The notes beneath the pieces were generated by a model that searched no databases, was not told where the DNA came from, and saw only the letters and a list, made by a program, of their open reading frames with translations. DNA of 64,000 nt from positions 126,197,518 to 126,261,517 of the forward strand of contig NC_092038.1 of the NCBI RefSeq assembly GCF_003086295.3, written 5' to 3'. Each line of letters starts with the position of its first letter. Within the stretch, counting starts at the first letter, position 1. Shown in pieces: positions 1 through 64,000 of this stretch. Source of the DNA: Arachis hypogaea. Taxonomy: Eukaryota > Streptophyta > Magnoliopsida > Fabales > Fabaceae. A program made the position numbers and the translations under genes.

Positions 1-1
1 C

Positions 2-1034
2 GGAAATCATCTCGGAGCAAGATCACTAGCCAGAAAAGTAATCTGAGCTGGATTCTACTGGCCGACCTTGCAAAAAGATGCCACAGAATTTGTGAAAAAG
101 TGTCAACCGTGCCAGATGCATGCAAATTTCCACGTGGCTCCCCCAGAAGAGCTCATTAGTATCACTTCTCCATGGCCTTTTGCAAAATGGGGAATGGATT
201 TGTTAGGTCCTTTTCCCCAAGCGCCAGGACAAGTCAAATACTTGATCGTGGGAATAGATTACTTCACAAAATGGATAGAAGCAGAACCACTAGCCACTAT
301 CACCGCTCAAAGAAGTCGTAGGTTCCTCTACAAAAATATCATCACAAGGTATGGGATACCTCATTCCATTACTACGGATAATGGAACCCAATTCACCGAC
401 GCTACCTTCAGGAGCTTAGTGGCCAGTATGAAAATCAAACATCAGTTCACCTCGGTGGAACACCCACAGGCCAATGGGCAAGCCGAGGCAGCCAACAAAA
501 TCATACTGGCAGGACTAAAGAAGAGACTACAGGAAGCAAAGGGAGCTTGGGCTGAAGAGCTCCCTCAGGTGTTATGGGCTTATAGGACAACCCCCCCAAT
601 CCGCCACAGGAGAAACACCTTTCCGACTAGTCTATGGTATAGAAGCCATGATTCCAATAGAAATCAATGAGCAAAGCCCAAGGGTAATTCTCCACGACAA
701 AGTCGGAAATGTACGGGGACACAAAGAGGAGCTCGACTTGCTCCCCGAAGTCCGAGAAGATGCCCAGATAAGAGAAGCAGCATTGAAACAAAGGATGACT
801 ACCAGGTACAACAAGAAAGTCATTCGAAGAACATTTGCCTCGGATGACTTGGTCCTGATCAGGAACGACATTGGAGTCAACAAATCAGGAGAAGGAAAGC
901 TCGCCGCAAATTGGAAGGGACCATACAAGATCAAGGAAGTGTTAGGGAAAGGTTATTATAAAGTAACCGACCTGAACAGCATTGAGTTACCAAGATCGTG
1001 GCATGCTTGTAATATGAAAAGGTACTACAGTTAA
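2..1034 (+). pseudogene. Element A pol: integrase (zinc-binding end, catalytic core, C-terminal domain), broken
   Basis: This is the C-terminal part of the retrotransposon polyprotein, which joins element cDNA to host DNA. The HHCC finger ends with CQPCQ near base 108. The DDE core follows: the first Asp in GMDLLGPF, the second in TTDNGTQF, the Glu in NGQAEAANK. All three catalytic residues are present. Breaks: an in-frame TGA near base 47 in the finger region, and a frameshift near base 590 at a run of seven C, after which the protein continues in another frame from about 600 to the stop at 1034. The C-terminal part has the usual tail ending in a WHACNMKRYY motif. It matches the integrase of element B closely. 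The copy cannot make integrase unless the C-run shift is an assembly error. Confidence 0.88.
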
Positions 1035-1879
1035 AGCGAACTCTACTCCCTGATGTACTCTTTTCCCAACTTCATGATTTTTTCCCAAAAGGGTTTTTTC
1101 TGAAGAAGGGTTTTTAACGAGGCATCATAGTAGAGGCTAAGGGAAAATAGGCTATCAAGACCCTTAGTAGCAAGAAGGTACCTCCCCAATCAATAAAGAT
1201 CTTTTTCATTTACAATATCTCTTATAATATCCTTCTTTATTTTTTCTAAGTTTTTCTACGAAACGCGCCGACTTAAGCTCGACAAAACGTGAAAATCCCA
1301 TGAACCGACCTAAATGGTCGTCAGGATAAAACGACGAGGTACAAGCCGGCGTAAAGAGGTTGTATGAGTTGATCGTGAAAAACTCGGGAATAATCCGACT
1401 CTTAAGTCGAGATGAGAACCCGAGTAAAACGAGCTCGGAAACATTCCGAGTAGACGAAAAACGCATCACAAAAATAACCTAAGTCATAAAAACTCGCTAA
1501 AGCAAAGGTGAGTATAAAGGATAGCAAAAAGAGATTGAAAAACCTGAGAAAAGTTTAAAGGCTGCGTAAAAGCCCTTAAACGAAAAGGCTTGGAAAAACA
1601 AAGACAAGCCAATAGGAAAGGTTTTCAGAGAAAAGATCATAAAGGCGTTAAAATATTGAAAAGCATGCACGCATAAGATAACTTAAAACCCTTGTCCAAA
1701 AAAGGGCATCTATTTTGTTAATCTAAACCCTTATTCAAAAAGGGTACTCGCCGAAATATTTTGTTTGCGGCCTAAAAAGGCCAAGAGAAATTGTTCACAC
1801 GATCACCAAACAACATATAAATAAGTCTAAAAAAGGGGGACTCACAGGCCGAGCCCCCTTATAGCCATGAAAAATAAAA
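1035..1879. other. Element A non-coding spacer between integrase and antisense ORF
   Basis: There is no supported gene here. It corresponds to the hypervariable 3' untranslated region of Tat elements, which in element B holds a tandem repeat. I see only short repeated phrases such as AAAAAGGG, not a clear array. An AATAAA lies near 1190 on the plus strand, just past the pol stop. Confidence 0.6.
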
Positions 1880-3752
1880 TCATTTTTTCAGAGGAGTAGA
1901 CGAATCACCACCACCAGAGCCAGGAGGAGCGTCACCATGACCAGGAAGAGAAGATGAAGAGGAAGTCGGAGGGACAACTGAAGAGCTCGGAGCGTCTTCG
2001 GGACGAGGAGGGGACTCAATAATCCTCTGTCCCCGAGTCTTCAATTCTGACTCGGAAACAACCACGGGGACAGGAGGATCCACGATAGCACCATCAATAA
2101 CGACCTTATCAGGATGTAAAGGAGAAAGATCCAAGTCGGGAGCGATAAATCTAACTTGCTCCAGGAAAATTCTCCAAGACTCCTCAGCACCATTAGCAAT
2201 AGAGTCCTCCAACTCGGTGTACGCATTCCGAGAGTTCAGCAAATTCTTCCTCACAGACACAAGATCCTGAAATAAGCTCTGGTAACTATCCTGTGCTGTC
2301 TTCCTCAAGTTCGCCTCTATAGTACATTGGGCCCGCAGCTTGCTCTCCTTCTCCCGGAGGATATCTCTCTCCTCCCTCAATTTGGCTACCTCCTCCCTCA
2401 ACTCCCTCTCATGATCCTGGTAAGCAAGAAGTCTCCCCTCCAACTCCTCAACCTTCGAGGTTGCCCCCAAAGAGCTGAGGGGAGTCTTCTCAAAAATGTC
2501 CAAAAGTTTACCACAAACACCCGCCGCCCTAAAACTCTCCTCGGCCAGAGTGGTGAGGTGATTCCGAACAGAAACATCATCCATACTTATATAAGGATAG
2601 ATGTTCTTTCGGACGAATGCAAGAGCATCCGCCTTAACCCCACCATCCAAAGAAGAGCCAGACTCTGAAGTCTTGCGCTTCTTCTTCTCTGGCTCAGGAA
2701 GAAGTTGGGCAGAAGGGAGTGGCCGAGACAAGGTTGAAGAAGAAATTATAATGGGCTGAGAGGGAGTGCCCACATTCTTAGGAGGAGGAGGAGGAGGAGG
2801 AGGAGAGGTGATCGCTCTGGCACCACCGGACCTAGCCCGGGACTTTGCCTTAGCCTCCTGAACTCTTTGGTAAGACTCCTGGGCATTCTTCCTTGCCATA
2901 TCTACAAGAGAAACAACTAACAAAAGTTACAAGTCGGTAACACTCAAGTCGACAGAAACAAGTCGGAAATAGGAAAATGCATTTACTACCTAGTTGCGAC
3001 CGAACAAAGGTCGGCGCCCCCTGGAGGATTTTCCTAGTATCCAAGTATGGGGCCTTCCCCCACGCTTCTCGGAAAAACCCCACAATGGCCGCCTCCACCT
3101 CGTCCAGGTCATCTAGACCATACTTTTCACAAGGGGAGGCCTCCAGCCAATAAAGGGGAAAGCGAGGGGAAAAATGCTCATCCAGGAAAAAGGGGTGGTG
3201 ACCCTCTACAGCTTGCACTTTGAAAAAATAGTTTTTGAAGTCGTGGAAGGATTCGTCAAAAAGGGTGAAAATCCTCCGACCTTGTATGGCTCGGAAGGAT
3301 ACCCATTGCTGTTTGTTGTTTAGCCCACTAAAGGGTTTAGTCATATGAAAAAGAAAGAAGAAAATCCTCAAAGAAGTCGGGAAGTCCAAAGCGTGACTAA
3401 CAAACTGATAAATCTTCAGAAAACCCCAAGAATTGGGGTGAAGTTGAGTAGGGGCAACTCGACAGTGGTGTAAAACAGATATTTCGAAATTCGAGAAAGG
3501 AAGAAAAACACCCAAGCGGGTGATCATACATTCATACATAAAGAAAAAATGAGGGGCCGCCTCATTAACTCTCCCAAAACAAACCCGGTCTTCCGGACCC
3601 GGGGTTATCAACTCATATTTTGGCTCGTCCTCCTCCGAAGTACAGAGCCTATGATGAGTACGAAGATGAGTGATAAACTCAGCATCGACCAGGGGTTCCT
3701 CCCCAAGGACCGTGACATCAACCCACTGAGAAAGAATATCTACAGAAGCCAT
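1880..3752 (-). CDS. Element A antisense extra ORF (aORF), spliced, intact, 594 residues
   Basis: The gene lies on the strand opposite to pol. Exon 1 runs from the ATG at 3752 down to 2990 and exon 2 from 2901 to the stop at 1880. The intron (2989-2902, 88 nt) has GT and AG ends with a TTCTCTTGTAG acceptor. Exons sum to 1785 nt, exactly 595 codons, and the junction is phase 1. The N-terminal half carries a domain with the phrase HPNSWGFLKIYQ, which I recognise as the plant 'putative gypsy type transposon' family (PF04195-like). The C-terminal half has an eight-proline run, a long charged coiled coil (about residues 400-460) and a Ser/Pro/Gly tail. Element B has a degenerate homologue with the intron at the same place. 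Antisense extra ORFs are known in Tat-lineage elements; their function is not. Two uninterrupted exons over 1.8 kb suggest recent selection or youth. Confidence 0.8.
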
Positions 3753-4045
3753 TTTTTCTTTATATAATGAAAGGTGACAGAAACCTACAAAAGGAAAAAA
3801 GAAAAGGAAAATAAAAAAACACGGTCCCTAAAGAGGAGAGATACGAAGCCAGAATCTACAGACCAACCTATCCACCCACAAAACAAACACATGCAAACAA
3901 TGATGTAAAAGAAGTAAAACCAACCTTGATCCAAAAAGTGAAGGTTGGAAAGAGCGGAAATCTTCGAGCACAAGAATACAGCACGAGCAAGGAAAGAGGA
4001 AGTTTGAAAGATTGCAGAAACGGAAAAATGAAAGAGAGGGAAAGC

Positions 4046-4052
4046 ATTTATA
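4046..4052 (-). promoter_or_regulatory. Candidate TATA box of the element A antisense ORF
   Basis: On the minus strand the sequence reads GTTTATAAATGC, about 295 bases upstream of the aORF ATG and outside the LTR. Between it and the ATG there is a possible 5' untranslated intron: a donor near 3924 (AAG before GTTGGT) and an acceptor near 3790 (pyrimidine tract then TTTTGTAG). This suggests the antisense ORF has its own promoter. Inference only. Confidence 0.4.
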
Positions 4053-4294
4053 AACATGCTAAGGGGCATAATGGTAAAAGCGGAGCAGTCATTAATGAGA
4101 TTGCACCATTACCACAGCCCTCAATGCTTCCCCAACGGACACCACGCTTGAATTGACGTAACTGTCAGAAACAAAAGGTCGCGAAAATCACGTCGGTTTA
4201 TAAGACCCATGTTTCTCCAGATAAGTCGGCTACGAACCCGAGTTAAATACTTGAACCCAAGCTCTAAAGAGACTTTGGGCTCAAGTAGGGGCAC

Positions 4295-4822
4295 TGTTCA
4301 TACCCTGGCCCAATGTCAAAGGCCCAGGGCCAAATAAAAGGCCTAATCTAAAGGATTAAGCCTAGCTAAGTACCGACCTTCAAGTAAGAAGTCGGTATCA
4401 GCTACGACTTGCTCTAAAGAAGTCGGACTTGAGATTAACCGGCAGATAAACACTCATTCAAATGAGTAACCGCCCCTAAAATCTCTCTAACCGCTTCATA
4501 AAGCCATATTTTAACCTCCCCAAGATAATGGGACGGTTAACACCCTAAAGATACGGCACTACTCCAACGGTGGTTATTGGCTCACCACTATAAATACACT
4601 GACACCCCTCAGGTATCTCTAAGCCCAATACTCTCTAGACCTGCTCACACTCTTGCTAACTTAGGCATCGGAGTGTCTTTGCAGGTACCACCCCCCATTC
4701 CTTCGCTCACACTAGTCGGAAGGAGGCTCCAGTGCGCGATCCAGTTCGGAGACTACCAACCGCAAGTGACTGGGCCAACGAACGTCATCTATCCTACTAA
4801 TCTCCGGTTACCCACCGTAACA
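4295..4822 (+). repeat. Element A 3' LTR (528 bp)
   Basis: It starts TGTTCATACCCTGG directly after a G-rich tract (GTAGGGGCAC, the likely polypurine tract) and ends GTTACCCACCGTAACA. The terminal phrases match those of element B's LTRs read on its own strand. A TATA box, TATAAATA, lies at 4589-4596, and R would begin shortly after it. Confidence 0.85.
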
Positions 4823-4858
<36 letters not shown>

Positions 4859-4859
4859 T
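4823..4859. repeat. (ATT)n microsatellite
   Basis: An uninterrupted run of about 12 ATT units begins at the first base after the LTR end of element A. Either the element inserted into an existing ATT tract or the tract grew from the target duplication. Confidence 0.95.
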
Positions 4860-7198
4860 GGAGTTTATTATGATACTAATCAGTTTAGCTTATTAACATA
4901 AATTATAGTATGGCATCATAAAAATAATTCACACAAATTATTTTATCTACAAGATTCCGATCCAGAAACTTGCTTAACGTTATGAATTATTTCAACTAAT
5001 CATGTAGTAATATCATCGATTTTATTTATTCATCTACCTGTTTATTGTCGTTGTCTTATACATATGGAACTGCAGTCTTAATAATAATTAAAGGCGGCTA
5101 ACTTTTGGGGTCTTTATTATGTTGTACTCATCTTAAATATAATTTTGATTCTTATTAAAGAAAATGAGTGTAAATATTTTGCGTCAATAAATTTATGATA
5201 ATTTCAAACGATTTTTTTTCCTTTTAATATAGTCTAATTTGTAGACTTTTCCAATATTTATTAGTATCAGATATTGTATTGTATAAGGATTAAAAATGCA
5301 ATGTTAAAAAATATATATTATAACTACTAAACCTAACATATTAAATACATATTATCATTATTAAGAATGATGCATAATTAGTGGGTCAATTCTTATAATA
5401 TTGCATCATTGTCAGTGGAGTAGTTGAAGCCAAGTCACGTCGATAATCAGTCACTGATAATTTCGTACAAAGTAATGCTAATGATTTTTTTAATAACATA
5501 AATAATTAATGTTTAATTTATTAGGTATATAAATAATTATTTTATTATTAAAATTTAAATAAATAATTTAAAAATATAATATATTTTTATTTTATTAAAT
5601 CTATTATTCACATTATTCACAAAAATCATTATCTACCTATATTTTTCATTTACTATAAAACCTAGTTTATAATGTTTATCTTATAATTATTATATACATT
5701 TCTTTAATATCCCAACATTGAACCAATTATATAGGATCGCAAAATAAGGTTGTTTCTGCATTATTTCTGGTTCAGATTCCCTACATTTGCCTAATATAAC
5801 ACAACGAAAAAGGTTAGGTGCTGTTAGGGACCAACATTTTTTACCATCATTATAAAAGTCTCGTAAAGTTAATATAGCAGGGATAAGAAAGGAAAACTAG
5901 AAATTAACACCAATATATATCCTACTTTAATTTTGATATGTGATTAAAGCTATATTTAATATTGTCTTTACCAAATCAAATATGTTCCTCATCACAATAT
6001 ATAAATAATAAATGTTCTAATCTCAAGTCTCAACACATATATTTATAGTTCTAATAATTAATTAAAAGTAATTAATGATATAGTTTTCTAACAAAATTTC
6101 AACCGTGCTTATTATCGAGTATTTTTAAATATATTCATTCAAATATTATATTTTCATATATTTTTAGGTTTTGTAATCTGGATGTGTTTCTAACGTTTAA
6201 TACACTCTTTGATTATTAATGGAAGTAATTATGTGTGTCTGCTGAACTGAAGTCATTCTTTTCTTTTTGGGATGGTAATCATGGATACGTATGTGGATGG
6301 TGAATAATATTCTGATACTTTAGACTCTTTATTTTCGGTCAAAACCTAAACAGTAATTCCTAACAGAAAATGTTAACATTCTTCTTTGTTTTCTAACGTG
6401 AAAGTCCAAAGGCAGACACCAACTTTGATTATATTATATTATATTTGATAGTTGATTTGTGTATAAAATTATTCGATGTGCATGTGGAGCTAGAATTAAA
6501 TAATAGAGTTCAACCTTAGCTTTCAATTTTAAATTTCATGTTTGATATGTAATTACAACCTAGGATTATTTTTAAGAAATTATATATACTTGATTATAGC
6601 CTATAGCTAGTCTAGTGTCTCTTCTGTTTCTTGCAATATATATTAACTTGCTTCATCATATATATCATACTTGTTTACATGAAATTGAACCTCAAAAACT
6701 TATATTCAACTCAAATAATTTGAATGAAAATGATAAAAAAATAAATGGATCAAATACTATTTATTACATTGCTTGAATTATTGTTATTCACTTATTTGTA
6801 CAAATGAAAAATCTGTCATAAAATTATTGTTTTTCAATATATAAGTGTAGGAAGAAGCTAAGCTTGATTCTTAATCTGATTGGCATGCCATGCATATCAT
6901 TACTCATTGCAATGCAAGATTTGATAGTAAGAATTATGTTGAGGCTAAAAGAAGCAAAGCAACGTTGAATGGACCCACAATTGCATAAGCAAAGCTAGAA
7001 AAGCTAATGGCTTTTGTTCCACGAATGCCATGTCCCCTTATGTATTAGAGTATATTGCTTGCTTGGAAGGAAATTAAAATATTAAAAAAAAGAAAACACC
7101 AAAGTCTTCTCTCTAAAATAGATAGATGCTTCTTGTTTTGTTTCTTTCTTTTCCTATTTACCCTACTTTAATTTGTGAAAAAAAAAATATATTTTGGT
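4860..7198. other. AT-rich intergenic sequence, no gene seen
   Basis: Both strands are full of stops and no coding family is recognised. Around 5480-5625 a block opens with AATGATTTTTT and closes with AAAAATCATT, a possible small inverted-repeat element, too weak to call. Confidence 0.6.
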
Positions 7199-7370
7199 TT
7201 CCCACGGTATCCCCCAACCCGACAAGTTAAGGACTAATCCGTCGCAGATCTGAGCTCCATTTAAAGGTCTGTCGCTGGCCAATAAATTACTGTATGAAAA
7301 AGGCAGTATTCAAACCCTTAATACTTACTTAAGCGGACAAATGAGCTGACCACTCGACTAATTCAGATTG

Positions 7371-7372
<2 letters not shown>
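7199..7372 (-). mobile_element. tRNA-derived SINE-like element, copy 1
   Basis: Read on the minus strand it starts near AGTCGAGTGGTCAGCTCA (A-box-like), has GGGTTTGAATACTGCC (B-box-like, GGTTCRANYCC) about 35 bases on, and ends GGGGGATACCGTGGGAAACC followed by an A/T-rich tail. A second, more degraded copy in plus orientation lies at 51720-51890. The pol III box layout, length near 170 and short tail fit a legume tRNA-type SINE. I found no clean target duplication; the 5' side abuts an AT microsatellite. Confidence 0.6.

Positions 7373-7426
<54 letters not shown>
7373..7426. repeat. (AT)n microsatellite
   Basis: About 27 uninterrupted TA units lie next to the 5' end of SINE copy 1. Confidence 0.97.
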
Positions 7427-7429
<3 letters not shown>

Positions 7430-8089
7430 GATGGACCACTGAACATTCTACTCCGCAATCATAGCTCTTAAATGAGTTTGTGGTGGGTTCTTTTTATTAT
7501 TGGCCTTCAAGGGAATAGCATTATATTATAGAAGCTTTTTCTCATCATGTTCCCACGGTTCACATACACCCTTATAGATCTCACACACATATGATACACC
7601 GCTATGTAGTTTAATTTTCTTTCAATTTCAGGTTTCTTGTTTGAGGCCTACGTATATTATAGGCTTGTGTTGTTCTCATAGGATATTAACATTTAGCTGG
7701 CATTGAAAAGGTTTATGGGTAGTTACATAACATCAAATGTATCATTGGAAAGTATGACCTACCACTTTTGTTATGCCATGCCCGTCTTTAAAAAACATTA
7801 TTAAGAAAATTGAGTGACCCAGCAACCTTCAACTTCCCCTCCTCTCCCGGCGGAAAAAAAAATGAAAAAAAAATCATATATGTTTCACACTGGCATGGTT
7901 TTTTTTTTTTCGTTAAAAATATTATTTGTACACCAAAAAATTATTCACTAAAATTAGTTATTAATATTTTTGTGTATAAATATATATATGATTTAATTTA
8001 TTTTTAACATGCATTTATATCCCAACATCTATTTTATACTAATAACTGATTTTGATAATTAATTTTAATTAGTGTATACTTAGCATATG
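7427..8089. other. AT-rich intergenic sequence, no gene seen
   Basis: The only sizeable open frame (7810-8007) is homopolymer-rich and unlike any family. Around 7930-8085 the sequence opens GTACACCAAA and closes TAGTGTATAC, a weak hint of a small MITE. Confidence 0.55.
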
Positions 8090-9222
8090 TTGTGATAAGA
8101 TCAAAATAGTCAAGATCGATGCCCATTAATATGGGCTGATGGTTTTATTCTCAATACTTAATTTCTCAAGACAAACCAAATTAATGAAGTTGAAAAATAT
8201 AAAACTTCTTTGCCTATAAATAGAGAAGCAACCGAGAAACGCTATACATACCAATAAACAAATCAAAACAAATCAATTCTCTCTCTTTCTTTATGTTGCA
8301 ATTTTACCAAATATTTTTCTTTGTTATATATATATATATATTACAGCATATAATATTAGTAAATACATATATGAATTATTATTATTGAGCTAATTATATT
8401 AATATTAGAGTCTTCTATTTACACATCTTTATTTTATATTTGGTATATTTTTATTTATTTCACAACACGTTATTAGCACTAGACTCTGATCAAATTTTAG
8501 GAAGACTCAGGTAATAAATTTTTATTATGTCGAAACTCTTTCATCTTGAATTTAATGCTCTTGATATATCTAGAAACAACTATTTATCATGGATACTAGC
8601 TAGATGTTGAAATCCATCTTGATTCAATGGATCTTGGAGAAACCATTAAGGTTGAAAATAATGCATCCTAAAAGGATAAAGTTAAAGCCATGATTTTTCT
8701 TCGTCGTCATCTTGACGGAAGATTGAAAAATAAATACCTCACATTAAAAGATCCTGTAGATCTGTGGAAAGATCTTGAAAAAAGGTACAATCATCAAAAG
8801 ATGGTGATACTTCCTCAAGCCCGATATGAATGGACGCACTTGCGTCTACAGGATTTTAAATCCATAAATGAATATAATTCTGTAATGTTTCGAATCACCT
8901 CACGAATGAAATTATGTGGGGAAAAGATATCTGATAATGATATATTAGAGAAAACTTTCTCGATCTTCTATGCCTCGAATGTACTCCTGCAGCAGCAGTA
9001 TTGAGAAAAAAATTTTAAAAAATATTTTGAGTTAATTTATTACCTTCTTTATTAAACAAATCAATTCTCTCTTTTTTTTTATGACGTTGCAATTTTGTCA
9101 AATACTTCTCCTTTATATATATATATTACAACATATAATATTAGTAAATATATATATGAATTATTATTATTAAATTAATTATATTAATATTAGAATTTTT
9201 TATTTACACATCTTTATTTTGG
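8090..9222 (+). mobile_element. Deletion derivative of a Ty1/copia-type retrotransposon
   Basis: A direct repeat flanks a gag remnant. The first copy (about 8090-8466) starts TGTTGTGATAAG, contains a good TATA box (GCCTATAAATAGAG near 8213) and ends near TTTCACAACA. The second copy (about 9050-9222) repeats only the central part, from CAATTCTCTC to CACATCTTTATTTT. Internal length is about 580 bases, so nearly all of pol is gone. Exact ends and target duplication were not resolved. Confidence 0.65.
8527..9056 (+). pseudogene. Ty1/copia gag fragment
   Basis: The Gag shell would package element RNA. The reading starts MSKLFHLEFNALDIS at 8527, shifts frame near 8605, has a stop near 8670, then is open at 8690-9004. 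Phrases such as LKDPVDLWKDLEKRYNHQK, LRLQDFKSINEYNS and LEKTFSIFYASNVLLQQQY are typical of a plant copia Gag (UBN2-like family). A TGA at 9002 interrupts it and the homology fades into the second LTR. No zinc knuckle or pol follows, so it is a dead fragment. Confidence 0.75.
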
Positions 9223-10976
9223 GTGTGTGAGTTGAGCGAATTATTCTTTTATTGGAATTTGACTCAAATAAGAATTAAGCCGTTCAAAATTCATATATTA
9301 AACAGCATTTACAAGACTAATAGACCTTAAAACATATTAAATTAACAAATGATATTTAATTTATGGGTGAAGATGGAAAATGATTTATAGATAGATAGAT
9401 GGTGCCTAATAATCTTGATGCTATATAGTACACAATAATTATATAATTATGAACCAGAAATTTAGATTTTCAAATTTCAATTTTTTCTCTCTCTTTTTTT
9501 TTTGGTTATGTAAGTTTATAATTCCGACAAGAAGAATTGTTGTTTTTTTACAATCTTGATTATTAGCTATGGTTAATAATTAATTGATTAATTATTAATC
9601 AATTATAATCAAATTGGTGATGTGCTTAATTAGAGAATATATTTGATTTGAATCGTTTAGGTATATATTGACAACAGTGTTGAATGTGATGTCTATGCTT
9701 GCTCCATTTATGTGTAGGTGTTAATAATTAGTTCATGCCATCAAACACTTATTGTTTTAATTTGTGTTTATGTGAATTTTTTGCTTTGTTATTTTATATT
9801 TTTGGCAATGAAATGAATAAAAGAATAACACTGTTTGCAATTAAAATGAGACTTAGAACATTGTCAAAATTTGGATGGCCACAAAATGGATGGTTATTTT
9901 TATCAGTTTTTTAATGATTGGTTTTCATCGTAGCTCTTATACAATTTTTATTTAGTTAATAGCTTGCTTGAATCATGTGATGTTTGAAGGGTATCTTGTT
10001 TTTTTAGTACGTAAATGTATATATGATGTATATAATGGGCTCTAGACTCGAATATCCATTCCTGAGTTGACATGAAAGGGATGATTATTATGTATCTGAA
10101 TGTTTATTTTATTATGTATGGTTCACTCATTCAAAAAGTAGATGTTTATTTTACTTATAGTATTGATCTTTTGCTTGATTTGTTGAATTCTGCATACATG
10201 CTCCACTAGTTTCTTTTGTTATGTGGTTTCGGAGTAATAGAAAAAATTAGATAGACTTAGTTTATGTTTTCTTGAATTGAGGTTGGGTTTGAGTTAGGCT
10301 ATTTAAACATGGTATACGGATAAAATTTTAGTTAACTTGTTAGATATTTATTATTAACTAAAGTGGATGTTTATTTTACTATGTATACAATGTTCATTTT
10401 ATTCTATATTGGAATTGAGTTTCACTCTATTCTATTGGTTATAGTGAAAGCAATCATTTAATTAATCATTTAGTTATGCTTTTTTGAGGTTAAGATTTTT
10501 TCCATAGATTGTTGATTATCTTCTAAAGCTTGGGGTTAATGAGTTCTTGTTACGCACTAGTAATTGATATGCCTGAAAATTGAGCTGTGTTCCTATTTTC
10601 CAATGCACATCGGCTATCAAGTTACAAAATTGAAGAGAAAGGAAGAGAAAGAAGGATCACATGTACAATCTCTAGCAGTCAAAATGTTGGAGAAAGATTA
10701 CAAGTAGAGAGCTCCTGATAAATTTCCTGAAGAGCTTAATACTATCATCATGATACAGCATTTTTTGAAGATTCTTGTTATTCTAACATACACTTTTAAA
10801 TATTAATAACTAACTGCTGGCTTTTTAGTATTTCTCTAAACTATAAATTACATATCTTGTGCAAATGTTATATAATAATTTTTTTATTTCAAATTAAGAC
10901 TTTATTTGTTTTTCAAGTAAATATTAATGTTTACAAAAATCATATTTTAATCTCTAATGCTCAAACCATAAAACAA
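9223..10976. other. Intergenic sequence, no gene seen
   Basis: No open frame of interest. Near 10130 and 10370 the phrase GTGGATGTTTATTTTACT or a variant occurs on the plus strand. Its reverse complement is part of the duplicated block at 10977-11440, so the two areas form loose inverted repeats, possibly the arms of a decayed DNA transposon. Confidence 0.5.
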
Positions 10977-11440
10977 AAGAAACATACGGAGCATGCGCAT
11001 GCAAAAATCAGAAAATTAAATAAAAGATAAACGGTAAACCCAAAATAAACATCCACTTTAGAAAGAAAGGAACAATCCGCATACACAGTAAAATGAACAT
11101 CCACATTAGTTGATAAGAAACAACTAAAAAATTGACCAAAAATACCACTCGTGCATCATGTTTAAATGGCGTAGCTAAAACCCAACTTGAATTCAATCAA
11201 ATTAGTCTAAATCTAATTCAACCCACATAATAAAAAAATTTGTGGGGCATGTGCAAACAAAATCCAAAAAATCAAGTAAAAGACAAATAGTATACCCAAA
11301 ATAACCATCCATTTTAGAATGCAAAGAATCATCCGCAATTATAGTAAAATGAACATTCGATCTAGTTTAAATGGCCAAAGAAAAATACAATTTAGTATTT
11401 GTTTTACAAACCTAAATGCCACGTATACTATCTAACTCAT
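10977..11440. repeat. Two-copy direct repeat, about 260-bp period
   Basis: Copy 1 starts about 10985 (GGAGCATGCGCATGC) and copy 2 about 11243 (GGGGCATGTGCAAAC). Both go on through CCCAAAATAAACATCCA or CCCAAAATAACCATCCA and TAGTAAAATGAACAT-type phrases. The copies are clearly diverged. No coding content. Possibly the terminal part of a decayed MULE-like transposon. Confidence 0.6.
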
Positions 11441-11580
11441 TCGCTCAGTGAACAAACCATATTACTCCACATAGCATTATAATTCTTAACTCACAACGAG
11501 GCCTGCTTCAAGCAACCCAAAAATATATATAAAAACCTTATTTCAGTAACAAATAAATGCCAATGCCACATAATTAAAAG

Positions 11581-11754
11581 GAGCATATTGGAGAAGTGGA
11601 CGCATGTTTCGAGCATCCAGAGAGTCTCGAATGCGTGAGATGGATAAGGTCGTTGAGTGAGCATAACTGGAGAAAGTATGCAGCTGATGAAGTAACCAAA
11701 ATGAAGAGCCATCTGTTGAAGTATCCTATTCATGTTGATTCAAAGGGCAATGTG
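11581..11754 (+). pseudogene. Phospholipase D C-terminal coding fragment, left half, interrupted by element D
   Basis: 58 codons read in one frame with no stop: PESLECVRW, LSEHNWRKYAADEVTKMKSHLL and KYPIHVDSKGNV-type phrases. I recognise these as the C-terminal region of a plant phospholipase D (closest in memory to the beta/gamma type), the enzyme that hydrolyses phospholipids to phosphatidate at membranes. An in-frame TAA precedes the fragment at 11575, so no upstream PLD sequence, including the HKD motifs, is visible here. The frame continues exactly across the element D insertion into 44786-44875, where the protein ends. Whether the missing upstream part was lost or lies outside the window cannot be told. 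Confidence 0.8.
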
Positions 11755-13045
11755 TGTTAAGTCTAAATTGATTTTGGGTTTTATAAATGATGACAAACAT
11801 TTTTTGGATTGAAAGCCCAATATTTTTTACTGTGTGTTTTATTGTGGCAGGTCCATAACTCATCTCACTGCCAAACAATGAAGCTGGTCAATCCATTTGA
11901 TTATTCAAGCAAATAAACAAGTCCAAGACTAGCATATGCTTCAGCAACTTAAAAAGCTAAAAGCTCCTCCTTGTATCACCGATCAAAAATCAAATGATTA
12001 TGTAATTGCTAGAAGCAATAAGAGGACAGCTGGACAAAAAAAAAGGACAAGTGTTGCTCAAATAAAGTAAAAAAAGGACACAAGGACACTCCACTAACCC
12101 AAGGACATCAACAGAGCACTATTTGGATCATGGATGGTTGAGCAAAACACAAATGAGCAAAGAGCAACAGTAGCAGAGGTTATGGAGAAAAATGAAAAAG
12201 GAGTGCATGCCAAGAAAGAAAGCAAAGAAAAGGACCACATAGGTGGTGAACGGGCTCCTCAAGCAGCAGAGATAGTGGAGTATGATGAAGGAGGACTGCA
12301 TGCCAGCAGTGAGAGCTCCAACAGGCAGCAAGGACAAGAAAATGGAAGAAGCAAAAATAAAGGCAAGCTGAAGACATATAAGGAGCCTCATTCCAACAAT
12401 CGAAGGCAAGAAAAAGAGAGCACACACTCAAAGCATCATCTCATACATGGAGCTGAAATCTTTTTCTTCTACTCAAGCTTAATTTTTTATTTTCTTGATT
12501 ATGGCTGTCTTGTGTCATTTTCTGTTTTGAGAAAAAGGCTAAACATGTGAGTTGTAAAAGCCAAGAGAGAAAAGGTAAGAGTGATGCAAAAGAGCCAATA
12601 TTTTTTTGTGTAATTGAAAGATTGAACTAGGACTAGTTCCCCTTGCCAAGTTGGCTTAGCATTTGGTGAGTTTGAATCTGTTAGGATTTTCCTTTCAAGT
12701 TGGGTTAGCACTTTGGGTGCTAAGCTTTGGTAAAGAAAGCTTAGGAATAGATACTAGTTGAATTAGGTTGTAATTCAATAGTATTGGTATTTGTAATCAG
12801 TGGATTATAGTGAAAATTCCACCATGAATTGTGGTAGAGACTGGACGTAAGATTCATGGCACTTGGAATCCGAACTAGGATATATGCTGGCATATTTCTC
12901 TTCTTCCCTTCTCTGTTTACTTTCTGCACATGGGACAAAACGAAGAAATCTCCTGCAATTCCAGCTTCAGTGAAAACAGAGTTTGAAACTTTAAGTTTTA
13001 AGCCAACTTGATTCACCCCCTTCTCAAGTTCAAGTAGAACCATCA
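11755..13045 (+). repeat. Element D 5' LTR (1291 bp)
   Basis: It begins TGTTAAGTCTAAATTG, ends AGAACCATCA, and matches 43495-44780 along its length. A possible TATA box lies at the phrase ACATATAAGGAGCC near 12376, also present in the other LTR. The open frames inside it are not genes. Confidence 0.93.
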
Positions 13046-13047
13046 AT

Positions 13048-13058
13048 TGGTATCAGAG
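13048..13058 (+). other. Primer binding site, initiator methionine tRNA (element D)
   Basis: TGGTATCAGAG lies two bases after the LTR end. It is complementary to the 3' end of initiator tRNA-Met, the usual primer of plant Ty1/copia elements. Confidence 0.9.
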
Positions 13059-13149
13059 TAAGGTCTCAAGGAGTCAAGCTTCACAGCTTGGAGTAAAGAT
13101 CCATGGTCAACAATATGGGTCATAACATCATGGCTTTCACTCTCACGAA

Positions 13150-16100
13150 AGGCGGCTTAACAATAGACCTCCCTATTTCAATGGCACCACCTATTCCTAC
13201 TGGAAAGAGAGAATGAGAATCTTCGTGCAGTCAATCGAATACAACATCTGGAAGATCATCCTCAACGGACTAGACGTTCCTACTAAACAAAATGTTGATG
13301 GAGAAGTTGTGGCAAAAAAAGATAGTGAGTGGACAGAGGAACAAAAGAAGAAGGTTGGACTCAATGCCAAGGCAATCAACCTGATACAATGTGCAATCAG
13401 TTTTGAAGAATACAGAAAAGTGTCAAGGTGCAAGATGGCTAAAGAAATCTGGGACAAGCTCAGACTCACTCATGAAGGCACTAAGCAAGTTAGGGAGACC
13501 ATAATTGATATGCTAATGAAGGAGTATGAAATGTTCAGCATGAAGGAGGATGAGAGCATCGATCAAATGTTCAAAAGGTTCTCAATAATCATCAATAATC
13601 TGGATGCCATGGGAAGGAGCTATTCTGAAGAAACCTTAGTGAGGAAGATCCTGAGGAGTCTTACTAAGAAATGGGAAGTCAAAAGCACAGCCATCTTGAT
13701 AAACCTCATTTGTAGGGTTTATCTTGTATTGATTTTAAGAGATTTTATGACCTTTTACCCACATTTATTCAATGAATTAGCATGGTTTTGTGATTCTCCC
13801 TTAATTTGTGCTTAAGTGTGAAAACATGTTTTTTAGGCCTTTAACTTGATGATTTTAATCTCCCTTTGATTCCACTAGATGCCTTGATGTGTTTGTTAGT
13901 GATTTCAGATTGAAAAGGCTAGGAATGGATCAAAGGAGTGAAGAGGAAAGCATGCAAAGTGGAGAAAATCATGAAAAGACAAAGAGCTGAACTCGCCCAT
14001 GGACGCGCGCGCGCACCTGGCGCTTACGCGCACCCTGCGAAATGGCCCATGGATGCGTACGCGTGCTGTGCACATACGCGTCGATGCTGGAATATGATTT
14101 TTTAATGAATTCGCACCCAACGAATTCTCAAGGGTTGTGGGGCCCAATTGCAACCAACTTTGGCGCCATAAATGCTATTTAAAGCCAAAGATTGAAGAAC
14201 AATGAGACTTTTTGACTTTTGATCATTTTTACACTCATTAGGATTAGTTTAGATTTAGTTTTAGAGAGAGAAGCTCTCACTTCTCTCTAGAATTAGGATT
14301 AGGATTAGATTAGTTCTTAGATCTAGGTTTTTAATTCATCTTCTTCTACTTCTACTCTTCAATTCTTTGTTGTTACATTAATCATTCTTCCATTCTTTTG
14401 TTGTAATTTCCTTTATGTTGTTCTTGTACTTTGTTGTAGATCTACCATTGTTCCTTCCATTTTCTTTCAATTCAATTCAAGGTAATTCATAATAATTGCG
14501 TTTCTTTTGATTGTTGTTGTTAATTCCTTTCAATAATTGTTAGATTCTATTCTTGTTGTCAATTTGCTTTACTTTTCTTTTGTACCTTCCAAGTGTTTGA
14601 TGAAATGCTTGGTTGGGTTTTAGTGTAGGTTTTGTTCCTCTTGACTTTGGTTGAGTAATTAGTGACTCTTGAGTTATCTAATTCCTTTGTTGATTGATAA
14701 TTAGAAGTTGCTAATTGATTTGAATGCCTCTAAAGCTAGTCTTTCCTTTAGGAGTTGATTAGGACTTGAGGAATCAAATTGATTCATCCACTTGACTTTC
14801 CTCCATGGTTAGAGGTTAACTAAGTGGGAGTAATGGATAATTTGTTGTCACAATTGAGGAGGATAACTAGGATAGGACTTCTAGTTCTCATATCTTGCCA
14901 AGAGCTTTGTTAGTTGTTAGTTTACTTTCTTGCCATTTATCTTTCATGTTTCTTATCAAAACCCCAAAAATAACTCACAACCAATAACAAGACACTTCAT
15001 TACAATTCCTACGGAGAACGACCCGAGGTTCCAATACTTCGGTTTATAAATTTAGGGGTTTGTTACTTGTGACAAACAATCTTTTGTATGAAAGGATTAT
15101 TGCTTGGTTTAGAAACTATACTTTACAACGAGATTTCATTAGTGAAATTCTAAACCGTCAAAAATCCAATCATCACATCTCTAAAAGGAATGATTTGATC
15201 AAAATCACCTATGATGAGCTAAGAGGCAAGCTGCTAGCCTACGAAATCACTCACATGACTCAAGACAAAGATGACAAAAAGAAAAGTATAGCACTGAAAT
15301 CAAGAATGACAGCCAAAGAAGAAGAATCTGATGACAGTTTCTCAGATGAAGAAATGGTGCTCTTTGCAAGAAAAATGAGAAGATTACTGAGATTCAAAAG
15401 CAAAGGCAAAGGAAGTTCTTCATCCAAAAACTTCAAGAAAGATCAAGTCAAGTTCACATGCCACCACTGCAAGGAACCAGGACACTTCAAGTCAGATTGT
15501 CCTCAACTAAAGAAAGGCAAAAAATTCAAGAAAGACAAAAAGAAAGTGATGATGGCAACATGAAAAGACTTGGAGAATGACACTAGCTCTGAGAACTCAG
15601 ATCAATGAGCTCAGCTATGCCTGATGGCTAATCATGATGATAAAGATGAGGTAGATCTCTCTGACTTATCTATTGATGAATTACACTACATTATCAAAGG
15701 CATTACTGTGAATTCTAAAAAACTCTTAGATAAGTATGCTAAATGTAAGAAAGAAAATGAGGCATTGAGGACAGAAAATGATCTTCTTTTGAAAAAGGTT
15801 AAGGCAACTGAAATCTGTAATGAAAATCTTTTAAAAGAAGAAAATAGTGCTTTACGAGCTGAATTAGAGAAATTTAAACTCAAGCACAAGGTCATTGCTT
15901 CCACTGATTTGATTTCTGAAAACAAAAAGCTGAAGGAACAAATTAAAAATTCGAATGAAGACTTAGCAAAGTTTGTTCAAGGTTCCCAAAATCTGGGTAA
16001 ACTACTTGCTTGTCAAAGGTTTGAGTCTGAAAAATCTGGACTTGGATTTAAAGAGGAAAGCAAGGCTGTTTTCAAACAAAATTTCAAAAATCTGAAGCTT

Positions 16101-16339
16101 CCTCTTCCAAGTTTTTCAAACCTAAAGGTTTCAGCAAACCTCAAAAATCAGTGAGCAAGAACCATTGCTACAAGTGCAATAGAAAAGGTCATGATCCTCC
16201 TCAATGTTTCATCTTTCTAAGGTCTTTTGGTAATGATAGTAAATTATATAAAGTTCTTCATGATTTCAATGCTCTTGGGCAACCAAGAAGATTTCACATC
16301 AAAGGATTCAAATGGATTTGGATACCTAAGGTTAGTTGA
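13150..16339 (+). pseudogene. Element D gag, split by solo LTR E and by stops
   Basis: Gag forms the particle that packages element RNA. The part before 13696 has the UBN2-type Gag core (YWKERMRIF, MAKEIWDKL, TLVRKILRSL). After the solo LTR the frame resumes at 15176 with RNDLIKITYDELRGKLLAYE, a charged low-complexity stretch and the zinc knuckle CHHCKEPGHFKSDC (CX2CX4HX4C). It stops at 15561 and again near 15606, then continues at 15624-16154 as a long coiled coil. A second knuckle, CYKCNRKGHDPPQC, lies near 16160 in another frame. Two knuckles plus a coiled-coil extension are typical of SIRE-like Gag. Several breaks make it non-functional. Confidence 0.85.
13697..15175 (+). mobile_element. 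Element E: solo LTR (1479 bp) inside element D gag
   Basis: It starts TGATAAACCTCATTTG, ends TCCAATCATCA, and is flanked by the 5-bp duplication CATCT (13692-13696 and 15176-15180). Removing it and one CATCT rejoins the D gag frame exactly (KSTAI then SKRNDL). No internal retrotransposon sequence is present, so unequal recombination between two LTRs probably left it. The family is likely a Ty3/gypsy type with long LTRs. It holds a CG-rich patch at 13999-14090 in otherwise AT-rich sequence. The plus orientation is an assumption. Confidence 0.85.
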
Positions 16340-18019
16340 AGAACATGCAGGTTTGTCTTACATCCAAGAAGAAATTGGACATGTGGTATCTTGGTAATGG
16401 ATGTTCAATGCATATGACCGAAAAGAATACTTTCTTCATTAAACTCAACAAGTATGATGGAGGATTTGTCACTTTCAGAGATAATGGTAAAGGTAAAATA
16501 ATTTCCATTGGTAAGGTTGGTAAAAAATTTTTTACTTGCATTGATAGTGTCTTTTTAGTTGATGGGTTAAAGCATAATCTATTGAGCATAAGTCAATTAT
16601 GTGACCTTGGATATACTGTAACCTTTAGAAAATCTGATTGTAGGGTCATTAATGAGAAAATAGGGGCTATTTTATTTGTTGCCAAAAGAAGTGACAATGT
16701 TTATGGTCTTACACTAGATAACCTTAAAATCCAAAATGTAACATATTTCTCTTCAATGGAATCTGAAAAATGGATGTGGCATAAGAGATTAGGACATGCT
16801 AGCATGTTCCAAATCTCTAAGCTTATTAAAAAGGGCTTAGTAAGAGGTCTTCCTAATATCAAATTTGATAAGGACATCACATGTGATGCTTGTCAAATGG
16901 GTAAACAAATAAAAACCTCTTTCAAACCCAAGGAAGACGTCTCAATTAAGAAACCATTGGAGTTGTTACATCTTGATCTGTTTGGACCAACTAGGACTCA
17001 AAAGTCTTGGAGAAAAAAGTTATGACATGGTAATTGTGGATGACTATACTAGGTTTGGTTAGGTGTTTTTTCTAGCTCATAAACATGAAGCATTTGCTGT
17101 CTTTGAAAAGTTCAGCAAGAAGATTCAAAATGAAAAGAGTTTAAAAATTATTTCAATTAGAAGTGATCATGGCAAAGAGTTTGAAAATCAATACTTTGAA
17201 TATTTTTGTGATGAACTAGGCATATCACATAACTTCTCTTGTCCTAGAACACCTCAACAAAATGGTGTTGTAGAAAGAAGAAATAGAAGTTTACAAGAAC
17301 TGGCTAGAGCTATGTTATGTGAGTATGAAGTTCCCAAGTTCTTATGGGCTGAAGCTGTGAATACAACTTGCTATGTTTTAAATAGAACCATCATAAGGAT
17401 GTTTTTGAAGAAAACTCCATATGAACTTTGGAAAGGACATCCTCCCAATCTTAGTTACTTTCATGTGTTTGGCTGCAAGTGTTTCATACTGAATATCAAA
17501 GAAAATTTAGGAAAATTTGATCCTAAAATACATGAAGGCATTTTTCATGGTTATTCCACTCATAGCAAGGCATATAGAGTATATAACAAGAACTCCAAAA
17601 CTGTTGAAGAAACCATGCATGTCACATTCTGTGGGTTTAACACTATTCCTAGTGTTTGCATAGATGATGGTCCAGGTTTTGAAGTTGAATTGACCAAGAA
17701 CACTGAGTCAGTTCCTCAAAATTCAAGTTCTCATGAAGCTGCACCTGTTAGTAGCGAAAATCCCAATTCTGCAGGAGACAATTTGGAATTATCTTCTGTT
17801 ACAGTAGACAGTACTGATGCAGAGGCCATTGTTGATCAAGAGGAACCTGAATCCTCAACTCAAACCAGAAGGCCCAGAGAATGGAAGTTTTTGAGAAACT
17901 ATCCTGAGGAATTCATAATAGGTAATCCCTCTAAAGGAATATCAACTAGATCATCTTTGAAAAGAGCTGAATCCAATAACTTAGCTCTTATATCAAAGAT
18001 TGAACCTCAAAGTATCTAA
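16336..18019 (+). pseudogene. Element D protease and integrase, degenerate
   Basis: The protease would cut the polyprotein and the integrase would insert the cDNA. The protease-like stretch starts near 16380, but the catalytic triad usually read as DSG in plant copia elements is GNG here (WYLGNGCSMHMT), so it should be inactive. The GAG-pre-integrase HHCC finger is present (WHKRLGHAS, CDACQMGK), then HLDLFGPTRTQ. A frameshift and stop follow near 17015, with the core resuming at 17063. The second and third catalytic residues are visible in RSDHGKEFEN and GVVERRNR. The frame runs on through the C-terminal linker to 18019. Confidence 0.85.
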
Positions 18020-19528
18020 GAAGCACTTTGAGAAAAATTGCAGCATGGAGGAAGAATTGCAGCAGTTTGAGAAAAATTAGGTCTAGACATTCGTGCCTCA
18101 CTCAAATGGAAAGAAAGTCACTGGAACTAAATGGATGTTCAGAAACAAATTAGGTGAAGATGGATCCATTGTCCAAAATAAATATATATTGGTTGCTCAA
18201 GGCTGTGATCAAGAGGAATGGATTGATTTCGATGAATCCTTTGCACCTGTAGCTCGAATGGAAGCAATCAGATTACTCCTTGCTTATGTAGCTCATTGTG
18301 GCTTCAAGCTATTCCAAATGGACGTAAAGTGTGCTTTCCTCAATGGTATAATAGATAGAGAGGTTTATGTGGCTCAACCACCTGGGTTTGAAAATAAAAC
18401 TTTTTCCAACCATGTTTTCAATCTAGCTAAAGTCTTGTATGGTTTAAGACAAGCTCCTAGAGCTTGGTATGAAAGGCTTAGCTCATTTTTATTGAAAAAT
18501 AAATTTCAAAGAGGAGCCACTGACACCACTTTATTTATTAAGAATTATAATGATCATTTTATTCTTGTGCAAGTTTACGTTGATGATATTATATTTGGTT
18601 CGGCTAATGAGGCTTTGTGTGCAGATTTTGCTAAGCTTATGACCAATGAATTTGATATGAGCATGATGTGAGAGCTCAATTTCTTTCTAGGCTTGCAAAT
18701 CAAACAAATTGCAGAAGGCATATTCATTCATCAAGAAAAATATGCAAAAGAACTTGTCAAAAAATTTGGGCTGGAATTTGCCAAGCCAATAGGAACCCCA
18801 TGCATCTAAATATCAAGCTTGACAAAGATAAACATGCTAGAGATGTCGATGAGACTTGCTGTAGAGGGGTGATTGGCTCTTTGATGTAGCTAACCTCCTC
18901 AAGGCCTGATATCATCCAAAGTGTTGGAGTATGCTTAAGGTTTCAATCAAAGCCTAAGGAATCACATCTCTCAGCTGTCAAGAGGATCATCCGATATGTG
19001 CTTGGTACCACTGATTATGGTTTATAGTTTTCAAAGACTGATTCTTTTCAATTAGTGGGTTTTTGTGATGCAGATTTTGCTGGGGACGGAATTGATAGAA
19101 GAAGCACAAGTGGCATGTGTTGCTTTCTTGGAAAATCACTCATTGTTTGGTCAAGTAAGAAGCAAGCTACAATGGCACTTTCAACAGTCGAAGCTGAGTA
19201 TATTGCAGCCTCCTCTTGTTGTTATTAATTATTATGGCTGAAAACTCAATTGGCTGACTATAAGCTGAATGTTTATAATATTCCATTGTTTTATGACAAC
19301 ATGAGTGCAATAAACATTTCAAAAAACCCAGTTTTGCACTCAAGAACAAAGCACATTGAAGTTCGATATCATTCTATAAGAGAACACGTGCAAAATAGAA
19401 ATTTAGATATTCAGTTTGTTAAATATGAAAGTCAGCTAGCTGATATTTTTACCAAACCATTGATAGAAGAGAGGTTCTGCAAATTACGGATTGAACTGGG
19501 CATTCTTGCTTCATCTATATTTTCTTAA
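18020..19528 (+). pseudogene. Element D reverse transcriptase and RNase H, degenerate
   Basis: RT copies element RNA into DNA and RNase H removes the RNA strand. RT begins with stops at 18018 and near 18079, then is open at 18093-18671: [20 protein letters not shown] (first Asp), [12 protein letters not shown] and the YVDDIIFG active site. TGA at 18669 ends it, but homology continues as ELNFFLGLQIKQI. RNase H is seen near 19060-19215 (FCDADFAGD, RRSTSGMCCFLG, STVEAEYIAAS) with further stops, and the tail at 19250-19528 includes ADIFTKPL. At least five stops or shifts. Confidence 0.88.
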
Positions 19529-19774
19529 TGATTCTAATGTTGAGATTTTTTGTGAATTGTCTCATAGATCGTGCTGAGATTTTTCTGACAGATGATGAGT
19601 AAACTTCATTAACTCACTATAAAGTTTACTGGATTCATAACTGGTCACAATGAGTGATGGACCTTACGTGCTGGAGTAGTTCACGAAATATGGGCTTTCT
19701 TTACTGAAACTACTGGGCCCATTCCATTCTTGCTTTCTCAAAATTTTTTTAGCATTTGCATTTCATTTTATTTG
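19529..19774. other. Element D spacer between RNase H and env-like ORF, left part
   Basis: Non-coding. It is interrupted at 19775-19779 by the GGCCT target site of element B and resumes at 41262. Confidence 0.7.
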
Positions 19775-19779
19775 GGCCT

Positions 19780-20283
19780 TGTTCTGAGGGTTACCTAAAA
19801 CTGTAGGTCGATCTCGGTCGAGATCTTCTGTGCTGGTCGGAGATGACGTGTCCGGCTTGTTGGATCTGGCGGTGCTGCTAATCCTTCATCGCCAGAGGGT
19901 GGGGGTACCTGCAAGGGACTCCGATGTTTAAGTTAGCAAGGGTATTAAGCAGGTATTGAGTAGAATCAGAGTATGAGTTATACCTAGATGCTCCAGTGTA
20001 TTTATAATGGTGTAGAGAGACCTTCCTTAGATAAGATAAGTTATCTTATCTTATCTTTATCTTCGAGTGAGGCCGTCTTATCTTTAAGGAACCGCCTTTA
20101 TCTCTGTAGGCTTGGGCTGCCCTTGGATTCGGGTCGTGTTCCTCCGTTTGGGCCTTTTATTGGGCTTTCTTGTGATTTGGCCGAGCTCTTTGAGAAGAGG
20201 TCGGGTCATCCTGACTTGAAGAGGTCGGTCGCTTTGTCTGTAGAACATCTCGGGTCGGACAGCTCGACCCTAGGGTATGAACA
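19780..20283 (-). repeat. Element B 3' LTR (504 bp)
   Basis: On the plus strand it starts TGTTCTGAGGG and ends GTATGAACA. It matches 40754-41261. On the minus strand the TATA box TATAAATA is at 20006-19999. Confidence 0.92.
20028..20085 (-). promoter_or_regulatory. GATA/I-box cluster upstream of the element B LTR TATA box
   Basis: A dense set of AGATAAG and CTTATCT units in both orientations lies 25-80 bases upstream (minus strand) of the LTR TATA box. The same cluster is in the 5' LTR near 41002-41060, with one 4-base length difference. GATA/I-box elements are known light- and metabolism-responsive plant promoter sites. That they act here is inference. Confidence 0.4.
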
Positions 20284-21104
20284 GCGGCCCTGCTCGAGCT
20301 CGGTCTTCTTTTTGAGGTTGAGTCTTTAGTTCAAAGACTTTTGATTCTTTCTCGGGTGAAGCCGATCTCGAGCATTTCGTCGCTTTTGTCTTTGTAGGGT
20401 TCCCTTTTTGAATGCAGAACGTTTCGCTTCCTTTGAAAACGCGCGCTTTTGGATTAGCGTCCTTGCCTTGGGAATGTGCAAGGGTTTTTAATGCCCCATT
20501 AATTGGTTTTTGATGCTCCGTTTCTCTTGGCTTTTATTTTGAAATTTACTTTTCAAAAAACGTTTTTCTCCTCTCTTGCTTTTGCTGTGACTTCCCTTTT
20601 TCTCCTCTCCTTCTGTTTTCTTTTGAAAACTTTACGTTTCTCGGCGTTTCTTCTTGCAACGTTTGTTCGGCTATCGTGAGTGCTTTCGACTGTGATTTCT
20701 AGCCTCCTTGTCCTCAATCTTCTTGCGTATTCTTCTCCTTTCTCAAGTTGGTTTTATTTTCCCTTCACCGTTCATTTCTGCTGTGTTGTGTTTGACTTTG
20801 AAGCTTTGATTTTGACTGAGTGCATTTTGGAAAGCTTGAATTTTTACTGTGCCTGGTTTGTCACTTTACTGATTTCTTGAATTGTTTCTGTTGAGATATT
20901 AGTCTTGTAGATTTTCCTGGAAGTTTTATTCCCCGATTGCCTCCAAAAGATGCCCCTGGGCCTTGGGTTATGTCCAGGGGTTTTCCTTTTTATCTGTTAT
21001 ACTGGCACTGAATTGTGCTGTCTGAGTGGTTTTGATTTGATCTGGGATGTTTTTACCTTTTTCAGTAATCCAATCTTTTTCTTGTTTGTAGGACTTAGTT
21101 GGCC
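20284..21104. other. Element B region between 3' LTR and antisense ORF
   Basis: Non-coding. It should hold the promoter and 5' leader of the antisense ORF (plus strand). The phrase TTTTTAATGCCCCATTAAT near 20488 resembles the same region of element A read on its minus strand. An acceptor-like TTTCTTGTTTGTAG ends at 21091, just before the ATG. Confidence 0.5.
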
Positions 21105-23085
21105 ATGTCTTCCCGAAAAAATATTGTCGAGGCATCTCCTGTGGTTCTTGAAGGGATGTTTAATTGGCTGGACTCTCTTGTCTTGTTGTGTGTTTCTTTA
21201 GCTGATTCTGAATTTTGTGTGACGCTTAGAAGGCATCATCATATCTGTAGCAATGAGGATCAGGAGAGCAATTACGAGTTAGTAGCACCCGATTCTGGTG
21301 ATAGAGTTTGCTTTCCGGTCCTAACCCAGGGGGCGTCCCTTCTTCTATGCTTATGATTTCTTTTTTGGCCAAATGAACATCATCTTTCCTTTTACCTCTT
21401 TTGAAACTGAGCTACTATGGTCTTGTAACATAGCCCTTTCGCAGTTCCATCCGAATTCGTGGGGTTTCATTAAGATTTTTCAGCTTGTTTGTCAAGAATT
21501 TAGTGTTACACCTTCTCAAACTCTTTTTCTGTATCTTTTTGTGTTGACCAAGCCTGGGACTACCAAGAAGAAAGCTTCTTGGATTTTTTTCAGGTCTGCC
21601 CAGGGACACAAAGTTTTTTCCATGTATGACGAATCTTTCTGGGATTTTAAGAATTACTTCTTTAAGGTCCAGGCTGCTGAAGGAGCCCGACCTTTCTTTC
21701 TGGATGAGAATAATGAACCCTGCTTTCCCTTAGAGTGGCAGAGGAACGTAGTGGTATCCTGATATACTTGGGAGATGTTGAGCGAGGTCGAGCAGGCCTT
21801 TGTGAATGTTTTGGAGGATATTTGGGGGGAACCTCCTCATTTGGATACTAAAAAATCTTTGGGAGACCCGTCCCTTATTCGAACTGCTTTGGGTACTGCC
21901 TTGATATATTTTTTTTGTTGTTTTCTTCCTACTTTTCTCCCGGTTTGATAAATTGTTGTTTTTCATTTTTCAGAGATGGCCAAGAATAATGATGTAATGA
22001 AGGCTTTCAAGAAGGCGAGGAAAGCTACTGCAGCTCAAAACATCTCGGCCCGGGTTGATGGGGAAAGAACTTCCCAAGCTCCTTTGAAGCCACCCGTGCC
22101 GAGCTCTCCTGGCTCGAGGAGAATGATCCCTACACCTCGGGTCCATTTAGTGGATCCCCCTCAATCTTCTACTGCTGTTGTGATTTCTTCTTCGGCCGCC
22201 CTTCTTCCAAAAAGACCTCAAACTGTTGAACTTTTCAATCTAGATGCCCCGGATTTTGACCCTATTGGTTTTGTGGACCAGCAGATCGCACCTTATGGTG
22301 CTCTTTCCATGGATGATGTATCTCTCCTTCATCACTTAGATTTTATAACTCAGAGTAGTGTTAAGATGGCTCATATGGGAGCTGCTTTGTATCAAACTGC
22401 CCAAAATCTGCCTTTGCATGCTACCAAAGCCTTTATGAAGGAAGCTAAGCAAGAGTTTGATTGGATGAAGGGTCTAAAAGAGGAGTTTAAAGCGGAGGTG
22501 ACTAAACTGAAGAAGGAGCTGGAGGGGGAGAAGGCCAGCTCTCTTGACCTGGCAGCCTCTGTGCGATTGGCTGAGGATGTGGCTTTGAAGCATAAAGAAA
22601 GCTATGTCACGTCCTACCGAGAAGTAATGCGTCTTCAGGAGGAGCTAGAGTCGGCTCAGGTTGATTATTCCGAGCTCTAGGGTCATCTTGTGGGCAGCGT
22701 AACTGCTGCTTACGAGAACCTGAAGGAGCAGGTTCAGATTATCGCTCCGGGAGCTGATCTTGCTTTATTTAGTTTGGATAATATTGTGAAGGATGGCAAG
22801 CTCGTTCCCGAGGACCCTGATGATGATGATGTTGAACCTCCCTCTGAGCCTATTGCTAAAGCTTCTGTTGTGTCGGCTCCTTCAACTCCTGCTTGTTCTG
22901 TGGCCGATCCTAATTGCCAGATATTAAATCGGGATGACGGGACAGTGAACGCAGTGCCTCTCCAGACTCGCCCTCCTTCACCCCGAGTTGATGTTGCTGA
23001 GAAGTCTTCCAATGTTGACTGGGTTTTCTTCTTGTTTAATGTGGATAGCCTGGTTTGTGGGCTTTTGAACTCTTTATCTTTGTAA
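21105..23085 (+). pseudogene. Element B antisense extra ORF, spliced, broken
   Basis: Homologue of the element A ORF, again opposite to pol. Exon 1 starts at ATG 21105 and shares the phrases CVTLRRHHHICS, FHPNSWGFIKIFQ and FWDFKNYFFKVQAAEG. It breaks near 21340 (shift and stop) and at 21759 (TGA). The intron runs from GTACTG near 21894 to TTTTTCAG at 21973, the same position and phase as in A, after which ATGGCCAAG starts the conserved exon 2. Exon 2 has a Pro/Ser linker, coiled coil and acidic tail, with one TAG at 22678. Shared phrases near the end (IAPGADL against IAPDLDL) confirm homology. The shared intron means splicing predates the split of the two copies. Confidence 0.78.
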
Positions 23086-23285
23086 ATTGTGTTTTTGCTG
23101 ACTGTTGATACTTTTTGGGTTGCTTGTTTAGCAACTTTTATTTTGCAAAGAACAAAGTAGTTTCCGAGCTTCTTGGGCTGATTTTGGTGGCCTTTGAAGC
23201 TTGCTATTTATCAAAACTTAGTAGTTTTTATATCATGTCTGCTTGTGCTCGTCTTGGTAACTTCGTAGGCTTGGACTTTGTTTGT

Positions 23286-23717
23286 AATCCTCCTTTTGGA
23301 CTTTATTTAGGTCTCTTTTTTGGGGATTACCTTTGTAGCTTTACAACTTTCTGGGCCGACTTCGTCATGTCGGGCCTTGTCGAGTTACTTGGTAATCCTC
23401 TTTTCTTGGACCTCGTTCGGGTCTCTTTCGGGGATTACTTTTTGTAGCTTTACATCTTTCTGGGCCAACTTCGTCATGTCGGACCCTGTCGAGTTACTTG
23501 ATAATCCTCTTTCTTGGACCTTGTTCAGTTCTCTTTCAGGAATTTATCTTTTGTAACTTATCTTTCTGGGCCGACTTTGTCATGTCGGGCCCTGTCGAGT
23601 TACTTGATGATCCTCTTTCTTGGACCTTGTTTAGGTCTCTTTCAGGAATTATCTTTGTAACTTTTTGTAGGAGTCCGACTTCATCATGTCGGGCTCTTCA
23701 AAGTTATAGTAATCCTC
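23286..23717. repeat. Tandem repeat in element B 3' region, four units of about 102-109 bp
   Basis: Units end with AATCCTC or GATCCTC at about 23285, 23394, 23503, 23609 and 23711, giving periods of 109, 109, 106 and 102. Each contains a phrase like GACTTCGTCATGTCGG followed by GTCGAGTTACTTG. A partial, more diverged unit continues to about 23800. Tandem arrays in this position are known for Tat/Ogre elements. Confidence 0.85.
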
Positions 23718-24099
23718 TTTTATAGGGTTGGCCAGACCTCTTTCCAGGGCTTTACTTATAACTTGGGTTGTTGTGGCTGGTTCGACTTTTTGTGCCGGCC
23801 AGTCTTTAAGTTATTTTATAGCAATCTATTTTATTAGGACCTCGTCAGATCCTTTCTATGGATTACTTTCTATAACTTCTTGCATTATTCTGTTTTCATC
23901 TTTGCCGATTTTGTAGAATTTAGGTTTTAACCATCGTTTTTATCGTGATCACGCAGTGAATTTTGGCTTTCACTCTCTGTCGATATGTAGCTTTATAATC
24001 GGGCGATGAATGTTTCAGAATAATACAACTTGAGCGTTTGTAGAGAATCTTCTTAGGTTGCAGGCGTGCCATGATCTAGGAAGCTCTCGCCCGTCGAGT

Positions 24100-27000
24100 T
24101 TGGAAAGCCTGTAGTAGCCATTTCCCATTACTTCTATGACTCAGAAGGGTCCTTTCCAGTTTGCTGCTAGCTTTCCTTCTCCAGGTCGAGTTGTTCCTAT
24201 GTCGTTTCGAATTAGGATGAAGTCATCTTCATTGAAGGCCCGATGTATTACTTTTTGGTTGTATCTGGAGGCCACTCGTCGTTTCAACGTCTCTTCCCTT
24301 ATCCGAGCTCTTTCTCGCATTTCTTGGAAGTAAGTCGAGCTTTTTCCTTTGAAGTTGGGAATTGGCTTTTTCGGTAAAATGGATTACTCTGGGTGATCCT
24401 TCTTCGACCTCCACTGGGATCATCGCCTCTATTTCATAAGCTAATCGGAAGGGTGACTCCTTTGTCGTGGAATGTGGAGTCGTTCGATATGCCCATAGGA
24501 CTTACGGGAGCTCCTCAGCCCATACTCCCTTTGCATCTTGTAATCTTCGTTTTAATCCTGCTAATATAACTTTGTTAGCAGCTTCAGCTTGCCCATTGGC
24601 TTGGGGTGCTCAACAGAGGTGAATTATTGTTTTATATTCAGGTCGGCCGCTAGTTTTCTGAAGCATGCGTCTATGAACTGGGTACCATTGTCTGTAATGA
24701 TGGAGTATAGAACTCCGAACCTTGTGACGATATTTCTATATAGGAATTTCTGACTTCTTTGAGCTGTGGCATTGGCTAGGGGTTCTGCCTCGATTTATTT
24801 TGTGAAGTAGTCTATTCCTACTATGAGGAATTTGACTTGTCCTGATCCTTGAGGGAAAGGTCCGAGGAGATCGAGTCCCCATTTTGCGAATGGCCAAGGT
24901 GAGGTTACGCTGATAAGTTCCTCTGGCGGGGTGGTGTGAAAGTTGTCATGTTTCTGGCATGGTGAACATGTTCTTACAACTTTTGTGGCTTCTTTTTGCA
25001 GAGTTGGCCAATAAAATTCTGCCTGAAGTACTTTTTTGGCGAGTGCCTGCGCTCCGAGGTGATTACCGCAAATGCCACTGTGTACTTCTTCTAGGACATC
25101 TTTTGTGTTGAAAGTCGGTACGCATTTTAGCAATGGTATTGAAATCCCTCTTTTGTATAAAGTATTATTTATGATGGTATAGTATTGTGCTTCCCGTTTT
25201 AACCTCTTTGCCTTTTTCTCATCTGTAGGGAGGGCTTCTTTTCTGAGGTAATTAATTATGGGAGTCATCCATCCCTGATCGCGACCTGTTATGGCTAGGA
25301 CTTTTTCTTCTTCTGAGATTGATGGATTTTGTAGAATTTCTTGGATAAGGCTTCTATTGTTGCCTCCTGGTTTGGTGCTGGCTAGTTTTGAGAGTGCATC
25401 GGCCCGGACATTCTGTTCTCGGGGTATGTGACGAATCTCATACTCTCCGAGTTATCCGAGCTGTTCCCTGGTTTTGTCCAAGTACTTTTTCATAGTGGGA
25501 TCTTTGGCTTGGTAGCTTCCTGTTATTTGTGAAGTGACTACCTGTGAGTCGCTGAAGACGATAAGTTTTTGAGCTCCAACCTTTCTAGCCAGCTTCAAAC
25601 CAGCTAGTAGTGCCTCATATTCCGCTTGATTGTTTGAGGCAGGGAACCCAAATTTGAGGGAGAGTTTAATTTGGGTTCCCTGATCGCTTTCAATTATTAT
25701 GCCCGCGCCACTTCCCATTTTATTTGAGGAACCATCCACATATAGATTCCATTCTGTGGGGATTTTCGGTGTGTCTGTGAATTCCGCAATGAAGTCGGCC
25801 AAATATTGAGATTTGATGGCCGTCCGAGCTTCGTATTGAAGGTCGAATTCGGACAACTCGACTGCCCATTGCATGATTCTGCCTGCCAAGTCTGTTTTTT
25901 GTAAGATCCCTTTTATGGGCTGGTTAGTCCGAACTTTAATGGTGTGAGACTGGAAATATGGACGAAGTCGTCGAGATGTTATTATGAGAGCGTAAGCGAA
26001 CTTTTCTATTTTCTGGTAGTTCAGCTCGGATCCTTGTAATGCTTTGCTGATAAAGTATATAGGTTGTTGCCCACTGTTGTCTTCTCGGACCAGTGCTGAG
26101 GCTATTGCCCGATTTCCCACCGCGAGGTACAATATGAGTGGTTCTCCTTCCCGTGGCCGACTTAGTATAGGTGGCCGTCCCAGGAATCTTTTGAAGTCTT
26201 GGAAGGCTTGCTCGTATTCTGCTATCCATTCAAACTCCTTTCCCTTCCTTAGAGTATCGTAGAAGGGGAGAGACCTTATTACTGACCCGGCCAAAAATCT
26301 AGACAAGGCTGCCAACCTCCCGTTGAATTGTTGTACCTCTTTGACACAAGTCAGACTTTTCATGTCGAGTACGGCCCTGCACTTGTCCGGGTTTGCCTCG
26401 ATTCCTCTTTGTGTGATCATAAAACCCAAGAATTTACCAGCTTCTACTGTGAAGGTACATTTTGCGGGATTGAGTCGCATGCCGGGTTGTCTTAGGGTGT
26501 TGAATACTTGTGTCAGATCGTATAATAACATCTCTTCGTTTTGCGTCTTCACTAGCATGTCGTCTACGTAGACCTCCATGATCTTTTCAATGTGATCCAA
26601 AAAAACCTTGTTCATTAATCTTTGGTAAGTGGCTCCCGCGTTTAAAAGACTGAAGGGCATAATAATGTAGCAGTAATTTGCCTTTGGGGTTAAGAATGAT
26701 GTTTTTTTTTTGTCGGGTGGGTACATTGAGATTTGGTTATATCCTGAGTATGCATCCATAAAGGAGATGTATTTATATCTGGAGGAGGCATCTACCAGAG
26801 CGTCGATGTTTGGGAGCGGATAAGGATCTTTCGGGCAGGCTTTGTTGAGATCGGTATAATCAGTGCACATTCTCCACTTCCCGTTTGACTTTTTTACCAA
26901 TACGATATTAGCAAGCCATAGTGGGTATTTGACTTCTCTTATGAAACCTGCCTCTAGTAGAGCTCGTACCTGTTCTTTCACAGCTTGAGAGCATTCTGGT

Positions 27001-27866
27001 CCTAGCTTTCTACGCCTTTGTTGTACCGACCGAGATCTTGTGTAGACTGCTAGCTTATGGCACATTAATTTGGGATCTTTGCCTGGCATGTCTGTGGCCT
27101 TCCACGCAAAAAAGTCGGTGTTGTCTCGTAGAAACTGTATGAGTGATTCTTTTATGTCTCCTTTTAGGAGTGTGCCGATGTTGGTTGTTTGGTCCGGGAT
27201 ATCCCCGATCCGGATTTTCTCTATTTCTCCTTCAGGTTGCGGGCGAAGCTCTTCCCGCCTCTGAACTCCACCGAGCTCAATTGTGTGGAATTCTTCTCCT
27301 CTGCCTCTGAGGTTTAGACTTTCGTTGTAATAGCGGTGCGCCATCTTCTGATCTGCCTTTATCGTGGCTATTCCTCCTGTCGTTGGGAACTTCATGCATA
27401 GATGCGGAGTCGAGACTATTGCGCTGAGCTGATTTAACGTTGTCCGACCTATTAGGGAATTGTAGGCTGAACTTACGTCGACTACGATGTAATCTATTTT
27501 GAGTGTTCTTGACTGAATTCCTTTTCTGAAAGTTGTGTGGAGTGAGATGTATCACATCGGTTGAACTAGGGTATCTCTTAGTCCGAACAGGCTGTCCGGA
27601 TATGTTCTGAGTTCTTTTTCTTCCAGGCCGAGTTTGTCGAAAGAAGTTTTGAATAAGATATCGGCGGAGCTCCCCTGGTCTATTAGTACGGTGAAGATTT
27701 GCGTTTACCAGTATAATAGTGATGACCATGGGATCGTCATGCCCTGATGCGACGCCGAATACGTCTTCCTTGGTAAAAGTGATCGCCGGGATCTCGGGAG
27801 CTTCCTCTTTTCCTGCGACGTGATATACGTCTTTGAGATGTCTTTTGCGAGATGATTTGGAGATTC
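24100..27866 (-). pseudogene. Element B pol: protease, RT, two RNase H domains, integrase, broken
   Basis: From the element C insertion point downward: the gag-pro linker, then the protease motif LIDQGSSADILF near 27675, reached only after a frameshift near 27690; a TGA near 27553; and a long open stretch 27395-25452. That stretch has RT (WRMCTDYTDLNKACPKD, FMDAYSGYNQI, EVYVDDMLVK), gypsy RNase H, and a second RNase H starting LYVDGSSNKMGSGAG with NNQAEYEALLAGL. TAA at 25449 interrupts it, and the frame goes on to the integrase finger and core start (25268-24795). A stop follows, then only scattered homology to about 24100. The second, archaeal-like RNase H places it in the Tat lineage. Confidence 0.9.
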
Positions 27867-27871
27867 CTCCC

Positions 27872-29392
27872 TGGTGCACGAAATTGCAATCACACTTTGC
27901 AATCTCGCACAACTAACCAGCAAGTGCACTGGGTCGTCCAAGTAATACCTTACGTGAGTAAGGGTCGATCCCACGGAGATTGTCGGCTTGAAGCAAGCTA
28001 TGGTTATCTTGTAAATCTTAGTCAGGATATCAATAATTATCAAGGTTGATTGTGAAAAGTAAAAGAACATGAAATAAGTACTTGTTTTGCAGTAATGGGG
28101 AACAGGTTGAGGTTTTGGAGATGCTCCATCTTCTGAATCTTTGCTTTCCTACTGTCTTCTTCTTCAAGCACGCAAGGCTCCTTCCATGGCAAGCTGTATG
28201 CAAGGATTTCACCGTTGTCAGTGGCTACCTCCCATCCTCTAAGTGGAAATGTTCAACACACCCTGTCACGGCACGGCTATCCATCTGTCGGTTCTCAATC
28301 AGGCCGGAATAGAATCTAGTGATTCTTTTGCGTCTGTCACTAACGCCCCGCCCTCAGGAGTTTGAAGCTCATCACAGTCATTCAATCATTGAATCCTACT
28401 CAGAATACCACAGACAAGGTTTAGACCTTCCGGATTCTCTTGAATGTCGCCATCAATTCTAGCTTATACCACGAAGATTCTGATTAAGGAATCCAAGAGA
28501 TATCTACTCAATCTAAGGTAGAACGGAGGTGGTTGTCAGGCACGCGTTCATAGTTGAGAATATGATGAGTGTCACGGATCATCACATTCATACGGGTTAA
28601 GAACAAGTGATATCTTAGAACGGAAGCAAGCATGATTGAATAAGAAACAGTAGTAATTGCATTAATCCATCAAGACACAGCAGAGCTCCTCACCCCCAAC
28701 CATGGGGTTTAGAGACTCATGCCGTAGGAAGTACACAAAGAAACGTGTAAAATGTCATGAGATACAGATACAATGTCAAAAGATCCTATTAATAGTAAGC
28801 TAGTAACCTAGGGTATACAGAAATGAGTAAAATGACGTAAAAATCCACTTCTGGGTCCACTTAGTGTGTGCTTGGGCTGAGCATTGAAGCTTTCATGTGT
28901 AGAGACTTTTTCTGGAGTTAAACGCCAGCTTTCATGCCAGTTTGGGCGTTTAACTCCAATTTTTATGCCAGTTCCAGCGTTAAACGCTGGGAATTCTGAG
29001 GCTGATTTGCAACGCCGGTTTGGGCCATCAAATCTCGGGCAAAGTATGGACTATTATACATTGCTGGAAAGCCCAGGATGTCTACTTTCCAACGCCGTTA
29101 AGAGCGCGCCAATTGGGCTTCTGTAGCTCCAGAAAATCCACTTTGAGTGCAGGGAGGTCAGAATCCAACAGCATCTGCAGTCCTTTTCAGTCTCTGAATC
29201 AGATTTTTGCTCAGGACCCTCAATTTCAGCCAGAAAATACTTGAAATCATAGAAAAACACACAAACTCATAGTAAAGTCCAGAAAAGTGAATTTTAACTA
29301 AAAAATAATAAAAATATACTAAAAACTAATTAGATCATACTAAAAACATACTAAAAACAATGCCAAAAAGCGTATAAATTATCCGTTCATCA
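27872..29392 (-). repeat. Element C 3' LTR (1521 bp)
   Basis: On the plus strand it starts TGGTGCACGAAATTGC and ends ATCCGTTCATCA; on its own strand it begins TGATGAACGGATAA and ends TGCACCA. It holds three copies of the palindrome at 28914, 28945 and 28976, exactly 31 bases apart. No gene inside. Confidence 0.93.
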
Positions 29393-29429
29393 CAACACCA
29401 AACTTAAATTGTTGCTTGTCCCCAAGCAA
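29393..29429 (-). other. Element C polypurine-tract region with stem-loop
   Basis: Directly upstream of the 3' LTR on the minus strand: TTGCTTGGGGACAAGCAA (an inverted repeat TTGCTTG/CAAGCAA), a short spacer, then TAAGTTTGGTGTTG next to the LTR. This is where plus-strand priming must occur. A near copy lies at 31476-31511. Confidence 0.6.
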
Positions 29430-30323
29430 CTGAAAATCAAAGTAGGATAAAAAGAAGAGAATATACTATAGACTCCAAAATATCAAGGAAACTTAGCTCC
29501 AATTAGATGAGCGGGACTAGTAGCTTTTTGCTTCCGAACAGTTTTGGCATCTCACTTTCTTCTTTGAAGTTCAGAATGATTGGCATCTATAGGAACTCAG
29601 AACTCAGATAGTGTTATTGATTCTCCTAGTTAAGTATAATGATTCTTGAACATAGCTAGTGTATGAGTCTTGGCTGTGGCCCAAAGCACTCTGTCTTCCA
29701 GTATTACCACCGGATACATACATGCCACAGACACATACTTGGGTGAACCTTTTCAGATTATGACCCAGCTTTGCTAGAGTCCCCAATTAGAGGTGTCCAG
29801 GGTTCTTAAGCACACTCTTTTTTTCTTGGGTCACAACTTTATTTCTTTCTTTTTCTTCTATTTCTTCTCTCTTTTTTTTCGTTTTTTTTGAATCACTGCT
29901 TTTTCTTGCTTCAAGAATCAATCTGATGATTTTTCAGATCCTCAATAACAGTTCTCTTTTTCCTTCATTCTTTCAAGATCCAACAATTTTAACATTCTCA
30001 AAATAACAAATTCAAAAGACATATGCACTGTTCAAGCATTCATTCGGAAAACAAAAATTATTGTCACCACATCAAACTAATTCAACTAGTTTCAAGGATA
30101 AATTCGAAATCCTGTACTTCTTGTTCTTTTGTGATTAAAGCATTTTTCATTTAAGAGAGGTGATGGATTCATAGGACACTCATAGCTTTAAGACATGAAT
30201 TTTAAATTTTATTAATTATGAATTAAGAACAAGACTAAAAAATAGATATAAGATGAGACTAAAAATAGAAAACAAAAAATTTAAATAGGCTCCTAATGAT
30301 AGAGGTTTTCACAGAGTTAGGAC
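29430..30323. other. Element C spacer between env-like ORF and 3' LTR
   Basis: About 0.9 kb without a supported gene. It includes a pyrimidine-rich tract (29815-29900) and AT-rich sequence. Confidence 0.65.
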
Positions 30324-31435
30324 TCAACAACCTTGATTTTGAGAAGTGGATGCTCCCTCAAATTGAGGGGAGAATTTTTGGCGTTTCAGTTCTTGAAGTT
30401 CACGCCCCTGCTTCTCTTGTTCCTTCAGCAATTTGCAAAGCATGCAGTTCTGATTCTGCTGTTCTTCCTTAAGTTGCTCCATAGTCTCTTGCAACTTGGT
30501 GATAGATGCTTCTAGGCTGGCCCAGTAGCTAATTTCAGGAAATTCAGGGAGGAACTCCTGCGCCCTCCTTTTGATAGAGTTGTCTTGCATTTGTCCTTCC
30601 ATTGCCTTCTTGGTGATTGGATGTTCAATGGGTATGAATTCATCTACTCCCATCTTTACCCCAGCCTTTTTACAGAGCAAGGAGATCAAGCTTGGGTAAG
30701 CCAGTTTGGTTTCAGTGGAATTCTTATTTGCAATTGTGTAGATCTCACAAGCAATCACATGATGAACCTCCACTTCTTTTCCAAGCATAATGCAATGAAT
30801 CATCACTGCTCTCTTGAGAGTGACCTCAGAACGGTTGCTAGTGGGCAGTATGGAACGCCCAATAAAGTCTAGCCAACCTCTTGCAATTGGTTTGAGGTCT
30901 CCCCTCTTGAGTTGGTTTGGGACACCCTTTGAATTGGTTATCCACTTAGTTCCAGGGAGGCATATGTCCTCTAGAACTTGATCCAACCCTTTATCTGCTC
31001 TCACCATTCTCCTATTAAAGGATTCAGGATCATCCTGCAGTTGAGGCAATTTGAAGATTTCTCTTATTTTGTCCAGATGGAAGTACATAACTTTCCCTCT
31101 GACCATGGTTCTGTAAGTATGGTAAGCAGTTCCAGTCATTCTCTGCTAATTTGTTAGCCACAGATTTGAGTAGAATTCCTGAACCATATTTCTTCCAACC
31201 TTTATCTCAGGATTTTGGTTAGAACTTCCCATCCTCTGTTTCGAATTTGCTCTTGGATCCCCGGATATTCATCTTCTTTCAGATCAAATTTAACTTCCGG
31301 GATCACTGACCTCAGACCCATTATTTTGTGATAATGGTCTTCATGTTCTTTGGTTAAGAACTTCTCTTGATTCCAAAGATTCTTTGGATTATTCTCTTTC
31401 TTTCCTTTTAAATTGGTTTGTTTTCCCTTAGGAGC
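30324..31435 (-). pseudogene. Element C env-like ORF, one frameshift and one stop
   Basis: It sits in the envelope position of a retrovirus-like element, between pol and 3' LTR. It starts MAPKGKQTNLKGKKENNPKN at 31435 and is open to a stop near 31200. The homology then resumes in another frame with a TAG near 31150, and is open from ATG 31139 to the stop at 30324. The second part (271 residues) has the plant 'transposase 32/putative plant transposon protein' look (RGWLDFIGRSILP, AVMIHCIMLGKEVEVHHVIA), then a Gln/Glu/Lys coiled coil. I see no convincing signal peptide or membrane segment, so 'env-like' describes position only. Confidence 0.75.
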
Positions 31436-31844
31436 CATGATCTTGATGAATCTTGGCTTAGTGATCACGGAAAAGCACACCAAACTTAGAGGTTTGCTTG
31501 TCCTCAAGCAAAAGAAAGGAAAGAAGAGAGAGAGGAGAAGAGCAAATTCGAATGGTGTGGGGGAATGAGGAGGCCGAACGTGTTTTTATAAGGGGGGGAA
31601 GGAGATTTCGAAAAAATTGAAAGGAGATTTGAGAAGATATGGAGAGAATTTGAGAGGAGGGTGAGTTTTTGAATAAGATTTGGGATTGATTTGAGAGAGA
31701 TTTGAAGAATGATTTTGATTTTTGAAGATTTGAAAGTGAATGATGAAAGGTTGAGATGTGTTTATGTAGAAGAGTATGGGTAAGAAAAGGAAACTTTGAA
31801 GAAAAATTTGATCGGAAAGCAAAATCTTGGTCCCCCACCTTTCT

Positions 31845-32139
31845 GGCGTTAAACGCCCAGAATGGCATCCATTCTGGTGTTTAACGCCCATTTGCTGCCC
31901 ATTGTGGGCGTTTAACGCCCAGCCAGGTGCCCTGGCTGGCGTTAAACGCCAGAATTCCCTTTATCACTGGGCGTTTTGCTAAACGCCCAGGACGCTGCAC
32001 ACCTGGCGTTAAACGCCCAGAATGGTGCCCATTCTGGCGTTTAACGCCCAAAATGGCACCTTTACTGGCGTTAAACGCCCAGAATGGTGCCCATTCTGGC
32101 GTTTAACGCCCAAAGTACCCCTTACTGGCGTTTTTTCGC
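31845..32139. repeat. Ten-copy phased palindrome array in element C
   Basis: Copies of GGCGTTAAACGCC or its reverse complement GGCGTTTAACGCC start at 31845, 31876, 31907, 31938, 31970, 32005, 32036, 32067, 32098 and 32127. Steps are 31, 31, 31, 32, 35, 31, 31, 31 and 29. The two forms mostly alternate. Spacers such as CAGAATGGTGCCCATTCTG are themselves palindromic, so pairs form larger inverted repeats. The copy at 31970 has an extra TTGC in the loop and the last has a T-run in place of TTTAA. It lies between integrase and env-like ORFs and is non-coding. Confidence 0.95.
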
Positions 32140-32305
32140 CAGTAAGCTCTTTTTTTCTGCTTTTTGCACTGAATCCTTCTGTAACTCTGTGAATTCCTTC
32201 ATTTTTGATACTGGCCCTTGTAGAAACAAAACATATAACCTGCTAATGACTGGGTTGCCTCCCAGCAAGCTTCTTTACTGTCTTTAGCTGGACCCTTACT
32301 GAGAA

Positions 32306-35300
32306 TCACTCAAGTCTCAGTTTTGAGCATTCCTGCTCAAAATTGCTTTCAAGATAATGCTTGATTCTCTGTCCATTAACAATGAACTTTTTGTCAGAAT
32401 CAATATCCTGAAGCTCAACATATCCATATGGTGACACTCCTGTAATCACATACGGACCCCTCCACCGGGATTTAAGTTTTCCTGGAAACAATCTGAGCCT
32501 AGAGTTGAAGAGTAGAACTTTTTGTCCTGGCTCAAAGACTCTGGATGACAACTTCTTGTCATGCCACTTCTTTGCCTTTTCCTTATAAATTTTTGCATTT
32601 TCAAAGGCATTGAGTCTGAACTCCTCTAGCTCATTTAGCTGGAGCAATCTTTTTTCACCAGCTAACTGAGCATCCATGTTTAGGAACCTAGTTGCCCAGT
32701 AGGCTTTATGTTCCAGTTCCACGGGCAGATGACAGGCCTTCCCATACACCAGTTGGTATGGAGAGGTTCCTATAGGAGTCTTGAATGCTGTTCTGTATGC
32801 CCACAGAGCATCATCCAAACTCTTTGCCCAATCCTTTCTTCGGGCTATCACAGTCCGTTCTAGGATTCTCTTTAACTCTCTGTTAGAGACTTCAGCTTGC
32901 CCATTTGTCTGTGGATGATATGGAGTTGCCACTTTGTGGCTAATTCCATATCTGACCATAGCAGAGTATAGCTGTTTATTGCAGAAATGAGTGCCCCCGT
33001 CACTGATTAGTACTCTGGGAACACCAAACCTGCTGAAGATGTGTTTCTAGAGGAATTTCAGCACGGTCTTGGTATCATTAGTGGGTGTAGCAATTGCTTC
33101 TACCCACTTAGATACATAGTCCACTGCCACCAGAATGTAAGTGTTTGAGTATGATGGTGGGAATGGAACCATGAAGTCAATTCCCCATACATCAAACAAT
33201 TCAATCTCTAATATCCCTTGTTAAGGCATGGCATATCCGTGAGGCAAGTTACCAGCTCTTTGGCAATTGTCACAGTTACGCACAAACTCTCGGGCATCTT
33301 TATAGAGAGTAGGCCAGTAGAAGCCACATTGGAGGACTTTAGTGGCTGTTCGCTCACTTCCGAAATGTCCTCCATACTGTGATCCATGGCAGTGCCATAG
33401 GATCCTTTGTGCTTCTTCTCTGGGCACACATCTGCGGATCATTCCATCTGCACATCTCTTAAAGAGATATGGCTCATCCCATAGGTAGTACTTGGCATCT
33501 GAAATTAATTTCTTTCTTTGCACTCTGCTGTACTCCTGGGGTATGAACCTCACAGCTTTATAGTTTGCAATATCTGCAAACCATGGAGCTTCCTGAATGG
33601 CAAAGAGTTGCTCATCTGGGAAAGTCTCAGAAATCTCAGTAGAAGGGAGGGACGCCCCAGCTACTGGTTCTATTCGGGACAGATGATCAGCTACCTGGTT
33701 CTCTGTCCCTTTTCTGTCTCTTATTTCTATATCAAACTCTTGCAAAAGCAACACCCATCTTATTAGCCTGGGTTTTGAATCCTGCTTTGTGAGTAAGTAT
33801 TTAAGAGCAGCATGGTCAGTGTACACAATCACCTTTGATCCCACTAGATAGGATCTAAACTTGTCAATGGCATAGACCACTGCAAGTAATTCTTTTTCTG
33901 TGGTTGTGTAATTCTTCTGTGCATCATTTAGAACACGGCTGGCATAATAAATGACGTGCAGAAGCTTGTTATGCCTCTGTCCCAACACTGCACCAATGGC
34001 ATGGTCACTGGCATCACACATTAGTTCAAATGGCAATGTCCAGTCTGGTGCAGAGATGACTGGTGCTGTGACCAGCTTGGCTTTCAGGGTCTCAAATGCC
34101 TGCAGACACTGTGCATCAAACACAAATGGTGTGTCAGCAGCTAGCAGGTTGCTCAAAGGTTTTGCAATTTTCGAAAAATCCTTTATGAACCTTCTATAGA
34201 ATCCTGCATGCCCCAGAAAGCTTCTGATTGCCTTAACATTGACAGGTGGTGGTAATTTTTTAATTACCTCTACCTTTGCCTTATCCACCTCTATTCCCCT
34301 GCTTGAAATTTTGTGTCCAAGGACAATTCCTTCAGTCACCATAAAGTGACATTTCTCCCAGTTTAAAACCAGGTTAGTCTCTTGGCACCTTTTCAGGACA
34401 AGTGCTAGGTGGTTAAGACAGGAGCTGAATGAGTCTCCATACACTGAGAAGTCATCCATGAAGAGTTCCAGAAATTTCTCCACCATATCAGAGAAGATGG
34501 ATAGCATGCATCTCTGAAAGGTTGCAGGAGCATTACACAGACCAAAAGGCATCCTTCTGTAGGCAAACACGCCAGAAGGGCAAGTAAATGCTGTTTTCTC
34601 TTGGTCCTGAGGGTCTACTGCAATTTGGTTGTAACCCGAATAGCCATCCAAAAAGCAGTAATAATCATGACCAGCTAGTCTTTCTAGCATTTGGTCTATG
34701 AATGGTAAAGGAAAATGATCCTTTCTGGTGGCTGTATTGAGCCTTCTGTAGTCAATACACATACGCCACCCTGTGACTGTTCTTGTAGGAACCAGTTCAT
34801 TTTTTTCATTATGAACCACTGTCATGCCTCCCTTTTTGGGGACAACTTGGACAGGGCTCACCCAGGGGCTATCAGAAATAGGATAAATAATCCCAGCCTC
34901 TAGTAATTTAGTGACCTCTTTCTGCACCACCTCCTTCATGGCTGGATTTAGCCTCCTCTGTGGTTGGACCACTGGTTTGGCATTATCCTCCAACAGGATC
35001 TTGTGCATGCATCTAGCTGGGCTAATGCCCTTAAGATCCCTTATGGACCACCCAAGAGCTGTCTTGTGTGTCCTTAGCACTTGAATCAGTGCTTCCTCTT
35101 CCTGTGGATTTAAAGCAGAGCTTATAATCACTGGAAAAGTGTCACCCTCTCCCAGAAATGCATACTTCAGGGATGGTGGCAGTGGTTTGAGTTCAGGTTT
35201 GGGAGGCTTATCCTCCTCCTGAGGAATTTTTGAAAATTCCTTTGTTTTCTCTGGTTCTTCTTGATCAGGTTGAGCATCCTTGAAGATGTCCTCAAGCTCT

Positions 35301-37312
35301 GATTCCAGACTTTTAGTCATATTGATCTCTTCTACCAGAGAGTCAATAATGTCAGCACCCATGCAGTCATTTGGTGTGTTTGGATGCTGCATAGCTTTTA
35401 CAGTATTTAACTTGAACTCATCCTCATTGACTCTCAGGGTTACTTCCCCTTTTTGTACATCAATGAGAGTTCGTCCAGTTGCTAGGAAAGGTCTTCCTAG
35501 AATGAGAGTTGCACTCTTGTGCTCCTCTATTTCCAGCACCACAAAGTCAGTTGGAAAGGCGAATGGCCCAACCTTGACAATCATGTCCTCTATTATGCCT
35601 GATGGATATTTAATGGAGCCATCAGCAAGTTGGAGGCATATCCGGGTTGGTTTGACTTCTTCAGTCAACCCAAGCTTTCTGATAGTGGATGCAGGTATTA
35701 GATTGATGCTTGCTCCAAGGTCGCACAGGGCTGTCTTGGTGCAAGCACCTTCTAATGTGCATGGTATCATGAAGCTTCCTGGATCTTGAAGCTTTTCTGG
35801 TAAGCTTTTCAAAATGACTGCACTGCATTCTTCAGTGAGAAACACTTTTTCAGTTTCTCTCCAATCCTTCTTATGACTTAAGATTTCTTTCATGAACTTA
35901 GCATAAGAAGGTATTTGCTCAAGTGCCTCTGCAAACGGAATCTTTATTTCAAGAGTCCTTAGATAGTCTGCAAAGCGAGCAAACTGCTTATCCTGTTCCG
36001 CTTGGCGGAGTTTCTGAGGATAAGGCATCTTGGCTTTATATTCTTCAACCTTAGATGCTGCAGGGTTATTCCTTACAGAAGTGGTTGAAGAAGCCTTTTT
36101 AGAGGGATTACTCTCAGCACTCTCAGGTGTCTGGTTCCCCTTTTGCGTTTGAACGCCAGGATTGGGTGGAAAATGGGCGTTTAACGCCAACTTTTCCCCC
36201 TTTTCTGGCGTTTGAACGCCAGAACTGGGCAGGGAATGGGCGTTTAACGCCAGCTTTCCCTCCTTTTCTGGCGTTTGAACGCCAATAGCATTCCTCTCTG
36301 GGCTCTTACTGTCCTCAGAGGGATTTTGGATAGTGGTTTGACTATCCTCTGTCAAGTGTTCCTTATTTGGCTTTTTGCTCTTTTGGGCAGTGTTATTCAA
36401 TGTCTTCCCACTCCTCAGTTGAACTGCTTGACATTCTTCTGTTATCTGTTTAGATATCTGCTGTTTTGCTTGATTCAACTGCAGTTCTATGTTCTTGTTA
36501 GCAACTTTAGTTTCATGGAGCATCTCTTTAAATTCTGCTAACTGTTTTGTCATCAGGAGCAATTGTTGATTAAGCTCAATCATCTGTTCTTGAGGAGTAG
36601 GATCAGTGGCTACTGCCATGACTTCCTCTTTTAGAGAGAACTCATTGCTAGAGTACAAATATTGGTTTCTAGCAACAGTGTCTATAAGCTCTTGAGCCTC
36701 TTCAATTGTCTTCCTCATGTGTATAGATCCACCAGCTGAGTGGTCTAAAGACATCTGAGCTTTTTCTGTAAGCCCATAGTAGAAGATGTCTAACTGTACC
36801 CATTCTGAAAACATTTCAGAGGGGCATTTTCTTAGCATACCTCTATACCTCTCCCAGGCATTATAAAGGGATTCATTATCCTCTTGTTTAAAGCCTTGGA
36901 TGTCCAGCCTTAGCTGTGTCATCCTCTTTGGAGGGTAAAAGTGATTCAGGAATTTGTCTGATAACTGTTTCCACGTCTTTATGCTCGCTGTAGGTTGGTT
37001 ATTCAACCACCTCTTAGCTTGATCTTTTACAGCAAATGGAAACAGTAATAGTCTGTAGACATCCTGATCTACCTCTTTATCACGTACTGTGTCAGCAATT
37101 TGTAAGAACTGTGCCAGAAACTCAGTAGGCTCTTCTTGAGGAAGACCAGAATACTGGCAATTTTGCTGCACTATGATAATGAGTTGAGGGTTTAGCTCAA
37201 AGCTGCTTGCTTTGATGGGAGGTGTACAGATGCTACTCCCATATGCAGCTGTAATGGGGTTAGCATATGACCCCAGAGTCCTTCTGGACTGATCAATCCC
37301 ACTTAGGTCCAT
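32306..37312 (-). pseudogene. Element C gag-pol polyprotein, nearly intact, broken in the integrase
   Basis: One frame from ATG 37312 to a TAA at 33221 (1363 residues), then homology to 32306. Order: Gag core (about 60-230: FAVKDQAKRWLNNQP, FLNHFYPPKRMTQLRLDI), a linker with a 21-residue repeat (about 346-390), protease (about 530: CDLGASINLIPAS; the Athila form has Leu where most have Ser), RT (YRRLNTATRKDHFPLPF, LDGYSGYNQIAVDP, LFMDDFSVYG), RNase H (ELMCDASDHAIGAVLG, VYTDHAALKYLL), integrase finger (HCHGSQYGGHFG, CDNCQ). Breaks: the TAA at 33221 and a TAG near 33047, both single-codon nonsense changes. The last part (32959-32306) with [10 protein letters not shown] and the C-terminal domain is open. 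No zinc knuckle in Gag. Confidence 0.92.
36144..36282. repeat. Five phased palindromes within the element C gag-pol frame
   Basis: GGCGTTTGAACGCC or GGCGTTTAACGCC-like motifs start at about 36144, 36176, 36207, 36239 and 36270 (steps 32, 31, 32, 31). Two steps make 63 bases, so on the coding strand they encode a 21-residue repeat containing GVQTPEK and KLALNAH. The first copy lacks one G. Confidence 0.92.
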
Positions 37313-37858
37313 AATGGATAAAGGAGAATGATATGGATTGCAAATAGATAAAAATATATTTTTTTTGAATTAACCGAAAAAAAATAAAATAAAATAAAAC
37401 AAAAGGAAAATAATAAAAAATAAAAATTCAAAAATTAAAAGAAAATAGGATCAAAGCAAATTGAAAACTGAATCAATTAGTTAATTAAAAAGATTTTGAG
37501 ATTAGCAATTAGAAAGATATGATTGAAAAATTTTTATGAAAAAGATTTGATTTTTGAAATGAGGAAAGAGAAAAACAACAAAATGACACCAAACTTAAAA
37601 TTTTTAGAAAATCTAACACTAATTTTTCGAAAATTTTAAGGGAAAAACACAAAGAGGACACCAAACTTAGAATTTTTACGGATCAAAAAGGGACTAAAGA
37701 CATGCAAATTCGAAAATTAGAAGAAAAACAAAAGCATGCAATTGACACCAAACTTAAAATATGAAACTAGACTCAACTAAAAGACTCTAAACCGACGAAT
37801 ATAAAACAGTCCTAATCTAAGCAACAAGATAAGCCGTCAGTTGTCCAAACTCGAACAA
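37313..37858 (-). other. Element C 5' leader with repeated ACACCAAACTTA boxes
   Basis: Non-coding, very A-rich on the plus strand. GACACCAAACTTA-type boxes lie at about 37585, 37668 and 37744. The same box ends the internal region at the 3' LTR (29395) and precedes the env-like ORF (31478). On the element's strand each reads TAAGTTTGGTGT. Confidence 0.7.
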
Positions 37859-37876
37859 TCCCCGGCAACGGCGCCA
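37859..37876 (-). other. Primer binding site, tRNA-Asp (element C)
   Basis: On the minus strand: TGGCGCCGTTGCCGGGGA, complementary to the 3' end of plant tRNA-Asp, six bases from the LTR end. The same primer class as in element B. Confidence 0.85.
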
Positions 37877-37882
37877 AAAACT

Positions 37883-39403
37883 TGGTGCACGAAATTGCAA
37901 TCACACTTTGCAATCCCGCACAACTAACCAGCAAGTGCACTGGGTCGTCCAAGTAATACCTTACGTGAGTAAGGGTCGATCCCACGGAGATTGTCGGCTT
38001 GAAGCAAGCTATGGTTATCTTGTAAATCTTAGTCAGGATATCAATAATTATCAAGGTTGATTGTGAAAAGTAAAAGAACATGAAATAAGTACTTGTTTTG
38101 CAGTAATGGGGAACAGGTTGAGGTTTTGGAGATGCTCCATCTTCTGAATCTCTGCTTTCCTACTGGCTTCTTCTTCAAGCACACAAGGCTCCTTCCATGG
38201 CAAGCTGTATGCAAGGGTTTCACCGTTGTCAGTGGCTACCTCCCATCCTCTCAGTGGAAATGTTCAACGCACCCTGTCACGACACGGCTATCCATCTGTC
38301 GGTTCTCAATCAGGCCGGAATAGAATCCAGTGATTCTTTTGCGTCTGTCACTAACGCCCCGCCCTCAGGAGTTTGAAGCTCGTTACATTCATTCAATCAT
38401 TGAATCCTACTCAGAATACCACAGACAAGGTTTAGACCTTCCGGATTCTCTTGAATGCCGCCATCAATTCTAGCTTATACCACGAAGATTCTGATTAAGG
38501 AATCCAAGAGATATCTACTCAATCCAAGGTAGAACGGAGGTGGTTGTCAGGCACGCGTTCATAGTTGAGAATATGATGAGTGTCACGGATCATCACATTC
38601 ATACGGGTTAAGAACAAGTGATATCTTAGAACGGAAGCAAGCATGATTGAATAAGAAACAGTAGTAATTGCATTAATCCATCAAGACACAGCAGAGCTCC
38701 TCACCCCCAACCATGGGGTTTAGAGACTCATGCCGTAGGAAGTACACAAAGAAACGTGTAAAGTGTCATGAGGTACAGATACAATGTCAAAAGATCCTAT
38801 TAATAGTAAGCTAGTAACCTAGGGTATACGGAAATGAGTAAAATGACGTAAAAATCCACTTCTGGGTCCACTTAGTGTGTTCTTGGGCTGAGCATTGAAG
38901 CTTTCATGTGTAGAGACTTTTTCTGGAGTTAAACGCCAGCTTTCATGCCAGTTTGGGCGTTTAACTCCAATTTTTATGCCAGTTCCAGCGTTAAACGCTG
39001 GGAATTCTGAGGCTGATTTGCAACGCCGGTTTGGGCCATCAAATCTCGGGCAAAGTATGGACTATTATACATTGCTGGAAAGCCCAGGATGTCTACTTTC
39101 CAACGCCGTTGAGAGAGCGCCAATTGGGCTTCTGTAGCTCCAGAAAATCCACTTCGAGTGCAGGGAGGTCAGAATCCAACAGCATCTGCAGTCCTTTTCA
39201 GTCTCTGAATCAGATTTTTGCTTAGGACCCTCAATTTCAGCCAGAAAATACCTGAAATCATAGAAAAACACACAAACTCATAGTAAAGTCCAGAAAAGTG
39301 AATTTTAACTAAAAACTAATGAAAATATACTAAAAACTAACTAGATCATACTAAAAACATACTAAAAACAATGCCAAAAAGCGTATAAATTATCCGCTCA
39401 TCA
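37883..39403 (-). repeat. Element C 5' LTR (1521 bp)
   Basis: Same length as the 3' LTR, with about 27 single-base differences counted by eye and no length change. The three palindromes recur at 38925, 38956 and 38987. Confidence 0.93.
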
Positions 39404-40712
39404 CTCCCCGGCAAATCCGCCGTGTATCATGTGTACATGTCTTTCTGGCATTCGAGATGATGGCGCGGTTGGTCCGACATCTTCTGCTCTTCTTCTTTTT
39501 CTTTGTTCATCATCATGGGTGGCCAGATATCGATCCAGCTTTCCTTCTCGTACGAGCTTTTCTATGACATTTTTTAAGTCGAAACACTCATTGGTGGAGT
39601 GCCCGCGGATCCGATGGTATTCACAATATTCAGCCCGGTTTTCTCCTCCTTTTTTGCCTTTGAGTGGTCGAGCTGGTGGTATTTTTTCCGTGTTGCAAAC
39701 CTCTCTGTATACATCCACAAGAGACACCCGAAGTGGGGGTGTAATTGTGGTATTTTTTTATTTTCTCTCCATGTCGATCCTCCTTCTTTCTGAAATCTTT
39801 GTCTTTATCCCGGGGGGTGAACCCAGCCTTCGAGGTCTCTCGTAATCGGGAGTTTTCCTCCATGTTGATGTACTTTTCCGCTTATTCCTGCACCTCGTTC
39901 AGAGATGTGGGGTACTTCTTTGATATAGATTGACTAAAGGGCCCTTCTCGCAAGCCATTAATGAGGCCCATAATAGCGGCTTCTATTGGCAGGTTCTGTA
40001 TATCCATGCATGTCTTATTTAATCTTTCCATGTAGTTACGTAGGGTTTCCCATTCTCCTTGCCTAATTTCCAGTAAGCTCAGAGCATGTTTAGCTTTGTC
40101 CTTTTGGATGGAGAATCTGGCCAAAAATTTCTTAGCCATGTCGTCGAAACTTGAGATGGATCTACAAGGGAGATTATCTCCGAGGGAGGTTGTTGAACCA
40201 TCTAATTGCTGTTTTTGTTAAAGTAGTTGGAAAGTCTTTGCAACGAACTGCATCTGAGGCGTCGGTGAGATACATTCTGCTTCTGAAGTTGCTGAGATGA
40301 TGGCTGGGATCTGTAGTGCCGTCGTATGAGGTCATGTCTGGGAGTTTAAAGTCCTTTGGGATTTTTGTTTTCATGATCTCCTTGGTGAATGGATCTTGCT
40401 CCTTGCGTTGCTATCTTCAGGAGTGGATCGGCTGGCTTTCGTCTTGACATCGGCCTCAAGTTTTAGGAGTTTGTTCTCCAATTCCCAGTGTCGCCTTATT
40501 TTCCTTTGTAGGTCCTTCTCGGCCTCTCATTGGCGTAAGGCTTCTTCCTCAAGTTGTTTTAACCGGTCTTGAAATGCATCCATGGCTCCCTCATTTGGGG
40601 AGTTCTTCTTGTTGTTGTTTTGGGAAGTATCTTTTGGGGTAGTGTCCGCGTTTTTATGCGACGTTCTTTCCTCTAGATATGAGGTGTGGTCGTTGTCATG
40701 GTCGTCTGCCAT
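39404..40712 (-). pseudogene. Element B gag, broken
   Basis: It begins MADDHDNDHTSYLEERTS at 40712 just inside the primer site. A stop follows near 40527; the capsid-like core continues in pieces: 40374-40174 (FKLPDMTSYDGTTDPSHHL, TAIRWFNNLP), 40139-39882 (AKKFLARFSIQK, GLREGPFSQSISKKYPTSL) and 39727-39404. The last has a zinc-finger-like CEYHRIRGHSTNEC followed by a charged tail. The FKLPDMTSYDGTTDP phrase is characteristic of Tat-lineage Gag. Element C interrupts it between the finger region and the protease. At least three stops or shifts. Confidence 0.85.
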
Positions 40713-40734
40713 GGTGATGGGATGACTTCAGGGT

Positions 40735-40752
40735 TCCCCGGCAACGGTGCCA
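40735..40752 (-). other. Primer binding site, tRNA-Asp type (element B)
   Basis: On the minus strand: TGGCACCGTTGCCGGGGA, one base from the 5' LTR. It has one mismatch (A for G at position 5) to the tRNA-Asp site of element C. Confidence 0.8.
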
Positions 40753-40753
40753 A

Positions 40754-41261
40754 TGTTTCGAGGGTTACCTGAAACTGTAGGTCGATCTCGGTCGAGATCT
40801 TCTCTGCTGGTCAGAGATGATGTGTCTGGCTTGTTGGATATGTCGGTGCTGCTGATCCTTTGTCCCCAGAGGGTGGGGGTACCTGCAAGGGACTCCGATG
40901 CTTAAGTTAGCAAGGGTATTAAGCAGGTATTGAGTAGAATTAGAGTATGAGTTATAACTGGGTGCTCCAGTATATTTATAATGGTGTAGATAGACATTCC
41001 TTAGATAAGATAAGTTAGTTATCTTATCTTATCTTTATCTTCAAGTGAGGTCGTCTTATCTTTAAGGAACCGCCTTTATCTCTGTAGGCTTGGGCTGCCC
41101 TTGGATTCGGGTCGTGTTCCTCCGTTTGGGCCCTTTATTGGGCTTTCTTGTGATTTGGCTGAGCTCTTTGAGAAGAGGTCGGGTCATCCTAACCTAAAGA
41201 GGTCGGTCGCTTTGTCTGTAGAACATCCCGGGTCGGACAGCTCGACCCTAGAGTATGAACA
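40754..41261 (-). repeat. Element B 5' LTR (508 bp)
   Basis: On the plus strand it starts TGTTTCGAGGG and ends GTATGAACA, followed at once by GGCCT. TATA box on the minus strand at 40980-40973. Confidence 0.92.
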
Positions 41262-41497
41262 GGCCTCATTTGAATTTTCCTCAATTTTTATTTATTTCTT
41301 TTTGTTTCTTTTTAACGTATGAAGATTATAGCTGTAACTTTCAAAGGTTTTCAAAATATTTTAAAGCTTTCATTTTTATCTATTTCCAAGATGCAACCTT
41401 TACACTCCTCCATGCCTATATTAACTTCCCACTACATGCATCCTTTCACACTATTCTCTCCACTTCTTCATTTTCTGCAAACCAGTGCTCTATAAAT

Positions 41498-42975
41498 ATG
41501 GCACACAAGAAAAGAGCTATCTGCAGAGGCTCTCACAGTGGCACCCACACCAACTGTTCTGATCATACACACTCTTCTCCATCACAATCTCCCACTCATT
41601 CGTCCCTTCCGTCCCCTACCAACCCTGATCCTGACATGGCCCCCACTAAAACCACTGTTTGCCGCCCTGGTGTGGCTCCTCGCCCTACTCCCACTCCACC
41701 AAATGTCTCTCATCCAAGCTCATCCAAATCCAGTTCTTCCAGAGGTAAGAGACCTCTTCATGAAAAAGACGAAGAGATTCCCTCCTCTTAAACTCGCCAT
41801 ACCCGCAGTACAGTCATTGACTTTCCTCTTCGTTCCATTTCTGAACCTAAGCTATCCAATCCCATTGCTTACAAGTCCATCTATGTTGAGTTTCCCCAAG
41901 AGTCCTTTGATCGTTGTCGTTTTCAATCCCTCATGAACTACCTATTTTTCTGCAAAGACATCTATAAACGCACTCTCTGTCCCTCTAAGCTTTCAATCTA
42001 GATAAATTTCATAGGAAAGGTCTGAACTTTACACCTCTGTTTGCATGTCAAGGATGAATTCCCACTCTGTCCATTAAGAAGAAATTTTATCATGATCTGG
42101 TGAAGTAGTTCTATAGCAACCTGTCCTACAAAGAAGGGAGAATCACTTCTTTTGTTAAAGGTAAGGTGATCATCCTCGACAAATACCACCTAAGCAAAGC
42201 CCTAGATTATTAGGACAGAGGGGTCGATGTGTATACGTCAGGTAAGAAGGATGATACTTTAAATCTGTTGTATTTTGAAGCTCTGAGTACTGTGTGCGTC
42301 AATATTCCTCTCCTAAAAGCTATCACTCCCACTCATAAATCTCTTGGTCCAATCCGTGCTCAGTTGCATAGGATTGTAAACCACATCATTTTGCCTCCGC
42401 GTGGCTCTTTTCAACGTGTTTTCTTTTGTGACACACTGGTTCTATTTGCTCTTCTTTCAAAAATTCCAATTTCCTTTGCTGATTTGCTTGTGAGGCATAT
42501 GCATACTTGTGTCAGTACAAAAAATACTTTACCTTATGCCATGCTTCTTACAAAAAATTTTCAATATTATAATGTTGATTTTGGGGCTGAGATTTCAAAA
42601 GATTGTAACTCATACATAAAAGAGGGTGGTCAGTAAAGAAAACAGCACCCAGACGTCGCCAGACTGATGACAGCACTGATGTTCCCTTTGTTGATGAGGA
42701 TCTTCTGATCCCCCCTTCAACCTCCACCACGATCAAGGTCATGACACATATCCTAAAGAATGTGCTTGAGGAGTTCATCAATCTGACAGATCTTCTTCTC
42801 ACTCATGGTGCCAAGCGCAAAAAGAACCAACATGGAAGAAAATGCTCTCAAGAAGACCAAAAGGAGAATTAGGATTCTGAGGGACTTTGTGGAGGATGTA
42901 GAGGTTGAACTCATAACTACTGACAATGAGGGGGATGATGATGGAACCTATGATGAATCCAACTCTGATGCCTAG
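41498..42975 (+). pseudogene. Element D env-like ORF, broken
   Basis: Position between RNase H and 3' LTR, as in SIRE-type elements. It starts MAHKKRAICRGSHSG at 41498 after TATAAAT, then a Ser/Pro/Thr-rich stretch to a stop at 41789. Homology continues in other frames (FPLRSISEPKLS, YVEFPQESFDRCRF) with stops near 42001 and 42210. It is open at 42229-42636 (ILPPRGSFQRVFFCDTLVL, SKIPISFADLLVRHM) and ends in acidic fragments near 42970. The middle part has the same pattern as the element C env-like ORF, pointing to one plant transposon-protein superfamily. No membrane segment is convincing in the broken copy. Confidence 0.7.
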
Positions 42976-43494
42976 CTCTTTTTATCTCATCTGTGACTAT
43001 GACTCATTTTCTTTTTGAATTTGTTTCTTTTTTTTGGATGACTGTAAAGACTTTAACTACTCTGCTACTTATCCTATATGCACTAGCCACTAACAAAATT
43101 TTATGCAGGTTTTTTCTTTCCCTCCTTGATGACAAAAGTGGGAGAAAAGAAAAGGATTGTTAGCATTGGCTTAGGTGTTAAGGACAATGATATGATGATT
43201 CTCATTACTATGTTAAACTTACTTTAATCTCCCCTGTGCTGTGTGTCTTGGTTTGTGTTAATTGTATTGTGAGTCAATATCACTGTGATATACTGCTGTG
43301 GAAATTGCTCTTAGCTATTTTAAACTTTGTTAAGTTGAAAATGTAAGCCATGATTAAGGGGGAGAGAAATGCTAACATTGAGGGGGAGTAATACTCACTT
43401 CGGATGACCATCAAAGGGAAGTGCTCTCAACCTATTTAAATGTGTTAAATTTCAATTTCCTTCTTTTGATCATGTTTGTCATCAAGGGGGAGAT
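42976..43494 (+). other. Element D 3' untranslated region with polypurine tracts
   Basis: The tract AAGGGGGAGAT at 43484-43494 abuts the LTR and is the likely plus-strand primer. Two further tracts, AAGGGGGAGAG (near 43357) and GAGGGGGAGTA (near 43381), lie upstream. Confidence 0.75.
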
Positions 43495-44780
43495 TGTTAA
43501 GTCTAAGTTGATTTTGGGTTTTATAAATGATGACAAACATTTCTTGGGTTGAAAGCCCAATATTATTTAATGTGTGTTTTATTGTGGCAGGCCCATAACT
43601 TATCTCATTGCCAAACAATGAAGATGGTCTATCCATTTGATTATTCAAGCAAATAAACAAGCCCAAGACTAGCATATGCTTCAGCAATTTAAAAAGCTAA
43701 AAGATCTTCCTTGTATCACTGATAAAAAATTAAATGGTTATGTAATTGCTAAAAGCAATAAAAGGACAGCTGGACAAAGAAAGGACAAGTGTTGCTCAAA
43801 TAAAGAAAAAAAAAGGACACAAGGACACCCCACTAACCAAAAAACATCAGCAGAACATTATTTGGATCATGGTTGAGTAAAACACAAACGAGCAAAGAGC
43901 AGCAGCAGCAGCAGGGGTTATGGAGAAAAATGAAAAAGGAGTGCATGCCAAGGAAAAAAGCAAAGCAAAGGACCACAGAAGTGGTGGACGGGCTCCTCGA
44001 GCAACAGAGGTAGTGGAGCATGATGAAGGAGGACTGCATGCTAGCAGTGAGAGCTCCAACGGGCAGCAAGCACAAGCAAATGAAAGAGGCAAAAATGAAG
44101 GCAAGCTGAAGGCATATAAGGAGCCTCATTCCAACATTCGAAGGCAAGAAAAAGAGAGCACACACTCAGAGCATCATCTCATACATGGATCTGAAATCTT
44201 TTTCTGCTACTCAAGCTTAATTTTTTATTTTCTTGGTTATGGCTGTCTTCTGTCATTTTCTGTTTTGAGAAAAAGGCTAAACATGTGAGTTGTAAAAGCC
44301 AAGAGAGAAAAGACAAAAGTGATACAAAAGAGCCACTGTTTTTCTAATTGGAAGATTGAACTAGGACTAGTTCCCCTTGCCAAGTTGGGTTAGCACTTGG
44401 TGAGTTTGAATATGTTAGGATTCTCCTTCCAAGTTGGGTTAGTACTTTGGGTGCTAAGCTTTGATGAAGAAAGCTTAGAAATAGATACTAGTTGAATTAG
44501 GTTGTAATTCAATAATATTGGTGTTTGTAATCAGTGGATTATAGTGAAAATTTCACCATGAATTGTGGTGGAGACTGGACGTAGAATTCATGGCACTTGG
44601 AATCCGAACCAGAATATATGCTGGCCTATTTCTCTTCTTCCCTTCTCTGTTTACTTTCTGCACATGAGACAAAACGAAAAAATTTCCTGCGATTCCAACT
44701 TCAGTGAAAACAGAGTTTGAAACTTTAAGTTTTAAGCCAACTTGATTCACTCCCCTTCTCAAGTTCAAGCAGAACCATCA
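43495..44780 (+). repeat. Element D 3' LTR (1286 bp)
   Basis: Starts TGTTAAGTCTAAG, ends AGAACCATCA, followed by ATGTG. Diverged from the 5' LTR by about 7% over the first 400 bases, with several small indels. Confidence 0.93.
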
Positions 44781-44875
44781 ATGTGGAATCCCTTCCTGGT
44801 TGGGAAACATTCCCTAATCTTGGTGGCAACATAACCGGCACCTTCACACTATTGCAAGAAAATCTCACCATCTAA
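44781..44875 (+). pseudogene. Phospholipase D C-terminal end, right half
   Basis: After the ATGTG target copy the PLD frame resumes: 29 codons and TAA at 44873-44875. They include LPGWETFP, NLGGNITGTF and the ending QENLTI, which matches the usual end of plant PLD of the beta/gamma type. Taken with 11581-11754, the ancestral frame crosses the junction without loss of a base. The 33-kb insertion removes these residues from any transcript of the gene. Confidence 0.82.
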
Positions 44876-45556
44876 TCTTATCAACCAATGAAAATCAAAA
44901 GTGTGAGATTTACCAAAAAAGATAGAGAATGATAACATTACAAGCAAAGTTTCACCATTATACAAAACAATGATTATAACTAACATGGATCCAAATATTA
45001 ACGGTGATCCATGTCTTCTTTGCATTCTATACTTTCAATAAGTTAACATCCGCTGCAATACAAAGAGTCAGAGTGAAAATAAGAGTGCTAACAATTCGGT
45101 TGAAAATTAATCAACATATGAAAATTTCAGAAGGTGGCATAGATTGTTATTCTTGAGCCTTGTTTTTTGTGGCAAAATTATATAGTTGATGCTTCCATTG
45201 AGACATAATTTTTGTGCAACAAAATTATATTTTAGCAAAAAATGCTACCATCAGTTATACGGTCTTTTGTGAGAATAATTAAATCACAAAACATATGTAA
45301 ACTACAGTGTGTTGTGAATTAACAAAGTACAACTTAAAAATGATAAAGTACCTGCAAGTGGTGTAAATCATTAATGAGAAGATTATTCAACTGTTGTAGA
45401 ACATGTAAGATATCACTCCTCTCTGCAATCCGCATCCACAAGCCTAAGACGTGCACCAAATCCAACATTGTTTTCATGCTAATTCAAAGGAAAATTGATA
45501 TGAAATGAAAACATTTCAGGAACGCATAATAATGAGTAATGACTAATAAATATATG
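44876..45556. other. Non-coding flank of PLD with a possible short exon on the minus strand
   Basis: Mostly AT-rich. At 45478-45352 (minus) a 127-base open stretch is bounded by an acceptor (TTTGAATTAG) and a donor (GCAG before GTACTT). In one frame it reads TMLDLVHVLGLWMRIAERSD and on. A second acceptor-like TTGTATTGCAG lies near 45054. I do not recognise a protein family. Confidence 0.3.
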
Positions 45557-45561
45557 ATATT

Positions 45562-46116
45562 TGTTCGGTGTCACGTGATCCTGGGTGCTTGAGGGGTCGG
45601 GTGCTGACGATAGAGGGTGATTGGGACCTGAGTCGACCTGGAATCGAAGGTGGTGCGGATGACAAGCTGGGGACGCCGGAGGTGATGCAATGAGGGGGTG
45701 GCCACCTGCAAGGACACTCCGACGGTCAAGTCAGTGTCCATACGAAGTGATGGCCGAATTAGGTAAAAGTGCGATGTACCTCGGGGGGAGAGCTGACCTC
45801 TCCTCTTTTATACTATGCTGGGCGGGCCCTATGAATGACCTAACCCATTGCCCAAGAAGCTTCCATGAGCTGTCGTAATCCATGTGGGAGGGACTGGTCG
45901 TTTCGGACCCCGGGTCGGGGCTTCGGATTATGATCCGAAGGTACAGGCCCGACTGGTGTCCTGGGCCGTACGGATGGTAAATCAGGTATGTCCTGAGTCG
46001 GATGCTTAGAACTCAACCCGTCAGACCCCCTTTTGTGAGGGATGTCTTGAGCCTAGGTCAAGAGTGGTGCCCCGACCCGACGGCTAGCTGGGTTGGACCT
46101 TTGTTGGTCCGTAACA
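45562..46116 (-). mobile_element. Element F: solo LTR (555 bp), Tat-like
   Basis: On the plus strand it starts TGTTCGGTGTCACG and ends GGTCCGTAACA, flanked by ATATT at 45557-45561 and 46117-46121. It is much more GC-rich than its flanks. The phrase CACCTGCAAGGACACTCCGA parallels TACCTGCAAGGGACTCCGA in the element B LTR read the same way, and the minus-strand TATAAAA at 45812-45806 sits in the corresponding place. A Tat-lineage LTR reduced to a solo copy. Confidence 0.85.
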
Positions 46117-46121
46117 ATATT

Positions 46122-47562
46122 AAATTTTGCAATATAGTATTTTAAGATTGACTATTTCTATTACAACAAGGTTAATAAGTATCTTACAAAATTTATTTTG
46201 TACGTAGACCTGTTAATTTAAATAAGAACCACCACCATCACAATTTTCATAAATTAATTAATCACATTTCAAAACTTTCCCGAATTTGTGTACGTAATAC
46301 TTTTATAAAATATTACTACACTATAAATTGTCAATGAAATTTCTAGTAAAATTCTTTAATTTTTTGTGACTAAATAAAGATTTTCTTTTTCTCAACGAAT
46401 TCGTAGGTTGTCCACTTTAACAAAGAATATTGTGCTTAGAACTATTCAATACATCAAAAAAAATTTCTATCAATTAAAAATTCTACCTGAACAGTTGTCA
46501 AAAGGGATTCGGTTCTCTTCACATATCTGTAATAACTTTTTGTAAACCAACAGCAACGCTTTGAATCAGGATAGACAATATCTATACTCTTTTAAGGAAA
46601 CAATTAATTATTAGTTGCTAAGTGGGTTTTTCTTTTTGAAATCTACTTAAAAAACAGATAATTAACATCCAACTTAGTGCTTAATAAAAATTCATAAAAT
46701 TTTGAAAAAATGGGAGAAATGACGACCTTTTAGAATGCGGCAGTGATCAACGAAGATGCAATTGCGAGAGGAGGAGAGTTGGGACAGCGATCTGTGAACT
46801 GCGAGGAGAGGGGACTGCGACGGTGAACTGCGAATCGTGAGTGGAAGGGGGACAGAGTAGTGGTGGCTCCTCGAATCGCGACTGGAAGGGCACGAGCGTT
46901 CGTGAATGACAGTGGCTGCAGTTGATTTCATCATGGAGGCAGGGCGAGTGGTCGTTGAACGATGTTGCGCGGCTGTCCTTCGCACGGGCTCCTGTGTCAA
47001 TGGCGGTTGCTGTGGCGGTCTGCAATGAGGACGGAGTGATGGAAGTCTGGTCGGTGCTGCCGCGGCGTGATGACGGCACAAAAACTGCACGTCGGGTTGT
47101 TAGAAGTAGAGTAGGACAGCACGGCTTTGTTTTATATGATGATTTTTTTTTAATCAATAATAATCAATTCTCCATTTTTTTTAACTAAAAATGTTTTCCT
47201 AACAACATTTCCGGTAATGCTGACTTAATAAAGATCCAAGCATGCTGGGATCGTCGTGTTTTTCATCAAGGAAATTAAAGCACGTACGGGATAAGAAGGA
47301 TGTTATGTGTATCTGTTGCCAGCCACGTAGAAAATAAAGCAAAAAGCTTTTAATGCCATGCAACTACCATCTATTCAATTTTCAGTTGCCTGTTCCATCA
47401 AACTCCCCATTTACGCTAAAGATCGGACTTCACTAGCACACATACATCCACATATTAAACTTAATTATTATCATTCACAATGCATATACAGGTTTAACAT
47501 TATCATCAGAAAACTCCTTGTTTTCAGACTAGTTTCAACTTTCAACCCAAATATATAGAATC
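46122..47562. other. Upstream region of the receptor kinase gene with a GC-rich patch
   Basis: 46122-46730 and 47120-47562 are AT-rich. 46735-47110 is GC-rich with CGA/GCG-rich phrases (for example GAACTGCGA at three places). Open frames in it are Arg/Ser/Pro-rich and look non-genic. It may be a remnant of a transposon. A TATA-like ATATATAGAA lies only about 12 bases before the kinase ATG, too close to be the promoter; no better one is evident. Confidence 0.45.
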
Positions 47563-50787
<3,225 letters not shown>

Positions 50788-51719
50788 CTAAAGGCCCCAG
50801 AAGGCTCTTTAATTCCATTCATACAATAATCCGGTATAGAAATAAGTATACTGCTTTGCTACACAGTACATATGTACAAGGTAGTCATTTTTTATATGAA
50901 TATAGTAATTCGTTTTCTCTTAATTAAAAACAAATAAATATTTTCTTTTTAAAAAAATGCGAAATTTGTAATAGTTAGTTGTTGTTGAGCATAATTGTGG
51001 CCAAGTATCATTATCTGCATTGACAATTTCATTGGCGATCCGCTACATCTGTTACTACTTACTACTATTAAACAGTCCCAGTGTCCCACAAATGAAAAAA
51101 AAGGCACCACTTTCGAATTGGGAACAGAAACATATATAGCACTGCAATCTGTGTTGCTCATCAAAATGTAAAATACAAAGGAGGAGTGTGAAGGATCAAT
51201 AAATTTTGTGATTTTGTGATTTGTAATTAGTAATTAATAATTATTAGTATTTATTTGTAATTATTAATTAATAATTATTAGTATTTTTAATAATATAAAA
51301 TTATATTTAATAATATAAATTTTTTTTATTGGTTAAATATTTATAAAATTTTAATAAAAATGATGATCTTTTAGACTTTCTCGATGAGAATAAAGAAACC
51401 GCTGTTATATATTAAGAGGCCACAATTTTTAAGTGAAGACAAGTTTCAAGGATTCAGATGCTATTATTATTGTAGCTAGATTCTCTACTAAACTAAAATA
51501 TATATTTAGCTCGTAATTTCATATTTGATTTTAAAATTCCTTTTTTTTGTATTTATAACTAGTGTATGTTTTTGTGTCCTATACGGGATAATACATAAAA
51601 TTATATAAATTTTTTTATTAAATTTAAATAAAAAATATACATAGTAATTATTATTATAAATATTTTATAACTTAAAATATTAAAAATAATTAATATTTAT
51701 TTTAATTAATTTAAATTTA
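50788..51719. other. 3' flank of the kinase gene, AT-rich, no gene seen
   Basis: An AATAAA lies near 51199, possible but unproven as a poly(A) signal. A short duplication of TAATTAATAATTATTAGTATTT occurs near 51230 and 51265. Confidence 0.55.
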
Positions 51720-51890
51720 TTGGATGGTCATCTCATTTGTCCGCTTAAACAAATATTTGGAGTTTGAATCTCGCCTTGTATATATCACAATCCATTAGTT
51801 AGCGACAGACTCTTAATAAATAGAGCATTAATATGTGGTGGATTAATTCTTGACTTGACAAGTTAGGAAATCCATAAAAAAAAATTGTAT
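51720..51890 (+). mobile_element. tRNA-derived SINE-like element, copy 2 (degraded)
   Basis: Starts GGATGGTCATCTCATTTGTC, has GGAGTTTGAATCTCGCC (B-box-like) about 45 bases on, then AGCGACAGACTCTTAA and TGACTTGACAAGTTAGG, ending in an A-run. The same modules in the same order occur on the minus strand at 7199-7372. More diverged than copy 1. Confidence 0.6.
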
Positions 51891-52614
51891 TTGTCTTTAA
51901 AATATATTAATTTTTCATTAATAAAAATACTTCTGGAATTTTTGTCTTTGTTGAAATTTACTTGGGACAATTTTATTTATTGCTATCGTATTCATTCTTA
52001 AAATCAAAATAATATGATCAACATTATTACTTGTTAAAACTTCACATTTTATGAAATAATTTTTAAATTTTCAAATTCATAAATTATTACTTGTTAAAAC
52101 TTTCCATCCCTCATTCCTATTTAAAAAAAATGTCTCTGTTCTTTCTCTGCCATTGTAAGTTCCTGTTTAATTACCCCCTAGAGAACGTAGATCTCTTCGG
52201 GTATCTACGAATATTCTTTAAAAATTTTTAAAAAAATTAACACAAAAAGACATAATATAATAAATCATAAAATAATCAATTCAATATAATTCAACATAAT
52301 TTATAACATATTCGTTATGAAAAATAACATTTCAAAAGGAGAAAATATAAAAAAATAATCCAACATAATAACATAACATAATTTTTTAGGACGATACTGA
52401 GTGACATAGTGTCAGACTTGATGAGAGGTAAAGAAAGTGAGTTAGAGAGAGAGAGGATCAAGGCTGAGAATGAGTCTGAAAGAAAAAGAAAAAAATCGAA
52501 TTGGAGGCAGAAATGGATTTACGTATATATAAATTAGGATAAATTAATAATTTTATATTCGCATATATTTAATAAGTTTCATAGGGCGGGTACTTATGTC
52601 CGTTCCCCTATTAG
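51891..52614. other. AT-rich intergenic sequence, no gene seen
   Basis: No coding signal. AT-rich with short purine-rich tracts around 52430-52490. Confidence 0.55.
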
Positions 52615-53247
52615 GAGTGGCAAACGGAAAAGTCCGCCCTGTCTCGCCAAAAGTCCGTCCCGCCTAGTAAGACGATCCTGAATTTTCCCCCTGCCCGCCT
52701 AATGGTAGGCTGGCGGGATCTCTTTTTTTTATAAGTCATTAAATATTAAACAATATATATATAATTTCACAACAATTTTTATAAATTTATAATTTCTAAA
52801 AATATAAAAAAATTATAATTTTTAAATTCATGTACATTAACATCTTTATAATTATATTTATTATACATTTATAATTATAAAGACGTTAATGTACATGAAT
52901 TTAAAAATTATAAATATTTTTTTTGAAACAAAATAATAAAATCAGCATTGTCCAAAGTAAAATAAATATTATCCAAAATATAACTTAAAACTTTTCTAAT
53001 TATCATCTTCATCATTTTGTAGATCAATAATATCATAGAAATTTATAAAAAAATAGCTCTACCAAAATAAAAGCTTGGCCCAGCAGGAAAGCCTGTCTCG
53101 CCCCGCCGAAGCCCGCCAAATCCCGTGGATTAGGCGGTGTAGGGTAGGCGGGATTTTTAAGTTTGGTGGCTATAAATTTCCAACCCAACCCACATTTTTT
53201 GGCAGGTTATACGACTAGCTCGACAAATTTCGATCCGTTTGCCACTC
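52615..53247. mobile_element. MITE-like element with terminal inverted repeats and internal hairpin
   Basis: Ends are GAGTGGCAAACGGA at 52615 and TCCGTTTGCCACTC at 53247, a perfect 14-bp inverted repeat, flanked by TTAG on both sides. GTGGCAAACGG-type ends are common in hAT-related MITEs. Subterminal parts are GC-rich (GTCCGCCC, GGCGGGAT), the middle AT-rich. The middle holds a long near-perfect hairpin at 52804-52921. No coding capacity. Confidence 0.75.
52804..52921. repeat. Long hairpin inside the MITE, arms about 50 bp
   Basis: The left arm (about 52804-52855) reads through AAATTCATGTACATTAAC and CTTTATAATTATA. The right arm (about 52870-52921) is its reverse complement with few mismatches. 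The loop is about 14 bases. Confidence 0.85.
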
Positions 53248-53517
53248 TTAGTCCCCATTCATTTTCGCATGGCATGTCATGAGGATTTCAGGGGTCCCCA
53301 TCTAGCTCCAAAACGCGAGTAATCCTTGCAAATACCCGTTTCGACTGTTTTTGTGATCATCCTTATTGCTAGCATTCATTGGTTCGTGACGTGGAGCTAT
53401 TCTATCCACTCAATAAATTCTTAGATAATCAAAGTTTATGTTATATCATTTTTATAAAGTTACATGTATCCTTGTTATAACAATATTAATAAAAGATAAA
53501 TGGATAAACACTAAACT
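53248..53517. other. Short intergenic stretch, no gene seen
   Basis: Unique-looking sequence between two MITE-like elements. Confidence 0.5.
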
Positions 53518-53937
53518 ATTGTTTGGATATAAGATAAAAAATAAGAGGAAAAAAAATGAAAAGAAAAGTATGTTTTTGTATGTGCTGTTTAGATGAAAAA
53601 AATGAATGAAAAAAATAGAGGAAAAAATTTCTTTTACTTGAATGGAAAGAAAAGTAAGAAGAGAAAAAATTATAATAAAGAAAAATTATATTAATATTTT
53701 TATATATTATATATAAATTATATTTCAAATGGTAACTCTATATTTTTATCCATGTTTGCACTTTTGAATCAGTTTTCTTCGCAACTTTGAAGAAAAAAAA
53801 TTTACGTGAGCTTCATATACATTTTTATGTTTTTCATTCAATTTCTTTGTTGAACCAAATAATGAAAAATTGATTTTTTCATCCATTTTCTTCCCTAGCA
53901 TGTTATTTCTCTACAAATTATTCTAATCTAAACAATG
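53518..53937. mobile_element. Possible MITE with ATTGTTTGGAT-type ends
   Basis: The left end reads ATTGTTTGGATATAAGA; the right end, reverse-complemented, reads ATTGTTTAGATTAGAAT. GAAAA-rich left and TTTTC-rich right halves form loose inverted repeats. Ends with TTTGGAT are common in PIF/Harbinger or hAT MITEs. No clean target duplication was seen. Confidence 0.45.
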
Positions 53938-55704
53938 CATAAATATGTCACATTTTTTATATATATGACAATAACTAATATCACTTATTAGGCTAATTTT
54001 CGTTGATAAATCAAAGTCACCATAAAATTACCTGAATCCCCTAAATCTAATAACGTTGCCTAGTTATCTCCATTTAAATCGAATTTAATGAATTCGAATT
54101 AGAATCATAAGTAATAAATCTAATTTATATTTAATAATTTACCTCTAACTTATGGTAAAAATATAAGATATGATGCCAAAAAAAAAACTAAAGCGTCATA
54201 AATTTTTTACTAACAAAAAAAATATTTTTTATTTTTTAGACACGTATCTATCTTTTTAAGTTATACATTTTGATTTATATAAATTAATGATAATTAAATG
54301 TAAAAAAATACTAATTAATAAAGGAATAAAATTTAAGATAAACATGTCCTGAACAAATTGAAATAAAATAAAGACTTTTAATTATGATCATTAATTATAA
54401 TTACATATATTTACTTCAAGATTTATACTTCAAAAACACAGTATATTAATATTTTGTATTTTTATTTTTTAATTTTATACTATCACAAACATTAGTTACT
54501 CTCCAATAATGACAATACTTTTAAAAAAATAAACATAACTAAATTATCTTAAAATTATATAATAATTTTCAACATAACAAAAAAAATATACAATTACCTA
54601 AAATATAATATTTGTGTAGTAACTAAAATTTAGTTGTCAATATAAAGTAATATATAATATCATTTCATAATCAAATAAGTGTTTAATCGAAGAATTTAAT
54701 ATTTATATAATAATATGACAAAATAAATTAAAGTTTGAGTTTAATCATAGCAAGTGTTCAAGTTTAAATTTTTATAAATTAGTTTATTTGTGTTAAAGTG
54801 AATTGTGCAATAAAAAATTCATAAAAATTTCATATATTGAAGTAGACAATAATTTATTTGTAAATACAAAAAGTGTATTGAATAAGTAAGAAATTATTTT
54901 ATTTTAATTTGGTCCATAATTTACATGATTTGAATTTAGCTCAATATATATGATTTGATTTGATTTGATTATTAGTTGAAAGTATCTCAATTGCCTATTT
55001 TATTCATAAATTTATTATTTTAATGACTAATAAATTAATCAAATTAATTAATTAGTACACACAATAAATTTGGGTTAATAAATTTAAAAAAATAAATTAA
55101 AAATACTAACAAAATATTAAAATAAATAAATTAAAAAATACTACCAAATCAAATTGATATAAATTACAATAAATTATATAATATTTAAATATTTAATCAA
55201 ATTAATTAGTTGATATAGTTAATTTATCGTAATAACTTATAGTTAATGAGTTAAAAGAAATAAATCGAAAAACATTCTCAAAAGCATGCTACGTTAGATT
55301 CATCATTAAGTACAAAAATTCGATTTTTATATAATAGAATAGATAAATTTAAATGCGTAATATTATTCTTATTAAAATTATCTAATTATATTTATATAAC
55401 TTAAACTTTTAGAGATGATTATTAATGACATCTTATTGTTCAAAAAACTTATTAATGACTCTAGAGTCTAGATAACTTGATGTGATTTTTTTTATATTTT
55501 ACATTAAGTTTAGATAAAAAAAATTAGTTCTGACATATAATTGAAAACTTAAAATATAATTAATAAAAATTTTTATCTATAATTATTAATAAGATATAAT
55601 CTAGATATAATGAAAAATAAATCATATAAATAGAGATTTTGTATAATAGGTAGAGTTAAATTCAAGAATAACGATGTTTTTTAATTAATTTTTTTAATTT
55701 ATTC

Positions 55705-55737
<33 letters not shown>

Positions 55738-55738
55738 C

Positions 55739-55780
<42 letters not shown>

Positions 55781-58700
55781 TATTTGTCTAACTTAATTTA
55801 ATTTTCTCGTAGACAATTTTTAATACATTTTATATTCATCTACATTTAAAAAAAAAGAAAGAAATGAAAGATATATAATCTTTAACACGGTGCTCTTTTA
55901 GGTATTTAGAAATCTGGAAAAAAAATAGCCTTGAAAAACCAAATAGCTACCTAACTTTTTTTGCCTTCAATTCTATGATCTCACTCCCAAAACCTTAGGA
56001 GAGTAGAATATTGCTTGACTTGCTTTCGAATGTAATAGAGAAGAATATGTAACTTCCATCTCGTCGCCGTTATTCTACCTGTCCAGTCACTACTGTTGTC
56101 GTGTCTGCTCTGTCGTCGTGTGCGTTGTTATGCGTCATCCAATTTAATGAATTTAATTAGAATAAATAATAAATTATTTATTTTATTTTAGATTTTATAA
56201 ATGAAAAAACCAATTCACTGATATAATGAATTACAATTAATGTAGTCTAATTAATTACGTAACATAAATTTTAATAAATTATATTAATATTTAAATATCC
56301 AATCAAATCAATTAGTTAATATAATTAAGTCATTGTAAGAAATTGTATTTAATGAGTTAAAATAATTAAATCGAGTAACACTCTCTGGAGTATGCTACGT
56401 CAGCTCCATCATTAAGTGCAAAAACTCAATATTTATATAATAAAATAAATAAATAGAATAAATAAGTAAGTAAGTATTTGCATTATTATACTTCTTGTTC
56501 TACATGATGACTTAAGATATTTGTTTTGTACGTTAAATAATATAAATAATATTTTGTATCTTATATTCATTAAATATTGATATTAAAATGAGAAAATTAT
56601 GTAATAAATTTTATAAATAGTGATTATAAAAAATAAATAATTATTTATTATATATAATAATTCTTGGTATACATAGGATCAGATCATGTATATATTAGGA
56701 TATCTATTTTAATTATGTGAGTAATTATTGTTATTTTTAACTTTTTTATTATATTAGTAAAAAATATTTAAAACTAAAAGAAAAAAATAACTAAAAATAA
56801 AATTTTCTTAATTTGAATAAAAACTCTCTTATAAATATAGTAAAAATATAAGATGTGATATAGAAAAAAAAAGTTAAAGCGACATAAATTTTTACTAAAA
56901 ATAAAAATATTTTTTTGTTCATTTTTTTAGACACGTAACTATTTTATTCAAGGTATAAATTTTAATTGATATTTTATAAAAAAAAAAGCAATCAATACAA
57001 AAATAAAACTTAAATAAGCCAAATATGTTCTAAAAAAAATTAGAATAAAATAAAAACTTCAATTATAACCATTAATCATAATTATATATATTTATTTTAA
57101 GATTTATACTTCAAAAATTCAGAATATTAATATTTTTTATTTTTTATTTTTTTCAATTTTAAACTATTATAAATATTCGTTGTTCTCTAATAATAGTAAT
57201 CTTTTTAAAAGAATAAACATAATTAAATAATTTAAAAATATATAATGATTTTTAGAATAACAAAAAATGTACAATTACCTAAAATATATTATTTTTATGT
57301 AGTAATTGAAATTTAATTGCCAATATAAAAATTATATATAATTATTTAATCAAAGAATTTAATATTTATATAATATAAAAAATAAATTAAAATTTGAGTT
57401 TAATCATAGTAAACGCTCAAGTTTAAATTTTTATAAATCAAATTTTATCATTTTTTTCTCGAAGTAACATATACAATGAAAAATTTCTAATGCATTATTG
57501 ATACTTAAATAATAGAAATAATATATTAATAAAAAATATTATTAAAAGTTAAATATACAGATAAAAAATTATAACTTGCAAAAATATTTCTAAAATTTAT
57601 TACATAAATATTAAAAGTCATGTATTTATATAAATTAAATTATATTAAATTGTAAGATATTTAGATATTTAATTATATAATTTTTTTCATAAGAGATTTA
57701 ATACAAAAATATTTATCATCATCTGTTTAACGTAACAATTTAAATTTAGGAGAATTGTTCCAAAAAATACTTTTTTCGAATTATTTATTGTTAATATCAG
57801 GTCAATTTCATAACATTCAATAATAACATAAATGATTATATTTGAACCACAAAGTTAACCTAAAATAAAATATAGAAATTGATGAAACAAAATATTAAGA
57901 CAAAAAATGATTAGAAGCGTAAAAATAGAGAAAAAATATCAAATTTAAATAATGTCAAAAAGAATCTAATATATAAAGATGTGAATTGTAAAAATAGAGG
58001 GATACATATATAAAGAAGAATAGCATGCATGCATAAACGTTTTTTCACTATATCATAATTTGCTCCAGCTATACGATGAATTTAGCGGCAGTCAGCAGAT
58101 CCAAAAGTTTGCATCGGTGCACCTCAAACACATGACTTGATTTCTTAAGCTGTAAGTATGCCGGGCACATTGTCGTCCAATTCCATCAGCAACGGTAATA
58201 CCTAAATTAAGACATTTTCGAGTTATAAACAAACAATCAACGAAATACTATTTATCATACATTCTCATTTATCCATAAAAGAAATTTTACATTAAAAAAA
58301 AGAAGAAAAGAAGAGTTAAAATAGCAAGAACGATAAAAATGATGATTCTTATCATTTTATTTGGCCGTCTATATATAGAAGACCAGAAAATCATCATTAT
58401 CTAACAAAATTAATTTGTATTTATTGCATTTGATTTGAATAAGCAAGAAATTATCATATTTTAGTTTAGTATTTAATTCACATGATTTGAATTTGACTTA
58501 ATACATATAATTTAATTTGATTTAATTATTAGTTAAAAATATCTCAATTGCTTATTTTATTTATAGATTTATTATTTTAATTATTAATAATTTAATCAAA
58601 TCAATTAATTAATATACATAATTTATACCTAATTTAATTTAATAAATTAAAAAATACTACCAGAATATTAAAAGAAATAAATTAGGAAATACTATTAAAA

Positions 58701-59640
58701 CAAATTGATATAAATTATAATTATTATGTAATATTTAAATATCTAATCAAATCAATTAGTTGATATAATTAATCTCATAATAAATTGTATTTAATGAGTT
58801 AAAAGAAATAAATCGATAAACACTCTCAGAAGCATGCCACGCCAGCTCCATCATTAAGTGTAGAAATCCGATTTTTATATAATAGAATCGAATAGACGTT
58901 AATTCATATATATTATATAAATAAATTTAATTAGAATAAATAACAATTTATTTATTTTATTTTAGACTTCATAAATGAAAAGAGTAATTCACTAATATAA
59001 CGAATTATAATTAATGTAGTATAATTAATTAATATAAATTATAATAAATTATATTAAGAAAAGAAATATTTAAATATCTAATCAAATCAATTAGTTAATA
59101 TATTAATTCAGTGCAATAAATTGTATTGAATGAGTTAAAACAATTAAATCGAAAAACACTCTCCGAAACATGCCACGTCAACTTCATCATTAAGTGCAGA
59201 CATCCGATTTTTATATAATAGAATAGATTTTATATAAAGAATTTAATTAAAAAATCAATTTTTTTATCTAATATTAATTAGTTTTCAAATCTTTTTATTC
59301 TAAATTTTAAATCACAAATCTTGAATTCTAAATTCTAATCTTAAATTTTAATTCTAAATTTTAAATTATATAAAAAATAAACGTACAAAAATAATTTTAC
59401 AATAAAAATTAATTAGTATTGATTAATTAAAAATTAATTTTTTATATTTAATTTTATAGATAATTTATAGCTCAACATTGAATCTAAATATGGACCAAAA
59501 GAATATATTAATAATGAAAAGCCAAAACTAGAAGGGAAAAAAAACTTTTGAGGACCAAATCAAGATAAGACATATTTATCATTGTAATATTAAAAAAATA
59601 TTTAAATCTTAAAATAGTAATCAAATAAATAGATGTCACT
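53938..59640. repeat. AT-rich region built of diverged duplicated blocks
   Basis: Nearly all A/T and non-coding. Several blocks recur in order: 54160-54770 resembles 56830-57430; 54890-55340 resembles 58440-58890; 56150-56450 resembles 58910-59230. A short GC-containing core, with CATGCCACG followed by TCCATCATTAAGTG and TTTTTATATAATAGAATAG, occurs at about 55280, 56390, 58830 and 59165. Block order suggests old tandem or segmental duplication of one unit about 2-3 kb long, possibly a non-autonomous transposon family. No gene is seen in it. Confidence 0.6.
55708..55782. repeat. (AAT)n microsatellite with one ATC interruption
   Basis: About 24 AAT units with a single C-containing unit near 55738. 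Confidence 0.95.
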
Positions 59641-59903
59641 ACAATGATTTCACATCAACGCTACGTAACCAATATCCTTGATAGTAGTTTCATCTCATGG
59701 ATAGTTGGGTGCAACAACATTTCTGAGGGATAAATATTCGATCCATATCCCCAACTTGGTCAACATAACACATCGTCCTCGGACGTAATCCGAGCTCAAA
59801 TATTCTTTTTGGTAATCTGATGGGGCCTAAGCCCAATACAGAAAAACAAGCAAACTAACTAGTGGGTCTGGACTCTGGAGACTCTACAATCTTGTTCCAT
59901 AAG
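59641..59903. other. Left flank of the LINE insertion, no gene seen
   Basis: Less AT-rich than the region to its left. It ends with the target copy AATCTCTAAATTTG at 59904-59917. Confidence 0.5.
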
Positions 59904-59917
59904 AATCTCTAAATTTG

Positions 59918-62505
59918 CAATGTGATTTATAAATGCTTGACTAAGATACTGGTGAATAGAATAAAACCCTCCTTGCCAAATCGCATAGCTCCAAACCAGT
60001 CCAGCTTTATACACGGGCGTTCTATCCAGGACAATATTATTATTGCCAAGAAAATGGTGCACAATATGAAAAGAATGAAAGGGAGAAAGAAGTTTATGGC
60101 CATAAAAATCGATTTTGAGAAAGCTTACAATCACATTAGTTGGAAGTTCATAAACAAAGCTTTGAGCGAGTTTGGGTTGTCGCAGCATATGTTAGAAGTT
60201 ATTATGGCTTGTGTCACAACCACCTCCTATCAAATTTTGTGGAATTGGTACAAGGCGGAGGCTTTCCTCCCTACTCGTGGCATAAGGCAAGGAGACTCTA
60301 TATTCCCTTACCTTTTTGTCATAACTATGGACAAGCTGTCCCAATTTATTGAAAAAAAGGTTAATATGGAAGACTGAATACCTACGAAGGCAGGACGGCA
60401 GGGTCCTCATATCTCGCATCTCTTGTTTGCTGACGATCTACTTTTATTTATGGAAGCATCCCCAGAACAGATAAGAATTGCTATGGAGAGTTTGGAGGAA
60501 TTTAAAAAGGCTTCGGGCTTTAAGGTAAATCCAATGAAAACTTCAATTTATTTCTCTAAGAATGTTGATGTACGGACCAGACAAGAGATTGTTGGATTGA
60601 GTCGTTTTTCTGAAGTGGAAAGTCTAGGAAAATACTTGGGTGCCATATTTAATAATAAGAGAAAAGGGAAGGATAAATTTAAAAACATTATTGATAGGGT
60701 GGCGAAAAAGATGAAAGGGTGGAAAGCAAAATGTCTTTCATTGGGAGGGAGAATTACTTTAGTACAGTCTGCCATAAGTCCTTCAATCAACTTTGATATG
60801 ATGTACACCTCCATACCAAAGGGAGTTTGTTTGGAAATTGAAAAAATGCAGAGAAGATTTATATGGGGGACGAGACTAACAAGAGAAGAATACACAATGC
60901 TAACTGGGAGGTTCTATGCAAACCAAAAATAGTTGGAGGAATGGGGATCAAAAGGCTTGAGGTAATGAATGAAGCTTTTCTTGTTAAACTGCTGTGGCGT
61001 CTACTAAAGAATGAGAAGGCTTTGTGGTCGGAGGTCCTAAAAAGTAAGTACGGGAGAGGAAAAAATTTACTCCATGAACTTCAAATATGCTCAACAGATT
61101 CAACATTATGGAGAAGCTTGGCCAAAATTTGGAATTACTTGATCCAAAATACTTACATCTCTATTGGGGATGGAAGATCTACTAAGCTTTGGACTGATAA
61201 ATGGATAAAGGGAGGCCCCCTTTAATCTAATGCATCGCCGCGGGAGAGGAGGTGGATCTTAGTCTAACAGTGCATGATGCCATCACTGCAGCAGGGGAAT
61301 GGAATGTAACTTATTTGCAGAATTTTATGACTGAAGACATCTTAAGTACCATCAAAGCGATGCCGCCAGCGATGGACTCTATGGGACAGGACACGTTAAC
61401 TTGGGAGCTCACGAATGACGGAAAATTCTCAGTATCTAGCGCCTATAGCACACTAACTCAGCATGAGGAAGAGCAAGACCAAGTTTGGACCCTAATATGG
61501 AGGTGGAAAGGACCTCACAGAATAAAAGTTTTTCTTTGGATGGTGGTTCATAAGAAAATACTCACAGCAAAGAGAAGAGCAAGATTGTTCCAAATAAATC
61601 CTTCGTGCCATAAATGTGATAGTGTGGAAGAATCTGTGCTACATGTTCTCAGAGACTGTCCATGAGCATAAAGAGTTTGGACAAAGCTTATTCATCCCTC
61701 CCATATTTATCTCTTCTTTAGAGCTCCCTTCGATTCTTGAATTCGGTGGAATCTGACTGCAGATCTGGGAAAGACCAAAAGCAATTGGATGACGCAAGTT
61801 TTTGTAACTTGTTGGTGGTTATGGCAGTGGAGGAACAAAGAAATCTTCACGCCTCCTTTCTGCAGACCTCAAAATGCTGACCATCTTATCCAGAAATACG
61901 TCAAGAACATAGAAGAAGCCTTTGAGATGACCAAACTCTTGGAGAATCAGCAAACGCGGGAAGAGATATATATAGGCTGGTTGAAGCCACCAGAGGAATG
62001 GTCAAAGCTGAACTCAGACGGAGCTGTGAGCGGGAATCCAGGAAGGGCGGGATGTGGAGGCTTAATTAGAGATAAGGATGGAAGGTGGATCGTTGGGTAT
62101 ATGGTGAATATAGGAACATGTACCTCAATTCAAGCCAAGTTATGGGAAATATTCCATGGTGTTAGAATTGCATGGGAGTTGGGCTTAAGATTTTTAGTAG
62201 TGGAGTTAGACTCCAAGGTAGTAGTGGACATGATCAACAAGGCAAACGATTCAACACAACACCCGGTGCCTTTAACCAAAAGAATTGGTGATTATCTCAA
62301 AAGAAATTGGTGTATTCAAATCAAGCATATCTATCGAGAAGCAAACCAAGGAGCGGACTGACTTGCCAAGGAGAGTGTTAAAATTAATCCTGGCTTTCTT
62401 TTCATAGATCAACCCCCGACTAGATTAAGACCAATTCTTACTAATGATTGTAGAGGGATATCCTTTTCCCGAACTGTTACTGTAGTTGCTGCTTTGTAAT
62501 TTTTG
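59918..62505 (+). pseudogene. LINE ORF2 remnant: RT, zinc-finger-like domain, RNase H
   Basis: The protein would nick and reverse-transcribe at the target. RT: MAIKIDFEKAYNHISW (first Asp), RGIRQGDSIFPYLF, then after a TGA near 60375 LLFADDLLLFMEAS (the ADD site) to 60932. A frameshift near 60870 leads to 60863-61225 (GGMGIKRLEVMNEAFLVKLLW) and another stop near 61225. The zf-RVT domain is at 61252-61665 (RIKVFLWMVVHKKILT, CHKCDSVEESVLHVLRDC). RNase H is at 61789-62361 (LNSDGAVSGNPGRAGCGGLI, VELDSKVVVDMI, REANQGAD), then a TGA with homology running on to about 62500. The endonuclease and ORF1 are absent. At least four breaks; inactive. Confidence 0.9.
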
Positions 62506-62536
62506 GGCTTCGGCCCCGTCACAATACCAAAAAAAA
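59918..62536 (+). mobile_element. 5'-truncated L1-type LINE with 14-bp target duplication
   Basis: AATCTCTAAATTTG flanks the element at 59904-59917 and 62537-62550. Sequence begins abruptly inside the RT (NVIYKCLTKILVNRIKP) and ends with a short A-run at about 62529-62538. Just before the tail is GGGCTTCGGCCC (62505-62516), a stem with a TTCG loop. Truncation at the 5' end plus a long target duplication is the signature of target-primed reverse transcription. Confidence 0.92.
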
Positions 62537-62580
62537 AATCTCTAAATTTGGCTCAGGTTTATCATTTATCAATGAAATTA

Positions 62581-62899
62581 TGGTCTGTTTGGGAAGCTTT
62601 AAAAGCATTTTTTTGAGCTTTTGACTTATGAAAAATAGTAGTATTAATGTCTGGTGCAATTTTTAAAACCAAATTGCAACTTTCTAAGAAGCTATTTAGG
62701 AGCTTATAGAGAAGATAAAAAAATGACTTCTCTCATAATATTACTACTTTTTTTTAATCATATTTCTATAAAATAAGCACTTTTAAAGCTAAAAACCCAA
62801 ACACAAAATAACTTATTTATAAGCTACTTTTAATATAGTCATTTATTGTTTAAAATATTTTGTCAAAAGGAGCTTAATTAAGTTGTTTACCCAAATTGG
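62581..62899. mobile_element. Possible MITE with TTTGGG-type ends
   Basis: Starts TGGTCTGTTTGGGAAGCTTT; the end, reverse-complemented, reads CCAATTTGGGTAAACAACTT. The interior has AGCTTTTGACTTAT-like and AAGCACTTTTAAAGCT-like phrases that pair loosely. This GTCTGTTTGGGAAG layout is frequent in plant hAT/Harbinger MITEs. Target duplication not resolved. Confidence 0.5.
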
Positions 62900-62990
62900 A
62901 TCTATATCCAAATGGTTTGCTCAAACTATGCTTGGCCATCCAGTCGGCACAAGTGTTGCCTCTTCTGTGAATATGTAGATCCTATAAGAA
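62900..62990 (-). pseudogene. Small LINE RNase H fragment, minus strand
   Basis: On the minus strand the phrase RRGNTCADWMAKHSLSKPFG is read, which fits the GNxxADxLA end of LINE RNase H. It is in the opposite orientation to the LINE at 59918-62536, so it belongs to another insertion. Only about 30 codons are recognisable. Confidence 0.55.
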
Positions 62991-63142
62991 TCGGAAGGGA
63001 GATCCTCCTTCCCAAAAGTTTTATATAAGAGTATCTACGAGGGATGTTTAATTGTCTAAGCTGTTTTATTAATGGCAAAATTAAACATCCCATTCACCTT
63101 CTCTACTTTGATATCTGGCTTTTGCTGTTTATCAATTTTTTT

Positions 63143-63561
63143 TTAGTTTCTGAGTGCTTGTGATAGAGCGATTTCCATAACTTCATCCTCATCCTCCGAA
63201 TATTTCTCAAATTGTGAGAACTCATTATCTTCCATCTCTCCCACCGAGGTCTTTCCTCCTTTCACAGCCTCACTGAAAGTTTTGTGCCTAGTACCTACCC
63301 GTTCATGATCCTGCTCTGCTCCTATCATTCAATCTTCTTCTCTAGGTACCAGGCCAGTGTTACTTCTCCCGTGAAAACTCGATCCTCTCCTTCCTTGCGC
63401 ACATTGTTCATGAGTCGCTGCATTTGATCTTGCTCGGTTCGGTGCGGTTGTCTATGTACATGTGTCTGGGAATGTCCCCCACGGACAAATCCCCTCTCAT
63501 GACAATGGTGCAGAGCGAAAATGTAGGCGTGTGTATGCAGAGAAAAACTCTTTAGAAACAA
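63143..63561 (-). pseudogene. Possible LINE ORF1-like fragment, minus strand
   Basis: Two short frames end at 63325 and 63143. The second has KTFSEAVKGGKTSVGEMEDN followed by an acidic stretch, which loosely resembles the start of plant LINE ORF1 proteins (a SFxEAVxG-type phrase). With the RNase H fragment at 62900-62990 on the same strand it could be the two ends of one internally deleted LINE. Weak evidence; it could be random. Confidence 0.25.
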
Positions 63562-64000
63562 TATTTTTGAGTTAAATCTCGAAATGGTTCCTGAACTTGC
63601 AATCGAGCCTCATGGTCATCCCTAAACATATAATGACCTCAATATTGTCCCTGAATTTAACAAAGGTAACTCACGGTCGTTCCTGAAGCATTTTCTGGAG
63701 AATATTCCTTAACGGCGTGATGACGTGTATTGAGAGACGCCATGGTAAATAGGTGACGTGGCGTTATCGTTATTTGACTCAATTTAGTCCATAAAGTGGT
63801 TTATAACCCTAGTCCCCAATTTGAGTTCCATCTGTGTCCATCATTAGAAGTCACTCTCTTTCTTTTTCTCTGCTCTCCTTCTTCTTCTTCTTCTTCTCTG
63901 CCACATCTCCTTCAACCAGAGCAGCATAATCAAATAGGAAGAACCCAAATGACTGATGATTGGATTTTTGACGGTTTAGAATTTCTCAAATAAAATCTCG
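63562..64000. other. Non-coding repeat-like sequence at the window end
   Basis: Phrases AAATGGTTCCTGAACTTGCA, TGTCCCTGAATTTAAC and CGTTCCTGAAGCATT repeat a TCCTGAA theme that is widespread in plant repeats. A (TTC)n run is at 63879-63896. No gene is supported. Confidence 0.45.

Follow-up and report, generated by a model that had tools for sequence, protein, structure and literature searches.

Palindromic arrays in a Ty3/gypsy retrotransposon

The window, by which we mean the whole stretch of 64,000 nucleotides of Arachis hypogaea DNA that was analysed, carries a whole LTR retrotransposon of 11,533 bp (27872..39404, minus strand, like all features described below), which was delimited by self-BLAST of its LTR pair and by its flanks, where a 5-bp target-site duplication (GGGAG) was found. 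The 5' LTR in element sense (37883..39404, 1522 bp) is 98.2% identical to the 3' LTR (27872..29393) recovered in the same self-BLAST pair; the 27 differences correspond to an insertion age of about 0.7 million years at an assumed rate of 1.3e-8 per site per year. Pfam matches and translation identified a gag-pol ORF (33221..37369) encoding gag, aspartyl protease, reverse transcriptase (RT), RNase H and the integrase zinc domain, followed by a separate ORF for the C-terminal part of the integrase (32306..33046), whose match to Pfam rve lies below the curated cut-off and whose frame is interrupted upstream in this copy. A PF20167 (Transposase_32) gene region comes next (30324..31438; ATG at 31438, stop at 31202, ORF 31145-30324), its frame being interrupted as well. 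The gene order is gag, protease, RT, RNase H, integrase, PF20167 ORF and 3' LTR, with the Athila-lineage feature of an integrase after RT/RNase H and an additional ORF ahead of the 3' LTR. From its primer-binding site and layout we take the element to be Athila-like, the primer-binding site being presumably of the tRNA-Asp type, as in Athila4/Calypso; these peanut families are probably those named FIDEL and Feral.

Some further repeats were noticed. The polypurine-tract-like block GCTTGRGGACAAGCAA is duplicated at 29412-29427, adjoining the 3' LTR, and at 31494-31509, where the copy reads GCTTGAGGACAAGCAA and sits between an internal TATA box and the PF20167 ATG. Each copy is followed by AAGTTTGGTGT, which occurs five times in the window (29395, 31477, 37586, 37658 and 37745; 0.09 expected), always within this element and three times in the leader ahead of gag. 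Outside the element, the window holds a separate 106-bp tandem repeat of 3.5 copies (23285-23664).

Between pol/integrase and the PF20167 ORF lies an array of ten palindromic sites (31845-32140). Exact GGCGTTAAACGCC or its reverse complement begins at 31845, 31907, 31938, 32005, 32036, 32067 and 32098, a near-exact GGCGTTWAACGCC site with one mismatch at 31876, and two variants with altered centres at 31970 (GGCGTTTTGCTAAACGCC) and 32127 (GGCGTTTTTTCGCC). All ten starts given in the original prediction are correct, and the array does lie inside a retrotransposon, an 11.5-kb Ty3/gypsy (Athila-like) element; the motif that was announced for all ten holds exactly for seven and with one mismatch for an eighth, but not, in its centre, for the two variants. 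The steps are, in order, 31, 31, 31, 32, 35, 31, 31, 31 and 29 bp, seven of nine being 31 or 32 bp as had been noted. Spacers had been described as palindromic too, which applies to four of the nine in this array and not to the other five; overall, perfect palindromes make up 10 of the 128 distinct 18-nt spacers, where shuffling gives 3.0 on average. The palindromic site has the form GGCGTT-N(1-3)-AACGCC, with the core GGCGTT/AACGCC and two CpGs per site. Across the window, 30 matches to the motif with at most two mismatches were counted on both strands (shuffled mean 0.50).

Arrays of the same kind in both LTRs and inside the gag-pol ORF had been missed at first reading. The LTR array (38925..38999) has three sites at steps of 31 (38925, 38956 and 38987), and in element sense, on the minus strand, they read AGCGTTTAACGCT, GGAGTTAAACGCC and GGCGTTTAACTCC; its copy in the 3' LTR (28914..28988) has starts at 28914, 28945 and 28976. 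The array within the gag-pol ORF (36145..36283) consists of five coding sites of alternately 14 and 13 nt, an alternation that holds a 21-codon repeat in frame (21-residue peptide repeat GVQTPEK...LALNAH). The statement that no coding frame explains the motif is uncontradicted for 31845-32140, but this sister array is coding. The motif count of the element is 10, plus 5 coding and 3 per LTR.

Abundance and spacing of the motif in the genome

A search of the whole genome (2.557 Gb) for the exact 13-mer returned 74,671 + 74,475 matches (about 149,000), as compared to 4 + 5 = 9 for the reversed word used as a control. Among the first 58 of 100 listed places, 37 neighbour distances were below 150 bp and 35 of these were 31, 62 or 93, i.e. 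multiples of 31 bp. We fetched twenty loci around exact 13-mer matches and five further stretches. Since L009-L028 and L033 were chosen around exact motif matches, 21 of these 25 loci were picked because they hold the motif and the set is a non-random sample of the genome. Two of the four stretches placed blind to the motif carried arrays (L030 and L031), and a two-site 'array' in L032 was discarded as a false match in coding sequence. Each of the 102 exact sites in L009-L033, a set with this motif-based choice, had another site within 72 bp when partner sites were allowed up to 3 mismatches.

In the fetched arrays, 239 of 285 adjacent site centres are 30.5-32.5 bp apart. Spacers are 18 nt long in 216 of 286 cases, the mean identity among distinct 18-nt spacers being only 39%, and the centre of the site measures 1 to 3 nt, sometimes more. 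In what was sampled, neither related copies lacking the conserved spacing nor a common, unphased motif elsewhere, either of which would have refuted the original prediction, was encountered. The step had been read as three helical turns, and the distances between centres are consistent with that. The argument from helical phase nonetheless remains unproven because spacer indels are not significantly rarer than flank indels: spacer length showed no significant excess of conservation over flank length (p from 0.06 to 0.46 according to context). We retain a trend only and dropped the idea of strong purifying selection on spacing.

Arrays in a partner family and in more distant relatives

Of the 20 loci chosen by motif, 16 contain the linker of a second, partner family. 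The LTR of this family shares about 91% of its initial 626 bp with the window element. In L018 its main ORF contains gag and protease domains and no RT, RNase H or integrase domain, so that the family is, judging from its sequence, apparently devoid of RT and integrase genes. It retains LTR and internal arrays, an internal TATA box and a PF20167 gene: its arrays are found in the LTR, in the leader ahead of gag, and between the main ORF and the PF20167 gene of its own, and the inter-array distance in other copies of the family is the same as in L018. The leader array (L018 2160-2301) is homologous to part of the window array (31845-32000); arrays have therefore moved between elements. They are also present in the more divergent relatives L024, L025 and L031, and the copies tabulated have 5-10 sites upstream of PF20167. 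As a separate observation, two primer-binding-site-like stretches lie close together just inside the 5' LTR in copies of the partner family (L018:1188-1294 and L009:3893-3978).

Conservation of arms and divergence of spacers

To avoid circularity, copies were located by their flanks alone, blind to the motif, and duplicates were removed. For the LTR array (31 copies, 22 loci), diversity at non-CpG arm positions was 0.047, as compared to 0.224 in spacers (p=9e-7) and 0.158 in flanks (p=2e-4). For the array upstream of PF20167 (19 copies, 18 loci), the corresponding values were 0.039 for arms, 0.180 for spacers (p=2e-9) and 0.141 for flanks (p=4e-6). Non-CpG arm positions are thus 3-5 times less variable than spacers and flanks, with the residual bias that most loci had been picked for at least one exact 13-mer, while most LTR sites deviate from that exact word. 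Higher diversity was found at the CpG positions of the sites (0.128 and 0.125) than at the remaining arm positions, which is what one would expect of methylated DNA. Each core arm is conserved independently, with no compensation between the two. The array is real, abundant and conserved.

A second conserved box, GGCACC at the spacer centre, was considered and rejected as weak, no spacer column exceeding 1.0 bit in the pooled set. Between array and TATA box, the least variable block in the 19 copies lies about 67-85 bp downstream of the PF20167-upstream array (diversity 0.009-0.018). This block, for instance in L018 near 5770, contains CTGTGGACCCCACAG, an inverted repeat, and is possibly another cis element.

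TATA boxes downstream of two of the four array positions

In the window, an internal TATA box TATAAAAA (31583..31590) is located about 253 bp downstream of the array and is followed by a pyrimidine-rich leader. TATAWAW was found 230-315 bp downstream of the PF20167-upstream array in 20 of 24 copies (0.12 expected), or in 20 of 23 when one row that is a misfiled LTR array (L028:1197) is excluded. For the LTR array, 13 of 29 copies have it at a distance of 105-130 bp downstream (0.22 expected); the other 16 LTRs, both window LTRs among them, show no match to the strict pattern. No TATA box was detected downstream of leader arrays (0/13) or gag arrays (0/4). The TATA block is conserved over the 19 copies located blind to the motif, its diversity being 0.051 where the sequence downstream averages 0.140. 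Two of the four array positions hold their distance to the TATA box across families.

We consider it probable, if by no means certain, that the arrays are upstream regulatory boxes for a dimeric DNA-binding protein, serving both the LTR promoter and an internal promoter. At each GGCGTT-N(1-3)-AACGCC site a sequence-specific DNA-binding protein would bind as a dimer, and one site per about 31 bp would place bound dimers, which might bind cooperatively, on the same side of the helix. The rows would sit upstream of the LTR promoter and of a second, internal TATA promoter from which the PF20167 gene could be expressed as a separate mRNA, and a single factor could turn both transcription units on or off jointly. 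The binder would by default be a host transcription factor, the element's own PF20167 protein being another possibility; NAC/VOZ GCGT half-sites and CHR-type TTYRAA centres come to mind as host-factor guesses, for which we make no claim. The arrays of the leader and of gag, which no TATA box follows, have the look of auxiliary copies or of copies transferred from elsewhere. The original prediction had left the choice between dimer-binding sites and an RNA structure, and the former is the better supported half, arms being conserved while spacers diverge and a TATA box following the array. Regulatory boxes are also favoured by the partner family, which has kept arrays, internal TATA box and PF20167 gene, by the purifying selection on that gene, and by the like layout of Sireviruses described below.

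Several observations count against regulatory boxes for a dimer. A centre that varies from 1 to 3 nt, and is sometimes longer, is ill-suited to a rigid dimer; the TATA-less leader and gag arrays, the non-significant conservation of spacer length relative to flanks, the LTRs in which the pattern was unmatched, the choice of loci by motif, and the covariation of flanking positions and complementarity of spacers described below weigh in the same direction.

Should the binder be a host factor, the element would have scattered phased sites for it over the genome. About 149,000 exact copies in a single genome allow a direct search for the binder, and how plant env-like genes are expressed, an old question, becomes testable through the internal TATA box.

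Arrays as possible RNA structures

Alternatively, the arrays could act as RNA, neighbouring sites and palindromic spacers forming hairpins of 40-45 nt in the genomic RNA that would serve in packaging, let the PF20167 ORF be spliced or translated internally, or be processed into small RNAs by the host. The window array folds at -187 kcal/mol (z=-16 against dinucleotide shuffles), the gag array at z=-6.5 and the LTR array at z=-5.0. The folding that had been foreseen was thus observed, but it is not distinctive, because any row of identical palindromes would fold so. Controls in which sites were kept and spacers shuffled fold less strongly for all six internal arrays tested (z from -2.1 to -6.7), internal-array spacers contributing complementarity beyond the sites; in two LTR arrays and the gag array, by contrast, the gain in stability from the spacers is not significant. 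The complementarity of spacer ends slightly exceeds that of shuffles (10 of 1000 reach the observed value). In 6 of 9 arrays it is the antisense strand that folds better, which counts against the RNA reading.

Covariation is similarly divided. Across the dyad, covariation is seen at the four positions on either side of each core (351 pairs where 253 were expected, reached by 0 of 2000 shuffles, a figure uncorrected for related sites), whereas between the core arms compensation is absent (927 pairs, 927.8 expected). In genome-wide counts of CpG decay, the one compensated class counted comprised 2540 sites and the two uncompensated classes together 7017 (about 3508 each). No excess of G-U was found over A-C pairs (34 versus 53). 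The LTR neighbours GGAGTTAAACGCC and GGCGTTTAACTCC pair with each other and not with themselves, and pairing between neighbours is raised when this LTR pair is included (860 versus 836, 1 of 5000 shuffles) but is not above shuffles when it is excluded (590 versus 586). This covariation between neighbours does not extend to other arrays, and an inverted duplication could also have yielded the LTR pair. In the literature, as far as the available text goes, maize Sirevirus palindromes are described as small-RNA hotspots, which would suit a role in small-RNA processing.

RNA hairpins were rejected as the primary explanation and we regard them as unlikely, since covariation between core arms and an excess of G-U pairs are both absent, even though flanking covariation, the LTR pair and the spacer-shuffled folding lean their way; the remaining covariation, CpG-decay, pairing and G-U tests do not favour them. 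The RNA half of the original prediction is left with these three observations in its favour. Our conclusion is that what has been retained is the word as such, the extended dyad and inverted-repeat character of some arrays being secondary.

The PF20167 protein as a candidate binder

The PF20167 gene is under purifying selection, with a median dN/dS of 0.17 in 14 of 21 pairs (7 intact ORFs out of 27 fragments, 6 of them from the partner family; pairs with dS >0.02, unsaturated). The protein has a basic N-terminus and a predicted long C-terminal helix (305-362). Among named protein relatives, the nearest come from Arachis stenosperma and A. hypogaea; those in Stylosanthes are more remote. In a crude 19-residue hydropathy scan no clear membrane segment was found, the maxima being 1.39 in the L018 protein and 1.12 in window ORF 31145-30324; in the short upstream PF20167 piece, the two best values (1.59 and 1.48) fall ahead of its ATG. 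The term 'env-like' used for this ORF in the original prediction is doubtful for a PF20167 protein with no clear membrane segment and a predicted long helix at its C-terminus.

It is conceivable, though we give it a small probability, that this protein binds the arrays as an element-encoded activator or anti-silencing factor in the manner of VANC. The basic N-terminus and the predicted helix may suit a dimer, and selection has preserved the gene in a family apparently without RT and integrase genes. VANC targets are themselves short motifs in tandem repeats of noncoding regions, according to the available text of PMC5735166. On the other side, PF20167 could be matched neither to a known DNA-binding fold nor to DUF1985. 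The structure model, built from 56 of the 105 homologues found, matched no solved fold in a search that was weak because model pLDDT was 66; P0002, the PF20167 protein, matched PF20167 only when compared to Pfam up to E=10, and DUF1985 was not among the best 25 of 37 families matched by any of the 56 PF20167 members. Moreover, the sites are the same in both families, whereas window-type and partner PF20167 proteins are only about 44-46% identical.

An extended form of this proposal, which we likewise hold to be improbable, if faintly less so, is a self-regulating retrotransposon with two promoters: a nuclear, dimeric PF20167 protein, made from its own array-controlled promoter, would bind the LTR and linker palindromes and activate or de-silence the families that share the box. 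If true, self-regulation would explain why box and gene are both retained in a family without RT and integrase genes, and some 10^5 phased binding sites for one selfish protein would exist in a crop genome.

Possible passive expansion of a 31-bp unit

The arrays might finally be a passive minisatellite, its 31-bp unit expanded by slippage or by strand transfer during reverse transcription and then copied around without function, a reading to which we assign as small a probability as to binding by PF20167. A weak common core persists in the spacers, the homology of the partner-family leader array to the window array indicates that units do move, and, in the available text of PMC11963269, tandem repeats whose function is unknown occupy the same region between pol and the 3' LTR in about half of the recently active Retand elements studied. 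Drift, however, would not hold arms 3-5 times less variable than intervening spacers in motif-blind copies, and by this the minisatellite is largely refuted unless a mutational cold spot had exactly that shape. Two of the four positions also hold a distance to the TATA box across families, and the coding copies of the window gag ORF stay in frame.

Comparison with known systems

Rows of protein-binding sites are known from other transposable elements. The insulator of the Drosophila gypsy element consists of 12 sites in a row for the zinc-finger protein Su(Hw); it resembles the present arrays as a row of sites in a gypsy element but is not palindromic in this way and lies within the 5' untranslated region. 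According to the available text of PMC10760457, the cis-regulatory regions of transposable elements often consist of repeat arrays, some of them palindromic, and arrays of palindromic repeats recur as a form of such regulation, which limits the novelty of our observation. Text searches of the literature with the 13-mer and 11-mer cores and for peanut, Athila and gypsy palindromes returned, among the matches listed, no title or abstract on this array, subscription papers being mostly outside their coverage.

Among Athila-type elements, Athila4 and Calypso resemble the window element in an extra gene after the integrase and an extra polypurine-tract-like tract in the linker (29412 and 31494 here, where priming is putative). 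The available text of PMC2829016 reports the extra polypurine tract in Athila4/Calypso linkers and predicted splice acceptors for the Athila env-like gene, and mentions no palindromic arrays for these elements, unlike what we describe here. The anti-silencing system of VANDAL elements, in which VANC proteins bind short tandem-repeat motifs (available text of PMC5735166 and PMC10398659), shares with the peanut elements a short repeated motif in noncoding transposon parts and an extra encoded protein. It differs in that VANDAL is a DNA transposon, the VANC21 motif is non-palindromic and VANC carries DUF1985.

The closest parallel is offered by the RM boxes of Sireviruses (Bousios et al. 2010, PMC2829016), which the available text describes as palindromes that lie above the TATA box in the LTR and a second time 5' of env, for which an internal promoter has been hypothesised. 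Both systems have a CpG-bearing palindromic word in high copy, clustered in the LTR and 5' of the extra gene. RM boxes are further characterised by at least eight copies per element, a number that the window element reaches, and by forming CpG islands. RM boxes were reported there as Sirevirus-specific in a comparison of Ty1/copia elements, whereas the carrier here is Ty3/gypsy, with the order gag-PR-RT-RH-IN. The core is GGCGTT/AACGCC instead of the Sirevirus CGG-CCG, although 1 of the 13 published RMs (Tnd-1) is also without CGG-CCG in that text. The peanut arrays further differ in having only 3 sites per LTR in the window, in their regular 31-bp register, and in extra copies in the gag ORF and in the partner-family leader. 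While the Sirevirus LTR cluster lies above a TATA box, the strict TATA pattern follows the three LTR sites in the 13 of 29 copies mentioned above and is absent from the window LTRs. By this analogy, the arrays appear to work like Sirevirus RM boxes without being one; they are a gypsy variant whose 31-bp register is regular. That gypsy elements show the same layout with an unrelated word suggests that a single switch shared by two promoters has evolved repeatedly in retrotransposons.
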